Notes under the pieces: generated by a model | Told to the model about the DNA's origin: nothing | Database searches by the model: none | The model's input: the letters and a program-made list of their open reading frames with translations, nothing else | Program-made: the position numbers and the translations under genes | Shown here: piece after piece, positions 1 through 64,000 of the stretch | How positions within the stretch are numbered: position 1 is the stretch's first letter | Layout of the letters: every line of letters starts with the position of its first letter | NCBI GenBank assembly: GCA_029066845.1 | Contig: JAIEFR010000022.1 | Span: 82,184-146,183 of the forward strand | Direction: 5' to 3' | Source of the DNA: Clostridia bacterium | Lineage (GTDB): Bacteria > Bacillota > Clostridia > Christensenellales > Borkfalkiaceae | Length of the DNA: 64,000 nucleotides

Positions 1-1069
<1,069 letters not shown>

Positions 1070-1161
1070 ATATTCATATAATTGATTTATAATATAAAGT
1101 GTGCTACAATCTTGTATGTGGCACATTTTTTAATTGCCGCTTACATAGGAGAAGAGTAAAA

Positions 1162-2697
1162 ATGGTAATTGCAATAACGGGCACCACGGGCAATATGGGC
1201 AGCTACTTTTTGTGGCAGCTGAATATGTCGCCCGCCGCCGCGGATAAGATAAAAATACTTTGCCGAAGCAAGAAAAAGGCAAAAAAAATATTAAAGCATA
1301 ACGAGGCAATCTCACACAAAATAGAGGTTGTTTACGGCGGTATCGAGGACGAGAAGGCCTGCCGCAAACTTATAGAAGGCTGCGATATGGTGTTCAACGT
1401 CTGTGCGGTAATTCCGCCCAAGTCGGACAGCAACCCCAAAGCCGCAATCGCGTGCAACGTCAACGGCGTGAAAGCGCTGCTGGCGGCAATCGAGAGCGTA
1501 AAAGAAAACCAACCCGTTCTTATACACATATCCTCCGTGGCGGTCTACGGCAACCGCTGCGGCGAGCATAAGTACGGCAGAGTGGGCGAGCCGCTCGTGT
1601 CCGGTCCCTTCGAGCTGTACAGCGCAACCAAAATACTCGGCGAGTACGCCGTGCTTCAATCGAACGTAAAGTGCTGGGCAGTGCTCAGACAGACGGCAAT
1701 GCTGCACTACAACATTTTCAAGGACAACGTTCACGACGGACTTATGTTCCACACTCCCGTCGGCGCGCCCCTCGAATGGGCGACGGTCAGGGACAGCGGC
1801 AGACTTCTACTCAATATCGTAAAATCTTACGCGGACAAGACCCTTCCACAAAAATTCTGGAAGAAAGTATATAACATAGGCGGCGGCAAAGACTGCCGCA
1901 CATACGGCTACGGCACTTACGACGAGGGCTTTAAAATTATAGGCGGCAACTTCAAGCACTTTTTCAAGCCCTGGTACAACGCCACGCGCAACTTCCACGG
2001 TATGTGGTATTACGACAGCGACGAGCTGGACAACTACTTCCACTTTCGCGGTCAGAGCTGCACGGACTTCTGGCAGGAAATGAAGCGCAGAAACAAAATT
2101 TACACGATGGGCAAGTTCGTGCCCCGTCCTTTGATTTCCGCCTTCCTTTTCAAGCGACTTTTAAGAGATGAAAATTCCCCCTCGCACTGGGTCAAAAAGG
2201 GCGACGAGGCGAGAGCAATCGCCTACTTCGGCGGTTCGGACGCGTTCAAGGCGCGCAAAGCTCTGACGTGGAAGGACGTTGAGCTGCCCACCGAGATACC
2301 CGACCCCGTGCCGATGACGAGCGCGCAAAATATCGAGGCGTACGGCTACGATATTGACAAGCCAGACGAGCAGATTACGGCGGACGACCTTGTTGCTGTT
2401 GCAAAGGCGCACGGCGGCAAGTGCCTTACCGCCGACAGCTTCGACGGCGATATGTACAAGAAAATGGACTGGGAAACGGTTGACGGCGAAAAGTTTACCG
2501 CCGATACTTACACCGTTCTTCGCGCAGGTCACTGGATTAATCCCCTCTACACCCAATGGAAATGGGATTTCGACAGACTTTCCAAGACGGACAGAATATT
2601 TGCGCGCATATGGTACGACAGCCACGGTAAGGACGAGGACTACGTTTACTATTTCGACGACAAATTCAAGGCGCGCGCCGATAAGCTGAACAAATAA
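1162..2697 (+). CDS. NAD-dependent epimerase/dehydratase family protein with C-terminal extension
   Basis: N-terminal MVIAITGTTGNMGS Rossmann motif; YSATKILGEYA matches the SDR YxxxK. ATG at 1162 has a GGAGAAGAG ribosome-binding site. Confidence 0.8.
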   Translation: MVIAITGTTGNMGSYFLWQLNMSPAAADKIKILCRSKKKAKKILKHNEAISHKIEVVYGGIEDEKACRKLIEGCDMVFNVCAVIPPKSDSNPKAAIACNVNGVKALLAAIESVKENQPVLIHISSVAVYGNRCGEHKYGRVGEPLVSGPFELYSATKILGEYAVLQSNVKCWAVLRQTAMLHYNIFKDNVHDGLMFHTPVGAPLEWATVRDSGRLLLNIVKSYADKTLPQKFWKKVYNIGGGKDCRTYGYGTYDEGFKIIGGNFKHFFKPWYNATRNFHGMWYYDSDELDNYFHFRGQSCTDFWQEMKRRNKIYTMGKFVPRPLISAFLFKRLLRDENSPSHWVKKGDEARAIAYFGGSDAFKARKALTWKDVELPTEIPDPVPMTSAQNIEAYGYDIDKPDEQITADDLVAVAKAHGGKCLTADSFDGDMYKKMDWETVDGEKFTADTYTVLRAGHWINPLYTQWKWDFDRLSKTDRIFARIWYDSHGKDEDYVYYFDDKFKARADKLNK

Positions 2698-3590
2698 TGA
2701 AAATAGCAATATTCTATTTTTCTGGCACGGGCAACACCGAAAAGGTTGCCAAAGCCTACAAGCAATATTTCGAAGAGCAGGGCAACGGGTGCGAGCTGTT
2801 CCCCCTGCCGCATAAAGAGCAGGTCGATTTATCGCAATACGACCTGGTCGGCTTCGGCTACCCCATTCATTCGTTCAACGCGCCTCAGATAATGTTGAAG
2901 TTTGCCAAGTCGCTGCCCAAACCAAAGAAGGGCGACAAGCGCGTAACAAGAGCGTTCATTTTAAAGAGTTCGGGCGAGCCCGTAAAGATGAGCAGGGTAT
3001 CCTCCCTCAAACTCAAAAAGATTTTAAAGCGGCGCGGCGTGTACGTTGCAAACGAATACCAGTACGTTATGCCCTACAATATGATTTTCCGCCACACCGA
3101 CCACACGGCGTACAGAATGTGGGAAACGGCGAAAAAGCTTATTCCTCTGGACTGCGCGGATATTCTAAACGGCGTTGAGCGGCACGAAAAGAAGATGCCC
3201 TTCGGCGGCTTTCTGGCGTGGATATTGCGCTGCGAACACTGGGGCGCGCACGTTATCGGAGTCGGCTACCGTGCCACCAAGGACTGCGTTGGGTGCGGGA
3301 TATGCGCCAGGAACTGCCCCGCGGGCAACATAAAAATGAAGAACGGCAAGCCCAAATTCGGCGGCAACTGCTATATCTGCGCGCGGTGCTCCTTCCACTG
3401 TCCCAAGAACAGCATTAAAATAGGACTTCTGAACGGCTGGCGTGTGAACGGCGCATACACCTTCGATGACGGCGACCCGAACGAAAAGAACGGGCACGAA
3501 AATTACTGTAAAAAGGCTTACGCAAGATATTTCAGGGAAGCCGAGGAACGGATAAATTCCGCGGCAAAAACTGCTGAAAACCAAGAATAA
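2697..3590 (+). CDS. EFR1-type flavodoxin/ferredoxin fusion protein
   Basis: Flavodoxin-like N-terminus FYFSGTGNTEKVAKAY; two 4Fe-4S motifs CVGCGICARNCPAGNI and CYICARCSFHCPKNSI; start overlaps the upstream stop (TAATG). Confidence 0.85.
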   Translation: MKIAIFYFSGTGNTEKVAKAYKQYFEEQGNGCELFPLPHKEQVDLSQYDLVGFGYPIHSFNAPQIMLKFAKSLPKPKKGDKRVTRAFILKSSGEPVKMSRVSSLKLKKILKRRGVYVANEYQYVMPYNMIFRHTDHTAYRMWETAKKLIPLDCADILNGVERHEKKMPFGGFLAWILRCEHWGAHVIGVGYRATKDCVGCGICARNCPAGNIKMKNGKPKFGGNCYICARCSFHCPKNSIKIGLLNGWRVNGAYTFDDGDPNEKNGHENYCKKAYARYFREAEERINSAAKTAENQE

Positions 3591-3616
3591 ATTCAACTAC
3601 GATAAGGAGGGTTTGT

Positions 3617-4093
3617 ATGACAAACTCGGACGGATTACAGACCGCACGGGACAACTTTTCAAAGCTGTGCGCCGTGCTTGACGACAACAACTTAAGATAC
3701 GAAAAGAACGACGAGGAGCTTTCGGTTCACTGCCTTGCAAAGGGCAAGGAGCTGCCCGTTGAAATAATAATTAAATTCAACCCCCAGCTGGAAATAGTTT
3801 CGCTTCTCTCTCCCCTTCCCTTCACCGTAAAGGAGGAGAGCCGCAAGGCGGCGGCAGTCGCCGTTGCACGCGTCAACTTCGGTATGGTGGACGGAAATTT
3901 CGACTTCAACTATACAACGGGCGCAATCGTATTCAGACTGACGGCTAGCTTTGCAAACAGCATACTCGGCAAGGACGCGTTCGAATACATTCTGTTCACC
4001 TCGCTGCAGACGGTGGAAGAATACAACGGCAAGCTTTTAACCGTGTGCGAAAAGAATATGTCTGTGGACCAGATATATAACTTTATTAACTGA
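3617..4093 (+). CDS. YbjN-like domain protein (copy 1)
   Basis: 158 aa; paralogous to the next ORF (VDGNFDF, VFR-T-SF, MSVD motifs). Confidence 0.6.
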   Translation: MTNSDGLQTARDNFSKLCAVLDDNNLRYEKNDEELSVHCLAKGKELPVEIIIKFNPQLEIVSLLSPLPFTVKEESRKAAAVAVARVNFGMVDGNFDFNYTTGAIVFRLTASFANSILGKDAFEYILFTSLQTVEEYNGKLLTVCEKNMSVDQIYNFIN

Positions 4094-4108
4094 CGGAGGG
4101 ATTGAGAT

Positions 4109-4585
4109 ATGGCTTACGAATTAAAGACGGCGCTTGCCAAACAGACCTACCGTACTCTTTTGAGCGCGATTGAAGCAAACGACTGGGTTTGCAGTCACAA
4201 CGACGCGCAGCTGGCATTGAACTTCGGCGTGCACGGCGACGACCTCGATATGGAGTTTTACGTGCTCGTTGACGAAGAAAGACAGATTGTACGCTTAATC
4301 TCCCGCCTGCCCTTCAAATTCCCCGGCAACAAAATCGTCGAAGGCGCGGTAGCCACTGGCGTTGCCAACTACGCACTGGTGGACGGCAACTTCGATTTCG
4401 ACATTGCGCGCGGCGACGTCGTATTCAGAATGACGACCAGCTTTTTATCCAGCGTCGTTTCCAAGGACGCGTTTATCAACCTTGTCAACTACGCGGCGTG
4501 GGCTGTTGACAAATTCAACGACAAGCTGTTTATGGTGAGCAACGGAATGATGAGCGTTGACGATTTTATTAAATTCTGTCAGTAA
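4109..4585 (+). CDS. YbjN-like domain protein (copy 2)
   Basis: 158 aa; same length and shared motifs with 3617..4093. Confidence 0.6.
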   Translation: MAYELKTALAKQTYRTLLSAIEANDWVCSHNDAQLALNFGVHGDDLDMEFYVLVDEERQIVRLISRLPFKFPGNKIVEGAVATGVANYALVDGNFDFDIARGDVVFRMTTSFLSSVVSKDAFINLVNYAAWAVDKFNDKLFMVSNGMMSVDDFIKFCQ

Positions 4586-4602
4586 ATTTTAAAACTTTAT
4601 AA

Positions 4603-4636
4603 GGCGGCGGAAACACGCGTTTCCGCCGCCTTTTTG
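4603..4636 (+). terminator. Rho-independent terminator
   Basis: GGCGGCGGAAAC-ACGC-GTTTCCGCCGCC followed by TTTTT. Confidence 0.9.
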
Positions 4637-4676
4637 CAATTAACCCCTTAATATGTGCCGTTTAACGCGGTTTTTA

Positions 4677-5477
4677 TCACTTTTTGTCGCTTTTCATATT
4701 GTGTCTGAAAGCAACTACCGCCAAAACCGCGCCTGCCGCCAGGAACACCGCAATGGGAATAAAACCCAGTGCTGCAACGCTGTCAAACGCGTAGACTGTG
4801 GGCGGCTCCGCACCCGTAGGCGTGTGCACTGCGCCGGTAATCACCCTGCCGATATACACCGACGGATAGAAGGGCAACACCCTGCAAAAGGTTTCGAATC
4901 CGCCCATAGTATCCAGCGGCATCCACGCTCCGCCTAGTATGCCCGCTGCGGAGATAATCACCGAGGTTATGCCGGGCGCCGCCTTATCATTGAGCGCGCT
5001 ACCTATCAATACGCCGAGTGATATGCATATTAAAAGCATAGGCAGCATTTCAAGCATAAGCAGCAGCGCCGCACCGAATGAAAAATACGTGCCGCCGACT
5101 ATGAGCGAAATTATCCAGCCGAACGCAATGCAGACAATCTCCTGCCCCACGCCGATTACCAGACAGGGCACGGTGTAACCCAGCACGAAATCGACGGTGC
5201 GCATAGGCGACGTGTACAGACGGACGAGAAAAGCCGTAGTCCTGTCCTTGGATGTCAACAGCGCGACCGACAGCATAACGAACGTGAACGAGAACATTAT
5301 AATCCCGGGTATAAGCGACGGCGCGTCGAACACGGGCGTATGTCCCTGCGTAAACTTGTTTATGACCTGGAACAGCACAATCATCACGACGGGAAAGCCG
5401 AGGCAAAAAATATATTGCAACGGGTCGCGTAAAATTTCAAGAATATTCCTCTTTATAAAGGCGCGCGCAGTCCTCAT
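4677..5477 (-). CDS. ABC-2 type transporter permease
   Basis: About 6 hydrophobic segments; overlaps the ABC ATPase gene; ABC-2 family pattern. Confidence 0.85.
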   Translation of the reverse strand: MRTARAFIKRNILEILRDPLQYIFCLGFPVVMIVLFQVINKFTQGHTPVFDAPSLIPGIIMFSFTFVMLSVALLTSKDRTTAFLVRLYTSPMRTVDFVLGYTVPCLVIGVGQEIVCIAFGWIISLIVGGTYFSFGAALLLMLEMLPMLLICISLGVLIGSALNDKAAPGITSVIISAAGILGGAWMPLDTMGGFETFCRVLPFYPSVYIGRVITGAVHTPTGAEPPTVYAFDSVAALGFIPIAVFLAAGAVLAVVAFRHNMKSDKK

Positions 5478-6205
5478 AATTTTGCCCCCTTTACGATACT
5501 CACGAAAGCGTCCTCGAAGCTTTTCTGTCCGCTTGAAGTTTTCAACTCCTCCACCGTACCAACCGCCGCAACCCTGCCCTTATTGAGCACGGCAACGCGG
5601 TCGCACAATGCCTCAATTTCTTCGAGATAGTGCGAGGTGAGCACCACCGTGATTTTGCCTTTCAGTGCGCTTATGACCTCCCACAGCTCCCTGCGCGCAA
5701 GCACGTCCAGCCCAAGCGTAGGCTCGTCCAGAAAGAGCAGCTTGGGGTTTGACACGAGCGCGGCGGCAATCGACAGCCGCCTCTGCCAGCCGCCCGAAAG
5801 CGTGCCCGCACGCCTTGCCAGCACTTCGTCCAGCGAGAACGCGGATATTACGCGCTCAACGGCGTTTTGCCTTTGGTTCTTGTCGCCGTAATACACCTCG
5901 GCAAAGAACTGTAGATTTTCCTTAACGGTGAGCTTGGGCGCAACCGACGTTTCCTGCGGAGATACGCCGATTATCTTTTTAATCGAGGACATATCCGTCC
6001 TTACGCTGTTCCCGAAAACAAATGCCTCGCCCTCCGACGGCGCCGTCAGTCCGCACAGAATTTTTATAAGCGTAGTCTTGCCCGCGCCGTTCACGCCGAG
6101 TAGCCCGTAAAGCTCTCCCTCGTTCACCTGCAAATTGCAGTCGTCCAGCGCGGTTATTGCCCCGTATTTCTTTGTCAGCTTCCGAATATCCACTGCCGGC
6201 ATCAT
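5474..6205 (-). CDS. ABC transporter ATP-binding protein
   Basis: Walker A GVNGAGKTT, LSGGWQRRLSIA signature, Walker B LLFLDEPTLGLD. Confidence 0.95.
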   Translation of the reverse strand: MMPAVDIRKLTKKYGAITALDDCNLQVNEGELYGLLGVNGAGKTTLIKILCGLTAPSEGEAFVFGNSVRTDMSSIKKIIGVSPQETSVAPKLTVKENLQFFAEVYYGDKNQRQNAVERVISAFSLDEVLARRAGTLSGGWQRRLSIAAALVSNPKLLFLDEPTLGLDVLARRELWEVISALKGKITVVLTSHYLEEIEALCDRVAVLNKGRVAAVGTVEELKTSSGQKSFEDAFVSIVKGAKL

Positions 6206-6771
6206 TTATTCCCCCTTTGCGCAAAGCGCGTCTTTAAGCCCATAAACATATCGGTAAGCAACGTCTGCACGGTATCCTCGTCGAACTCCGCATACGACGT
6301 TGCCGCCATTGCCGCAATGCCGTGCACAAATATCCAGCTTTCGAAGTGGAACATCTTCGCACTCTCCTTGTCAAGCCCCGTGGACTGCATTACGGCGTCT
6401 AAAACGTTCTCGTAATCGCCGCCGTCCGCGCCTGCCGCCTCCTTGCTGCGGTTGCGCATAAACAGGTAGGAAAACAGCTCCTTCTCCTCACGCGCAAACC
6501 TGATATATCCCATACCGAAAGCCTTGAACGGGGGATATGTGCCACTCTGCACCTCTCTTTCCAGATAACCCTGATATATCCGCGTAATGTTTTCGACCAC
6601 GGCGGACTTTACTTCTTCCATTCCTCCGAACGAAAGATATATGGGTCTTGTCGAGCAACCCAGCTCCTTTGCAAGCGTGCGCGCATTGAGCGCAGACATA
6701 CCGCTGCTTCTCACCAGCTCTGTCGCGGCGTCTATAATTTTTTGCTTCGGTATTTGCTTAATCGCTGCCAT
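6202..6771 (-). CDS. TetR/AcrR family transcriptional regulator
   Basis: N-terminal HTH IIDAATELVRSSGMSALNARTLAKELGCSTRPIYLSFG. Confidence 0.88.
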   Translation of the reverse strand: MAAIKQIPKQKIIDAATELVRSSGMSALNARTLAKELGCSTRPIYLSFGGMEEVKSAVVENITRIYQGYLEREVQSGTYPPFKAFGMGYIRFAREEKELFSYLFMRNRSKEAAGADGGDYENVLDAVMQSTGLDKESAKMFHFESWIFVHGIAAMAATSYAEFDEDTVQTLLTDMFMGLKTRFAQRGNK

Positions 6772-6791
6772 TTACAATTTTGCCCTTCCAT

Positions 6792-6837
6792 TGGTAACAC
6801 TTGTTACCATTATAATAAGAACAACTCACCTTGTCAA
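6792..6837 (-). promoter_or_regulatory. Promoter and palindromic operator of tetR-ABC operon
   Basis: Minus strand TTGACA-17 bp-TATAAT followed directly by palindrome TGGTAACA-AG-TGTTACCA. Confidence 0.8.
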
Positions 6838-6855
6838 GAGTTTGAGCAGAAAAAC

Positions 6856-6896
6856 AAAAAACCGCCCGCGCGTTTGCAACGCGCGGGCGGTTTTTA
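6856..6896 (-). terminator. Rho-independent terminator of P-type ATPase gene
   Basis: ACCGCCCGCGCGTTtgcAACGCGCGGGCGGT with a T-tract on the minus strand. Confidence 0.85.
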
Positions 6897-6906
6897 TAAA
6901 TTATAT

Positions 6907-9564
6907 TCAGGTGCGCTTTAATACGCGCTTTTTGCCGTTTGTGCCGTGCGGCTGCGCACCGCGGCGATTGTATGCGTTTGTAACTATCCCTGCGATAAGC
7001 TTGTAGATTTCGCCGAATACGATGACCGACAGCGACGCGCCGAAAACCATACCCCACAGCCCGGCGGGAAGCGCAACCAACCCGAACGCAAGTGCGAGCG
7101 GCGAGAAGCACAGCGCGACGTTTACGCCCACGCCGAGCGCGACGGTAACAAGCAGAACCTTGTTAGAGAAGAAGCCGCAGAACGCCGACTTATTGCCCGA
7201 GCGCACGTTGAACGCCTGAAATAGTTCGGCAAACGAAAGCGTTAAAAACGCAACGGTAACCGCCGCATCGTTGCCGTAATGCGCAAGCGTAACCGCATAC
7301 GCCGCAATGGTTACCCCCGTAATATATACCGCCGAACACAGCACCGATAGCATAGAAGACTGCGAAAACAACGCTTTTTCCGCCCTTATCGGCTTATGCT
7401 TCATATCGTCGCCGCTGCCCTTTTCCACGCCGAGCGCAAGCACGGGGAAGCTGTCGGTTATTAAGTTTATCCACAACAGCTGCGTGGACGGAAGGAAGTC
7501 GCACCCGACGAATATGAAGGTTGCAATCATAATTGCAAACACTTCGGCAAGGTTGGTGGAAAGGAAAAACTGTATGGTCTTTTTTATGTTTGAAGATATG
7601 CGCCTGCCCTCTCTTACCGCCGCGACTATGGTCGTAAAATTGTCGTCGGCGATAACCATATCGGCAACGCTCTTGGTGACCTCCGTACCGCTCTTACCCA
7701 TCACTATGCCTATGTCCGCGCTCTTGACAGGAGGCGCGTCATTGACGCCGTCACCCGTCATTGCGACCACCTCGCCCTGAGCCTGTTTGATTTTTACTAT
7801 GATATTTTTATGCTTGGGCGACACCCTTGCAAACACCCTGCCGTGCCTTACCGCTTCTTTTAATTGCGGCTTGGTCATACCGTCCAGCTGTTCGCCCGTG
7901 TACACCTCGTCCGCACTTTGAGCAATGCCCGCCTTTCTTGCGATTGCAAGCGCCGTTTCTGGACTGTCGCCCGTTATCATAACGGTGGTTATGCCCGCCT
8001 CGCGGCACTGCCCTACGGCCTCCCTGACGCCCTCTTTCAGGTCGTCCATCATACCGCACAGCCCCAGGAAGGTCAGCCCCTCCTCGCTGAGTTCGCCGCC
8101 GTCCTTGCAGGCAAAGGCAAGCACCCTGAGCGCCTCGGAGGACATCTGTCTGCCCGCGCCCTGAATACTCTCTCTGTCGGCGGCGGTAAGCGCGCGCGTC
8201 TTTTCACCGTCGGAAATTTTTGTGCAACGCTTCAACACTTCCTCTGGCGCGCCCTTGACGTAGATGCCCACACCGCTCATTCTTTCGGCGCGTACGGACA
8301 TCATCTTGCGCTCGGACGAAAAGGGAATTTCACCCGTAACGGAGTACTCCTCCGCCCAGCCCTCCTGCTCGGCATACGCCTTGATAGCAACCTCGGTAGG
8401 GTCGCCTATATAGCCGTTGCGGCCGCCCTTGACGCGCGTACAGATTGACATACAGGCGTGAATTTTGTCGTTTGACCCCCAACTATCCTGCGGCGAGCGG
8501 CAGTTTTCGGCGGAAAACACCTTGACAACCTTCATTTTGTTCTGCGTAAGCGTGCCCGTCTTATCCGAACAGATACACGTACAGCCGCCCAGCGTTTCCA
8601 CGCATTTCATCTTGCGGATGACTACGTTCTGGTGACTCATTCGCGTGACGCCCATTGCCATTATTACGGACACGACGGCGGGCAACCCCTCGGGAATTGC
8701 CGCAACCGCAACGGCTACGGCGGTCATAAAGTTTTTAAGTAGTCCCGTGCCGCGCGCAAAAAATCCCACGGCAAACACGATTGCAGCAACCACTATTACG
8801 AACGCGGAAATAATCTTGCCCAGCTTGTTCAGACTCTTTTCCAGCGGGCTCTGACCCTTCTTGACGTTTTCAAGCATTTCGGCAATGCCGCCGATTTCGG
8901 TTTCCTGCCCGACGGCGCACACCACGCCCTCGCCGCTGCCGCCCACGACGTAGGTCGATGAAAACAGCAGGTTGCTCGCGTTGGACTGCGTTACCTTTTT
9001 GTCGACTATCACGGTATCGCGCTTTTCAACGCTGTGCGATTCGCCCGTAAGCGCCGCCTCGTCGCATTTGAGCTCGTTGGACGACAGCACGCGCAAATCC
9101 GCCGGCACGACGTCACCCTCCTCCAAAAGCACTATGTCACCCAACGTCAATTCGGTTGCGTCTACCTCAACGACCTCGCCGTCGCGCCTGACCCGCGCTG
9201 TCGTGGAGTTGAGCTTTTTAAGGCTTTCTATGGCTTTGTCCGCGCGGTACTGCTGCACGGTGCCCACTACGGCGTTAAGGAAAATTATAGAGGCAATTAT
9301 CGCAGTATCAACAAGGTCGCTCTTTTCACCCGAGAAGAAAGCGATCACCGCGGAGATGCACGCCGCCGCAATGAGCAGAATGGTCATAACGTCGCCGAAC
9401 TGACTGAAAAACAACCCGACAAGCGAAGTGCGTTTTTTCTTTTTCAGCTCGTTTTTGCCGTACTTCTCCTGCCGCTTTATTACCTCTTCTCCGCTTATTC
9501 CGCGCTCGCTCGAACCGAGCTGTTCGAGAACGCGTTCCTTTGACGTATCGGCGTATTTAAGCAT
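6907..9564 (-). CDS. P-type cation-translocating ATPase (Ca2+-ATPase-like)
   Basis: CSDKTGTLTQNKM, PEGLPAVVSVIMAMGVTRM, MTGDGVNDAPPVKSADIGIVMG; SERCA/PMCA-like layout. Confidence 0.92.
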   Translation of the reverse strand: MLKYADTSKERVLEQLGSSERGISGEEVIKRQEKYGKNELKKKKRTSLVGLFFSQFGDVMTILLIAAACISAVIAFFSGEKSDLVDTAIIASIIFLNAVVGTVQQYRADKAIESLKKLNSTTARVRRDGEVVEVDATELTLGDIVLLEEGDVVPADLRVLSSNELKCDEAALTGESHSVEKRDTVIVDKKVTQSNASNLLFSSTYVVGGSGEGVVCAVGQETEIGGIAEMLENVKKGQSPLEKSLNKLGKIISAFVIVVAAIVFAVGFFARGTGLLKNFMTAVAVAVAAIPEGLPAVVSVIMAMGVTRMSHQNVVIRKMKCVETLGGCTCICSDKTGTLTQNKMKVVKVFSAENCRSPQDSWGSNDKIHACMSICTRVKGGRNGYIGDPTEVAIKAYAEQEGWAEEYSVTGEIPFSSERKMMSVRAERMSGVGIYVKGAPEEVLKRCTKISDGEKTRALTAADRESIQGAGRQMSSEALRVLAFACKDGGELSEEGLTFLGLCGMMDDLKEGVREAVGQCREAGITTVMITGDSPETALAIARKAGIAQSADEVYTGEQLDGMTKPQLKEAVRHGRVFARVSPKHKNIIVKIKQAQGEVVAMTGDGVNDAPPVKSADIGIVMGKSGTEVTKSVADMVIADDNFTTIVAAVREGRRISSNIKKTIQFFLSTNLAEVFAIMIATFIFVGCDFLPSTQLLWINLITDSFPVLALGVEKGSGDDMKHKPIRAEKALFSQSSMLSVLCSAVYITGVTIAAYAVTLAHYGNDAAVTVAFLTLSFAELFQAFNVRSGNKSAFCGFFSNKVLLVTVALGVGVNVALCFSPLALAFGLVALPAGLWGMVFGASLSVIVFGEIYKLIAGIVTNAYNRRGAQPHGTNGKKRVLKRT

Positions 9565-9678
9565 AGTCCACCCCGAAATTCTTACTTGTAATAAACTATT
9601 ACTTAAACTACCGAAATATGCGTTGCCGCCCGCGCGTTTTGAAAACGCGCGGGCGGCACAAATACCTTTATATTTAAT

Positions 9679-10857
9679 TTAAAGCTCGCTTCCGTCCTTC
9701 AATTCGGGGAAGCGCGTGCACAGCAAGCCGAACACGTAGCGGGCGCATATATTCGCGCCGTAGTTCGCGTGCACCGACAGCGCAGCTTGTCTGTAAGGCT
9801 GCAGCAACGCGGGATACGCAACGAATTTTTCGATTGTGTTGCACGCTTTTTTAACGTTGAATTGCTTCATCGCGCTGCCCACGGTTTTGATATAGTAATT
9901 GCCTATCCACCGCTCGATATGCCCCGCGTAATGCGTAATCATCTGCGGAACGCCGAAGAAGCAGGGCTCCGCCATCAGGCTTGCGCCGCTCTTTCCGCAA
10001 CATATATCAGAGGCGGCAATCAGCTCGAAAATATTCGCGGCAAGACTGACGGGCTTGTACACCGTCGAGCCCTTCGATTTCAGATCCTTGACCTCGTTAT
10101 ACATTTCCTCGTTTTTGCCGCAGACTATTATAAGGTTTATGGGCAAATCGCGCTTTAAAAGCTCCTCGCACATAGGCTGGGCTTTACCCACGCCGTAGCC
10201 GCCGTCTGCAAGAAATACGGTGAATTTGTTTTCGTCCAGTCCCAGCTTGCGCCTTAACGCCTTTTTGTCGGTGCTGACCTCGAACGCCTCCTTCCTGATA
10301 AGGAAGGGCACCAGCTTTAAATTGTTTTCGTTAAAACGCTTTTTGCGCTTCTTCAACGCCGTCTTATAGCCCGTAGGCATAGAAACCATTGCAAGGTCGC
10401 AGGGGTAGCTGAACAGCGTGTTTATCATTGCGTCAGGGCAATACATTGCGGTGAGCGGACGGTTTTCCATCTTCATCGCGTAGTAGTTGGTTGCCCAGTG
10501 AGTGCTGAAAACCAGGTCGGGTTCAAGCTCCGTCATATGCTCTATGCCCTTGACGTGCGCGCCGTTGCCTATATATTTCACCGCCCCCCAGGAAGCGATT
10601 CTTGTGCCCCAGAAGGTCATATTGAAGGTAGCGTAAAAACCCATTCGCGGATGCTTGTTGAACTTTTTAACGTCCTCGACAAGCCGCTTTTCGTACTCGG
10701 CAAGCTGAGCGTCGCCCGTTTCGGTGAAAAACTCCGAGCGCACGATTTCGACCTTGTCGCCGTAAAGGCGTTCGAACTCGTCCGCTATGCTTTTCATAGG
10801 CATTATATGCCCCAATCCCGCTTCTGTAAAAGGAAAGACGACTCTGGGTTTACTCAT
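9679..10857 (-). CDS. Glycosyltransferase (MGDG synthase/UDP-glycosyltransferase-like)
   Basis: N-terminal VVFPFTEAGLGHIMPMKSIADEF; C-terminal CCGKSGASLMAEPCFFGVPQMI. Confidence 0.7.
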   Translation of the reverse strand: MSKPRVVFPFTEAGLGHIMPMKSIADEFERLYGDKVEIVRSEFFTETGDAQLAEYEKRLVEDVKKFNKHPRMGFYATFNMTFWGTRIASWGAVKYIGNGAHVKGIEHMTELEPDLVFSTHWATNYYAMKMENRPLTAMYCPDAMINTLFSYPCDLAMVSMPTGYKTALKKRKKRFNENNLKLVPFLIRKEAFEVSTDKKALRRKLGLDENKFTVFLADGGYGVGKAQPMCEELLKRDLPINLIIVCGKNEEMYNEVKDLKSKGSTVYKPVSLAANIFELIAASDICCGKSGASLMAEPCFFGVPQMITHYAGHIERWIGNYYIKTVGSAMKQFNVKKACNTIEKFVAYPALLQPYRQAALSVHANYGANICARYVFGLLCTRFPELKDGSEL

Positions 10858-10901
10858 TTTTTCTCCCTTTTGATTTACGCTACCGCCGAAATGTTTGAGT
10901 A

Positions 10902-13670
10902 TTAAACGTACTCAATGATTATGTAAAATACTCGTATACCGCTACCTGTTGAACCCAATCTGTACGTGCCGCCCGCGTTTACGGTTTGAGTAGTAAGCTC
11001 TTGCGAAGCACCTGCACCGAAAGTTGCAACTGCCGTTTTGTCCTTTACAAGATGTAATGTTCTGCCGTCGCCGCCCTTGGCTACAACGGTTATTTTGAAC
11101 GCCTTGGTAGTTGTAAACTCTATATATTTACTGGGTGAATCGGTGGTCAATTTTGCGCTGCCGGATAAATACAGATTACCGACTGCACCATAATTATTGC
11201 CGTTGTATGTAACAGCTGTTGATTTATTATTAGTATCCGTCGTCACGTCGGAAGTAATTGTGAAAGTTATACCGTCCTTAGTAGCGGAAGTACCACCGGC
11301 AAAATCTGAATATGTTATAACTATCGTCTTGCCTTCGGTTTGGTCGCCGGGGTTAGGGTTGGGGTTAGGATTAGGATTTTCCGTTTCCGTGCCCGTAGAG
11401 CCGCTGCCCGTGCCGCCCAAAGTTACGTCGCCGCCACGCTTCTGCACGCCCGCAAGCTTGGGAACAAGCTCCTTGGTCTGCGCTGCTGTAAGCATCTGCG
11501 TTACATCAGACTTGCCGTCTTTATAATAGAACAAGCTGCTGTTCGTATCGAAATCGGGAGCAAATCTTTGCTTTATTTCTTTATTTGCCCCCTCCTCAAT
11601 ACTCGCATTGTTCATCTTATGACTTCTGTCGGTACCGATATAGAGATAATCTTTGCCGGACCCGTTATGATTCGCAACCTTAGTGCTGTCGATTTCACAG
11701 CCGATTATTTTTGCCGTTGGCGTACCGTAACTAGTGCTCTTTACAAGCTCTACGGGATAGTGGTCTGACCTGTCCTCGGTAAAGTAGCAGTTTTCGATAA
11801 ACGCATACGCGCCGGCACGGAGCGAAATGCTGTACAGCGTGCTTCCCGAATAGTAGTTGTTGTACATATGCATATTCGCCTGTCTGCCGAGGGGCATACG
11901 CTGGTTACAGCTCTGGTAATAGTTGTGATGGAAGGTTACGCTTGCCGTAGAAACGGAATCACCGCCGCCTATAAGGTTTGTCTTGTGCGTTTGTATATAG
12001 TGGTTATAGGCAATCGTAATGTTTTTAAGTCCCTTAAAGTCGGTAGAGCCGTCGCCGTCGCCCTTATCCTGCTCGTCGCAGACGTCCCAATAATTCTTTC
12101 CCTCGTCAAAGGTGTTGTGGTGAAGCCATATGTTGCCGCTCTTAAATGCGGAAAGCTCATTTACACTTGATTCGTCACCCTCGAACGAGCAGCCGTCCTC
12201 AGTGTAGTCGTCAAAGTGAATGTTCCTCACTTCGATAGAGCTGCTGTTTTTAAACGTAAAGCCCCACTGGAAAATTTCAGCGTCCTCGCCTATTCCCTCG
12301 ATAGTAACGTTTTTCACGTTGGAGATACTGCAATCGTTCCACATACTGTCATAAGCCCAGATTCCAGTCTTACTATCCTGTCTGCACATTATTTTACTTG
12401 TCAGTCCTTTTATAGCTAAGCAGGTGGCACCGTTGTAAGCTGCGGGCTTTGTGTTCAACGTGTTGAAACCGCCGTCTATAAGCTGCTGCTGAGTGTAATC
12501 CACTTTGCTGTTGGTAGTCAATGTAAGCGAACCGTTGCCTTTGGTTTTGGACACGAATTCACTAGCTGTTAACGGATTATCTTTACTGTAACCCGCATAT
12601 TTCTTTTCGTTCCAGGTTGCCGAACCAACAGTTCCCACAACTCTTATAATTATCGGCGTAGAGTTATTCTTTGCGTTTGCAAGGTATTGAGCAATACTTT
12701 TCCCGCTACCGTCGACGTTGTTTTTATTTTCTTCGGTGAGGTAAATAATCTTTGCATCGGACTTGGGCGTGCCGTCGTCGTTGTATGCGCCTACGCCCTC
12801 GACTTTGCCGTTGGTTTTGGTTCTGCCGAAGTGCGCGTAACCCGAACGGTCGTACGAAGCTATCGCAATTTTATCTACCGTGAACGCGGAACCGCTTGAC
12901 GGAGTAATTTTAAAGTCGTAATTTGCGCCGCCCTTCAAGCCAACGACGTCCACTCTTGCGGTTCCCGCAATGTCAGAGGTCGTGGAAGCGCGAACGAGAG
13001 CCTTGTCAACGGTGGTATACGTGCTGTCCGTTGTCAGCTTATATTCAACCTTTGCATTTGAGGGATTGGAATCCTTCCACTCAAATGCCGCGCACTCGTT
13101 GCCCGCATAGAGATAGGAAACCTTATCGTTGACGGGCGCCCACTGAGCGTATAAGTTCAAATCGGAGGTTACGCCCTGATTAAAATCGTAACTTGCACCA
13201 GAAGCAGCCGACGTACTCCAACCCGTTAACGAATAGCCCGTCTTGGAAACGTTGGTGGGCGCGGTAACCTTTTCGCCGTCCTTTACGGTCTTGGTATCCA
13301 CGAGTGCGCCGTCACTATAAAACTTTACGGTGCGGTCAGCCTTGGGCGGATCCTTTTCTTCGTCGTCACCCGGTTTCTTATCATCACCGGGTTTTTCTTC
13401 GTCGTCACCGGGCTTCGTGTCGTCCTCGGGGTCCTTGCTTTCCTCATTCTTGTTATCGCTCGGCGTTTGATTACCGCTCGGCGTCTGGTTGCCGCTGGGC
13501 GTTTGATTGCCGCTAGGCGTCTGATTGTTATCGTCGTTCTTGTGGTCGTTATCGGTCTGGTTCTGGTTGCCGTTAGGGTCGCCGCCTACAACGTTACAGC
13601 CCGTAAATGCAGCCGCGCCGAACGCGAACGAGCACGCAAGCAAAAATGCGATAATAGATTTCTTTTTCAT
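10902..13670 (-). CDS. Pectate lyase-like lipoprotein with InlB-B-type repeat
   Basis: Lipobox FTGC; low-complexity NQTPSG and GDDEEKPGDDKKP linkers; InlB-B-like VKFYSDGALVDTKTVKDGEKVTAPTNVSKTGYSLTGWSTS; PL1-like NIWLHHNTFDEGKNYWDVCDEQDKGDGDGSTDFKGLKNITIAYNHYIQTHKTNLIGG. ATG at 13670 is preferred over 13694. Confidence 0.8.
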   Translation of the reverse strand: MKKKSIIAFLLACSFAFGAAAFTGCNVVGGDPNGNQNQTDNDHKNDDNNQTPSGNQTPSGNQTPSGNQTPSDNKNEESKDPEDDTKPGDDEEKPGDDKKPGDDEEKDPPKADRTVKFYSDGALVDTKTVKDGEKVTAPTNVSKTGYSLTGWSTSAASGASYDFNQGVTSDLNLYAQWAPVNDKVSYLYAGNECAAFEWKDSNPSNAKVEYKLTTDSTYTTVDKALVRASTTSDIAGTARVDVVGLKGGANYDFKITPSSGSAFTVDKIAIASYDRSGYAHFGRTKTNGKVEGVGAYNDDGTPKSDAKIIYLTEENKNNVDGSGKSIAQYLANAKNNSTPIIIRVVGTVGSATWNEKKYAGYSKDNPLTASEFVSKTKGNGSLTLTTNSKVDYTQQQLIDGGFNTLNTKPAAYNGATCLAIKGLTSKIMCRQDSKTGIWAYDSMWNDCSISNVKNVTIEGIGEDAEIFQWGFTFKNSSSIEVRNIHFDDYTEDGCSFEGDESSVNELSAFKSGNIWLHHNTFDEGKNYWDVCDEQDKGDGDGSTDFKGLKNITIAYNHYIQTHKTNLIGGGDSVSTASVTFHHNYYQSCNQRMPLGRQANMHMYNNYYSGSTLYSISLRAGAYAFIENCYFTEDRSDHYPVELVKSTSYGTPTAKIIGCEIDSTKVANHNGSGKDYLYIGTDRSHKMNNASIEEGANKEIKQRFAPDFDTNSSLFYYKDGKSDVTQMLTAAQTKELVPKLAGVQKRGGDVTLGGTGSGSTGTETENPNPNPNPNPGDQTEGKTIVITYSDFAGGTSATKDGITFTITSDVTTDTNNKSTAVTYNGNNYGAVGNLYLSGSAKLTTDSPSKYIEFTTTKAFKITVVAKGGDGRTLHLVKDKTAVATFGAGASQELTTQTVNAGGTYRLGSTGSGIRVFYIIIEYV

Positions 13671-13808
13671 TTCCCACCTTCCTAAAAAAGTCAATAATTA
13701 CACAGTTTAATATATTGTATAATATATTAACTCAAATATAACATTGTGAAAGCAACTTGTCAAGCGTTACATAAAAAAACGGAGCGCACCGCGAATGGCA
13801 CGCCCGCA

Positions 13809-14318
13809 TCAAATCTCTATTAAAAAGCCCCTCTTTCTCAAAGCGGCTTCGACTTCGTCCAGAACGCTCTCGCTTTCCGCCGACACCGTGTGATAGTGAT
13901 AGCCGTCCGTAACGCTCATTAAGGGCTTGGAAGCGCCCGACACAAGCGAACGGTAAAGCTCCTCCGCGTGGCGGGGCGTGGACAGCTCCAGCCTTGCGGA
14001 GATTTTGCCGTAAACGCGGTGGTTGACCATTATGTCCTCCACCTTGCCGCCCAGCGAGATTATAATTTCGCTCTCCTCGATAAGCTCGGGCAGGGTGTGG
14101 CGGCACTTGAACACGCGCTCCGCCCCGAGTCCCGAGCCCAGCACGTAGCCGCGGTTTGTGGATATTACGCCGTAGCCCTGCGCCCTTAAAAGCGCAATAT
14201 CCTGCACGATGACCTGCCGCGAAACCGAATACTTTTCGCTTAAAAAATTCGCCGTTACGGGATTGCGGCTGTTGCTTATGAGCGAGAGAATTTCCGCGCG
14301 CCGCTGGTTTGCCTTCAT
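13809..14318 (-). CDS. nadR: NiaR/NadR-type transcriptional repressor (HTH + 3H domain)
   Basis: HTH RRAEILSLISNSRNPVTANFLSEKYSVSRQVIVQDIALLRAQGY plus conserved-His C-domain; adjacent to nadC-nadB. Confidence 0.85.
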   Translation of the reverse strand: MKANQRRAEILSLISNSRNPVTANFLSEKYSVSRQVIVQDIALLRAQGYGVISTNRGYVLGSGLGAERVFKCRHTLPELIEESEIIISLGGKVEDIMVNHRVYGKISARLELSTPRHAEELYRSLVSGASKPLMSVTDGYHYHTVSAESESVLDEVEAALRKRGFLIEI

Positions 14319-15178
14319 TACACTTCCTCTTCGGGGCGCAGCTCTTTAAGCGACAAGTCGAGTATGGGCGCCGAATGTGTGAGCGCGCCCGACGAAACGA
14401 AGTCCACGCCCGTTTCCTTTACCCTTGCAACGTTGTCAAGCGTGATGTTGCCGCTGCACTCGGTAAGTGCCCTGCCGCCTATCATTTCCACAGCCTTCTT
14501 CATATCCTCTACGGACATATTGTCCAGCATTATTATGTCCGCGCCGGCTTCCAACGCTTCCCTGCACATATCCAGGTTTTCCACTTCCACCTCGATTTTG
14601 CGCACGAAAGGCGCGTACGCCCTCGCCATTTCCACAGCCTTTTTAACGCCGCCCGCCGCGCCTATGTGGTTATCCTTTAACAGCACGCCGTCCGAAAGAT
14701 TGTACCTGTGATTGTTGCCGCCTCCGCACCTTACCGCGTATTTTTCGAAAACGCGCATATTTGGCGTGGTCTTGCGAGTATCCAGAAGCTTTGTCTTGCA
14801 GCCCTGCAACAGCTTGACCGCACTGCGTGTGTAGGTTGCAATACCACTCATTCTCTGCAAAAAGTTGAGCGCAACCCTTTCGCCCGACAACAGCACGCGT
14901 ATATCGCCCGAAACCATTGCTATGCGCTGACCCTTTTTCACCTCGTCGCCGTCCTTGACGAAAATTTCGATTATGGTGTGCTCGTCCAAAAGCTTGAACA
15001 CCCTTTCGAAAACGTTGAGTCCGCAGATAACGCCGTCCTGCTTGCAGATGAGCTTTACCCTGCCCCTCTTATATTCGGGCATAACGGAGTTGGTGGTGAC
15101 GTCCTCGTTGCCGATATCCTCCTCCAAAGCCTGCTTGATGAGTCTGTCCATTATAAGCTTTTCGGTAAGTTCGTTCAT
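14318..15178 (-). CDS. nadC: Nicotinate-nucleotide diphosphorylase (carboxylating)
   Basis: ALEEDIGNEDVTTNSVMPEYKRGR, LLDTRKTTPNMRVFEKYAVRCGGGNNHRYNLSDGVLLKDNHI. Confidence 0.96.
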   Translation of the reverse strand: MNELTEKLIMDRLIKQALEEDIGNEDVTTNSVMPEYKRGRVKLICKQDGVICGLNVFERVFKLLDEHTIIEIFVKDGDEVKKGQRIAMVSGDIRVLLSGERVALNFLQRMSGIATYTRSAVKLLQGCKTKLLDTRKTTPNMRVFEKYAVRCGGGNNHRYNLSDGVLLKDNHIGAAGGVKKAVEMARAYAPFVRKIEVEVENLDMCREALEAGADIIMLDNMSVEDMKKAVEMIGGRALTECSGNITLDNVARVKETGVDFVSSGALTHSAPILDLSLKELRPEEEV

Positions 15179-16512
15179 TGCGCTTTCTCCTTTAAATTTA
15201 CGTTTATATCCTTGCCCGCTTCCGCGTCCCTTACGGCTTGGCGAACCTGCTCCCCGTAAGACGACAGCAGCTTTTCGGGCTCTGCATACTTAGAATAATC
15301 TATCCTTTCCTCCGCACCGTTAAAATCGGCGGGAGCGTAGCTCCTTTCGATGTCCTGCGCCGCGCGCTTTGCAAACAGCAGACTTTCCAAAAGCGAATTG
15401 GAAGCCAGCCTGTTTTTGCCGTGCACGCCGTTGCAGCACGTTTCGCCCACGGCGTACAGACCGTTCATTGTCGTTCTGCCGTTCAGGTCGCTCCGTATGC
15501 CGCCCATAAAATAGTGAATTGCGGGCACGACGGGGATGCACTCGTTATATACGTCGTACCCCTCCTTAGCACACTTTGCGACTATCTGGGGGAAGTGCGC
15601 CGCAATCTCATCCCTGGGTACGGGGCGCATATCCAGCCAGACAAAGTCCGTGCCGTCCTTTTTCATCTGCGCAAGCACCGCGTCCTTAACTACGTCGCGC
15701 GGTTTCAACTCGTCCGTAAAGCGGTTGAAATTTTTATCCAGCAGATGCGCACCCTCTCCGCGCACGGACTCGGTAATCAGAAACCTCCTGCCGCGCTTTT
15801 TGGTATACAGCGTAGTCGGGTGCACCTGAATGTAGTTTATGCGGTCTACGGCAACCCCGTGGTTTAAGCATATCGCAAGCGCGTCGCCGGTGAGCACGCG
15901 GAAGTTTGTAGTGTTGCCGAACGCGCCGCCTATTCCGCCCGTGGCAAGCACGACGTAGTCGGCATAGACGCTGACAGTTTTCTTTTCCTTACTGTCGTGC
16001 GCTATTATGCCTACGCACCTGTCGCCGTTCTCGATAATATCCAGCATAACCACGCAGGGCGCAACCTGCACGTTTTTAAGCCCTTTGACCTTTTTCATAA
16101 GCGCGGAAGTTATTTCCTTGCCGGTGCTGTCCTCGTGATAGCAAATCCTGGGCGAGGTGTGTCCGCCCTCGCGCGTGTAGGCAAACGAACCGTCCGACTC
16201 CCTTTCGAAGCGCACGCCGCACTTCACCAGGTCGTCGATAATCTCCCGGGAGTTTTTAAGCATACACTCCACCGTGGCGGGGTTGTTTTCGTAATGACCC
16301 GCGCGCATAGTGTCCTCAAAATATTCGTCGTAATCGAAGTCGCCGCGCAGCCTGCAAATACCGCCCTGCGCAAGATAGCTGTCGCTCTGCCTGGGCGATT
16401 TTTTACAGATTATAAGAATTGATTTGCCGCGCGGAAGATTGAGCGCGCAGTTCAGTCCCGCAACGCCCGCACCGACGATTATAACGTCGTACTTTTTCTT
16501 CAAAGTTGCCAT
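15175..16512 (-). CDS. nadB: L-aspartate oxidase
   Basis: FAD motif YDVIIVGAGVAGLNCAL; IQVHPTTLYTKKRGRRFLITESVRGEGAHLLD; HYFMGGIRSDLNGRTTMNGLYAVGE. ATG at 16512 is preferred. Confidence 0.94.
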   Translation of the reverse strand: MATLKKKYDVIIVGAGVAGLNCALNLPRGKSILIICKKSPRQSDSYLAQGGICRLRGDFDYDEYFEDTMRAGHYENNPATVECMLKNSREIIDDLVKCGVRFERESDGSFAYTREGGHTSPRICYHEDSTGKEITSALMKKVKGLKNVQVAPCVVMLDIIENGDRCVGIIAHDSKEKKTVSVYADYVVLATGGIGGAFGNTTNFRVLTGDALAICLNHGVAVDRINYIQVHPTTLYTKKRGRRFLITESVRGEGAHLLDKNFNRFTDELKPRDVVKDAVLAQMKKDGTDFVWLDMRPVPRDEIAAHFPQIVAKCAKEGYDVYNECIPVVPAIHYFMGGIRSDLNGRTTMNGLYAVGETCCNGVHGKNRLASNSLLESLLFAKRAAQDIERSYAPADFNGAEERIDYSKYAEPEKLLSSYGEQVRQAVRDAEAGKDINVNLKEKAQ

Positions 16513-16521
16513 ATCGTAGAA

Positions 16522-16551
16522 AGTATACAGCAAAACTTTACACCTGTCAAG
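16522..16551 (-). promoter_or_regulatory. nadB promoter with candidate NiaR operator
   Basis: Minus strand TTGACA-17 bp-TATACT; TTGACAGGTGTAAAG overlaps the -35, with TTGACAGTTGAC just upstream. Confidence 0.6.
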
Positions 16552-16675
16552 TCAACTGTCAACCTTTTTATGTCTGCCTCACCATACTATTATCCGGCTT
16601 CGACAGTATAAGTCATTTTTTTTCGTGATAGTCGGGCGGCAAGTTTAATATGATAGCGTGTAAGGAGAAAGATAA

Positions 16676-17119
16676 ATGAAAGCAAGTCAACTTTTCGGCA
16701 TACAAATCAAATGCAAAAACGGGGAAAACGAGGGCTATATAATGGCAATCAGCCGCGTTGAGGACAAAATTGAGGGCTATATATGCTGTAACGAACAGGA
16801 AAACGAATTTTTTGCGTCAAGCGCGGGTGCAAAAATAAACGGCGGAACGATGTGCGCCGTAAAGACGGGAAAGCGCAGCAAAGGCAGCCGCAACCTTAAA
16901 CTTGGACAACCCGTTTACGGTGAGGACGGAAAATTTATAGGCTACGTTGACGACTACAATATTGCCTCCAACCGCATCACCGGCGCACAGGTGGGACGCC
17001 GCAAATTTTCATTTGACCGTCTGACTATAGGCGACGTCGTCATAGTCAGAAACGATAAGACGCGCACGGAAATTGCCGCCAAGGATATGTTTATAGGGGC
17101 AATAACTTCAACGCAGTAA
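16676..17119 (+). CDS. PRC-barrel-like hypothetical protein
   Basis: 147 aa; LGQPVYGEDGKFIGYVDD resembles a PRC-barrel strand pattern; RBS AAGGAGAAAG. Confidence 0.5.
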   Translation: MKASQLFGIQIKCKNGENEGYIMAISRVEDKIEGYICCNEQENEFFASSAGAKINGGTMCAVKTGKRSKGSRNLKLGQPVYGEDGKFIGYVDDYNIASNRITGAQVGRRKFSFDRLTIGDVVIVRNDKTRTEIAAKDMFIGAITSTQ

Positions 17120-17124
17120 ACAAA

Positions 17125-17157
17125 GAGGGCAGCCGCACGGCTGCCCTTAATTTTTTA
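17125..17157 (+). terminator. Rho-independent terminator
   Basis: AGGGCAGCCG-CA-CGGCTGCCCT followed by TAATTTTTT. Confidence 0.8.
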
Positions 17158-17787
17158 TAAATCGTATTTTGCCATAAGCTTCAAAAGCGCGTTGAACATT
17201 TCGTTGAGCGACTCCCCCTCCTGCGGCGAAAGCACTCCCTTCACCTTCAAGACGGTGAGCGCGATTTTGATTTTTTCAAGCTCCTGTCTGTCACCCCTGC
17301 CGAGATTTTTCATCAACAGCTTGTCGGCAATGGAAAGCGCGTGTTCCAGCCGCACGCCGCTCTGCGCGGGAGGCGCGTCGTTTGCAGGCGCACCCTGCGG
17401 CTGTCTTACCTGTCTGCCGGACGAAACTATTGCGGACTGCACGGGCGTGCCCTCGACTACGGGCGCACGCTTTTTACGCACTTTAAAAAGGCTGAGCGCG
17501 CCGTATAAAAGATAGCCCGCGCACCAGAACACCGCCGAAGCCGCAACCGAATGTGCAATGGGGAACTCGGTTAAAAACACGGCGAGCGTTATCGCCGTAA
17601 ATGCGTTTACCGCGCAGAGGAAAGCGCGCTTGTCGTGGGCGCGCACCCTTTGCGAAACAAGACATCCTACAAGCGCGGCGGCAAAGACCGCTCCGAACGC
17701 CGCAAGGTCGATTACCACAAGCAGACCGAAGTCCGCATTGCCGAGCTGTGAAAGCACGCTTTTAAATAAATTCGTCACCGTTACCAT
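17155..17787 (-). CDS. Membrane protein of unknown function
   Basis: About 4 N-terminal hydrophobic segments and a charged cytosolic C-terminus. Confidence 0.55.
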   Translation of the reverse strand: MVTVTNLFKSVLSQLGNADFGLLVVIDLAAFGAVFAAALVGCLVSQRVRAHDKRAFLCAVNAFTAITLAVFLTEFPIAHSVAASAVFWCAGYLLYGALSLFKVRKKRAPVVEGTPVQSAIVSSGRQVRQPQGAPANDAPPAQSGVRLEHALSIADKLLMKNLGRGDRQELEKIKIALTVLKVKGVLSPQEGESLNEMFNALLKLMAKYDL

Positions 17788-17860
17788 ACGGTCAAATTAT
17801 AGCCGTAAATACCTGCGACAGAGCAGTTATTTTGTCGTACTTTGCCTGATTTTGGCGCAA

Positions 17861-20800
17861 TCAATCACAGGCGGTCATATCTATCTGTTTAAGCGCGCGG
17901 ATATTTATTATTGTCGTTGAAATGTCGCTTTCGTCAAGCCCGTAAATTGCGCACACCACGCTCCTGTACAGCGCAAGCTGGGGGGCGTATTTTTTCTTTA
18001 AGTAGCTCTCAGAATGGGAGCTGTATTTATAGTCGATTAAGTCCGCGCTCACCGCCCTGCCGTCCCTGACGTTTACAGCCAGCAGGTCGATTGCGCCCTG
18101 CACTATCACGCCGTTGCCGTCGTCCTCGCCTACGGCAAATCCGCTGCCGCCGTTTTTTAGCGACGTGTAACCGGCGGAAGGAAGGCGGCACACAAACTCA
18201 CGCTCGCGGTAAAGATTTTTATTTACAACGCCTTCGAACGCCGACATAGAGAGTATGCGCACCAACTGCTCGACGCCCACAAGATTTATCTGTTCCGCGG
18301 ACATAAGTCCTGCGCTTTCAAATGTTTTTAGCTGCGCCTTAACGCCCTCCTCGTCCTTTAACGAGAAATCGCACAGCTCCAGAAATCTGTGGTAGGCTAT
18401 GCCCGCGTCCGCGTTGGTATCCGCGCCTTCCTCCCGCTCGTCGTCGAACAGTATTTCGGCGTTTTCCTCCTCGCTCAACGCGCGCAACAGTCCCGAAGCC
18501 GAACCCTTTACGGGCAGGTCCACGCCCCGTTCGTAGGGATATATAAAAGAGGAAATTTCCCTCAATTCGTCAAGCGTGTTCAGGTCGGCGCGGCTCTCGT
18601 CCAGCACGCGGCGCACGCCCTCCTGCGACTGCCCGGTCTGCTCCTCAACGGACAATATGCGGGGATTAAACGCCTTAACGTCGAATAAATCGGCGTAATT
18701 GTCGGCATAGCTTGCCTTTACGCAATCGAATTCGTCCGCCCTTCCCGTGAGTATATGAAGCGCGTATTTCGCACGCGTGCACGCGACGTAGAACAGATTT
18801 ATTTCGTTGCTCAGCTCCTCCCGCTCCGCGCGCATTTTGTACAGCCTGCGCAGCAGCGTGTGGCTCTGCGACCTGTCCTCCGCGTTGAAGTGGCGAGGGG
18901 CAAAACCGAAGTCGTCGTCGAAGGGCATTTCGCACCTGTCGTCACCCGCGTAGCTTGCCGCAATATCTGCAACTATCACAACGGGGAATTCCAGCCCCTT
19001 CGATGCGTGCATCGTCATAACCTTGATGCAGTCAGAAGCCAGCGCGACAGGCGCTAAAATTTTATTGCCGCCCGCGCGCACCTTTGCAAGAAACGCGCCG
19101 AGGTACAGCTCGCCCGACGGCGAGTAAGCCTCGCTCTGTAACCTTCTAAGCGCGGCAAGCTTGCCCTCGGTATCGTACGCCGCCGAGAAGTTGCCCACGC
19201 ATATAATTTCGTCAATCAGCCGCGCCGCGCCTATACTGCCCGAAAGCGTGCGCAGCCTTTCCACGCGCACGTAAAAGGCGTTGAGTTTTTCCGCCGTGCC
19301 GTCCTTGCAATTTTCCGCATAAGCCCTGGCGCACTCGCGGAAGAGCGGCGTTTTGTTTTCCCTTTCGTCCTTTACTATACTCTCCCTGTGTGCGTCGCCG
19401 TAAATACGGATTTTGGCAAGCTCGCCCTCTGTCATTCCGCCGAGAGGGGATAACAGCGCGCTTGCCAGCTCGACGTCCTGCGCACCGTTGTCCAGATAGT
19501 TTAAAACGTCCAGCATACGGATTATTTCGGGACGGTCGCAGATGTTAACCTCCGCCGCGCCCGCAACGGGATATTTTGCAGTCAGTGCGCGCACTATGCC
19601 CTGCGCGCTCTTGTTGGCGCGCTTTCTGGTAAGCACGCATATATCGCCCGTTTCCACCTTTTTCATCCGCCCCTCGTCGGGGTCGTAGTATTCGCTCTGT
19701 AAAGCCTCCTCTACAAGCTGAAGTACGGCAAGTCCCTCGGCTGTAAAGCTTTTTGCCGCAAGCTTCTGCTCGGAAACGGAGTATATTCCGTGCGCTTCTT
19801 CACGCTGTATTTCACCGCCCTCGAAAAGGCAAATCTCGGCAACTCCGCCGCAGCCCTCCTTATAGCGCGCACCGCCGCGCATAGCGTGCCCGTCGGCGTA
19901 ATCGAACTCGCACACGGGCGGCTTCATCACCTTTGAAAACAGCTCGTTGACAAACGATATAACGCCCTTTACACTTCTGAAATTGTCGGGCAGAATTACG
20001 TATTTTCCCCTGCTGCCGACCACGCCGCACTTTTCCGCAAAGAAGCGCGAGCGGCTGCCGCGGAAGCCGTATATTGCCTGTTTAAGGTCGCCAACGCAGA
20101 AAATATCGTTGCCCGCAACCGCGCTTATAATTTCGTCCTGAATGGGATTGACGTCCTGATATTCGTCCACGAAAACAAACTGATATTTCTCTCTTATCGT
20201 CGCGCGCACGTCAGCGTCGCACTCCCCGCCCTTCAACAGAGCAAGCGCATAATGTTCCAGATCGCCGTAGTCAAGCTTGCTTTCCTCGCGCTTAACCCCG
20301 TCATATGCGGCGGCAAATCTCTTTAGAACGCTGACGAACGCCTGCGCAATGGCTCCGCTTTCGAAGAAACGCCGTCTTTCGGTATCCCCGTCCTCGGTAT
20401 CCTTGTTAATCGCCTTGTACCGTTTTTTTATCTTGTCGCAGAACGCGGAAAACGCCGTGTCGTCCTCGGCAACCTCGCTCCTTACCCTAGGCTTTACGGA
20501 ATTGGAAAGTCTTGCAGGCGGCGAAAAAATTTCTCCGCTTTCCGCAAGCGAAATAAGGGTTGAACGCATTTCGTCCAGCACCTTTAAATACCCTTCGGCG
20601 TTTACCGCGGGACGGAAGCCTTCCGCAAATTTTTCTATGGCGCGGACGAGCACACCGTACTTTTCGGCAACTGCCTTACCATACTCCGCGCACACCTTTT
20701 CAAAGCCGTCCTCTGTGTACGTAGAAGCGCTCACTTCGTCCAGAAGTTTCAAATAATCGGGGCGCTGTCGCACCTCGTCGTACGCCTCGTAAAGCATCTC

Positions 20801-21307
20801 CTTAAGCGCCTTGTCGCTGCGCTTTTTTCTCAGCCTTTCAAGCAACGTGTAAAGGTCAGGGGCGGACTCTGCGTACAGTCCGTCGAAAAGGTCGTCCATA
20901 GCCCGTGCGCGCAACGCATTTTCCTCCGCGCCCGCCGAGAGCACCTCGAACGATGCGTCCACCTTCAACGCGTAAAAGTAAGTGCGTATCAGCCTAGCGC
21001 AGAACGAATGGATAGTGCTGATATCCGCCGTATTGATTTTGCCAAGCTGCACGCGGATATTTTCGCGCTTTTCGCCGTCCGCGGCGTTCAGCCTTGCAAT
21101 TAGCTCCGCGCGCAGTTTTTCCTTCATCTGCGCGGCGGCTTTTTTTGTGAATGTGACGGCAAGCACGTTGTCCAGACTTGCGCCTTCTTCCAGAATATCC
21201 GCAAGCCTTTTAATCATAACCGTAGTCTTGCCCGCGCCTGCGGAAGCCGAAACCAGCACCTCGCCGCGCGCCGCTATCGCCTGTAACTGTTCGGGCGTTG
21301 CGCTCAT
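17861..21307 (-). CDS. addA: ATP-dependent helicase/nuclease subunit A
   Basis: UvrD-like LVSASAGAGKTTVMIKRLADIL, FVFVDEYQDVNPIQDEII, MTMHASKGLEFPVVIVAD; C-terminal nuclease-like DLIDYKYSS; partnered with addB. Confidence 0.93.
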   Translation of the reverse strand: MSATPEQLQAIAARGEVLVSASAGAGKTTVMIKRLADILEEGASLDNVLAVTFTKKAAAQMKEKLRAELIARLNAADGEKRENIRVQLGKINTADISTIHSFCARLIRTYFYALKVDASFEVLSAGAEENALRARAMDDLFDGLYAESAPDLYTLLERLRKKRSDKALKEMLYEAYDEVRQRPDYLKLLDEVSASTYTEDGFEKVCAEYGKAVAEKYGVLVRAIEKFAEGFRPAVNAEGYLKVLDEMRSTLISLAESGEIFSPPARLSNSVKPRVRSEVAEDDTAFSAFCDKIKKRYKAINKDTEDGDTERRRFFESGAIAQAFVSVLKRFAAAYDGVKREESKLDYGDLEHYALALLKGGECDADVRATIREKYQFVFVDEYQDVNPIQDEIISAVAGNDIFCVGDLKQAIYGFRGSRSRFFAEKCGVVGSRGKYVILPDNFRSVKGVISFVNELFSKVMKPPVCEFDYADGHAMRGGARYKEGCGGVAEICLFEGGEIQREEAHGIYSVSEQKLAAKSFTAEGLAVLQLVEEALQSEYYDPDEGRMKKVETGDICVLTRKRANKSAQGIVRALTAKYPVAGAAEVNICDRPEIIRMLDVLNYLDNGAQDVELASALLSPLGGMTEGELAKIRIYGDAHRESIVKDERENKTPLFRECARAYAENCKDGTAEKLNAFYVRVERLRTLSGSIGAARLIDEIICVGNFSAAYDTEGKLAALRRLQSEAYSPSGELYLGAFLAKVRAGGNKILAPVALASDCIKVMTMHASKGLEFPVVIVADIAASYAGDDRCEMPFDDDFGFAPRHFNAEDRSQSHTLLRRLYKMRAEREELSNEINLFYVACTRAKYALHILTGRADEFDCVKASYADNYADLFDVKAFNPRILSVEEQTGQSQEGVRRVLDESRADLNTLDELREISSFIYPYERGVDLPVKGSASGLLRALSEEENAEILFDDEREEGADTNADAGIAYHRFLELCDFSLKDEEGVKAQLKTFESAGLMSAEQINLVGVEQLVRILSMSAFEGVVNKNLYREREFVCRLPSAGYTSLKNGGSGFAVGEDDGNGVIVQGAIDLLAVNVRDGRAVSADLIDYKYSSHSESYLKKKYAPQLALYRSVVCAIYGLDESDISTTIINIRALKQIDMTACD

Positions 21308-24300
21308 AATACGCCACCTCCCCCGTTCCTGTTTTCGCGCGCTATCGTGGCGATAGTCTTACAGTCCGCGCTTACCTCCTCGCGGCCGCCCTTTGCTTCC
21401 GCGTCGTAGCCGCAGCAGCCCGCATACTTGCACGAACCGCACGCACCGCTCACGGGCGAAGGCGCAAGCTCGCCGCTTACAAGCTCCGCCGCACCCCTCT
21501 GTGCCACCTGCTTGGAGTAGTCTAAAAAGTCCGCAAAGTCCTCCCTTGTCATAGCCTTATCCAGCTTTCTGCCGTTGAGATACGCGCCCACGTATTGGCT
21601 GCGCTCCTTTTCCTGCAGGTTAATATCCGAGCTTCTGACAACGTCCTCGCTGCCGTCCATAAAGCCTTTGAGCGTAAACGAACCGCCGCCAGCGGAATAG
21701 TCGAGATTGGCGGGAAAATAGTATGCGCCAGCCGCGCGCCGTCCCTCCGCCGCCGCGGACAGATATAGGGGCAGCTGCAATTTCAGCCCCATATAGTAGG
21801 ACGAAGGGCTGTCGTCAATCGTGCCCGTCTTGTAGTCTATAATTCTGACCAGCTCACCCGTCGAGTCCACCCTGTCTATTCTTCCGCCGACGTTGAGCGA
21901 ACCGCCCAGACCGACCTTGCAGCGCGCCTCCACGCCCTCGACCTTGAAGTCCGAATTTTTGAGCTGTTCGAACATTCCCGCCGAAAGAATTTTCGCCTCC
22001 TCGACAAGCTTGCGCGCCGAGTATGACGAAGCTCCGTCGTCCGACTGCACTAGATACGCGGCACTATCTAAAAGCTTCAACGCCGTATCCTCGGCAACGC
22101 GCTCACACTCCGCACGGTCGGATATATCGTTGAGTTTGCGCGCAACCTCCTCCAGAACGGCGTGAATAAAGTTGCCCGAATCGAGCGGACGGAAAGTGCC
22201 CTCCCGCCGTTCGTTGAGCTTAAGTCCCTGCCGCATAAACGCCTTGTAAGGGCAGGAAAAATAGGTTTCCAGCGCGGTGGGAGAAACGCTTTCGCCGTAG
22301 AGCGAAAGCCAGTCCACGCCGTCCTCCGCGCTCTTTTCTTCAAACAACGCCGCCGCGTTTTTGCCGCCGTCGTCCTCTTTAAGCCGCTTATATACCGCCG
22401 CCATTCGGCTTGCGCCGTAATCCTTGTCGCCGCTTAAAAAGTAAGTCAGGTGCCTCAAAGCGGGCGTAGTGCGAGCGCAGGTATATGCAAAGTTTTCGTC
22501 TGTGACCGCAAGATATTTGACGGGTACGGGCGCAACGGGATTGCCGTCCACGTTGAACAGTTTTTTAACGTATGAAATAATCTCGCTTACGCCGCACTCC
22601 TCGCCGCCGCTGCGCAACGGGTACAGAAGGTACAGCTTTTGCGAAAACGCGCAGAAGTTGAGCGCGGTCATTTCCCTCACTCGCCTGTTGACCTGCGATA
22701 TTTTGGGTGAAACCGCGATTTTGAGTTTCTCCAGAGAGGTGAGCTCGCCGTCTGTCAATATTGCGGTATCCTGCGAGGCGGCGGGCACCGCGTCCGTCAG
22801 TCCGCCTATGAACACAACCTTGCTGCCCGCGTTTGCGCACGCCGACAAGTCGCTTATAAACACAGCGTCCTGCTTGGGCGGTATAAGCGAGATTTCGTCT
22901 GCGGCAAAACCGCTCTTTAAAATCTTGGCAAATTCGCGCACCGTAGTCCTTTCGCCCGCGGTCAGCTTTTCCGCCTCGTCCAGAACCTTCAGTACCTCGC
23001 TATACGCCCTCTTGGACATTGCCGCAACCGAGGCGTAGCCGCACGCTTCCGCTTCGGCAGCCATCTCTTTAAGCCGCGCCTCCGCGTTGAAATTGTTTAA
23101 AAGACTGCGCACCGCTCCGCACGCCGCCGCGCTGTCAACCTCCCTGGAAGGCAGGCATTTCAGACCGCTTAAAAACGCCGCGCGCACTCTTTCCACCGCG
23201 GCTGAGTTAAGCCCCGGCTCTTTGCATATATTTTCGTTAACGGGCTTTTTCACGCCGCCGCGATAGCTTGCCGCGCGCAGAATATAGTTGACGAAAATAT
23301 CCCTGTCCGCGCGCAGGTCGCCATCCTTGCAGTCAAGCGTAAACAGCGGCGAAGACACCACCGCCAACACGCTTTCGGGACGACAGCCGTCCGCGGCGCA
23401 GGTGAGATAATCGAGAATAAAAGAGCACACCGAATGCGACGAAAGCGGATAACGCCTGTCCACGTACATAGGCACGCCGTACTCGCCGAACGCCCTTTCC
23501 AGAGCGGGCTGCACCCCGTTTATATCGGGCAGCATAACCGATATTTCGCGGTAGCGCACGCCGTCCTCTTTTACGCATTTCAAAATTTGCGAAGCGATAA
23601 AATTGCACTCCTCGTCCTCGTCCGTTGCCTCCGCAACGCACAATTGACCGCGGGATATGCCCAGACTAAGCGCTTTATGAAAGCTTTCGGGCTCGAAAGC
23701 GTACCTTCTTATATGCTCCGCCGCAGGCGCCGCGCCCGACGGCAGCTTTTCCACAAAGCCGTTTATATCCTTTCCGCAAACGCCCTCCTCGCGGGCGATA
23801 TTGACGAAGCTCGTCCACGCCTCGTTGACGTATTTCTTTTCACTGCCGCCGACGAAAATTCCGTAGACGCCGTCCGCCGTCTGCATACACGCGCGCACGC
23901 AGTCCGCCACAGACGACGTAAACGCCTGGAAGCCGAGGAATACAACGTCCGCGCCCTTAATCTTCTGCGAGGCGCGAATGACGTCGGGCAGCCGCCTCAA
24001 ATAAGCGTTTCTGTCTACCGCGCCGCGCTCCTTCAGATAGTCGGAATACGCCCTGTATAATAGCTCCAGATCGTGCAGCTTGCGCCTTAAAAGCTTGTTC
24101 TCCGCCTCTATGCCGCCAAGGTCGTCGGCGGAAATTTTGGAGGAGTATAAAAGCGCAATCGTGTCGTAGACCTCCTGCGCGGCGTTGGTTGCCGAAAGCC
24201 GTTTGAAAAGCTGCAGACTTTCGCGGTTGCCCTCTATGAGTTTGCGTATAGCCATAGCCGAGCCCTGCGACGTGAGCACGTTGTCGCAAGCCCCAGTCTG

Positions 24301-24522
24301 CGACGAGAGAAAGCGCGACAAGGTATAGACGGACACGGCAAAAGTTCCGCCCACCGCCTCGCACACGGCGCGCTCCGCAACGAGCGACAGCCTGTCCTCG
24401 CAGAACACCACGAGCCGCTTGCCCTCGCTCCCCTCTCTTTCGGAGTGGGCGGCGACTATCCGCTTGAATTTTTCCAGTCCCGCCGACAGAGTCGGCGCAA
24501 CGTACGTCTTGCTCATATGCAA
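21304..24522 (-). CDS. addB: ATP-dependent helicase/nuclease subunit B
   Basis: SPTALETYFSCPYKAFMRQGLKL, VRIIDYKTGTID nuclease motif, C-terminal CGSCKYAGCCGY Fe-S ligands; overlaps addA. Confidence 0.9.
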   Translation of the reverse strand: MHMSKTYVAPTLSAGLEKFKRIVAAHSEREGSEGKRLVVFCEDRLSLVAERAVCEAVGGTFAVSVYTLSRFLSSQTGACDNVLTSQGSAMAIRKLIEGNRESLQLFKRLSATNAAQEVYDTIALLYSSKISADDLGGIEAENKLLRRKLHDLELLYRAYSDYLKERGAVDRNAYLRRLPDVIRASQKIKGADVVFLGFQAFTSSVADCVRACMQTADGVYGIFVGGSEKKYVNEAWTSFVNIAREEGVCGKDINGFVEKLPSGAAPAAEHIRRYAFEPESFHKALSLGISRGQLCVAEATDEDEECNFIASQILKCVKEDGVRYREISVMLPDINGVQPALERAFGEYGVPMYVDRRYPLSSHSVCSFILDYLTCAADGCRPESVLAVVSSPLFTLDCKDGDLRADRDIFVNYILRAASYRGGVKKPVNENICKEPGLNSAAVERVRAAFLSGLKCLPSREVDSAAACGAVRSLLNNFNAEARLKEMAAEAEACGYASVAAMSKRAYSEVLKVLDEAEKLTAGERTTVREFAKILKSGFAADEISLIPPKQDAVFISDLSACANAGSKVVFIGGLTDAVPAASQDTAILTDGELTSLEKLKIAVSPKISQVNRRVREMTALNFCAFSQKLYLLYPLRSGGEECGVSEIISYVKKLFNVDGNPVAPVPVKYLAVTDENFAYTCARTTPALRHLTYFLSGDKDYGASRMAAVYKRLKEDDGGKNAAALFEEKSAEDGVDWLSLYGESVSPTALETYFSCPYKAFMRQGLKLNERREGTFRPLDSGNFIHAVLEEVARKLNDISDRAECERVAEDTALKLLDSAAYLVQSDDGASSYSARKLVEEAKILSAGMFEQLKNSDFKVEGVEARCKVGLGGSLNVGGRIDRVDSTGELVRIIDYKTGTIDDSPSSYYMGLKLQLPLYLSAAAEGRRAAGAYYFPANLDYSAGGGSFTLKGFMDGSEDVVRSSDINLQEKERSQYVGAYLNGRKLDKAMTREDFADFLDYSKQVAQRGAAELVSGELAPSPVSGACGSCKYAGCCGYDAEAKGGREEVSADCKTIATIARENRNGGGGVL

Positions 24523-24585
24523 CCTCTTTCCCCTCCATTATAACACGCCTGCGCCTAATTTTTAATTATTTAGAGCGCAAAAGTT

Positions 24586-24614
24586 TTTACATTCACGAAA
24601 ATATATGCTATAAT
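24586..24614 (+). promoter_or_regulatory. Promoter of lipoprotein gene 24622..25761
   Basis: TTTACA-17 bp-TGCTATAAT (extended -10) ending 8 nt before the ATG. Confidence 0.75.
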
Positions 24615-24621
24615 TTTACAT

Positions 24622-25761
24622 ATGAAAGCTTTTAGTAAATGTTTTGCGGTCGTTTTGACTGCCGCAAGCCTTATTACGCTGGGCGGTTGCGCAAAGTCCA
24701 CCCCCGACAACAGAGTGGCGACTACCGCCAACTGGAACGCGCGCACCTCTACTATGGTCGAAAAAAATTACCTCGACTACTGGCAGAGCCACAAGGAAGT
24801 TGCCGAATACGGCATAACCTTTAAGGATACGAGCGCGACGGGCTACACGGTAAGCTACGACACGGACGCCGCCGTTTATACAACCGAATTCTATATTGAG
24901 GGCGCATACGACTGGAAGAGCGCGGCTATTCCCGAGGAGTACCGCGTACCGCTTGCAGACAGCGAGCCAGTATACGTTTACACCACCTCGCTTGCGATAA
25001 GCGGCTCCTACAAGATTACGGCGACGGGCGAGGAGAAAAAGTTTGACGACGTTTTGCAGACCGTAAGCAAATTCCGCCTTGCGGGCGACAACCTCAAACC
25101 CGTATATTCCAGACAGATTATAAAGAACACCGCGCCCAACTCGCTGGGCACGCAGATACTGGACGTTGCATACGTTCAGACCGATTCGGTCTTTGAAACC
25201 TTTTACAACAGGGAGTGCACCGAGGCTTTGGTTAAGCAGACGGACAACCTTGCAGACGTAAAGGAAAAGGAAACCAAAAAGATTAAGCTGAACGACAAAT
25301 CGGGACTTTCGATATTCGACAACAGCCAGTTGAGGGCAGCCGTGCGCGCGTTTACGATGACGGGCGGCGCGTCCAGAAAGTTCAACGTGGTTGCGCCCCA
25401 GAACGGCGCAATGCAGGCTTGTACGGCAACCATTACCGCACCCGTGGAGCTTGACCGCAACGACGAAGCGCAGAAGGCTATTATAACCGCCCTCGACAAC
25501 TGTTCGCCCGACGACTATATCTTCTTTGACGGCACCCCGTCAAGCGGCGAAGAGTCGGAAAGAACCTACCGCTATAACGCGGTTGCGCTGTCGATAGAAG
25601 CGGATCTGAAAGGCTCCGACCCCACTTGCTGGTACTCCACCGTGGAAAACAACGACGTAAACGGAACGCGCTCCGTACTGCTGCGTATGACCACTCCCGT
25701 CGCGTTCGGTCTGGGCTCTCTGACATATTCGCTTAAAGCGTTAAACGTAGAGAGTATCTGA
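24622..25761 (+). CDS. Lipoprotein of unknown function
   Basis: Signal peptide and lipobox MKAFSKCFAVVLTAASLITLGGC. Confidence 0.7.
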   Translation: MKAFSKCFAVVLTAASLITLGGCAKSTPDNRVATTANWNARTSTMVEKNYLDYWQSHKEVAEYGITFKDTSATGYTVSYDTDAAVYTTEFYIEGAYDWKSAAIPEEYRVPLADSEPVYVYTTSLAISGSYKITATGEEKKFDDVLQTVSKFRLAGDNLKPVYSRQIIKNTAPNSLGTQILDVAYVQTDSVFETFYNRECTEALVKQTDNLADVKEKETKKIKLNDKSGLSIFDNSQLRAAVRAFTMTGGASRKFNVVAPQNGAMQACTATITAPVELDRNDEAQKAIITALDNCSPDDYIFFDGTPSSGEESERTYRYNAVALSIEADLKGSDPTCWYSTVENNDVNGTRSVLLRMTTPVAFGLGSLTYSLKALNVESI

Positions 25762-25780
25762 ATTTAAAGAACAACGTAAA

Positions 25781-25820
25781 CGCCGCGCAAAGGATTTCCT
25801 TTGCGCGGCGTAATTTTTTA
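25781..25820. terminator. Bidirectional-looking terminator between convergent genes
   Basis: CGCCGCGCAAAGGA-TT-TCCTTTGCGCGGCG then TAATTTTTT. Confidence 0.85.
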
Positions 25821-25826
25821 TTTATA

Positions 25827-26855
25827 TTATCTTCTTATTTCGTAATTCTGATTCATCAGCTTTATGATGCTCTCTTCGTCGTCGGTGATATTGAAATCGC
25901 CGTGCATAGTGTGCTTGATGACCGACGAAGCCACCGCGAAGTTGACTATATCCTCCGCCTGCATTTCGCGCATTATCGCATAAATCATACCGCTCGCAAA
26001 GGCGTCGCCACCGCCCACGCGGTCAAGAATACTGAAGCGGAAAGTCTTGCTTTCATAGGTTTCGCCGTCGTACCACATAAACGCCTTCAGGCTGTTTTCA
26101 CTGCCCGAATGTACGTAGCGCACGTGTCTGCCTATCGCCTTGAAATTGTACTTGTCGTGAAGCGCGCGGAAGATTCTGTCCTGCTCCTTGTAGGAAGGAT
26201 TCATAGTCAATCCGTCCTTCATATCCTTGCCGTCGGGACCGGGCAGATTTATCGGCTCTATGCCGAAAAGCACGTCCACGTAGGGCAGGTATTCGGTTAT
26301 GCAGTCCCTTGCCTCCTGCCACTCCCACAGTGCCGAGCGGTAATTGCAGTCAAACGAAACGGTAATACCCATTTCCTTAGCCGCTTTCAACGCAAGCATA
26401 ATAAGCTCGCGGCAGTTTGGGGAAAGCGCGGGCGTAATGCCGCTTAAATGCAGCCAGGTGAAGCCCTTTAACTTCTGCTTGAAATCTATGGTCTTGAAAT
26501 CGTACTTTGCAAAAGCCGAGTCCTTTCTGTCGTAAGTGACCTTGCTTGCGCGCACGCCGAAGCCCTCTTCCAGAAAGTATATGCCCATTCTGCCGGTGCC
26601 GTAAATGCAGGGCGAGCAGTGAACGTCGTTGCTCCTCAGATACCTTATAGCCGCCTTGCCTATTGACGAATCGGGCACTACGGTGAAGTAGGAGCTGTCC
26701 ACGCCCAGGTTTGCAAGCGCAGCCGCAACGTTGGCTTCCGCGCCGCCGTAGGTAACCTTGAACTCGTCAGTCGTTCTTATCTTCTCGTTATTGGGGGGCG
26801 AAAGCCTTAATAAAAGCTCGCCCATAGTTATAAATCTCTGTTCGGAAACTCCCAT
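25827..26855 (-). CDS. PfkB-family sugar kinase, probable 2-dehydro-3-deoxygluconokinase
   Basis: MGELLLRLSPPNNEKIRTTDEFKVTYGGAEANVAAALANLG; C-terminal DRVGGGDAFASGMIY. Confidence 0.82.
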   Translation of the reverse strand: MGVSEQRFITMGELLLRLSPPNNEKIRTTDEFKVTYGGAEANVAAALANLGVDSSYFTVVPDSSIGKAAIRYLRSNDVHCSPCIYGTGRMGIYFLEEGFGVRASKVTYDRKDSAFAKYDFKTIDFKQKLKGFTWLHLSGITPALSPNCRELIMLALKAAKEMGITVSFDCNYRSALWEWQEARDCITEYLPYVDVLFGIEPINLPGPDGKDMKDGLTMNPSYKEQDRIFRALHDKYNFKAIGRHVRYVHSGSENSLKAFMWYDGETYESKTFRFSILDRVGGGDAFASGMIYAIMREMQAEDIVNFAVASSVIKHTMHGDFNITDDEESIIKLMNQNYEIRR

Positions 26856-26969
26856 AGAAAACTCCCCTATCGTTATTTAAATATATTATATCACCGTTTT
26901 ACGCTTTTGTACAGACCTGATTTTTAAGAATTTCAACAAAATTTTAAATATGACTGTTTTTACAACTCG

Positions 26970-27818
26970 TTAAACGATATGCGCCCTCTTAGATTTGCCC
27001 TTTGCGTCTATCATAACCGTGATTATTTCCCCCTCATTAAAGCAACGCGAGGTGTATCCTTCGTATTCCCGTCCGTCCACTACGATAATTACTCTGTACG
27101 TAATTCCCGTAATTCTGACCGACGACCTGTAATTGCCGCCGCCCGTGCTTGACATACTCGAAAGAATACACGCCTTGACAACCCCCTGCGCTTTAACCAC
27201 TTTATCGGGGTGCCGCCTGTATGCTCTTCTTCCAGCCCTTTCTACCGCAAGTTTTATGATGACGGAAATTAAAATTGTGCCGACGAATACGCCGCCGCTG
27301 ATATATGCGCCAAGGTAAACTTTAAAGAATATAAAGAAAGGTATACACGTAAAGGCAAGCAGTAATATAGAGAAATAAGTCCAGATTAAAACTTTTTTCC
27401 CTGTAGAAGAATTTTGATATGCGTTTGCCGAATGACCGGCAACGTATTCGGCCTGTTTAAGCTGACTTTCGTAACCTTCGGAAGAGTTTATATCCTGCAA
27501 TCTTTCCGCCTCTTTTTCGGCTTCGCTCTCTTCCGCAATTTTGTCGGATTTGGAATCGAAGCTGATTTTGCTTATAGGCGTACCGCTTTCGTCCCTTCCG
27601 CTGCCGAATTTAAAATCGAACTTGAATTTGCCCAGTATCATCATTACCAGACCCGCCGCAACTAATGCGACTGCGGTCACAAATGTGCCCAGAAAGGAAA
27701 CTATTTCGCCGGCATACTCCAAGGTATTGTTCCCCGTATTGTAGCCGACCGACCGCAAACTTATGCCGACTATTATAGGCACGAGTATTAAGAATGATAA
27801 TATCGCAAGCTTTCTCAT
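26970..27818 (-). CDS. Membrane protein of unknown function, paralog of next gene (DUF3592-like C-terminus suspected)
   Basis: Shares INSSEGYESQLKQAEY, QGVVKACILSSMSS, VVDGREYEGYTSRCFNEGEIITV with 27822..28643. Confidence 0.55.
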   Translation of the reverse strand: MRKLAILSFLILVPIIVGISLRSVGYNTGNNTLEYAGEIVSFLGTFVTAVALVAAGLVMMILGKFKFDFKFGSGRDESGTPISKISFDSKSDKIAEESEAEKEAERLQDINSSEGYESQLKQAEYVAGHSANAYQNSSTGKKVLIWTYFSILLLAFTCIPFFIFFKVYLGAYISGGVFVGTILISVIIKLAVERAGRRAYRRHPDKVVKAQGVVKACILSSMSSTGGGNYRSSVRITGITYRVIIVVDGREYEGYTSRCFNEGEIITVMIDAKGKSKRAHIV

Positions 27819-27821
27819 AAC

Positions 27822-28643
27822 TTATTCTTCGGGCGTAGGTCCTATAATCTTTGCAACGCCCCTTCCGTTCTTTTTCACGGCAACCGTAAGCTTATCGCCC
27901 TCGTTGTAATAAACGTCGCTGTAAGCATCGTATTCCCTGCCGTCCACGATTACTATAACGCGGTACGTGACGGAGTTGACGCGCACGGTGGAATATTCGT
28001 GCGCACCGCCCGAACTGCCCATACTCGAAAGCACGCACGCCTTAACGACGCCCTGGCACGTTTCGTATTTATCGTTATTTATCCTGCCCGACATCGAAGT
28101 TTTCTGAAGGATAACGACGACGATTATGCTTATTATAATCGTGCCGGCAAAAATCCCGAGGCAGATAAAGAAGCCGAGCATAATATTCAGAAAAATAAAT
28201 ATCATACAGAGCGCGAAGTCGGTCATTAAAAAGCCGAAGAACAGCCACCCCTTTATTCTGTTGCCCTTGCTCGAATTTGCGTACGCTTTCGCAACGTGGT
28301 CCATCTGGTATTCGGCAAGCTTCATCTTGCTTTCGTATCCGTAGGAGGAATTTATATCTTCCAGAGCCTTTTCTTCTTCGCTCTTTTGCCCTTCTTCGGA
28401 AGACTCCTCAGCCGACTCGCCAAACGTCACGTCCGATTTTTTATCCGACAGTTTTCCCGTCGTCATCATAATTATACCGACGACTACAAGAATGAACATA
28501 ATTATGGGCGTGCCGTAGATCATTATGCCCGTGCCGACTCTTGCAAGCCCCTGGTTGTCGGTATAGGTTCCGGCAATTCGTAGAGCCAGCCCGACGAGAA
28601 ACGGTACAGGTACCAAAAAAGAGAGTTTAGTTAATTTTTTCAT
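27822..28643 (-). CDS. Membrane protein of unknown function, paralog of previous gene
   Basis: INSSYGYESKMKLAEY, QGVVKACVLSSMGSSGG, VDGREYDAYSDVYYNEGDKLTV. Confidence 0.55.
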   Translation of the reverse strand: MKKLTKLSFLVPVPFLVGLALRIAGTYTDNQGLARVGTGIMIYGTPIIMFILVVVGIIMMTTGKLSDKKSDVTFGESAEESSEEGQKSEEEKALEDINSSYGYESKMKLAEYQMDHVAKAYANSSKGNRIKGWLFFGFLMTDFALCMIFIFLNIMLGFFICLGIFAGTIIISIIVVVILQKTSMSGRINNDKYETCQGVVKACVLSSMGSSGGAHEYSTVRVNSVTYRVIVIVDGREYDAYSDVYYNEGDKLTVAVKKNGRGVAKIIGPTPEE

Positions 28644-28687
28644 ATCGGTTTTATTTTAACGCGCCTCACTGATAAATGCAACCAAAT

Positions 28688-28722
28688 AAAAGCCGCCGCC
28701 CCATAAATGCGGGGCGGCGGTA
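28688..28722 (-). terminator. Rho-independent terminator of thrC
   Basis: Minus strand ACCGCCGCCCCG-CATTTAT-GGGGCGGCGGC followed by TTTTATTT. Confidence 0.75.
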
Positions 28723-28730
28723 CTAATCGT

Positions 28731-30218
28731 TTATTTCTGTTCCACGAATTTAAGAACCTCGTCGAACATCTTGTCCTTTGCGACAGTCGTCTTGAAGCGG
28801 ACGGGCTTATCGCGCAGGGTTGCAAGGCTCTTGGGAATTGCCATTGCGGTAGCCGCGTGCAACCTCTTGATGCCCTTGAAGCTGTCGCGGACGTCGTTGC
28901 CCGTCACGGCGTAAAGAACGTCCTGCGGGAATTTGTAGGGGCTTGCGGTGGAAACGACGACCATCTTGGTCACGTCCTTTTTATTCTTATAGAACCAGTC
29001 GTTGGCAACCTTCATTGCGCAGCCCGTGTGCGTATCCATAGTGTAGCCCGTGTCGCAGAACAGGTCGTATACCGTTTCCACAACCTCGTCCTCGTCGGCA
29101 AAACCACCGTCGAATATCTCGGCAATGCTCGCCCTCTCTTCCTCGGTTATTTCGTAAACGCCCTCGCTCTTGAGCTTTGCCATACGCTCCGCCGTAACCT
29201 TGTAATTTCTGCCCGATACTTCGAAGAGCAGTCTTTCGAGGTTGGAGGAAACGAGTATGTCCATAGAGGGCGACATAGTCTTATAGAATTCCCTGTGCAC
29301 GTCGTACTTGCCCTTAGCAAGGAAGTCGGTGAGCACGTTGTTCATATTGGAAGCGCAGTGCAGTCTGCGTACGGGCAAGCCCATTCTCTTTGCGTAGTAC
29401 GCGGCGAGTATGTTGCCGAAATTGCCCGTGGGTACGCTGAAATCGATCTCCTCGCCCATCTCTATCTGCGATGAAGAAACGAGGTCTAAATAAGCCGAGA
29501 AATAGTATGCAATCTGCGGCGCAAGTCTGCCGAAGTTTATGGAGTTAGCCGAGGACAGAAGCGTTCCCTTTTCCTTCAAAATCGCCGCGTCCTCCGCGCT
29601 GTTGAATATGGTCTTGACGGCGGTCTGGCAGTCGTCGAAGTTGCCCTTAACGGCAACCACGTTTACGTTGCCTCCCTCCTGCGTGCACATCTGCAGCTTC
29701 TGCATAGACGATACGCCGTCGTCGGGATAGAACACCATAATCTTTACGCCGTCCGCGTCCTTAAAGCCTTCCAGAGCCGCCTTACCCGTATCGCCCGAAG
29801 TTGCAACGAGCACGAGTATCTGCTCCTTAACGCCGCATATATCGCACCCTTTTCTAAGAAGGTAGGGCAGAACAGTGAGCGCCATATCCTTGAACGCGCA
29901 CGTCGGTCCGTGGAAGAGTTCCAGGATATAGAGCTTGTCCTCTATCTTTACAAGCGGAGCGGGGTCGGGTCCTTCGAACTTGGCATACGCCGCCTCGCAG
30001 GCTTCCAGAAGCTCCTTCTCGTCGTAATCGTCAAGGTATTTTATAAGCACCTTTGCCGCGCGTTCGGGATAGCTCATAGAGAGCATCTCCTCCATCTCCT
30101 TGTCGCTCACTTTGGGAAAGGTTTCGGGCACGAAAAGTCCGCCGTTTGCCGAAAGCCCTTTGACTATGGCTTCCGCACCCGTAACTTTTTCACCGCCCCT
30201 GGTACTTATAAATTTCAT
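28731..30218 (-). CDS. thrC: Threonine synthase
   Basis: MKFISTRGGEKVTGAEAIVKGLSANGGLFVPETFP, HGPTCAFKDMALTVLPYLL, LVATSGDTGKAALEGF, VPTGNFGNILAAYYAKRMGLP. Confidence 0.96.
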   Translation of the reverse strand: MKFISTRGGEKVTGAEAIVKGLSANGGLFVPETFPKVSDKEMEEMLSMSYPERAAKVLIKYLDDYDEKELLEACEAAYAKFEGPDPAPLVKIEDKLYILELFHGPTCAFKDMALTVLPYLLRKGCDICGVKEQILVLVATSGDTGKAALEGFKDADGVKIMVFYPDDGVSSMQKLQMCTQEGGNVNVVAVKGNFDDCQTAVKTIFNSAEDAAILKEKGTLLSSANSINFGRLAPQIAYYFSAYLDLVSSSQIEMGEEIDFSVPTGNFGNILAAYYAKRMGLPVRRLHCASNMNNVLTDFLAKGKYDVHREFYKTMSPSMDILVSSNLERLLFEVSGRNYKVTAERMAKLKSEGVYEITEEERASIAEIFDGGFADEDEVVETVYDLFCDTGYTMDTHTGCAMKVANDWFYKNKKDVTKMVVVSTASPYKFPQDVLYAVTGNDVRDSFKGIKRLHAATAMAIPKSLATLRDKPVRFKTTVAKDKMFDEVLKFVEQK

Positions 30219-30248
30219 AATAGACTCCTCTCGTCGGTTTTGTGGATT

Positions 30249-30290
30249 ATTTAAAAAATTAAAGCGCCGCTCTAAAAGCGAGCGGCGCTA
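30249..30290 (-). terminator. Rho-independent terminator
   Basis: AGCGCCGCTCGCTTTTAGAGCGGCGCT followed by TTAATTTTTT on the minus strand. Confidence 0.8.
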
Positions 30291-30310
30291 TGCAATTTAT
30301 AAAAATTTGC

Positions 30311-30718
30311 TTAGCAATATTTTGCGATAAACTCGGGCAACTCGCTCTTGTCGCAGCTGCACGTTATCGTAATAACCAGACCGCTCTGGTTGGAAATTTT
30401 ATCCAGCATATAGAAGGTTGCGGCAAGGTCCTTAAGCTCTTTGCCCGCAATTCTTGCAATACCGTCAAGATATACGTATTCTATGTCGTAATTGCCCGCA
30501 ACTACGCCCTTGATGAAACCGCACAGCGAATCCTCGCCCGCAACGTTATATTCCGTAACGTTAATAAATCTTACGGCGCGCACCACGTCGTGAACGTAGC
30601 GGTCGGTATCGGTTACGAATACGCTTAAACCCTTGGCAGCAGCGGCGTTAGAGTTGGCAAGCTGAATGATCTGCTTAGTCTTGCCCGAGCCCTTAGGTCC
30701 GCAAATAATTTTTATCAT
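30311..30718 (-). CDS. Small P-loop NTPase-like protein of unknown function
   Basis: N-terminal Walker A IICGPKGSGKTKQ; Walker-B-like IEYVYLDGI; 135 aa. Confidence 0.6.
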   Translation of the reverse strand: MIKIICGPKGSGKTKQIIQLANSNAAAAKGLSVFVTDTDRYVHDVVRAVRFINVTEYNVAGEDSLCGFIKGVVAGNYDIEYVYLDGIARIAGKELKDLAATFYMLDKISNQSGLVITITCSCDKSELPEFIAKYC

Positions 30719-30843
30719 ATAAATCCTCCTTGATAAAAGTTATAAAACTTCTTTTATAAATATTCTATCATAAAAAGGGGGATTTTCAATACCTTTTTGA
30801 AAATTTCCGCCAAAATTTTACTTTGCCGTCAATCGGCGCGCAC

Positions 30844-32046
30844 TCACTGCACTTTTGCGGCAAAATCGGCTATGCGGCGCAAGCCTTCCAGCATCTCCTC
30901 CATCGACAGCGCGTAGGAAAGTCTTATGGCGTCGTCGTCGCCGAAGCATATGCCGGGGGTAGCCGCAACCTTGGCGTGCGTCAACAACATTTCGCACAGA
31001 TCCAGGCTGCCGTGGATTTTAACGCCCTCGTAGCTCTTGCCGTACAGGTTGTAGCACAGCAGCATCACGTAGAACGCGCCGTCGGGCTTTACGTAGTCCA
31101 GACCGTAGCACTTCATAGTGTCCAGCACTTCAAGCATCTTTTCGCGCCTTTCGCCGAACGCCTTAATCATATCCAGCATAGGCTGCTCGTCGCCGTCCAA
31201 CGCGGAAATGGTCGCATACTGCGTCATCGTGTTGACGTTGGAGGTCGAGTGACTCTGGAAGGAAGCTATAGCCTTTGCAACGTTTGCGGGCGCGGCAAGA
31301 TAGCCCAGACGCCAGCCCGTCATCGCGTACGACTTGGAAACGCCGTTTATAACTATGGTGTTCTCCTTCATTTCGGGGGAAACGTTTGCAATGGAGAAAT
31401 GCGTTTCACCGCCGTAGATGAGCTTTTCGTAAATCTCGTCGGCAAGCACTATAAGGTTGTGCTGTAAGCAGACCTCAGCAATCTCGCGTATCTCGCTTTC
31501 GGTATATACCGCGCCGGTGGGGTTGCAGGGGCTGTTGAATATAAGCATCTTGGTCTTGGGCGTAATCATCGCCTCTATCTGCGCCGCCGTTACCTTGTAG
31601 CCGTGACGGGGCGTTGCGTATATGTACACGGGCACGCCGCCGCAGCTCTTTATAACCTCGGGATAGGTCAGCCAGTAGGGCTTGGGTATAAGCACCTCGT
31701 CGCCCTCCTCTATGGTTGCGAATATCGCGTTGAATATGGAGTGCTTCGCACCGTTGGAAACGATTATCTGCGAAGGCTCGTAGTCCAGTCCGTTCTCCCT
31801 CTTCAGCTTGCCGCATATGCTCTTTTTAAGCGCGGGAAGTCCCGCCGCCGCAACGTACTTGGTCTTGCCGGAATCGAGCGCGTCCTTAGCCGCCTTTACG
31901 ATGTGCGCGGGGGTGTCGAAATCGGGTTCGCCCACGCCGAAGGAAATGACCTTTTCGCCCGCCGCTTTAAGCTCGTTAGCCTTTGCGGAAATCGCAAGCG
32001 TCATCGAAGGGGATATTTCGGAAATGCGTTTTGAAAGTTTTATCAT
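30844..32046 (-). CDS. Pyridoxal-phosphate-dependent aminotransferase (class I/II, aspartate aminotransferase-like)
   Basis: VISFGVGEPDFDTPAHIV, NSPCNPTGAVYTESE, VINGVSKSYAMTGWRLGYLAAP. Confidence 0.93.
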   Translation of the reverse strand: MIKLSKRISEISPSMTLAISAKANELKAAGEKVISFGVGEPDFDTPAHIVKAAKDALDSGKTKYVAAAGLPALKKSICGKLKRENGLDYEPSQIIVSNGAKHSIFNAIFATIEEGDEVLIPKPYWLTYPEVIKSCGGVPVYIYATPRHGYKVTAAQIEAMITPKTKMLIFNSPCNPTGAVYTESEIREIAEVCLQHNLIVLADEIYEKLIYGGETHFSIANVSPEMKENTIVINGVSKSYAMTGWRLGYLAAPANVAKAIASFQSHSTSNVNTMTQYATISALDGDEQPMLDMIKAFGERREKMLEVLDTMKCYGLDYVKPDGAFYVMLLCYNLYGKSYEGVKIHGSLDLCEMLLTHAKVAATPGICFGDDDAIRLSYALSMEEMLEGLRRIADFAAKVQ

Positions 32047-32187
32047 CTGCCAACCTTCCTTTAAAAAACTTTATTTCCATTTTATTATACATATATTCAT
32101 AGCATTTGGCAAGCGCACGAAAAGACTTTTATATTTATACATTTTTTGATAATAATTTTCCGTATTTTATAAATAGTTGCAAAAATG

Positions 32188-32213
32188 GCGTGCGCAAAAA
32201 TATTTGCGCACGC
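32188..32213. terminator. Hairpin, probable terminator
   Basis: GCGTGCGCAAA-AATA-TTTGCGCACGC perfect stem in a gene gap. Confidence 0.55.
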
Positions 32214-32249
32214 CCCCATAGGGTTTAAAACCGTTAGTTTGTTTTTTTA

Positions 32250-32810
32250 TTAGCTTTCAAGCTGACCATCTACATACTTAATAATATGTATGCCGTCCAT
32301 AACTTCGTCGCCCCAACTTCCGGGATAGAACGAAAAATCTCTATCAGGATTGTCGTTGTGGTTAAATATAAAGATTGACCAAATACCAACGTTATTTTTA
32401 TCGGAAGTATCTTTTTCACACCAATACGAACATAAGAAATACGTATCTGTGGTCGTAACAATATCCGCAGAAATTATAAACCATTTTCTTCTTAACTTGC
32501 CGTTAACGTCATCGTCCGTTGAAGGCATATCAAAATTATGCGATACAAATTCGCCGTCAAAGTAAACCAATAACTCGTCAATATCTTTGTCAAAGTTATC
32601 TATATTTTCGATATGGTTAGCCGCAAACAAATTTTTGACCCCGTCGTGGTCGTCATTTTCCATACATTTAATTAGGCTTTCCAAATCTTTTCTTGCCGCA
32701 TCCGAATCGGTATCGACAAAAAACCCGGGAAGGCACCCTGCAAACGCAAGCGCACTACATATCAAAAGCACAAAAGTTGATAACGATAATAATATTTTTT
32801 TAATTCGCAT
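32250..32810 (-). CDS. Small lipoprotein (DUF5104-like), copy 2
   Basis: Lipobox LAFAGC; paralogous to 32814..33347 (SLIKCMENDDHDGVKNLFA / SLINAVQDEDSNKIKSLFA). Confidence 0.6.
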   Translation of the reverse strand: MRIKKILLSLSTFVLLICSALAFAGCLPGFFVDTDSDAARKDLESLIKCMENDDHDGVKNLFAANHIENIDNFDKDIDELLVYFDGEFVSHNFDMPSTDDDVNGKLRRKWFIISADIVTTTDTYFLCSYWCEKDTSDKNNVGIWSIFIFNHNDNPDRDFSFYPGSWGDEVMDGIHIIKYVDGQLES

Positions 32811-32813
32811 AAT

Positions 32814-33347
32814 TCACCATTCGCCTTCGTAAACCTTCCCGATATTTATGCCGTCAGTCCATAAGCCGTCGCCCCAATAAGCGTGCTCGTCTTTGGTTAT
32901 ATCATCTTCGTATTTTATGAAATAAAGCGACCATATGCCTAAATTATCAGAATGCTTTGTATACTTAACGTACCATTTAACTGCCATACGATACGTTTCT
33001 ACTGTCGTAGTAAAATCGTACGTTATTTCGTAATACTTAATATATACACCCGAATCTTTATCTTCATTAGTGCAAACCGCCATATCCTTACGCGCGACGA
33101 ATTCACCTGCATAATAAGCAATTAAAGCTTCAATCTCACTATCAAAATCTTCGTTATCCGATATTCTGCTTAATGCAAACAATGATTTAATTTTATTGCT
33201 ATCTTCGTCTTGAACGGCATTAATTAAACTTGATAATTTACTTTGTACTTCTTCCTGATAATCATCAAAAAAGAGACAAGCAGAAAACGCAAGCGCACTA
33301 CATATCAATAATATAAAAGACGTCAAGGCTACTAAAAACTTTTTCAT
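32814..33347 (-). CDS. Small lipoprotein (DUF5104-like), copy 1
   Basis: Lipobox LAFSAC; paralogous to 32250..32810. Confidence 0.6.
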   Translation of the reverse strand: MKKFLVALTSFILLICSALAFSACLFFDDYQEEVQSKLSSLINAVQDEDSNKIKSLFALSRISDNEDFDSEIEALIAYYAGEFVARKDMAVCTNEDKDSGVYIKYYEITYDFTTTVETYRMAVKWYVKYTKHSDNLGIWSLYFIKYEDDITKDEHAYWGDGLWTDGINIGKVYEGEW

Positions 33348-33430
33348 TATTCTTTCCTTTCTTGTTCCGACTACCCGTTTATTCTACCACACTATTCTAC
33401 ATTTTGCAACGTCAGTGTTGTTAAAAAAGT

Positions 33431-33463
33431 AAAGGGGCGCAACCGAAACGGTTGCGCCCCTTT
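33431..33463. terminator. Terminator-like hairpin
   Basis: AAAGGGGCGCAACCG-AAA-CGGTTGCGCCCCTTT. Confidence 0.8.
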
Positions 33464-33498
33464 ACTTTATATTGGAGTAGTATGTATGTACATTTCAA

Positions 33499-33610
33499 TC
33501 GCAAAAAAGATTGTGAAACAAGATTTTTTGCGAAGAGGAGCGGCAACGCAACGAAGTTAGCGATTTGCAAGCAAATTGCTTTAAAGTGAAGTTTGCCGCG
33601 ACGAGGAGTG
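33499..33610. other. Multi-hairpin intergenic element (possible small RNA or dispersed repeat)
   Basis: TCGCAAAAAA/TTTTTTGCGA (33499-33508/33524-33533); GCGGCAA/TTGCCGC (33540-33546/33593-33599) enclosing AGCGATTTGC/GCAAATTGCT (33559-33568/33571-33580). Confidence 0.4.
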
Positions 33611-33620
33611 TTGTGTATGC

Positions 33621-33794
33621 TTATTTTTTATCCTTTTCGGGGTCGGTCTTGCAGTGGCAGGCGTGCGGACACCCGTCGCACCCGCAGCCGCATCCGCCGC
33701 CCTTTTTGGTGACTTTTTTATAAATTATCACGCCCACGACCGCCGCAAAGGCAACCGCCACCAGGCAGATAATAACTATATCGAAAGCTCCCAT
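33621..33794 (-). CDS. FeoB-associated Cys-rich membrane protein
   Basis: 57-aa ORF absent from the supplied track: MGAFDIVIICLVAVAFAAVVGVIIYKKVTKKGGGCGCGCDGCPHACHCKTDPEKDKK; one TM plus Cys-rich tail, immediately 3' of feoB. Confidence 0.85.
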   Translation of the reverse strand: MGAFDIVIICLVAVAFAAVVGVIIYKKVTKKGGGCGCGCDGCPHACHCKTDPEKDKK

Positions 33795-33809
33795 TTTTTC
33801 TCCTTAAAC

Positions 33810-36191
33810 TCAGTCCGCCTTTTCGGTCGGCTTTTCCTTCTTCTTCCTTTTGAAAATTTTAAGTATATCGAACTTGCCCGTATTTCTTAAAACTATAAAG
33901 GTTACCACAGCGGCGATTACCGCAAGCCAGATGAACAGCGTCCACCACCAGCTTCCCACCGTGTAGAACATACAGGAAACGAGATAGCTTGTTACAACCC
34001 AGAACAGCACCGTCCACTTGAACTTGCCCTTGGGCAGCTCCGCCTTGGCGGTTGCGCACGCCGCGAAGCAGGGAATAGTCGTCATATTGAAGATTATGAA
34101 AGCTATGATTGCGGGAATGGTTATGCCCGTACCGCCTATCATTGCCGCCGCGGAAGCCACGTCGCCGCCTGCCGCTTCCCAGTCGATATACTGACCTGCT
34201 ACCACCGCCGCAAGCGCGCCGAAGGTTGCAATTACGTTTTCCTTTGCCACGAGTCCCGTGATTGCCGCCACCGCGAATACCCAGCCGACGGACTTTGCCA
34301 GCTGCGAACCGAAACCGAGCGGCGTGAACAGAGGCTGTATGAACATACCCAGGCTGCCCAGAATGGATTCGTTTGTCCTTACGTTTACAAGCCCTTCGAT
34401 TTCCGCAAGCGAAGCCCACTTTTCGGGATCGGCTTCGAACAGCTCCTGCGCGTCCTGCAGCAGGAACTCCCAGCTCCAGCTGAACGACTGCAACAGCCAG
34501 ATAACCACGGTCGAAGCAAAAATTATCGTAAACGCCTTTTTGATGAAGTGCTTGGTCTTATCCCACAGGTGCAGCATTAAATTTCTGAACCCGGGCAGGT
34601 GATATGCGGGAAGCTCCATTATGAACGGAGGCGTTTCGCCTTTGAGCGTGGTGTTGCGCATAAGAAGCACCGCGCAGATTGCGATTACTATACCCGCGAT
34701 ATACATTCCGAAGGTTATCGCGTCAACGTTGCCCACGTTGAATACTTCCAGGATACCGCCCGCCATAGCGGTGAGTATGGGAAGCTTTGCGCCGCACGAG
34801 AAGAAGGGAATTACCCTGACGGTTGCCGTCCTCTCCTTTTCGTCGGCAAGCGTACGCGTGTTGACCATTGCGGGGAGCGAGCAGCCGAAGCCCATAATCA
34901 TAGGCATAAACGCTCTGCCCGAAAGCCCGAAGCGGCGGAAAATTCTGTCCAGAACGAACGCCACGCGCGCCATATATCCCGAATCCTCCAGAATGGAGAA
35001 CGCAAGGAACAGGAACAAAATCTGCGGCAGGAAGCCCAGCACCGCGAATATGCCGCCGAGAACGGCGTCGCACACCAGACTGTCAACCCACGCCGCGCCG
35101 TGGCAAACGCCTATCAGCGCGCCCACGCCCTCGGTTATGTAGTCGAGAATAAAGTTCAGAAGGTTAGTCAGTATCACGCCGGGAGAGAATACCGCCCCGT
35201 CGTAAATACAGGCCAGCAGCTTGGTGCCGAAGTTTTCTTCCCAACCCAGTCCGCCGTCCTCAACCGAGTCGAACAACGTGGGCATCCAGCCCTGCTCTTC
35301 GGTAAAGCCGTTCAGATAGAACAGTTTTTCCGAGAAGGTCAGGTGGAATATGAGGAACAGTATAACTATGAATATGGGAATAGCCCAGATTCTATGCGTG
35401 AGCACCTTGTCGATTTTGTCCGATTTGGTAAGCACTTCCTTATTCTTCTTCGCCTTTGCGGAGGAGAAGTTTGCCGATATGTATTTATATCTTTCGTCGG
35501 CTATAGTCGCTTCCAGGTCCTCGCCCGCCGCAATCTCGGCAAGCACTTCCTTTGCGCCCTTGTGCGCAAGCTCTATCTCGTCGCTTTCCAGCATCTTCAC
35601 GGCGTGGAATAAAGGGCTTGCCACCTCCTCCTGTGCGAAGAACTGGCGCGCACGCTCTATCTTACCCGTAAGCGCACCGCCGAGAACGGTGCTGCCCTTG
35701 CGCTCGTTATTCATTGCAACGGCGCGGTCCATAAGCTCTACGATGCCGCTCTTTTTCAGCGCGGAAATCGCAACCACGGGCACGCCCACAGCCTTCTCCA
35801 AAGCCTTGACGTCAATGCTGTCGCCCAGCTTTTCCACCTCGTCCATCATATTGAGGGCGATTATTACGGGGACGTCCATTTCGAGTATCTGCGTGGTGAG
35901 ATACAGATTTCTTTCGAGGTTGGTCGCGTCCACGATATTTATTATGCCGTCGGGCTTTTCGTCCAGAATATAGTTGCGCGAAATGACCTCTTCGGGGGTG
36001 TAGGGCGAAAGCGAATATATACCGGGCAGGTCGATAATTTCAACCTTTTCGTTCTTGCCCTTATAAACGCCCTCGCGCTTATCGACGGTAACGCCGGGCC
36101 AGTTGCCTACGTGCGCCGTCGAGCCCGTCAGCGCGTTGAACAGCGTGGTCTTACCGCAGTTGGGATTGCCCGCAAGTGCAAAAGTCTTCAT
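33810..36191 (-). CDS. feoB: Ferrous iron transport protein B
   Basis: G-protein domain LAGNPNCGKTTLFNALTGSTAHVGNWPGVTVDKREG; Gate motif GFGCSLPAMVNTRTL. Confidence 0.97.
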   Translation of the reverse strand: MKTFALAGNPNCGKTTLFNALTGSTAHVGNWPGVTVDKREGVYKGKNEKVEIIDLPGIYSLSPYTPEEVISRNYILDEKPDGIINIVDATNLERNLYLTTQILEMDVPVIIALNMMDEVEKLGDSIDVKALEKAVGVPVVAISALKKSGIVELMDRAVAMNNERKGSTVLGGALTGKIERARQFFAQEEVASPLFHAVKMLESDEIELAHKGAKEVLAEIAAGEDLEATIADERYKYISANFSSAKAKKNKEVLTKSDKIDKVLTHRIWAIPIFIVILFLIFHLTFSEKLFYLNGFTEEQGWMPTLFDSVEDGGLGWEENFGTKLLACIYDGAVFSPGVILTNLLNFILDYITEGVGALIGVCHGAAWVDSLVCDAVLGGIFAVLGFLPQILFLFLAFSILEDSGYMARVAFVLDRIFRRFGLSGRAFMPMIMGFGCSLPAMVNTRTLADEKERTATVRVIPFFSCGAKLPILTAMAGGILEVFNVGNVDAITFGMYIAGIVIAICAVLLMRNTTLKGETPPFIMELPAYHLPGFRNLMLHLWDKTKHFIKKAFTIIFASTVVIWLLQSFSWSWEFLLQDAQELFEADPEKWASLAEIEGLVNVRTNESILGSLGMFIQPLFTPLGFGSQLAKSVGWVFAVAAITGLVAKENVIATFGALAAVVAGQYIDWEAAGGDVASAAAMIGGTGITIPAIIAFIIFNMTTIPCFAACATAKAELPKGKFKWTVLFWVVTSYLVSCMFYTVGSWWWTLFIWLAVIAAVVTFIVLRNTGKFDILKIFKRKKKEKPTEKAD

Positions 36192-36418
36192 TGTACTTCC
36201 ACCTCCACGCAGGCAGCCTCGCCTTTACGCAAAGTCAGCTCGTAACCGCGCACCGTAACTTCAATGGGGTCGCCCAGCGGCGCCTTCTTCCTCATAACGA
36301 CGTCCGCCTGAGGAGTTATGCCCATATCGAACAGTCGGCGGCGTATTCTGCCTTCGCCGTTCACTTTAACGATTTTGCCGCTTTCACCCACCGTAAAATC
36401 GCTGAGTAACTTTGTCAT
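36188..36418 (-). CDS. feoA: Ferrous iron transport protein A
   Basis: 76 aa SH3-like RRRLFDMGITPQADVVMRKKAPLGDPIEVTVRGYELTLRKGEA. Confidence 0.88.
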   Translation of the reverse strand: MTKLLSDFTVGESGKIVKVNGEGRIRRRLFDMGITPQADVVMRKKAPLGDPIEVTVRGYELTLRKGEAACVEVEVQ

Positions 36419-36460
36419 ATATGCCTCCTGATAAAATTCATTCGTGATTTAATTAGATTT

Positions 36461-36673
36461 TCAGGCAACCAAAATCTTGCGCGCCAAAGAACCGTCCAGG
36501 CAGAGCCTGCCTTCCTTTACGATGACGATAACTCCGCTGCCGCCGCCCGAAACGAGCGTTATCTTGCTACCCTCGGCGATGCCGATTTCTCGCAGGTGCT
36601 TCCTGCTCTTGTCGTCCGCCGAAATCTTTTTGATTTCCATTTCCCTGTCTACGGGAGCCATAATTAAAGGCAT
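36461..36673 (-). CDS. FeoA family protein (second copy)
   Basis: RKHLREIGIAEGSKITLVSGGGSGVIVIVKEGRLCLDGSLARKILV; ATG at 36673 has AGGAG upstream. Confidence 0.82.
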   Translation of the reverse strand: MPLIMAPVDREMEIKKISADDKSRKHLREIGIAEGSKITLVSGGGSGVIVIVKEGRLCLDGSLARKILVA

Positions 36674-36692
36674 ACACACACTCCTAAATAAC

Positions 36693-36755
36693 TTAACCGT
36701 GGTTAATTATATAGATATTTTATTCGCTTGTCAACAAAAAATTAACCTAAGTTAA
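36693..36755 (-). promoter_or_regulatory. feo promoter with two flanking palindromes
   Basis: Minus strand TTGACA-17 bp-TATAAT; TTAACCACGGTTAA just after the -10 and TTAACTTAGGTTAA upstream of the -35. Confidence 0.75.
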
Positions 36756-36934
36756 GAAATTTTTTAAAAAATCAAACGCCGCACAACGTAAGAGCTGCAC
36801 GACGCCTGATTTACATAAGAAAAAAATTATGACCTAACTGTATTCAGAAGGAGTGTGCCCGCCCGTCTCCGAACGGGCACGTGTTTATGAATAAAAGACG
36901 CAAAGCCTTTTATTACCGAAATAATTGTGTAAGT

Positions 36935-38206
36935 TTAATCCGTAGCGGTCTTGTCGTATCCGCACACGGTGCATACGTTGCCACCGTTGAATTCGTGTAT
37001 CCCTACGTCCTGCGCGTCTTCGCAATCCTCTCCTGTGCAGGCGTGCCAGTGCTGCTCCCCGTCCGTGCTCCATTCATCGGAATAGCTGTGAACGTGCCCG
37101 GGCGCCGTACCGCTTATGCTAAGATTAAGCTCGCACTGGAACGCAGTCTCCGCTTCGCTTTCTATAAACAGACAGGCAATCGACCTGTCGGGCAGTCTTA
37201 CCGTAAACGATTGACTGTCCGCAGACAGCGTATATTTATAGCTGAAAGGGTTGCCCTCCCTGTCGGAGAAATCGCAAGTCACTTTAATGGGCGTACTGCC
37301 GGCATAGGAAATAGTGTAGTAATTAAATCCCATCGTAAAGACGGTAACGCCGCTCTTTTCGCCTCCGCCCACCGTTATGTTGACCGATTCAATTCCCGAC
37401 GCCATAAACGGCGCAGGCTTCTCGTATTTGCACTCCGAACAGATTTTAACCACCTGTCCCGACTTGGTCCACTCGCCGAACGTATGCGTATCCCTGTCAA
37501 TCTCTTCGGTACAGCCGTTTGTGGTGCAGGCGTGATAGTGCCCGTTCTCGTCCGAACTCCATTCGTCGCCGTAAGAATGGTTAACTATCGCAACCGTTTC
37601 CGTTCTGGTCTTCTTGCAATCCGTGCAGGTATAAGTTTTAACACCCTCGGCAAGACAGGTCGCGGGGGTGGTAATTTCGCCCTCGTTCCAGTTGTGCGCG
37701 GCTTTAACGCTTAATTGCCCGCACCCCTGCATAGTGCAAACGTGCCAGTGCCCGTTGTCGTCCGTAATCCAGTCTTCCGCATAGGGATGTTCGGTCTTGG
37801 GAACAATTTCCGTGCGCGTTAAACCGCATATGCACGTATAGCGCATAAGCCCGGTTTTTAAACAGGTTGCCGCCGTGACGACGGTGCCCTCGTCCCAGAC
37901 GTGCGCGCCCGCGTTTACCTGCTCGGTATCGTGTTCGCAGGTTGCCGCCTGCCAGTGCTCGGTGTCGTTATGCAGCCAGCCGTCGGAATGGGGATGTTCC
38001 GTCTTTTGGATAACTTCGGTCTTGGTTTCACCGCAGGTTGTGCAGGTATAAGTTTTTAAGCCCGTCGCGGAACAGGTTGCCTGCGTTGTGACAACTCCTA
38101 CGTTCCAGGTGTGATCGCACTCCTGCCCGGAACTACAAGCCGCCAGCGCACCCGCGGCGCAAATTGCCGCCGCGCAAATAAGAGCCGCTAGAAATTTTCT
38201 TTTCAT
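36935..38206 (-). CDS. Lipoprotein with repeated Cys/His/Trp-containing modules
   Basis: Lipobox LAAC; three modules like ATC-x(3)-G-x(2)-YTC-x(2)-C followed by H-x-W/Y-C segments. Confidence 0.65.
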   Translation of the reverse strand: MKRKFLAALICAAAICAAGALAACSSGQECDHTWNVGVVTTQATCSATGLKTYTCTTCGETKTEVIQKTEHPHSDGWLHNDTEHWQAATCEHDTEQVNAGAHVWDEGTVVTAATCLKTGLMRYTCICGLTRTEIVPKTEHPYAEDWITDDNGHWHVCTMQGCGQLSVKAAHNWNEGEITTPATCLAEGVKTYTCTDCKKTRTETVAIVNHSYGDEWSSDENGHYHACTTNGCTEEIDRDTHTFGEWTKSGQVVKICSECKYEKPAPFMASGIESVNITVGGGEKSGVTVFTMGFNYYTISYAGSTPIKVTCDFSDREGNPFSYKYTLSADSQSFTVRLPDRSIACLFIESEAETAFQCELNLSISGTAPGHVHSYSDEWSTDGEQHWHACTGEDCEDAQDVGIHEFNGGNVCTVCGYDKTATD

Positions 38207-38217
38207 ATATTACTTAT

Positions 38218-38250
38218 ATATGCGGGGGTTGTTACGCCCCCGCACAAAAA
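38218..38250 (-). terminator. Hairpin downstream of 38269..39471
   Basis: TGCGGGGGtTGTTACGCCCCCGCA stem-loop in a 62-bp gene gap. Confidence 0.5.
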
Positions 38251-38268
38251 TCGATAGATAATTTTTTA

Positions 38269-39471
38269 TTAGCCGATTACAAGCTTTGACTGAACGTCAT
38301 ATTCCTTAACGACTTCGCCTTCTTCGTTCCACTGCTGATATACGTCGTCGGGAGCAAAGAAGTAGTAAGTTTTTTCCGCTTCCAGCGTAATGGTCGAGCC
38401 GTCGAATAACAGGTCAAGGAAATTATAACCGTCGTATACTTTTACCGAGCCTACGATAGTATATGTGTCGGTAAACATAACGTTGCCCTCTTCGTCCTTA
38501 TATTCGGTTACGATTACGGGTGCGTTGTCAATAGGAGATAAGGAAACGGATTCTTCACTTTCGCCCACGGTATGCTTGTACCATTTGCCGCCGCCTACTA
38601 CTCCGTTTTCGGGAATAGCTTCCGCAGTAACTATGCAGGAGCCTGCAGTCTGCTTGCTTGCTTCAAGAACCTGAACTTCCACAAAGCTGTCTTCCGAAGG
38701 AGTTACGTGAATATAAAGAGTGCCCGCACTGGAAAAAGTTTCATAGCCGCTTGTTGCTTCCACCAAAAGAATAGTAGTACCCCTAAAAACGTAAGAAACC
38801 GAAGCCGTACCCTGCATAGAAATAAAATAATATTCGGTATCGGCAACGCCTGTAAACGAATACCAGACGTCCTTGTTGCCCTGAACGATTATGCTGTCGC
38901 CGACGTTGTAAGGGATTGCGTTTTGCCACGTTCTGCCTGCCGCCACGCCCTTGTAGCCGATGGTAATCGTTGCGGCAACAGGAAGCGTATATTCGGAACC
39001 GACTTCGTAACCCGTAAGGTCAATTTCCCAATCGTAGTTGATAACCAGAACGGTATAAGGGATATTCTCGGTAAGCTCTACCGTATAAACGGTCATATTT
39101 TCGTTCCAATCACCGTAGGGCAAATCCGTTTCGCTGTAAATCTCGCCTACGACTACGTTGTAATCACTCTGTGCGAAAGAGTACAAACCGCTCTTTGCAG
39201 GGGTGAAAGTCATATAGTAAACGAGTTCCTTAACGCCCATTTCGGGGCTTTCTCTTACAACCATTTTTTTAATGGTATTTTCGCCCTCAATCGCTGTAAC
39301 GGGGCTTTCTTCCGAACCGGGAACGGTAGCAACTACGTCTTCGGTTTCGCTATCGGCAAATGCCGCCGCACTGCTGAAATTCCTGCTCATAGCAACGCCT
39401 GCCGCCGCGGTAGTCATTACAGCGCCTACCGCCAATAAAGCCAACAATTTCTTAGTTCTGAATTTTGTCAT
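38269..39471 (-). CDS. Secreted protein of unknown function
   Basis: Signal peptide KKLLALLAVGAVMTTAAAGVAM; beta-rich extracellular sequence. Confidence 0.6.
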   Translation of the reverse strand: MTKFRTKKLLALLAVGAVMTTAAAGVAMSRNFSSAAAFADSETEDVVATVPGSEESPVTAIEGENTIKKMVVRESPEMGVKELVYYMTFTPAKSGLYSFAQSDYNVVVGEIYSETDLPYGDWNENMTVYTVELTENIPYTVLVINYDWEIDLTGYEVGSEYTLPVAATITIGYKGVAAGRTWQNAIPYNVGDSIIVQGNKDVWYSFTGVADTEYYFISMQGTASVSYVFRGTTILLVEATSGYETFSSAGTLYIHVTPSEDSFVEVQVLEASKQTAGSCIVTAEAIPENGVVGGGKWYKHTVGESEESVSLSPIDNAPVIVTEYKDEEGNVMFTDTYTIVGSVKVYDGYNFLDLLFDGSTITLEAEKTYYFFAPDDVYQQWNEEGEVVKEYDVQSKLVIG

Positions 39472-39533
39472 TTGAGTTTTACTCCTAATAAAAATAATAT
39501 TTTATCCGCGTTTCGCGTGATAATCTGATTTGA

Positions 39534-40358
39534 TTATTCTTCTACCTTTTCGATTATAAGGTTTATGGTTGTATCATTTGTGGTACTGTAATTTTCAAAA
39601 GCTATAATATGGTTATATCCGGCTGTAATAGTGATATTTGTGCCCCAATAATCAACCCCGCCTATATTCCAAGCGGGCTGCACTTCACCTGATTGACCGT
39701 AAGGGTCATATGAGTGCGACTTAATGATGCTAGAGCCGGGAACAGACCAGCACACAAAAAAGTCCTGATTGCTTATACGGATTCTGTACTTGCCGCCCGA
39801 CAATGAATAAAAGCTGAAATACTTTAACGTAGCATTCGTCGGGTCGGATGAAACGGGTACTTCTATCGAATTTTCACCTACGGTCAACAACTCGTATTCA
39901 CTGCCACCGTTATTTATCGGTTTAACAGTGCCGTCCGTAAACTTGACCATAGTGCCATCGGACGTTTCGTAAATACCCTCTACTCCTACTCCTTCTGCGC
40001 CTTTTTCGCCCTTGTCACCTTTATCGCCCTTTGCGCCGTTTGCGCCCTTCAGACTTTCAAGCCATTCTTCTTCGGTTCCTTCAAAGCCGTTATCCTTTGC
40101 TATTTCGTATGCCGACTTGCCGGATGCGCCGGTTGCACCCGTCGCGCCTTTTTCTCCCTTTATGTTTTCCAGCCACTGCTCGTATGTCAAAGCGGTTTCG
40201 CCGTTTGCGTCCGCATATGCAACGTAAAGCTGATATACCGCCTCTATGTCTTTGTCCTTGTCGGCACTGCTGCCGCCGCCGCACGCCGCGCATCCCACTG
40301 CGCAGGTTATTGCGGTTGCAACCGCCGCCGTTGCTAAAAGAATCTTTGCCTTTTTCAT
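39534..40358 (-). CDS. Collagen-like repeat lipoprotein
   Basis: Lipobox VGCAAC; GEKGATGATGASGKSAYEIAKDNGFEGTEEEWLESLKGANGAKGDKGDKGEKGAEG. Confidence 0.75.
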   Translation of the reverse strand: MKKAKILLATAAVATAITCAVGCAACGGGSSADKDKDIEAVYQLYVAYADANGETALTYEQWLENIKGEKGATGATGASGKSAYEIAKDNGFEGTEEEWLESLKGANGAKGDKGDKGEKGAEGVGVEGIYETSDGTMVKFTDGTVKPINNGGSEYELLTVGENSIEVPVSSDPTNATLKYFSFYSLSGGKYRIRISNQDFFVCWSVPGSSIIKSHSYDPYGQSGEVQPAWNIGGVDYWGTNITITAGYNHIIAFENYSTTNDTTINLIIEKVEE

Positions 40359-40393
40359 AAACTTAAACTCCTGATAATTTAAAATTTGGTGTA

Positions 40394-40474
40394 ATTCTAG
40401 CACCCGACGCGCAATAAAACCACCACTTTTTGTTTACATTTTTGTAAATCTTTGTTTACATTACGGTTTACATT
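40394..40474 (-). promoter_or_regulatory. Promoter and GTTTACAT operator array, site a (upstream of 39534..40358)
   Basis: GTTTACATT at 40432, 40454 and 40466; -35 TGGTTT 40417-40422, -10 TAGAAT 40394-40399, 17-bp spacer. Confidence 0.65.
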
Positions 40475-40482
40475 ACGAAAAA

Positions 40483-40520
40483 AAGTCAGACAAACCGCAA
40501 TTTGTCTGACTTAATTTTTA
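40483..40520. terminator. Terminator of the AAGTCAGACAAA type
   Basis: AAGTCAGACAAA-CCGCAA-TTTGTCTGACTT; T-rich on both sides. Confidence 0.8.
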
Positions 40521-40541
40521 ATATACGTTTTATTATTTTAA

Positions 40542-41042
40542 TTACACGTAACCGAGGAATTCACCCGAACCGCTTATTCTGTAAGGTCCCATTTCCTTCG
40601 TTTTCCAGTCCCCGCCGTTTATCTTATAGCGCATTCTTGCAATCCAATATTTTTCCACGCCGCCCGTGGACGCTTCGGTAGTAATGGTTTTGCCCATATC
40701 CAGGTCGCTTGTTTCGTTGTTGCTTTCCATATACATATCCAGATACGATTCGGTATACGTTGTCGAAGAGTACAACAAAACTATGACTACGACTTTTGAA
40801 GAGATGAGTGTGAAATCGTTTTTCGCGGTTGCCCATACTTTGCCGTCGCCGCAGTCTATTGACAGTGACAGACTTGTCCAGCGCGGCTCTATTTCGGTCG
40901 TATCGTCCTCCGTTATTTCAGGCGCATAGTCCTGGGGCGCCGCGTAAACGGCGTTTGCGTTTAAACATATCAGCGTAACGGACAGCAGCAACACGCAGCA
41001 AAGCACAGCGCAGATAAGCGTTTTGATTTTTCCTGTTTTCAT
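40542..41042 (-). CDS. Secreted protein of unknown function
   Basis: Signal peptide TLICAVLCCVLLLSVTLICLNANAVYA; 166 aa. Confidence 0.6.
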   Translation of the reverse strand: MKTGKIKTLICAVLCCVLLLSVTLICLNANAVYAAPQDYAPEITEDDTTEIEPRWTSLSLSIDCGDGKVWATAKNDFTLISSKVVVIVLLYSSTTYTESYLDMYMESNNETSDLDMGKTITTEASTGGVEKYWIARMRYKINGGDWKTKEMGPYRISGSGEFLGYV

Positions 41043-41071
41043 AATGTAACCTCACAAAATTTTTTTACGTT

Positions 41072-41140
41072 ATTTTATAACTTTTCAGTTATAAACGCAA
41101 TAAACTCTTGTTTACATTTATGTAAACTTTTATTTACATT
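41072..41140 (-). promoter_or_regulatory. Promoter and GTTTACAT operator, site b (upstream of 40542..41042)
   Basis: Palindrome GTTTACAT-TT-ATGTAAAC 41110-41127 and TTTACATT 22 bp on; -35 TTGCGT 41095-41100, -10 TAAAAT 41072-41077. Confidence 0.65.
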
Positions 41141-41621
41141 TTAACTTTATAACGAAAATAAACGAAATACTTGCCGCAATTAACGAGCAAACAGCTAAAA
41201 CCAGAAAACAGATAAAGACAGTCGTATTGAGTTGCACTGTCAATGTATAATCAATGCCTGTGTTAACAGTGAATACCGTTAAAGCGCTACCGATAGTCAG
41301 TATCATAAACACGACAAACAATACCGAAAAGGCAATCAATAAACTTAGACGGACAATAAACGGCTTGTTTTTGCCTTTCGCACGCACTACGCCGTCCGCC
41401 GCAGCCGCTTCTTCCTCCGCCTGAATTTCACCGAAAAAGTATTCGTATTTAACTCCGAAATATTTGCACAGAGCGGTAATGCTTTCCATATTCGGCTGCA
41501 CAGCGTTGGCTTCCCACTTGGTTATCGTCTGCCTGCTTACATTAAGGTCAAACGCAAGCTGTTCCTGTGAAACGCCTCTGCTCTTTCTTAACTCTTTTAT
41601 CTTTTCGCCTATGTCGTTCAT
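41130..41621 (-). CDS. XRE-family regulator with C-terminal transmembrane segments (BcrR-like architecture)
   Basis: MNDIGEKIKELRKSRGVSQEQLAFDLNVSRQTITKWEANAVQPNMESITALCKYFGV; two hydrophobic segments follow. Confidence 0.85.
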   Translation of the reverse strand: MNDIGEKIKELRKSRGVSQEQLAFDLNVSRQTITKWEANAVQPNMESITALCKYFGVKYEYFFGEIQAEEEAAAADGVVRAKGKNKPFIVRLSLLIAFSVLFVVFMILTIGSALTVFTVNTGIDYTLTVQLNTTVFICFLVLAVCSLIAASISFIFVIKLKCK

Positions 41622-41645
41622 ATTCTCTCCTGAGGCACAATTCAA

Positions 41646-41684
41646 AAAAACGCCCCGCACAACTACAGTTGCACCGGGCGTTTT
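41646..41684 (-). terminator. Rho-independent terminator
   Basis: AACGCCCGGTGCAACTGTAGTTGTGCGGGGCGTTTTTTT on the minus strand. Confidence 0.8.
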
Positions 41685-41693
41685 CAGCTTATC

Positions 41694-42587
41694 TTAGTAC
41701 TTGGTGATTTCAACCGACCTTACGATTATCGCCTTGTTTGGCACCCTGTAAGTTGCTTCGTTGGAATTCGCCGCTAAAAACTCGTCGTAATTGTCAACGT
41801 AAAGACTTGTTTCCGTGGTTGACACAGTCTTCGAAAGCGCGTCGCGCAGACTGTTTAGCGTATCGTTACTTTTCAGCGTTGCAAATATGCAGTAGTTGGA
41901 ATCGGACGAAGTTGACGAACTCATCTGAATGGAGAACAGGCTGGTCGCGCTGTTGTATCTGTATTCGCCCATAACGCCGTCGGCGGAGCCGTATTTGTCC
42001 AGGCGCACGTAATTCTTTGCGTCCGACTTCGCGCTGTAATACATCCTCAGCGCACCGTAGGAGCCTTTGAGCGCACCGTTGTCAATCTTGTGCTGGTTGT
42101 TGCTGAACTCGCCTATCAGCGTGTTCAGGGGATTGACGTATTCGCCGTTCTGGTAGTCGCGGTATACGGAGGGCGTAATCTTGCCCGCCGCAGGGTCGGC
42201 AAGAGTTGCATACTCCTTCTCTTTGGATACCGAGTCGAGATAGTCTAAAAGTCCTTCCTTGCCTTCGGCGTAAGCTTCCATATAGGACAGCTCGTCCGTT
42301 TCCGAATAGCCGTAACCGCCGCCGTACATATAGGACGAGGACTGATAGTTGTGTATTATTGTGTCGTTATAAAAGCCGTTGTCCGCAAGCTCGATAAAGT
42401 GCTGAACGGTCTGCGGATACATATTGCGGTACATCTTGTATTCGAGGACGTAGGAAACGCCGTCGAACTCCACCGTTATTTTAGCTTCGGGGTGGTCCGT
42501 ATTGCACGCGGCAAGCATAGGCGCCGCAAGTGCCATACCCGAAAGTGCAACCGCACATATAACCCGACCTATCTTTTTAAATGCCAT
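41694..42587 (-). CDS. Cyclophilin-type peptidyl-prolyl isomerase lipoprotein (divergent)
   Basis: Lipobox LAAC; ITVEFDGVSYVLEYKMYRNMYPQTVQHFIELADNGFYNDTIIHNYQSSSYMYGGGY; YCIFATLKSNDTLNSLRDALSK. Confidence 0.75.
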   Translation of the reverse strand: MAFKKIGRVICAVALSGMALAAPMLAACNTDHPEAKITVEFDGVSYVLEYKMYRNMYPQTVQHFIELADNGFYNDTIIHNYQSSSYMYGGGYGYSETDELSYMEAYAEGKEGLLDYLDSVSKEKEYATLADPAAGKITPSVYRDYQNGEYVNPLNTLIGEFSNNQHKIDNGALKGSYGALRMYYSAKSDAKNYVRLDKYGSADGVMGEYRYNSATSLFSIQMSSSTSSDSNYCIFATLKSNDTLNSLRDALSKTVSTTETSLYVDNYDEFLAANSNEATYRVPNKAIIVRSVEITKY

Positions 42588-42682
42588 TTTCGTTACCCGT
42601 AATTATAGAATTATACCTATACCCTATTATTTTACTAGTTTACGGTATGGTAAGTCAAGCAATTTTGCGGTGATACGCAAAC

Positions 42683-42718
42683 AAAAAAAGCCCCGCGCAA
42701 CCTGCGCGGGGCTTTTTA
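42683..42718 (-). terminator. Rho-independent terminator of giant surface protein 1
   Basis: AAAAAGCCCCGCGCAGGTTGCGCGGGGCTTTTTTTG on the minus strand. Confidence 0.85.
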
Positions 42719-45700
42719 TTATTCGTGTTTATCGTCGTCCGTAAAACCCAAATCGGTCACGGGGTCGGCAGGCGTATAGAAGCCGCCTACGTCAAACACC
42801 CTTCCGTCGTCAACGGGCATAGGCGCCACGTAGTTGCGCACAACCGTTCTGCCCGCGGGCGCCGCCTGCGCGTTCTGCGCGGGTTGCGCCGACTTTTTGG
42901 TGGTGTCTATCTTGGTGGTAGTCACCGTCGTCATAACCGCGTCGGGAGGTACCTGCGTTGCCGCGGGAGCCGCCGCACTGCCGTCCGTAATCTGCGCGGG
43001 CTGTGCGGGCGCCGCCGCAATTATCTGCGGCGCTGCCGAGGACAGCACGTTTTTAAGCGCAACTGTCAACGCCTCCGTAAGCGTATCGCCCGGCATATTG
43101 CCGCTGCGCATACGCTCCACCATAAGCTCGTTGCGGGTCTGCGCAAGCTCTTCACGCGTGGAGGCAAGCTCGTTTGCCGCAATATCGCTTTGCAGCTTTT
43201 CTATCTTGCCGTTCATACCCGTGATAATAGCCAGAAGCTCGGGCGAAATCGAACCGCCGCCTGCCGCCTGTGCCTGGGGTGCGCTCTGTGCCGGAGCCAT
43301 AGACTGCTGTGGCATCTGAGGCATCATCTGGGGCATCATCATCTGAGGCTGAGCCATACGCGCCATACGCTCCTCGCGTTCCTCGCGCCTGCGCTCTTCC
43401 TCACGCAGTCTGCGTTCCTCCTCCTTGCGCTCTTCCCTTTCGAGTCTGCGCTGTTCCTCAAGCTCTCTGCGCTCGCGCTTTCTCTTTGCCGAACGCGCAC
43501 CCAGCACTATTATAAGGATAAGCGAGATGAGCACTACCGCCGCGATTACAAGCCACAGCCAGTTTTTGACAAGGAATTTTACGACTTTATCCCAGACGGT
43601 AAGCTCCTTTGCAGGCGTAGTATAGGTGAACGATTTCATTCTGTACTGCTCCGCGCTTGCGTCAAGCTCGAAGTTTTCCGTGTCCAAAAGCTCCGCCTTT
43701 ACGTAGTACGTAGTTTCGTATGCAAGGTCTTCCGCCGCAATTTCTTCCGTGCAGGTTTCGTCCGTATAGTACTTCAACGTTATCACGTCGCTAAGCTCGC
43801 CCATAAAGCTCTCGCTTGCGAACACGGGCAGCGCGCCGTCCTTCTTTGTCGCGGTAATTACCGCTCTTCCAACGTTCCAGTCAACCGCCGCTTCGTTTGC
43901 AAGAAGCGTTACTTCGCCGTCATACAGAGCAACCGCGAACACCGCCTTTTTATAAGTCGTTGCCGTAGCCCACTCGTAATTGTCGTAGTCGTTCAAAGCG
44001 AATACTGCCTTGTACGTGCCGACTGTCAGACCGCTTTGCAGCTTGTCGGCAACGAAGGTCATCAACTCGGCATCGTAACCGTTGAAATTGTCCGCATTGG
44101 GCCTTATTGCCGCGCCCGTGTAGCTCAGGCCGCCCTTGAACGTGGGCAAAGCAACCTTGACCTTTGCAACGTTGATTTCAACCGTGGTCGTAACGCCGTC
44201 CGCATACTTGACGGTTATAACCTGCTTGCCCGCCTTGAACTTGTCGCCGTCGCGCAGGTTGTCGCAGGTGATTTCCAGATCCGCAACTTCAACGCTTTCC
44301 TTGTTGCCGTTGTTGTACTCGATTTCGGCGGTAAGCTTTGCTTTCAACTCGTCCAGAGTGCTTGCGGTCGTAAACGCCGCGCCGTCCTCTACCTTTGCAG
44401 AAACGCCCGTAACCACCGCGTCGCTTATCGTCAGCGTAACTTCAACGGGGTCGATGTCGTTATAGTTCTCGTCGTCTTCCAGAACGAAGTGAACTTTCAC
44501 CGTATAGTTGTCGGGGTCGGTAAACTCGAAAGGCGTATCCTGCTTAACTCCGTTATATTCATACTTAACCGCCTTAACACCCTCGGGCAAACTTGCAACC
44601 TCCACCTTGTGCGGCTGTCCGTTGCTTACCGCGGTACCGCCCGTAACCGTGCCGTCGGGCACGTTCAGAGTCGCCTTCTTAATGGTCAGCGTTGCCTGCA
44701 AGTCGTCAACGTCCGCATAGGTCGGATCACCCGTTGCAACCGAAATCGTCACGCGGTATTTGCCCGCGTTCTTCAAATCAGCCGCCGTCTTGATAACCCA
44801 CTCGCCGTTCTCTTCCTTCTCGTATTTATACGTAGGCGTAAAGGTAACTTCCGCGCCGTCCTTGTCCAAAAGCTTGCCGCCGAGCGTAAACGAAATTGCG
44901 CTGTCGGGGTCGTAAGTCGCGGTATATGCGCCGTTCTCGCCCTCTACGCCCGTCACCTCTATCGTAAGATTATTGGTATACGTTTCCTTGTCGGTAATGA
45001 TAAGCAAAGCCGTTATATCGTCAATGTCGTTATAGTTGGCATCGGTATGCGCAAACTTTGCGGTAACGGTGTAACCGGTTTCGTTAATCTGGTTAAACTC
45101 GAATGGCGTGGTCTGCGGCGCGCTTCCGTTATAAACGTAAGTCACCGTAACGCCGGCGGGCACCTTGTCTGCGACTAATGAATGCATCTGGCCGTCGTGC
45201 GTAATCGTCTGCTTTTTGAACTCGATTTTATCCGCACCGGGGTAGTTTGCCTTCTTTATTTCAAGCGTGACGGAAATTTCCTCATCGCCCGAAGCAATCT
45301 CGTAGTTGGTCGTATCGTCGGGCGCATACGTTGCGATAATCTTATATTCGCCTGCGTTCTGCAAATCAGCCGCCGTAGCCGCAACCCAAGCGTTGCTTGA
45401 ATTCTTCTTTTTGTAGGTGATCGTAGGCGTAGCCGCAACCGTGTCGCCGTCCTCGTTCTTGACGTCGCCGCTGGTTGCAAACACAACGGTAACCGCGGGG
45501 TCGTAGGTGAAAGTATATGCGCCGTTCGAGCCCGTCACTCCGCTCGTGCTCGTCGTAAGCGAAACGCCCGTCATATCCAGAACACCCTTGTCAATCGTAG
45601 GATAAATATCGAAGGTCTTGCCCTTGTAATTTACGGTCAGCGTTATAGGGTCGCCCGCTTCAAGGTTGCCCGTAATTGTAACTCCGCTGTCGCTTGAAGA

Positions 45701-48310
45701 AACGGGCAGGTAGCTTGAACCGCTGTAATTCCACTTTGCCGTTACGGTAAGGTTGCCCTTGATATCGCTTTCGGTTACGGGGTAAACGAGGTGCGTGCCG
45801 TTATCATCGTACGCGGCGTCTATATCCACAACCGAAGCGGCAAGTACGGTAATCTGCTTGTCGCCCGAAGCGCTTGGCGTGGTGGACCTTGCGCGAATAG
45901 TTACGTTGCCCGCGGCAAGCTTGCCGCCGCTACCACCGCTGACGACCGAAAGCGTATACTTGTCGTCGCCGATTTCCTTCTTGGTGCCGTCGTTATCGTT
46001 ATAAACTACTTTAACCGTTATAACGTTCTTCAACGAATAGTCGCCGTCGGTAAGAGTAAACGCGTCGTAAATACTTTCGTCTACGGCAGTGTCGTTGCCT
46101 GTGTTGTCCTTGACCTTATTTATAGTAATATCCAGACCGCTTACCGTGGCGTTCCTGAACACTAAATTTACCTTGGTATCGCTATTCTTTTCGGTCAAGG
46201 TCAGATAATTGACCTTGTTAGCCGTGTCAGGTTCGAACTTCCAGTAGTAGTCGGCATTTGTCGTACTTGGATCCTGACTTTCGTGCCATTGCAGCGTGCC
46301 CGGCGTGGCGTTTGCGTGAACGTTTTGAATATCGGGCAGTTTACCGCCGTTATCCGTAACGTACCGCGTAGCAGGCGTCCCGTTTACGTAGCCTATCGTA
46401 ACGTTGGGCTTTATCCTGTCAACCGTTATTTTAAACGGTTTGTCGGTAGTCGTGCCGTCCGTCCATTGATATTTGGTTTTATCCGCCAATTCGAGCGTGA
46501 TAGTGTATTCGCCCGCGTTTATTATATTAGAAGTACCGGCGGTAGTTTTGTCCTCCTCCGTTGCGCCGTCCACAAAGCTCTTGTACTTAATTGACTTTAC
46601 GGTCACGACGGTAGTATCCAAGTGCATACTCTTATCTATCCACACGGGGTCCTTGGGAGTTACGCCGCCCACCGCTTTAAGATTGAGGTTATCCAGCCAG
46701 TGCGAATGTGCGGAATTATATTCCATTCCGTCAATATCCTTGGGGATAATAACGCCGTTCTGCGTATAGGTTGCGTAAACGCTTTCGGTTGCCATTGCGT
46801 TAGCCGGAGTGGTGTTTGCGGAAGTAAGCATTACCGTGGGAATATAATCTTTATACGCAACGCTTGAAGGCAAATTAAACTCAACGACCTGCTCCGAAGT
46901 GCCGCTCGTCATAGCTGAAACCGCCTGATATGCAACCGAACCGTCGGTTGCGTTTTTGTCCTGCAACAACAAGACTAAGTTGCCGGCCTTGCCGGAAGTA
47001 TTTTTGAAAGTAACTTTAACTTTACTGCTTGCCGAAGTTATTACGGGGGCAAAGCCAGTATTGCTGAAACCGCTGTCTTTAATATATAACTTGTATTCGG
47101 GTTTTGCCGTAGCCGTACCCGTTACGTCCGTAAGCGTATTGCTGACATTGCTACCGTAACTGCTGGCGTATGCTATTTGCGATAAATCAAGGACGGTTGC
47201 GGGACGCGCGTTACCCATATTATACTGATAGTATCCGCCTATTATATTGCCACAATTATAGTCGCTATTCACGTGCTTTCCGTATATGGTCATTACCGCA
47301 ACGGCACCTTTATCATTAATAAAAGGCTCACGCAAAGTAGTAAATTGATCAGACTGATTTTTTAATGCGTCGTTTAATATACCGTTAGCTGTTATAAAGG
47401 TAGGATAACCGTTCTGCCAACCTGTAAAAGCATAGGCAGGATTGTTGGCTGCAATTAACTCGAAATAAGTTTTATTCGTAACACTGTCAACAAAGCCGTA
47501 ATCTGCGGTATTGGCAACGTCCTCTATATCCAGATAGAACAATCTGTCGCCGCTGACTTTATCGCCGACAACATAGTTGTTGCCACCGGTAACATCGGGA
47601 TCAGTGGAACGGGTTGCCGAGGCATTAGCTGTAATGAACTGATAATTAGCTGTGAAAGCTGTTGCAGTCATTCTTAGAGCACTATCAGGCCAATATATTA
47701 AACGCGTTATATAAGGTTTTGTGCCTTGAATTGCGTTTTTAAAGTTTGAATCACCGGTAATAGCTATCCTATCAATAACCGAATGTCCTGTGAAAGCACT
47801 CAAGTTACCGTTAGTCGAAACATAGTATTTAATATCTTCGCCGTTCGTCGTAGTAGTACCGTTTAAAATTGCGCGCGCGCAACTCGATCCCCAAAAGACG
47901 GTTTCGGTTGTCGGAGCAGAGTTATAGTATATATTGTAATGCAATTCAGACTGCATCAAGAGATTTTTACCGCTGCCGTACTTGGTATCGTTCTTTTTGA
48001 GGACGCGCCACTTCATAGGTGTACCGGTTGCAGTTGGATCATACCCACCTGCCCCCGTAGCTGTAAGTGTAAAGTCACTGCCGAAATAGACGTACTCCTT
48101 CTGTCCGCCCTCAATTTTATTTTCGAAATTGGTGTTTGCGGTGCCCGTCTTAGTATCGATACTCAATACGGAAGCGGAACCGTTTGCCGAGTCGGCGTAA
48201 GCGTTATTGCCTGCGCCCGAAAACGAAAAAACCGTGCCGAAAGTAAGCGCAGTGCACGCGCACAACGCCGCTAATATTCCTCCCACGAAAGTCTTACGCT
48301 TGATTTTCAT
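42719..48310 (-). CDS. Giant surface protein 1: DUF6273-like N-domain, Ig/MBG-like repeats, C-terminal TM, cytoplasmic tail
   Basis: 1863 aa from ATG 48310 with AAAGGAG RBS; signal peptide; repeated Ig-like modules (TYDPAVTVVFATSGDV, LTIKKATLNVPDGTV); TM WLWLVIAAVVLISLILIIVLG; charged then Met/Gln/Pro-rich tail. Confidence 0.8.
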   Translation of the reverse strand: MKIKRKTFVGGILAALCACTALTFGTVFSFSGAGNNAYADSANGSASVLSIDTKTGTANTNFENKIEGGQKEYVYFGSDFTLTATGAGGYDPTATGTPMKWRVLKKNDTKYGSGKNLLMQSELHYNIYYNSAPTTETVFWGSSCARAILNGTTTTNGEDIKYYVSTNGNLSAFTGHSVIDRIAITGDSNFKNAIQGTKPYITRLIYWPDSALRMTATAFTANYQFITANASATRSTDPDVTGGNNYVVGDKVSGDRLFYLDIEDVANTADYGFVDSVTNKTYFELIAANNPAYAFTGWQNGYPTFITANGILNDALKNQSDQFTTLREPFINDKGAVAVMTIYGKHVNSDYNCGNIIGGYYQYNMGNARPATVLDLSQIAYASSYGSNVSNTLTDVTGTATAKPEYKLYIKDSGFSNTGFAPVITSASSKVKVTFKNTSGKAGNLVLLLQDKNATDGSVAYQAVSAMTSGTSEQVVEFNLPSSVAYKDYIPTVMLTSANTTPANAMATESVYATYTQNGVIIPKDIDGMEYNSAHSHWLDNLNLKAVGGVTPKDPVWIDKSMHLDTTVVTVKSIKYKSFVDGATEEDKTTAGTSNIINAGEYTITLELADKTKYQWTDGTTTDKPFKITVDRIKPNVTIGYVNGTPATRYVTDNGGKLPDIQNVHANATPGTLQWHESQDPSTTNADYYWKFEPDTANKVNYLTLTEKNSDTKVNLVFRNATVSGLDITINKVKDNTGNDTAVDESIYDAFTLTDGDYSLKNVITVKVVYNDNDGTKKEIGDDKYTLSVVSGGSGGKLAAGNVTIRARSTTPSASGDKQITVLAASVVDIDAAYDDNGTHLVYPVTESDIKGNLTVTAKWNYSGSSYLPVSSSDSGVTITGNLEAGDPITLTVNYKGKTFDIYPTIDKGVLDMTGVSLTTSTSGVTGSNGAYTFTYDPAVTVVFATSGDVKNEDGDTVAATPTITYKKKNSSNAWVAATAADLQNAGEYKIIATYAPDDTTNYEIASGDEEISVTLEIKKANYPGADKIEFKKQTITHDGQMHSLVADKVPAGVTVTYVYNGSAPQTTPFEFNQINETGYTVTAKFAHTDANYNDIDDITALLIITDKETYTNNLTIEVTGVEGENGAYTATYDPDSAISFTLGGKLLDKDGAEVTFTPTYKYEKEENGEWVIKTAADLKNAGKYRVTISVATGDPTYADVDDLQATLTIKKATLNVPDGTVTGGTAVSNGQPHKVEVASLPEGVKAVKYEYNGVKQDTPFEFTDPDNYTVKVHFVLEDDENYNDIDPVEVTLTISDAVVTGVSAKVEDGAAFTTASTLDELKAKLTAEIEYNNGNKESVEVADLEITCDNLRDGDKFKAGKQVITVKYADGVTTTVEINVAKVKVALPTFKGGLSYTGAAIRPNADNFNGYDAELMTFVADKLQSGLTVGTYKAVFALNDYDNYEWATATTYKKAVFAVALYDGEVTLLANEAAVDWNVGRAVITATKKDGALPVFASESFMGELSDVITLKYYTDETCTEEIAAEDLAYETTYYVKAELLDTENFELDASAEQYRMKSFTYTTPAKELTVWDKVVKFLVKNWLWLVIAAVVLISLILIIVLGARSAKRKRERRELEEQRRLEREERKEEERRLREEERRREEREERMARMAQPQMMMPQMMPQMPQQSMAPAQSAPQAQAAGGGSISPELLAIITGMNGKIEKLQSDIAANELASTREELAQTRNELMVERMRSGNMPGDTLTEALTVALKNVLSSAAPQIIAAAPAQPAQITDGSAAAPAATQVPPDAVMTTVTTTKIDTTKKSAQPAQNAQAAPAGRTVVRNYVAPMPVDDGRVFDVGGFYTPADPVTDLGFTDDDKHE

Positions 48311-48339
48311 AAACCGTACTCCTTTGCGGGCTGGAAAAA

Positions 48340-48366
48340 AATAAGGGCAACCATTAAAGGTTGCCC
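48340..48366 (-). terminator. Intrinsic terminator inside the 5' leader of giant surface protein 1
   Basis: Minus strand GGGCAACC-TTTAAT-GGTTGCCC-TTATTTTTTT between promoter and start codon. Confidence 0.75.
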
Positions 48367-48386
48367 GCATTTAGTACCTTTAATGC

Positions 48387-48495
48387 TGCTCTTAATCCAA
48401 CTACGCCACTATTCGGGAGTACGGAAAATAGGTACTACACTGCCTGTAGTACATCCCGACGATAGTGGATTATTATTCAGTTTGGATTAAGAGCA
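48387..48495 (-). ncRNA. Highly structured 5'-leader domain (candidate riboswitch/attenuator sensor)
   Basis: P1 14 bp (48387-48400/48482-48495), P2 7+6 bp with 2-nt bulge (48406-48418/48454-48468), P3 7 bp with 7-nt loop (48432-48438/48446-48452). Confidence 0.65.
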
Positions 48496-48500
48496 TACTT

Positions 48501-48528
48501 ATTATATCATACGATTTATAATTTTCAA
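48501..48528 (-). promoter_or_regulatory. Promoter of giant surface protein 1
   Basis: Minus strand TTGAAA-16 bp-TGATATAAT (extended -10); predicted start at the 5' strand of P1. Confidence 0.75.
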
Positions 48529-48600
48529 TACTTTTCGACAAAGTTTTTAAAAATAGTTGTTAATTTTGCATAAAACACAATATGTTGTGGTGGGATAAGC

Positions 48601-48637
48601 AAAAAGCCCCCGCGCAAACCTGCGCGGGGGCTTTTTA
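48601..48637 (-). terminator. Rho-independent terminator of rplJL
   Basis: AAAAAGCCCCCGCGCAGGTTTGCGCGGGGGCTTTTT. Confidence 0.9.
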
Positions 48638-48649
48638 TCATATTTTAAA

Positions 48650-49030
48650 TTACTCAGCAACAACGGTTGCGCCTGCAGCCTTGAGGTCGGCGATAATCTT
48701 ATCAGCCTCTTCCTTAGCAACGTTCTCTTTAAGAACGCCACCCTTTTCAACTGCCTGCTTAGCTTCTACAAGGCCAAGACCGGTGAATGCGCGAACGACC
48801 TTGATAACGTCGATCTTCTTAGCGCCAGCGTCCTTAAGAACGATGTTGAACTCGGTCTTCTCCTCAGCTGCTGCTGCGGGAGCAGCGCCGCCTGCTACGG
48901 GAGCTGCCGCTACTGCTACGGGAGCTGCTGCGGATACGCCGAACTCCTCTTCAAGTGCCTTTACGAGCTCGTTGAGCTCAAGAACCGTCATACCTTTGAT
49001 TTCTTCGATAAACTTCTTAACGTCTGCCAT
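48650..49030 (-). CDS. rplL: 50S ribosomal protein L7/L12
   Basis: [42 protein letters not shown]. Confidence 0.98.
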
Positions 49031-49128
49031 TTTTTTTACTCCTTAGGATAATATTTTTAATTTAATGATTTTTTTCTGCGCTCATTTGTTTTAAGCCGAA
49101 CGCAAAGGCTTTTGTTTTTCCGCTTGGG

Positions 49129-49650
49129 TTACGCCTTGCTCTTCGCAACGCCGTCGAGCACGCGGACGATACCCGACAGAAGATTGTTGAGCACGCCTGC
49201 AAAGTTTGCAAGGGGCGCCTGCATAGAGCCGAGCATCTTTGCAACCAGCTCTTCCTTCGAGGGCATAGAAGCAAGCGCTTTAATGCCGTTCTTGTCTACG
49301 TACGCATTGTCTACGAACGCGCTCTTTAAAACTATCTTGTCCGTATAGTCCTTTGCCGCCGCAACCATTACCTTTGCCGCGCTCGTTTCGTCGCCTGCAA
49401 ACGCAATTGCCGTGGGACCGTTCAGATCGTTATCGAACTGATTATATCCGAGCTCGTTCAAAGCCTTTCTCATCAAGGTGTTTTTGTATACCTTGTATTC
49501 GCAGCCTGCCTGCTTGCACTTTTTGCGCAGTTCGGAAACTTCGGCAACGGTGAGCTTGTTATAATCTACGAATACGATTGACTTGGAAGCTTTGATTTTT
49601 TCCACAATCTCTTCAACAACTACTTTCTTCGCTTCTTGATTAGCTGACAA
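49129..49650 (-). CDS. rplJ: 50S ribosomal protein L10
   Basis: KKVVVEEIVEKIKASKSIVFVDYNKLTVAEVSELRKKCKQAGCEYKVYKNTLMRKAL. Confidence 0.97.
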   Translation of the reverse strand: MSANQEAKKVVVEEIVEKIKASKSIVFVDYNKLTVAEVSELRKKCKQAGCEYKVYKNTLMRKALNELGYNQFDNDLNGPTAIAFAGDETSAAKVMVAAAKDYTDKIVLKSAFVDNAYVDKNGIKALASMPSKEELVAKMLGSMQAPLANFAGVLNNLLSGIVRVLDGVAKSKA

Positions 49651-49683
49651 ATCTTTTTACCTCCCGTATTATTTTGATTATAA

Positions 49684-49708
49684 AAAAACCTTACACCGCA
49701 AAGGTATA
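49684..49708 (-). terminator. Intrinsic terminator in the rplJ leader
   Basis: Minus strand CCTTATACC-TTTGC-GGTGTAAGG-TTTTTTT. Confidence 0.75.
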
Positions 49709-49800
49709 AGGCATAATAATTACAAAGTTATAATTAAAAAGCTTTCTACCTCGGCAAGAAATTAAGCTTGTAAAAAGCACTTGCTGTCTGCGGTATGTTT
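49709..49800 (-). ncRNA. Ribosomal protein L10 leader
   Basis: Minus strand ACCGCAGACAGCAAGTGC...CTTAATTTCTTGCCGAGGTAGAAAGC matches the L10-leader core (CCGnAGACAG ... CTTAAT ... CCGAGGT). Confidence 0.88.
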
Positions 49801-49813
49801 AATTTACGTTACG

Positions 49814-49842
49814 ATTATATCTTTATCCTTCCCCTCTGTCAA
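49814..49842 (-). promoter_or_regulatory. rplJL promoter
   Basis: Minus strand TTGACA-17 bp-TATAAT overlapping the 3' end of the upstream permease gene. Confidence 0.85.
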
Positions 49843-50932
49843 GCGTTTTTCGCCTTGAAATAAATAAATTTTTATCCTGCCAGATTATTATGAACGCCGC
49901 CATTCCCGCGCCCGCCGCTATGTGGAACAACAGCGCCACCCACAAACGGTAGTCGTGTGCATTCTGGAATATGCCATATAGACCTATTACCGGGAAATAT
50001 TTTGCGTAACCGTAATCGGGATACTGCACCAACTGCCAAGGCTCTATCAGAAAACAAAGTCCGCACAGGCACAAAATAAATATTACGGCAAACACAGCCG
50101 CCGCACTAGTAGCCAAGGGCTTTTTTATATACTGCCCTATAAACACTGTGAGGATACCTGTAAACAGCATTGCAACAAGCATTTGCAGCATAACCAAAGT
50201 AAACGTGGCAAGTATGGGCTGTGAGTAATATTTTTCACCCGAATAAAACAGCACGTGAGCAGAAGCGTTACCCGCGCCCAAAATTAAACCCCAAATGAAA
50301 ACCAGCAGCCATAGTGCAAAATTAACCAAGCCCCACACAAACAGTTTGCCGCCCATTACGGTGCGCTTGCCCACGGGCGCGGCAAGATAGTTTTTCATTA
50401 TCCCCTTGTCGTAAGGCGCAACGCAGGAAATAACCGCCGAGATAATAGCAAATATTATAAGCGGATAGAACGCGAACCGCATTATCCAGAATATTGCACC
50501 TACGCCCCTGTACGCAGACGACTTATAGTAAAAATCAAATTCATAAAAGAAATCGAATTTGGGATGCCAGCTTGTTTGCGTAAGCAGGCATTGATAATAA
50601 TCCATCCATTCCTTTACGCTTTTATCCGTCATCCAATCGGGCGCAGCAACGCCTTCCGGACGAGCCGCCTCACCTATTTCATACAGGTACCAGGAACGGT
50701 AATATTCATAATTTTTCTGATAGCCCGCCAAAAGTTTATCGAAATCGTCCACTGTTTCGGGTAACTCAGGCGACATACGCACAGTTAAAAGATATGCGGT
50801 TATAATTATTATAAACAGTACCAATACGGCAGAAAAGATAATCAGAAATCTTTTATCCGACAACAGTCTGCGTATCTCGCTCTTTACCATTCTTAAAAAT
50901 TGCATTGTGAATTTCCCGATATAATTTAGCAA
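49823..50932 (-). CDS. ABC transporter permease (ABC-2 type)
   Basis: About 6 TM segments; paralog of 50937..52016 (KSEIRRLLSDKRFLIIFSAVL; KGIMKNYLAAPVGKRTVMGGKLF). Confidence 0.75.
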   Translation of the reverse strand: MLNYIGKFTMQFLRMVKSEIRRLLSDKRFLIIFSAVLVLFIIIITAYLLTVRMSPELPETVDDFDKLLAGYQKNYEYYRSWYLYEIGEAARPEGVAAPDWMTDKSVKEWMDYYQCLLTQTSWHPKFDFFYEFDFYYKSSAYRGVGAIFWIMRFAFYPLIIFAIISAVISCVAPYDKGIMKNYLAAPVGKRTVMGGKLFVWGLVNFALWLLVFIWGLILGAGNASAHVLFYSGEKYYSQPILATFTLVMLQMLVAMLFTGILTVFIGQYIKKPLATSAAAVFAVIFILCLCGLCFLIEPWQLVQYPDYGYAKYFPVIGLYGIFQNAHDYRLWVALLFHIAAGAGMAAFIIIWQDKNLFISRRKTLDRGEG

Positions 50933-50936
50933 AAGA

Positions 50937-52016
50937 TTAAGTTTTTGATTTCACCAAACGGTTGCTGAGTTTGCTTCTGTTTTGCCATAGAATTATGAAC
51001 ACCGCCATTCCCGCACACGTCAATATATGGAACAATATCACCACCCACAGACGGTAGTCGGATATGCGATAGTATGCCTGATACAGTCCGATTACCGGAA
51101 ACGGTCCGAACCACTCTCCTGGTTCAACTATGCCTGCTATCGAATCACCTATAATCAACATATAAAGCGCAAATGAAACCACGACAAACAAAACTGAAGC
51201 AACGCCGGTCGGCAATGATTTTTTTATGAACTGCCCTAAAAATACCGTAAAACAGCTTATAAACAACATTGCCACAAGAGTTTGGAACATATCGATTATA
51301 CACGAGGAAAACAGTGACTGCACCGCATATCCGCTACCCGTGTAACATATCTTATACATCGGTCTGCCGAACAGCCCGAAAATCAAGCCCCAGACGAATA
51401 CTATAAACCAGATTATGAAATCGACAGCCGCCAAAGAAAACAGTTTACCGCCCATTATGGCGCGTTCGCTCACGGGTGCGGCAAGATAGTTTTTCATTTT
51501 TCCTTTTTCATAGGGCGCTACGACCATTTTAGCGGCGGAAAATACAGCGAATAATACCAAAGGATAAAACGTGAACAATGTTATCCAATACATTGAACTC
51601 ACACCACTGTAATCGGAGTAAACTCCCCTCGCGTCGTTTAAGTTATTCGGCACCCAATAATCCGCATTTATTGTCTGCGTATCGACCAGATGCTTATAAT
51701 ATTCACATACATCCTTATAATTTACACCGGGATGCCAATAAACTCCGTTAAAGATAAAAAGCGGTCTGTCAGGATCTCCCGGGCAGGGTCCTTCACCAAC
51801 GGAATACTTATACCAGGACAAGTACAGCTCATAGTTTTGTTGGTTTTTTGCCATTTCAGCTTCAATATCTTTCAGAGGTGCCGCCGTACTTTCGCTACGC
51901 AAATAGATGGTTATTATAAGAATCATAGCCGCAAGCACGCCGAAAAATATAATTAAAAACTTTTTGTCGGACGTCAGCCTGCGAAACTCGCTTTTTACCA
52001 TTCGTAAAAATTGCAT
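50937..52016 (-). CDS. ABC transporter permease (ABC-2 type)
   Basis: KSEFRRLTSDKKFLIIFFGVL; KGKMKNYLAAPVSERAIMGGKLFSL; about 6 TM. Confidence 0.75.
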   Translation of the reverse strand: MQFLRMVKSEFRRLTSDKKFLIIFFGVLAAMILIITIYLRSESTAAPLKDIEAEMAKNQQNYELYLSWYKYSVGEGPCPGDPDRPLFIFNGVYWHPGVNYKDVCEYYKHLVDTQTINADYWVPNNLNDARGVYSDYSGVSSMYWITLFTFYPLVLFAVFSAAKMVVAPYEKGKMKNYLAAPVSERAIMGGKLFSLAAVDFIIWFIVFVWGLIFGLFGRPMYKICYTGSGYAVQSLFSSCIIDMFQTLVAMLFISCFTVFLGQFIKKSLPTGVASVLFVVVSFALYMLIIGDSIAGIVEPGEWFGPFPVIGLYQAYYRISDYRLWVVILFHILTCAGMAVFIILWQNRSKLSNRLVKSKT

Positions 52017-52027
52017 TTCAGTTAACC

Positions 52028-53020
52028 TTAGAAGTCTTTTCTTTTGAATTTAACAAGCGACCAAAAAACTAAACTGCATATTATGGCGAAATAGGCAAAC
52101 GCCATAATTATAAAATGAATGTCGAATCCGCCCAAATAGTTCCATAAACCCAAAACAGGATACAGGTTATATGTTTCAAACGCTGCCTTGCCAAGCATTA
52201 TGAACTTACTCTCCCCCGTGATTATCATACTGAGAAAAATCAGGGCAACAATACCCAGTGTCGGAATCAATCCACTCGGAAGCGGTTTGAAATACATTGT
52301 ACAAAGCAACGTTACCGCATAAAACAGGGCAACAAGTAAAATATTTCTTATCCCTATTTGAGCGAATATGTGCGTGCCGGTTACCGCCTTGAAACCGCCC
52401 GAATACATTAGATACGGGCGCTGCGGCGAACAGGCGCAAACAATTAAAAGTACAATGAACAGTAAAACGGGTAGCGCAGTCACCTCTGTAAAAGTAACGC
52501 AAGTTTTTACAGCAAAAATCTCCTTCCTCTTTATCGGCGCGGCAAGCAGATTCTTTACGGTATGCCGCTCTGCGGAAAACGTCCACAGCGCGCCGACAAG
52601 CGCAAACGCGCAAAACACGTAAGTCATTGATTCGTACACGCTCGTACAATATCCAAACGCTTCGTATCCTTTATATTTCGTTATGTAGTCCGTATTGGTT
52701 ATATAGTCGTACTCAATAGTTTCGGTATCAAGAAAAAACCTAAATCTTTCTATACTGCGCTTTAATTCAAATTCATTCTCTTTTGTAAGCGTATCACCGT
52801 ATTTTTCCAATACATCGCTGTATGCATCTAAATCTTCGCGATACTCCTGCAAAATTTTTGCACGGTCAAAAGTTGTCAGCTTGTGTTTATCGGAAGTCGC
52901 ATATGAAACCGAAAAAACGATAAAAAACGCGGCGAGGACGGCAACAATTAAAAGTATCCATTTTTTTTGCGCCCAAGTCCGAACGGCTTCGTACTTTAAA
53001 ATATTTTTAAAGTTTTTCAT
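52028..53020 (-). CDS. ABC transporter permease (ABC-2 type)
   Basis: About 6 TM; TVKNLLAAPIKRKEIFAVK; overlaps the ATPase gene. Confidence 0.75.
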   Translation of the reverse strand: MKNFKNILKYEAVRTWAQKKWILLIVAVLAAFFIVFSVSYATSDKHKLTTFDRAKILQEYREDLDAYSDVLEKYGDTLTKENEFELKRSIERFRFFLDTETIEYDYITNTDYITKYKGYEAFGYCTSVYESMTYVFCAFALVGALWTFSAERHTVKNLLAAPIKRKEIFAVKTCVTFTEVTALPVLLFIVLLIVCACSPQRPYLMYSGGFKAVTGTHIFAQIGIRNILLVALFYAVTLLCTMYFKPLPSGLIPTLGIVALIFLSMIITGESKFIMLGKAAFETYNLYPVLGLWNYLGGFDIHFIIMAFAYFAIICSLVFWSLVKFKRKDF

Positions 53021-53724
53021 TGCGCGCTTCCGCTTCCCCCAGTTATTTCGTAAAACTTTTCTTCCAGATTTTCGTTCTGAACGTCGTTGCAGTCGTAGGC
53101 AATGCAGCCTTTATCCAGAATGAGAACCCTGTCGCAGATGGACTGTATGTCGAGAATACTGTGCGAGGAAACCAGAATTGTTGTGCCGCTCTGCGCAAGG
53201 GACTTTAAAAGCTCCTTGAAAATTTTTACGGTAACGGGGTCGATTCCGTTGAACGGCTCGTCTAAAATCAATAACGTAGGGTTAGTTAATATGGCGTAGG
53301 CTATATACAACCTTTGCTTCATTCCCAAAGAATAAGTTTTGAATTTTTGGTCTTCGTGTCCGCCGAGTCCTACCAAATAAAGACTCTTTTGCACGGCGTC
53401 CTTATCCAAATCGGGATATAAATCGGCAAGCAGCTGCAAATTCTGTCTGCCCGTAAGTCCGCCGTAGAACGCGGGATTTTCTATCGTAAAGCCGATTTTA
53501 ACCGAGCGATCCGCCGCGGCTTCCGCAACGTTTTTGCCGTTCACGGTTATAGTTCCGCTGTCGGCGCGGGTAAGCGAACAGATAATTTTCATAAGCGTGC
53601 TTTTGCCCGCTCCGTTCAACCCGATAAGACCGCATATCGTGCCGTCCTGCGGAATGGTAAAGCTGACGTTTTTAAGCACGTGTTTGCTCTTGAAACTCTT
53701 GTTCAGATTTTCAACTTGTAACAT
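53017..53724 (-). CDS. ABC transporter ATP-binding protein (BcrA-like)
   Basis: Walker A GLNGAGKSTLMK; YSLGMKQRLYIAYAIL; LLILDEPFNGIDP. Confidence 0.93.
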   Translation of the reverse strand: MLQVENLNKSFKSKHVLKNVSFTIPQDGTICGLIGLNGAGKSTLMKIICSLTRADSGTITVNGKNVAEAAADRSVKIGFTIENPAFYGGLTGRQNLQLLADLYPDLDKDAVQKSLYLVGLGGHEDQKFKTYSLGMKQRLYIAYAILTNPTLLILDEPFNGIDPVTVKIFKELLKSLAQSGTTILVSSHSILDIQSICDRVLILDKGCIAYDCNDVQNENLEEKFYEITGGSGSAQ

Positions 53725-53747
53725 ATGTCCTCCGCAAAATTTAAGTT

Positions 53748-53814
53748 ATTCTATCACAGACTGTGATACAAAACAATCAACTTCTGTTTACATTTATGTA
53801 ACGTTTTGTTTACA
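53748..53814 (-). promoter_or_regulatory. Promoter and GTTTACAT operator, site c (upstream of ABC module)
   Basis: -10 TAGAAT 53748-53753, 17-bp spacer, -35 TTGTTT 53771-53776; GTTTACATTTATGTAA at 53786 and GTTTACA at 53808; palindrome TATCACAG-A-CTGTGATA 53752-53768. Confidence 0.65.
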
Positions 53815-53823
53815 AAACAAAAA

Positions 53824-53860
53824 AAGTCAGACAAAAACCGATTTTGTCTGACTTGATTTT
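53824..53860. terminator. Terminator of the AAGTCAGACAAA type (copy 2, after rplA)
   Basis: AAGTCAGACAAAA-ACCGA-TTTTGTCTGACTT, T/A-rich flanks. Confidence 0.8.
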
Positions 53861-53903
53861 ACCATATATGAGTTTTTTTTACAACGGTTTTGTTACAAAA
53901 CAA

Positions 53904-54593
53904 TTAACCCTTGTTGTAAACTACCTTTACGCCGGGACCCATTGTAGAGGTGAGCGTAACGCTCTTGATATACTGTCCCTTTGCAGCCGCGGGCTTAGCC
54001 TTTACGATTGCTTCCATAAGTGCGTTGAAGTTTTCGACAATCTTGTCGGTGCCGAAGCTCTTCTTGCCGATGGGGCAGTGAATGATAGCCGTCTTGTCCA
54101 GACGGTATTCAACCTTACCTGCTTTAACTTCCTTGACCGCCTTGGTAACGTCCATAGTAACCGTGCCGCTCTTGGGGTTGGGCATCAAGCCCTTAGGTCC
54201 GAGAACACGACCGATACGACCGACAACGCCCATCATATCGGGGGTGGTAATAACGACGTCGAAATCGAACCAGTTATCCTTCTGGATACGCATAACCATT
54301 TCTTCTGCGCCTACATAGTCTGCGCCTGCCGCCGTTGCCTGGTCCGCCTTGTCGCCCTTTGCGATGACGAGAACCTTCTTGTCCTTACCGGTGCCGTTGG
54401 GTAAAACGAGCACGCCTCTTACCTGCTGGTCAGCCTGTCTGGGGTCTACGCCGAGACGAACGTGCAATTCGATTGTTTCGTCGAACTTCGCCTTAGCGGT
54501 AGAAATAGCGAGGTTTACCGCTTCCGTAGCTTCGTATGCCTTGGTGCGGTCGTATGATTTTACGCTTTCCGCGTACTTCTTGCCTACTTTCAT
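53904..54593 (-). CDS. rplA: 50S ribosomal protein L1
   Basis: [60 protein letters not shown]. Confidence 0.98.
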
Positions 54594-54683
54594 TTATAAT
54601 TTCCTCCGTGTGGTTCATTCGAGGGGCCGACTTTATTTTTTTATATCCCTCTCCCACCTGAAAGGCTTAAACTAAGCCCCTCG

Positions 54684-55109
54684 TTACTCCTCTACGGTTA
54701 CACCCATAGAGCGGGCGGTGCCCTTTACCATACTCTTCGCCATTTCCAGGTCGGAGCAGTTCAGATCGGGCATCTTGGTCTTTGCAATCTCTTCAAGCTG
54801 TGCCTTGGTGAGCTTGCCGACCTTGTCCCTGTTGGGGCGTGCGCTTGCCGTTTCGATGCCGAGCGCCTTCTTGATAAGAACGGGCGTAGGCGGCGTCTTT
54901 AAAATAAACGTGAAGCTTCTGTCCTGATAGATGGTTACTACGCAGGGAATGATGAGCCCTGCCTGTGCGCTCGTCTTGGCGTTGAACTCCTTGGTGAAAC
55001 CGGGAATGTTGATACCGTGGGGACCCAGCGTAGAACCTACGGGGGGTGCGGGGGTAGCCTTTCCGGCGGGGAGCTGCAACTTAACTACCGCAGTAATTTT
55101 CTTAGCCAT
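54684..55109 (-). CDS. rplK: 50S ribosomal protein L11
   Basis: [35 protein letters not shown]. Confidence 0.98.
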
Positions 55110-55208
55110 AATTAAATATTCCTCCTATCGTGGTAGTAGCGAATAAACCATAGAAAAAATTTAATTTATTCTCCCACGCGCTCGCTTGGCGAGCTATAAT
55201 CAAAAGCG

Positions 55209-55733
55209 TTAAGCTTCGATTTTCTTGATTTGTATATATTCCACTTCGACGTCGGTCGAACGTCCGAACATCTGAATGTTGACTTTCGCCTTCTGCGAAA
55301 GGTCGTTCAGCTCGGTAATAACGCCGTCGAAACCTTCCAGAGGTCCCGCGTCGATATTGATGGTGTCGCCCACCTTGAAGTCGGCGTCCATAACCACCTC
55401 TTCGAGGCGCATCTTTCTTATCTCGTCCTCCTTCATAGGGATAGGTCTTCCCTGGGGGCCGACGAAACCGGTTACGCCTCTTGTATTGGTTACCCAGTAC
55501 CAGAGCTGGTTGGAATAAATCATCTTTATAAAGACGTAGCAGGGCAGAAGCTTGCGCTCCACTACCTTGCGCTTGCCGTTCTTTTCCTCTATGGTCTGCT
55601 CCATAGGAATTTTCACGTCGAAAATCTGGTCTTTAAGGTTGTTGTTCTCGATAAGGCGGAACAGCGAATCCTTAACCATCATTTCGTAACCGGAATAGGT
55701 GTGCAGAATATACCAGCAAGGTTTTTCTTCCAT
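55209..55733 (-). CDS. nusG: Transcription termination/antitermination protein NusG
   Basis: CWYILHTYSGYEMMVKDSL; FVGPQGRPIPM; GDTINIDAGPLEGFDGVI. Confidence 0.97.
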   Translation of the reverse strand: MEEKPCWYILHTYSGYEMMVKDSLFRLIENNNLKDQIFDVKIPMEQTIEEKNGKRKVVERKLLPCYVFIKMIYSNQLWYWVTNTRGVTGFVGPQGRPIPMKEDEIRKMRLEEVVMDADFKVGDTINIDAGPLEGFDGVITELNDLSQKAKVNIQMFGRSTDVEVEYIQIKKIEA

Positions 55734-55749
55734 CTGTATGCCCTCCCGT

Positions 55750-55971
55750 TTACTTTATTCCCGTAAGCAGCTTTAAAAGATATTGCAAGCCCTGGTTGAT
55801 GCCCGTTGCCACAAGGGTAAAGATAAGCACTACGACCAAAACGACGCAGGTTGCCTTTACCACCTTGGGGAAAGTGGGCCAGGTTACTCTTTTAAGCTCG
55901 GAAAAAACTTCCTTCAATTTTCTGCCCATTCTCACGAAGATGTTGGGCTTCTTTTCCTTTTCCTTAGCCAT
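55750..55971 (-). CDS. secE: Preprotein translocase subunit SecE
   Basis: KLKEVFSELKRVTWPTFPKVVKATCVVLVVVLIF. Confidence 0.95.
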   Translation of the reverse strand: MAKEKEKKPNIFVRMGRKLKEVFSELKRVTWPTFPKVVKATCVVLVVVLIFTLVATGINQGLQYLLKLLTGIK

Positions 55972-56132
55972 TACTTGGATTCCTTATGTTCCGTGTGCTT
56001 CTTGCAGAAGGGGCAGTATTTGGAAATGGTAAGCCTGTCCGGGTCGTTACGCTTGTTCTTATAGCTGTCGTAATTTCTGTGCTTGCATTCGGTGCACTCA
56101 AACGTAATTTTAGCCCTTGTTGATGCCTTCAT
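55971..56132 (-). CDS. rpmG: 50S ribosomal protein L33 (Cys-containing form)
   Basis: 53-aa ORF absent from the track: [53 protein letters not shown]. Confidence 0.95.
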
Positions 56133-56260
56133 AATAGGTCTCCGTACAAAAAAATTACACCCCTTTCGGATGTGTAAAGTGAGTTTATCACACGAAAAGG
56201 GGTATTGTCAAGTTATTTTTTTCGTTAAATACAAATTTCTTTATTAAAATAATGCGTAGA

Positions 56261-56695
56261 TTAGTTAACGTCGCCGGGAGCGAACGCATACACGTCCCTG
56301 TCCTCGGGGAAGATGGGTCCCGTGATTACGGGCAGATTGAGCGGCGTGATAAACGCCTGAGCCGTAAGGTTGGATACGGTCGAACGCAGATAAGGATACA
56401 ACAGCTGAGTCGCCTCTATTACGAAAGCTCTCTCCTCCTGCGCGGTGTAGTCCTCCTTTTCCAACTCGAACACGCCTACAAGGTTTACGTCAAGGTTGAA
56501 GGGCTTGGGCTCCTGTTCCGAGGTTTCTATTTTTACCGCAAGCGAAATGAACATAAGCTTTTTGTTGTCGTTGGGCTTGCGCACCTGACGCGAGAACTGG
56601 GGTTTGATGTCCAGACGCTGGTTGGGTGCAATCTGCACTCTGTTGAGTTTGTAGTTCAGTTCTTCGGTGGTTATGCCTTTGAAATCGTATCTCAT
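56261..56695 (-). CDS. SecB-like protein
   Basis: 144 aa; beta-rich core and C-terminal LYPYLRSTVSNLTAQAFITPLNLPVITGPIFPED resemble the SecB fold family. Confidence 0.65.
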   Translation of the reverse strand: MRYDFKGITTEELNYKLNRVQIAPNQRLDIKPQFSRQVRKPNDNKKLMFISLAVKIETSEQEPKPFNLDVNLVGVFELEKEDYTAQEERAFVIEATQLLYPYLRSTVSNLTAQAFITPLNLPVITGPIFPEDRDVYAFAPGDVN

Positions 56696-56827
56696 AAATT
56701 TATATCTCCAAATTTAATACTCCCTTATTCTACCATTTCGTCACGCAACTGTCAATAGTTATTTTTGCAATTACCACTTGATTATTCTTCTTTCCGTGAT
56801 ATAATAGGGCTTAAGGAGTGAAAAACA

Positions 56828-58327
56828 GTGAGCAGAAAACTCTACTTTGACAGTCAATACGGCCTTGAAACGTACGCGCTGTGCGAGGACGGCATTATGA
56901 CGGAATACTGCGCCGAGCGCGCGGCAACCGGCGCCGTTATAGGCAACATATACAAGGGCAGAGTGAGCAACGTTCTCAACGGAATGCAGGCGGCGTTTAT
57001 CGACTGCGGACTGGAAAGGCACTGCTATATTTCGGTTGCCGACCTTACCGCCGACAAGAGCAAGCTGGAAGGCGGAGAAATAGACATACCCCAGACCCTT
57101 AACCTGCACGAGGGCGACGAAATACTCGTTCAGATAACCAAGGCGGCGCAGGGCAAAAAGGGCGCAAAGGTAACCACCAACATTTCCTTCGTAGGCAAGT
57201 ATATCGTCTTTCTGCCCAACACTCCATTCGTCGGTGTTTCGGCAAAAATTTCCGACCACGAACTGCGCAAAAACCTTATGTTCAGCGCAAAGAAACAGCT
57301 CAAAGAAAATGAGGGGCTTGTCGTGCGCACCGCCGCGCCATACGCGGTAATCAGCGAAAAGATAGGCGAAATAAATTATTTCCGCAAGCTCTACCAAAAT
57401 ATTCTCGCGCACTTTAAAGAGGCGCCAGTTGGCGAGCTGCTTTACAGCGATTCCCCCCTGTTTATGCGCGTCCTGCGCGATATGATGATGAACGCGGGCG
57501 ACGAGATACACGTGGGCAACCACCGCCTTTACGAGGCGATTAAGGAGCTTGCGCTCACCTACACCTTCACCTCGCAGATACGCATCTACGAGCACGACCC
57601 GCGCACCGATATGTTCTTTTCCGAAGGCATATACGACCAGTTTGCAAAATCGCTTAGCCCCAAGGTGGAGCTTTCGAACGGCGCATACCTCATAATAGAC
57701 CGCACCGAAGCGCTGACTGTTATTGACGTGAACACGGGAAAATTCACGGGCGACGACAGTCTTGAACACACAGTTTACTGCACCAACGTTCTGGCGACGC
57801 GCGAGATTGCAAGGCAGGTCAAGCTGAGAAATCTGGGCGGGCTCTTCGTCGTGGACTTTATAGATATGACCGAGGAAAACCACAAAAAGGCAATCGTAGA
57901 CGAGCTGGAAAAGGCGCTGCGCGCGGACAAGGCGAAGTGCAAAGTACTGCCTATGTCCAAGTTCGGCCTAGTCGAATTTACGCGCAAGCGCACGGGCGTT
58001 GCTGCATCCGAGCTGATGCTTAAAAAATGCGATTCGTGCGGCGGCGCGGGTGAAATGCGCTCCCACGAAAACATACTTGCCGAATTCCGCGCAAGACTGC
58101 TGGACGTGCTTGCGGACGGTGCGGATACCGTCTGCGTGGATCTGAATTTCACGATTGCAAACAAGCTGATGAGCTATACCGCGCTCAAAGAAAACATTGC
58201 CGCGCTATATCCGCAGGCACGCGTGTATATAACCTTCCACCGCACATACCGCGAAACAAATATGTATTTCCGCAAAGTCAGCTCCCCCAGCTTTGCCCTT
58301 CCCGAAGGCACCGTGTTGTTGTATTAG
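56828..58327 (+). CDS. Ribonuclease E/G family protein
   Basis: S1-like GNIYKGRVSNVLNGMQAAFIDCGLERHCYISVADL; LTVIDVNTGKFTG; FVVDFIDM; GTG start. Confidence 0.92.
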   Translation: MSRKLYFDSQYGLETYALCEDGIMTEYCAERAATGAVIGNIYKGRVSNVLNGMQAAFIDCGLERHCYISVADLTADKSKLEGGEIDIPQTLNLHEGDEILVQITKAAQGKKGAKVTTNISFVGKYIVFLPNTPFVGVSAKISDHELRKNLMFSAKKQLKENEGLVVRTAAPYAVISEKIGEINYFRKLYQNILAHFKEAPVGELLYSDSPLFMRVLRDMMMNAGDEIHVGNHRLYEAIKELALTYTFTSQIRIYEHDPRTDMFFSEGIYDQFAKSLSPKVELSNGAYLIIDRTEALTVIDVNTGKFTGDDSLEHTVYCTNVLATREIARQVKLRNLGGLFVVDFIDMTEENHKKAIVDELEKALRADKAKCKVLPMSKFGLVEFTRKRTGVAASELMLKKCDSCGGAGEMRSHENILAEFRARLLDVLADGADTVCVDLNFTIANKLMSYTALKENIAALYPQARVYITFHRTYRETNMYFRKVSSPSFALPEGTVLLY

Positions 58328-58339
58328 AAAATGAATAAT

Positions 58340-58380
58340 AAAAAGCCCCGCGCACACCGTGCGCGGGGCTCTCTTTTTTT
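58340..58380. terminator. Rho-independent terminator between convergent genes
   Basis: AAAAAGCCCCGCGCACACCGTGCGCGGGGCTCTCTTTTTTT. Confidence 0.85.
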
Positions 58381-58382
58381 AT

Positions 58383-61300
58383 TTAATCCTTTTTGTCCGT
58401 GTCGTCGCCGAAGCCCAAATCGGTTACGGGGTCCGCGGGGGTGTAGAAGCCGCCGACGTCAAACACACGTCCGTCGTCAACCGGCATAGGTGCAACAAAG
58501 TTGCGCACAACCGTTCTGGGTGCAGGCGCGGGCGCACTTGCCTGTGCTGCCTGCGCGGGTTTTTTGGTCGTGTCTATCTTGGTGGTAGTCACAGTCGTCA
58601 TAACCGCGTCGGGAGGTACCTGCGCCGCAACGGGTGACGCACCGCTTTCCGTAGCCGCTGCCGCGGGGTTCTCTCTGCCGTCAAGCACTTTTATAACCGT
58701 CTTTTCAACAAGCTCGGTCAGCTTATCCAGTGTTATACCGGTAATACCCGAGGTCTGCTCTCCGCCTCGCAAAGCGTTTATATCACTGCGCATAACGGCG
58801 TTCTGTTCGGCACGCAAAGCCATTTCTCTTGCCGTCATTTCCGCCCTGATAGCCAGTTCCTTAGCCATATCCTGACTTGCTTTCATAGCCGCCATTTCGG
58901 CTTTGAGCTCGGCAATCTCGTTAGACGAAGCACCGCCGCCCATCGACATAGACTGACCGCCCATCTGAGGCATTCCCTGAGGCATCATCTGCGGCATAGG
59001 CTGAGGGATATACTGGGGCTGAGGCGCCGCCTGCGCCTGCGAAAGCCTTGCCATACGCTCCTCGCGTTCGAGGCGGCGTTCTTCGCGTTCGCGCTCCTCT
59101 TTTTCCAGTCTGCGCTGTTCGGCAAGCTCCGCCCTTTCGCGCTTCTTCTTAGCCGCACGCGCAATCAGCGCGATTATGGTTATGAGAAGTATTAGCGCAA
59201 CAACCGCAATGACTATCCACAGCCAGTTTGCTTTTAGGAATTTTACGATTTTTTCCCAGGTCGTCAGCTCTTTGGCAGGCGTGGTATAGCTGAACGATTT
59301 TACGGTATACTGCGCCGCGCTTGCGTCAAGCTCGAAGTTCTCGGTGTCGAGCAATTCAGCCTTAACGAAATACTGCGTTTCGTGCGCAAGGTCTTCCGCC
59401 GCTACCTCTTCCGTGCAAGCCTCGTCCTTATAGTACTTCAAAGCAACTATATCACTGAACGCGCCTATGTAACTCTCACTTGCGAATACGGGAAGTGCGC
59501 CGTCCTTCTTGGTCGCAGTAAGTACAGCTTTTGCAATGTTCCAGTCAACAGCCGCTTCGTTTGCTAAAAGCGTTACTTCGCCGTCATATACTGCCACAGC
59601 AAACACTTTTTTGCTCACTGCAGTTGCCGTAGCCCACTCGTAGTTTTCATAATCGTTCAGAGCGAACACCGCCTTATATGTGCCGACAACCGTACCGCTT
59701 TGCAGCTTGTCGGTGACGAAGGTCATAAGCGTTTCGTCATAGCCGTTGAAATCCGCCGCCTTGGGTTTTACCTCAACGCCCGTGTAGCTCAGACCACCCT
59801 TGAACGTAGGCAGAGCAACCTTTTCTTTCTCAACGCTAATCTCAACGAAAGTGCTGTATTCGTTGCCGTCCTCGTCCGTGTACTTGACGGTAATTTTCTG
59901 CAAACCGAACTTAAACATTCCGTCGTGCAGATTGTCGCAGGTCAGTTCGTAGTCTTCCGTCACGCTGTCGCCGCCCGTCGTATTGACGGTTACGGTCAAC
60001 GCCTTTTTCAAATCGTCAAGCGTATTCACAGTAGTGAATTTCGAGCCGTCCTCAACCTTTGCGGTAATGCCCAGAATACTTGCGTCCGTAATGGTCAGAG
60101 TTGCCGTCTTATCGCCAATACCGTTGTAATTTTCGGTATCCTCTACCGTGAACTTTGCGGTGAACTCGTAAGTTCCGATTTCGGTAAATTCCTTTCCGCT
60201 CTGATTCTTAACTTCATATTCAACCGTCACACCGTCGGGCAACGTTCCGCTAATCGTCAACGTGTGCGTTTTGCCGTCGTATGCCGCGGTTGCATCTTCG
60301 AACTTCACGCCCGACATATCCACGTCGGCTTTGGCAATGGTCAGGTTAATCGTTATATCCTGCGGCGTTGCGTGGTCCGCATTGGCATTGTTAAAGGATA
60401 CCACCGCACGGTAATCATCCGCACCGTTTGGCTTGCCGCTGACGGATACCCAGTTAGTGCCGTCATACTTTTCGTAAACGACTTTATCAACCGTTACGCC
60501 GTCTGGCAGGTCGGACACCGTAATTTCAACGTCACTGCCGTCATATGTTGCCGTGAAGCCGCTCGTAATATCGCCCGAAGCGTTCGCGCCGCCCGAAGCG
60601 GTTACACCCGTCATATCATAGAGCAACAGGTTGGTTATTTCAAGCTCTATTTCCTTGTCGCTGATGGCGTTGTAATTGGCGTTGTCCGCCGCATTGTTGA
60701 ACGCAAAGTGCGCCGTTACCTTGTACTTGCCCTTGACTGTGAAATCAATCGGGGCAGATTGCGCCGCGCCGCCGTTGTGCGAAGGGCTGGAATAGGTTAC
60801 GGTCACGCCGTTCGGCACGTTGGTTGCCGCTATGGAGTGCGCATTGCCGTCGTCATAGAATTGATTGCCCTTGAACTCAATCTTGTCAGCGTCGGGATAA
60901 TTTGCCTTGTTTATGGTAAGCGTGACGGTTATTTCGTCCTCGCCAGTGGCTATTTTGTAGTTATCGGTATCGTCGGGAACGTATTTGGCAATTATCTGAT
61001 ATTCGCCTGCGTTCTGCAAATCTGCCGCCGTTGCCGCAACCCACGCGTTGCTAGAATTCTTCTTTTTGTAGGTAATTGTCGGCGTAGCCGCAACGGTATC
61101 GCCGCCTGCATTCGTAACGTCGCCGCTCGTTGCAAATTCAACGGTAACGTTGGGGTCGTAGGTGAAAGTGTATGCACCGTTCGAACCCGTCACTCCCGTC
61201 GTGCTCGTCGAAAGCGAAACGCCCGACATATCAAGAGTGCCTTTTTCAATCGTAGGATAAATATCAAAGGTCTTACTCTTGTATTCTACGGTAAGGGTTA

Positions 61301-64000
61301 TAGGGTCGCCCGCTTTGAAAGTGCCCGTAACGTCAACGTCATTGGCTGCAACGGGCAGATAGTCTGAACCGCTGTAATTCCACTTTGCCGTAACGGTAAG
61401 GTTGCCCTTTATATCGTCCTTGGTTACGGGGTAGGTAAGGTGCGTGCCGTTATCGTTATATACGGCGGTAATATCCTCCACCGCGGAAGCAAGAACGGTG
61501 ATATTATCCAAAGTACCCGACTTGTTGGTAACGCTTGAATTGTTGGAGTTGCCCGTCGCCTGAATCTTTACCGTACCTGCGGCAAGCTTGCCTCCGCTTC
61601 CACCGCTGAGAATAATCAGCGAATAGTCACTGTCGGCAATATCTATCGTGGTGTTGTCGTTATCCGCATAGACGGCTTTGACCGTTATGTAATTCTTCAA
61701 CGAATAGTCGCCGTCGGCAAGAGTGAACGCATCGTAAATACTTTCGTCTACGGCAGTATCTTGACCGCTTTGGTCTTTAACTTTATTTATGGTAATTGCA
61801 AGATTTTTTACCGTCGCAACGTTATAGTTAATCTCTACCTTGGTGTCGTCGTTCTTATCGGTCAAGGATAAGTAATTGACTTGGTTTGCGGCGTTTGGCT
61901 CGAACTTCCAGTAATAGTACTTATCCGCCGTACTGGGGTTTTGGTTTTCGTGCCATTTCAGCGTACCCGGCGTGGCGTTTGCGTGAACGTTTTGAATATC
62001 GGGCAGTTTACCGCCGTTATCCGTAACGTACCGCTTAGCAGGCGCAGTTTTTACGTAGCCTATCGTAACGTTCGGCTTTATCCTGTCAACCGTTATCTTG
62101 AACGGTTTGTCGGTTGTCGTGCCGTCCATCCATTGATATTTGGTCTTATCCGCTAACTCCAGCGTTATAGTGTATTCGCCCGCATTTATTATCTTGGAAG
62201 TGCCGTCAGTGGTCTTATCCTCTTCCGTTGCACCAGTCAAAAAGCTCTTGTACTTGATTTCCTTTACTTTTACTATAGAAATATCGCAGTGCGTGCTCTT
62301 ATCTATCCACACGGGGTCCTTGGGAGTTACGCCGTCCACCGCTTTAAGGTTGAGGTTATCCAGCCAGTGCGAATGTGCGGAATTGTATTCCATTCCGCTT
62401 ATGTCCTGCGGAATTATTACGCCGTTCTGCGTATAGGTTGCGTAAACGCTTTCGGTTGCCATTACATTGGTTTGAGTGGTGTTTGCCGAAGTGAGCATTA
62501 CCGTAGGTATATAATCTTTATAGGTAACAGTAGAAGGCAGGGTAAATTCAACGACCTGCTCCGCAGTGCCTGCCGCCATTGTCGCAACTGCCTGATATGC
62601 AACCGAACCGTCGGTTGCGTTTCTATCCTGCAACAACAAGACGGCGTTGCCCGCCTTGCCCGAGGAATTTTTGAAAGTAACTTTAACTTTATTGTTTGCC
62701 GAAGTTATTATCGGCTTAAAGCCCGTATTGCTGAAACTTGAATCCTTTATGTAAAGCTTATATTCGGGCGTAGTCGTATTCGTTTCTCTTACGTCTGATA
62801 AGGTTGAGAATATATTATTACCGCTACTGCTTGCGTACACTACCTTTGACAAATCCAGAACGAATGCGGGGCGATAACCGTTTCTTTCGTTTGCACCTAC
62901 GCCATATGCTAAAGTGCCTTCATAAACTTGCGCTAACGCCGACTTCATAGTCGAAGCGTTATAGGTCAAACCGGCGCCTCTTAACCAATACCATTTTGCA
63001 CTGTTAGCGTTAAAACCTTTTCCTTCAAACCTGGTATTTGTGTCAAAATATCCGTAAAATCCCAATTTATAGCTATCTTCGATTATATCGCCGCTGCCGT
63101 CGTAATAACCGGAAGCCACGGCGGGGAACATCGCTTCAAGATAAGTTTTGCCGTTACTGTCAACGAAGCCGTACCTGCGGTTGTTCATATCCATATAATC
63201 GAGCATAAAAAGCTTATCGCCCGTAAGAGTTTCGGTTACGCCGTCGCTCGCGCTGAAGCTTACACTGAAATTATTATTGGCGTCGCTTACGCCCGTTTTG
63301 GTGTTTACAGGTGCTGCGCCTGCAGCTGCCGTATTGTATAAACTATCATTAGTTTTATATGTAGACGGATTAGTATAATATATATCGCCTTGGGTGCTAT
63401 TAACAGTTCTCCATACAGGATACGCATTTCTGAAATAATAGGCATCGTGACATTTAAGCTCGTCTACAGTCTGAACTGCCGATAGAGAATTCACGTCAAA
63501 AAGTTTATTTAATAATGAATCCTCATATCTTACCTCTATACCGCTAGTCGTAATATCTCCCGGTTCACAATTTAAAGATGCTACGTGACCGCCGACAAGA
63601 TTTGCTCTGGCAAGACTTGTGCCGTAAAATGCATAAGAAGTACACTGCGTATCCTGCCCGTACCCCTCAAAGAAAACATCTTCGGCGAAAAGCAAAAGGT
63701 TTTTGCCCTGACCGTATTTAGTATCGTTTTTTGCAAGAACGAGCCATTTTGTAGGCGCACCGTTGTAGCTGCCGAAGTAGACGTTTTCATTTTGTGCGCC
63801 CTGAACTTTATTTTCAAAGTTACTGTTTACTGTGCCCGTACTCGAATCGATACTCAATACGGAAGCGGAACCGTTTGCCGAAGCGGCGTTTGCGTTTATA
63901 CCGTCAGAGGTTTTAAAAAATGAAAAAACTGTGCCAAGACAGAGTCCTGCACAGAATATGGGCGTGAGTATATAAAGCAACGCGCGCTTTACGGCACTTT
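58383..64000 (-). CDS. Giant surface protein 2, paralog of 42719..48310 (5' end beyond window)
   Basis: Frame stays open past 63980 (SAVKRALLYILTPIFCAGLCLGTVFSFF signal peptide); same domain order; TM WLWIVIAVVALILLITIIALIA and a near-identical C-terminus RVFDVGGFYTPADPVTDLGF. Confidence 0.8.
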   Translation of the reverse strand, partial: SAVKRALLYILTPIFCAGLCLGTVFSFFKTSDGINANAASANGSASVLSIDSSTGTVNSNFENKVQGAQNENVYFGSYNGAPTKWLVLAKNDTKYGQGKNLLLFAEDVFFEGYGQDTQCTSYAFYGTSLARANLVGGHVASLNCEPGDITTSGIEVRYEDSLLNKLFDVNSLSAVQTVDELKCHDAYYFRNAYPVWRTVNSTQGDIYYTNPSTYKTNDSLYNTAAAGAAPVNTKTGVSDANNNFSVSFSASDGVTETLTGDKLFMLDYMDMNNRRYGFVDSNGKTYLEAMFPAVASGYYDGSGDIIEDSYKLGFYGYFDTNTRFEGKGFNANSAKWYWLRGAGLTYNASTMKSALAQVYEGTLAYGVGANERNGYRPAFVLDLSKVVYASSSGNNIFSTLSDVRETNTTTPEYKLYIKDSSFSNTGFKPIITSANNKVKVTFKNSSGKAGNAVLLLQDRNATDGSVAYQAVATMAAGTAEQVVEFTLPSTVTYKDYIPTVMLTSANTTQTNVMATESVYATYTQNGVIIPQDISGMEYNSAHSHWLDNLNLKAVDGVTPKDPVWIDKSTHCDISIVKVKEIKYKSFLTGATEEDKTTDGTSKIINAGEYTITLELADKTKYQWMDGTTTDKPFKITVDRIKPNVTIGYVKTAPAKRYVTDNGGKLPDIQNVHANATPGTLKWHENQNPSTADKYYYWKFEPNAANQVNYLSLTDKNDDTKVEINYNVATVKNLAITINKVKDQSGQDTAVDESIYDAFTLADGDYSLKNYITVKAVYADNDNTTIDIADSDYSLIILSGGSGGKLAAGTVKIQATGNSNNSSVTNKSGTLDNITVLASAVEDITAVYNDNGTHLTYPVTKDDIKGNLTVTAKWNYSGSDYLPVAANDVDVTGTFKAGDPITLTVEYKSKTFDIYPTIEKGTLDMSGVSLSTSTTGVTGSNGAYTFTYDPNVTVEFATSGDVTNAGGDTVAATPTITYKKKNSSNAWVAATAADLQNAGEYQIIAKYVPDDTDNYKIATGEDEITVTLTINKANYPDADKIEFKGNQFYDDGNAHSIAATNVPNGVTVTYSSPSHNGGAAQSAPIDFTVKGKYKVTAHFAFNNAADNANYNAISDKEIELEITNLLLYDMTGVTASGGANASGDITSGFTATYDGSDVEITVSDLPDGVTVDKVVYEKYDGTNWVSVSGKPNGADDYRAVVSFNNANADHATPQDITINLTIAKADVDMSGVKFEDATAAYDGKTHTLTISGTLPDGVTVEYEVKNQSGKEFTEIGTYEFTAKFTVEDTENYNGIGDKTATLTITDASILGITAKVEDGSKFTTVNTLDDLKKALTVTVNTTGGDSVTEDYELTCDNLHDGMFKFGLQKITVKYTDEDGNEYSTFVEISVEKEKVALPTFKGGLSYTGVEVKPKAADFNGYDETLMTFVTDKLQSGTVVGTYKAVFALNDYENYEWATATAVSKKVFAVAVYDGEVTLLANEAAVDWNIAKAVLTATKKDGALPVFASESYIGAFSDIVALKYYKDEACTEEVAAEDLAHETQYFVKAELLDTENFELDASAAQYTVKSFSYTTPAKELTTWEKIVKFLKANWLWIVIAVVALILLITIIALIARAAKKKRERAELAEQRRLEKEEREREERRLEREERMARLSQAQAAPQPQYIPQPMPQMMPQGMPQMGGQSMSMGGGASSNEIAELKAEMAAMKASQDMAKELAIRAEMTAREMALRAEQNAVMRSDINALRGGEQTSGITGITLDKLTELVEKTVIKVLDGRENPAAAATESGASPVAAQVPPDAVMTTVTTTKIDTTKKPAQAAQASAPAPAPRTVVRNFVAPMPVDDGRVFDVGGFYTPADPVTDLGFGDDTDKKD

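Follow-up and report, generated by a model that had tools for sequence, protein, structure and literature searches.

A candidate riboswitch-like transcription attenuator ahead of surface-protein genes in one order of Clostridia

The stretch of Clostridia DNA analysed here (64,000 nucleotides; the window) carries on its minus strand a leader at 48311-48528, between rplL, which ends in its own strong terminator (48601-48636), and the gene for a 1863-aa giant secreted protein in which no Pfam match was found. What is so structured a leader for? Its minimum free energy is predicted at -68.4 kcal/mol, whereas shuffled sequences average -42.6 (sd 4.24; z -6.1), and 0 of 200 shuffles folded as well. 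We propose, with a probability of about 0.6, that the leader attenuates transcription in cis and represents an RNA class not yet filed, riboswitch-like in its working, in which a pseudoknot stabilized by an effector would turn expression off.

Parts of the leader and its relatives

A first-pass annotation, made from the sequence alone, had described a riboswitch- or attenuator-like leader at this locus. The promoter, the stems P1, P2 and P3, the terminator, the Shine-Dalgarno sequence and the ATG that it named all lie on the minus strand where it had placed them; a pseudoknot between P3 and the linker is an additional part, absent from that description. In order of transcription, the parts are as follows.

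48501-48528, minus strand: promoter by sequence, with -35 TTGAAA (48523-48528), a 16-nt spacer with extended TG, and -10 TATAAT (48501-48506)
48482-48495, minus strand: 5' strand of P1, UGCUCUUAAUCCAA, half of a perfect 14-bp inverted repeat, covarying across the family
48474-48480, minus strand: joining strand CUGAAUA, a conserved GAAUA-like internal loop adjoining P1 and found again in most relatives
48406-48468, minus strand: P2 domain, CCACUAU/AUAGUGG (48468-48462 with 48412-48406) and CGGGA/UCCCG (48458-48454 with 48418-48414), closing the core hairpin
48432-48452, minus strand: P3 hairpin GUACUAC-AGGCAGU-GUAGUAC (48452-48446 with 48438-48432), with the 7-nt loop AGGCAGU
48430-48435, minus strand: first pseudoknot strand, GUACCU (GUAYCC in the family), followed by a U-rich tract and UUCC
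48387-48400, minus strand: 3' strand of P1, UUGGAUUAAGAGCA, 100% complementary to 48495-48482 and covarying with it
48377-48385, minus strand: 5' strand of the antiterminator, CAUUAAAGG (CATTAAAGG in the coordinate listing), a family pairing with covariation
48374-48379, minus strand: second pseudoknot strand, the linker AGGUAC (GGRUAC in the family), whose first three bases also belong to the antiterminator
48363-48369, minus strand: UGCGGGC, near-invariant, within the antiterminator loop and overlapping the 5' arm of the terminator
48345-48366, minus strand: intrinsic terminator hairpin GGGCAACC-UUUAAU-GGUUGCCC, by pairing and covariation, with arms GGGCAACC (48366-48359) and GGTTGCCC (48352-48345)
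48352-48360, minus strand: 3' strand of the antiterminator, CCUUUAAUG (CCTTTAATG in the coordinate listing), covering the terminator loop and stem edges
48335-48344, minus strand: U-tract of the terminator by sequence, UUAUUUUUUU, conserved in alignment A1
48325-48330, minus strand: CCCGCA, complement of UGCGGG (48369-48364), downstream of the terminator and adjoining the Shine-Dalgarno sequence
48319-48325, minus strand: Shine-Dalgarno sequence by sequence, AAAGGAG
42719-48310, minus strand: regulated gene for the 1863-aa giant secreted protein, with its ATG at 48310 and the signal peptide MKIKRKTFVGGILAALCACTALTFG

From the sequence, transcription is predicted to start at the first base of P1. 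An ordinary L10 leader (RF00557, 84.7 bits; window 49673-49811, minus strand) stands upstream of the ribosomal-protein genes found before this leader.

The genome to which the window belongs consists of 25 contigs, measures 1.56 Mb and carries six copies in total. Four further leaders there (C10:62-316, C10:5246-5615, C20:73862-74214 and C9:161745-161480) all precede paralogous giant proteins of the MKIKRKTF type and share the promoter, terminator and Shine-Dalgarno region, with completely different sequence between promoter and terminator; the sixth copy, L232 (C12:12338-12443), found by the sensor-part model, precedes a lipoprotein gene. With a cut-off of E 0.01 the terminator module occurs in 44 of the genus's 94 genomes, 30 of them at E<1e-6, and it occurs in 81 of 301 genomes of the family (8 of 18 genera). 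The sensor model matches 47 of 396 genomes of the order, spread over 21 of 142 sampled genera; in the class it matches 5 of 392, of which four belong to the window's own family, and in the phylum sample 1 of 349, the window's own. The weakest matches in these counts may be chance. The RNA family is largely restricted to the order, with almost none elsewhere in the class or phylum samples, and the named matches are uncultured Clostridia MAGs. We reject an origin in a mobile element, phage or plasmid: viral contigs, phages and plasmids gave no match, and what is repeated in the genome is the entire leader together with its gene, as paralogues.

About 100 distinct elements present one order of parts: promoter, P1, internal loop, P2, P3, a YCC and U-rich strand, linker, UGCGGGC and terminator. 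P1 (about 9-19 bp) begins at the presumed first nucleotide, the internal loop contains GAAUA and GGAA, P2 (6-19 bp) changes its sequence freely, the linker after P1 ends in GGRUAC, and CCCGC usually precedes the Shine-Dalgarno sequence. P3 has the family consensus UACAnC-(N)GGCAU(N)-GnUGUA, with the GGC loop and UGUAYC near-invariant (alignment A2), and the conserved bases lie in loops and joining strands, not in helices, as they do in aptamers. Members from the window's genus often carry additional helices between P1 and P2, and those of other genera are compact at about 130-160 nt (about 130 nt in L131). A genome may hold up to about 10 copies, ahead of secreted-protein genes. At L181 two complete elements in tandem (326-477 and 592-728), both with a terminator of their own, lie downstream of a large SRP RNA gene that is encoded on the other strand.

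Conserved pairing and a linker with two partners

Throughout the roughly 100 related elements the architecture stays the same and pairing is conserved as the sequence differs. Of the P1 cells 98.9% are paired, and covariation scores 0.722 where slid controls reach 0.105 at most; the rows for this score were chosen by a script that required P1, and the test was therefore repeated without that filter, whereupon a P1 score of at least 10 was found upstream in 33 of 36 loci chosen by the terminator module alone, against 2 of 36 shuffled upstream sequences. The nine-nucleotide antiterminator pairing that the first-pass annotation had pointed out covaries across the family, with pairs in 98.5% of cells, double changes in 20 cells and a score of 0.429 (slid controls reach no more than 0.141); for the terminator 94.1% of cells hold a pair and the score is 0.242, compared with no more than 0.129 slid. 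Because the full-element MAFFT alignment misaligns P2, as it does the longer P3 of the window's genus, P2 covariation carries no column-wise score (R2 comprises composites with P2 trimmed); in L026, where identity over the terminator and gene start is about 97%, both strands of P2 carry a different sequence and still pair. The further pairing noticed earlier, between TGCGGG (48364-48369) and CCCGCA next to the Shine-Dalgarno sequence, is likewise a family trait, a downstream complement of at least 6 bp to the UGCGGGC stretch being kept in 91 of 101 relatives, compared with 20 of 101 shuffled sequences.

The GUAYCC that follows P3 is complementary to the GGRUAC that follows P1 in nearly every element. 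Duplexes with an element's own partner average -9.39 kcal/mol, as against -8.11 +/- 0.16 for swapped partners, with 0 of 2000 permutations as low (relatedness uncorrected), and letter-shuffled linkers give -2.4 kcal/mol. In the window 48430-48435 would pair with 48374-48379, three bases of which are common to the antiterminator strand 48377-48385. Two elements depart from the usual CC/GG/CC jointly in core, linker and terminator loop: L233, with core GUAUCUC, linker GAGAUAC and terminator loop UCUGAUUG (CUC/GAG/UCU), and L232 (C12:12338), with core GUACUCUC, linker GAGAGAUGC and terminator UUUCUCAA, its pseudoknot being CUCUC/GAGAG and its terminator UUUCUC. This preference for the element's own partner, together with the joint change of three segments, indicates that the linker can pair either with the sensor or with the terminator loop, an arrangement that, judged by its base complementarity, appears to be the logic of a riboswitch expression platform. 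Since the first pseudoknot strand overlaps the 3' strand of P3, a complete P3 and a full pseudoknot cannot coexist.

In successive fold predictions the antiterminator is the minimum-free-energy structure until the 3' arm of the terminator has been made, and the full transcript favours the terminator. Since the antiterminator is the earlier structure to form and the terminator the more stable one, readthrough could be tuned by elongation speed alone, and these predictions would accord with a passive attenuator that has no specific effector and whose balance is set by transcription speed, temperature or Mg2+. We consider such a device improbable, as it would have no need for the P3 loop, GUAYC strand and U-tract that are kept near-invariant across 21 genera, in a core that stays constant while the sequences of P1 and P2 vary freely.

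According to our preferred reading, a riboswitch-like attenuator, transcription would start at P1 and the RNA would fold into P1-P2-P3 with its GGC loop, GUAYCC strand and U-rich strand, the presumed sensor. The linker after P1 (CAUUAAAGGUAC in the window) would then face two mutually exclusive partners, its GGUAC half pairing with the P3-side GUACC to form the pseudoknot, or its CAUUAAAGG half pairing with the terminator's loop and 3' edge to form the antiterminator. Stabilization of the sensor and pseudoknot by an effector, most likely an ion or small molecule, would occupy the shared G's, so that the antiterminator could not form, the terminator would fold and RNA polymerase would stop before the gene. 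Without the effector the antiterminator would form first and RNA polymerase would read into the surface-protein gene, after which the CCCGCA adjacent to the Shine-Dalgarno sequence and the UGCGGG in the antiterminator loop may pair to hold the ON state. An overlap of just 2-3 nt between pseudoknot and antiterminator counts against the OFF direction, and the opposite sign is sterically conceivable: the pseudoknot strand would contact the antiterminator loop and stabilize the antiterminator, making an ON switch. The structure and probable mechanism that the first-pass annotation suggested for a riboswitch or attenuator are thus strongly supported by covariation, while effector binding and switching, the small-molecule nature of the effector and the OFF direction are what we infer.

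As in riboswitches, a conserved, covarying aptamer-like structure, with P1 and near-invariant core positions, stands in the 5' leader, joined to an expression platform that is predicted to be mutually exclusive with the aptamer-like fold; as in attenuators with intrinsic terminators, a G+C-rich hairpin and U-tract precede the start codon and a competing antiterminator is present. We regard the family as a real new RNA class that would work like a riboswitch-controlled attenuator, and place it with the candidates, not among the proven riboswitches.

Target genes, paralogous giants and the possible effector

The elements precede genes for 106 distinct proteins: a lipobox is present in 50, a zinc ribbon stands at the start of 17, and 14 belong to the MKIKRKTF giants; LRR_5 (BspA-type) domains occur in 37 of 77 scanned targets and zinc-ribbon families in about 12 of the 77, a scan that left the giants out. 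The regulon is a cell-surface set of BspA/LRR lipoproteins, zinc-ribbon membrane proteins and giant surface proteins with no pathway in common, and the target genes therefore do not name the ligand. One recurrent target is a membrane protein with an N-terminal double zinc ribbon, MxKCxxCGTEFEGxFCPxCG (for example at L042, L045, L117, L128, L134, L152, L154, L158, L168, L176, L180 and L199). Zinc itself we set aside as ligand and keep as a lead only: 17 of 106 targets have N-terminal zinc ribbons and many of the lipoproteins are rich in Cys, but the 14 giants lack CxxC.

Because the regulon joins surface lipoproteins and zinc-ribbon membrane proteins rather than the steps of a metabolic pathway, it leaves room for an effector that is itself protein or RNA. 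The same three-way attenuator could then answer to a trans-acting RNA-binding protein or small RNA that recognizes the GGC hairpin and U-tract, as the functionally mixed envelope targets might suggest and as a single-hairpin core, with its conserved loop and then a U-rich strand, resembles a protein-binding site. We judge this unlikely, though not negligible, since a long-range pseudoknot that couples sensor to expression platform is typical of riboswitches, as is tandem occurrence of the kind seen at L181. There is very little to recommend a processive-antitermination element, EAR- or LoaP-like, that lets RNA polymerase cross very long genes: the giant genes downstream in the window's genome, at about 5.6 kb, would suit it, but many targets are short (under 1 kb), the element has its own dedicated antiterminator for the adjoining terminator, and Rfam gave no match to such an element.

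The first-pass annotation had also expected a paralogous leader, beyond position 64000, ahead of a second giant protein (window 58383-63998, minus strand), whose frame, with the visible start SAVKRALLYILTPIFCAGLCLG, runs to the contig end, where the window stops too. That expectation is not supported: the protein's signal peptide, VKRALLYILTPIFCAGLCLG, matches a separate poly-G-tract family in which the 5' regions lack a leader of this kind. The 5' regions of this family instead show a promoter near-identical to that of the leader, as do the paralogous leaders of the same genome, followed by a short plain leader and, some 24 nt past the start codon (MKMFKMTTGGG...), a run of 9-11 G's; nine G's keep the frame, and 10 or 11 lead to a stop after 15-17 codons, tract lengths that were taken from a MAG assembly and should be checked in the reads. 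Its members are L014 (C20:~103600), L016 (C7:~175500), L015 (C19), L018 (C11), L019 (C24), L020 (C8) and L007 (C14 end), several of them at contig ends, and they are likely a phase-variable (slipped-strand) contingency set sharing the leader family's promoter. Giant proteins 1 (42719-48310) and 2 have similar mature N-termini (SANGSASVLSID..TG..N.NFENK..G.Q...VYFG) and differ in signal peptide and 5' control region, as if coding and control regions had recombined.

With the leader before MKIKRKTF giants and the poly-G tract in the other family, the paralogous giants seem to be under two controls, RNA attenuation and poly-G phase variation. We suggest tentatively, at somewhat less than even odds, that an order-restricted riboswitch class, built of P1-P2-P3 and a linker pseudoknot, senses an undescribed gut or envelope signal and sets the transcription of surface lipoproteins and giant proteins, alongside phase-variable poly-G giants with near-identical promoters in the window's species. 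Screening for a ligand is practical, given about 100 distinct examples, clear targets and a size of about 130 nt in the compact form. Should the class be confirmed, it would open a first way of studying how these gut Clostridia, largely uncultured, select what to present to the host and to competitors, and might bring to light a new signalling ligand.

Comparison with known RNA families

At gathering score Rfam 15 finds the L10 leader alone in the window, away from the locus discussed here, and it gives no family match at the leader at E up to 10, nor at 30 related loci; relaxed-E matches fall mostly on the rplL terminator (48601-48636), off the leader. The first-pass annotation had recognized none of the purine, SAM, T-box, c-di-GMP, ZTP, preQ1 or fluoride consensus sequences, and of the outcomes that it had set beforehand against its proposal, two, homologs without covariation and a known Rfam family, were looked for and neither was found. 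That the leader is a divergent member of a known family, such as the T-box or a c-di-GMP riboswitch, seems to us highly doubtful. Like T-boxes (RF00230) it is a long 5' leader in which linker and terminator compete, it occurs in several copies per genome, and its linker and terminator region (AAGGGUAC..UGCGGGC, a GGGUAC..GCGGG-like stretch) superficially resembles a T-box antiterminator; it differs in that neither the leader nor the 30 related loci match RF00230, the consensus GGRUAC is without UGG, no UGGNACC bulge or recognizable Stem I is seen (Stem I judged by eye), and the targets are not aminoacylation or amino-acid genes.

Surface proteins and adhesins can be under the control of c-di-GMP riboswitches (GEMM-I/II), one of which is reported, in PMC7423583, ahead of the surface-protein gene cbpA. 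In contrast, no GEMM-I/II or other riboswitch model matches the leader or the 30 related loci, also at relaxed E, and c-di-GMP is disfavoured because many carriers are without GGDEF proteins: 6 of 11 carrier genomes lack PF00990, among them G132 and G203, each of which carries about 10 copies of the element. The ydaO c-di-AMP riboswitch was rejected in the same way, its model giving no match; the DAC cyclase that makes c-di-AMP is present in 10 of 11 carriers, which speaks neither for nor against that nucleotide as ligand of a different fold.

We found no description of this leader class in the literature; the main texts of PMC2864571 and PMC6429828 make no mention of lipoprotein, leucine-rich repeat or surface protein, and supplementary candidate tables (e.g. 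PMC8040213) may hold an earlier automated listing. The leader family resembles the orphan riboswitch candidates that comparative genomics has produced (PMC2864571, PMC6429828, PMC8632094 and PMC11109978) in resting on covariation and genomic context. The elements share neither sequence nor secondary structure with preQ1-I-type switches, are much larger (about 130-300 nt) and match no Rfam family. To our knowledge, few riboswitch classes control surface proteins instead of metabolism or transport. In pseudoknot-type OFF riboswitches such as preQ1-I, the pseudoknot strand overlaps the antiterminator, and formation of the pseudoknot frees an intrinsic terminator. The leader is like them in both respects that can be read from its sequence, a pseudoknot strand that overlaps the antiterminator and an intrinsic-terminator platform.
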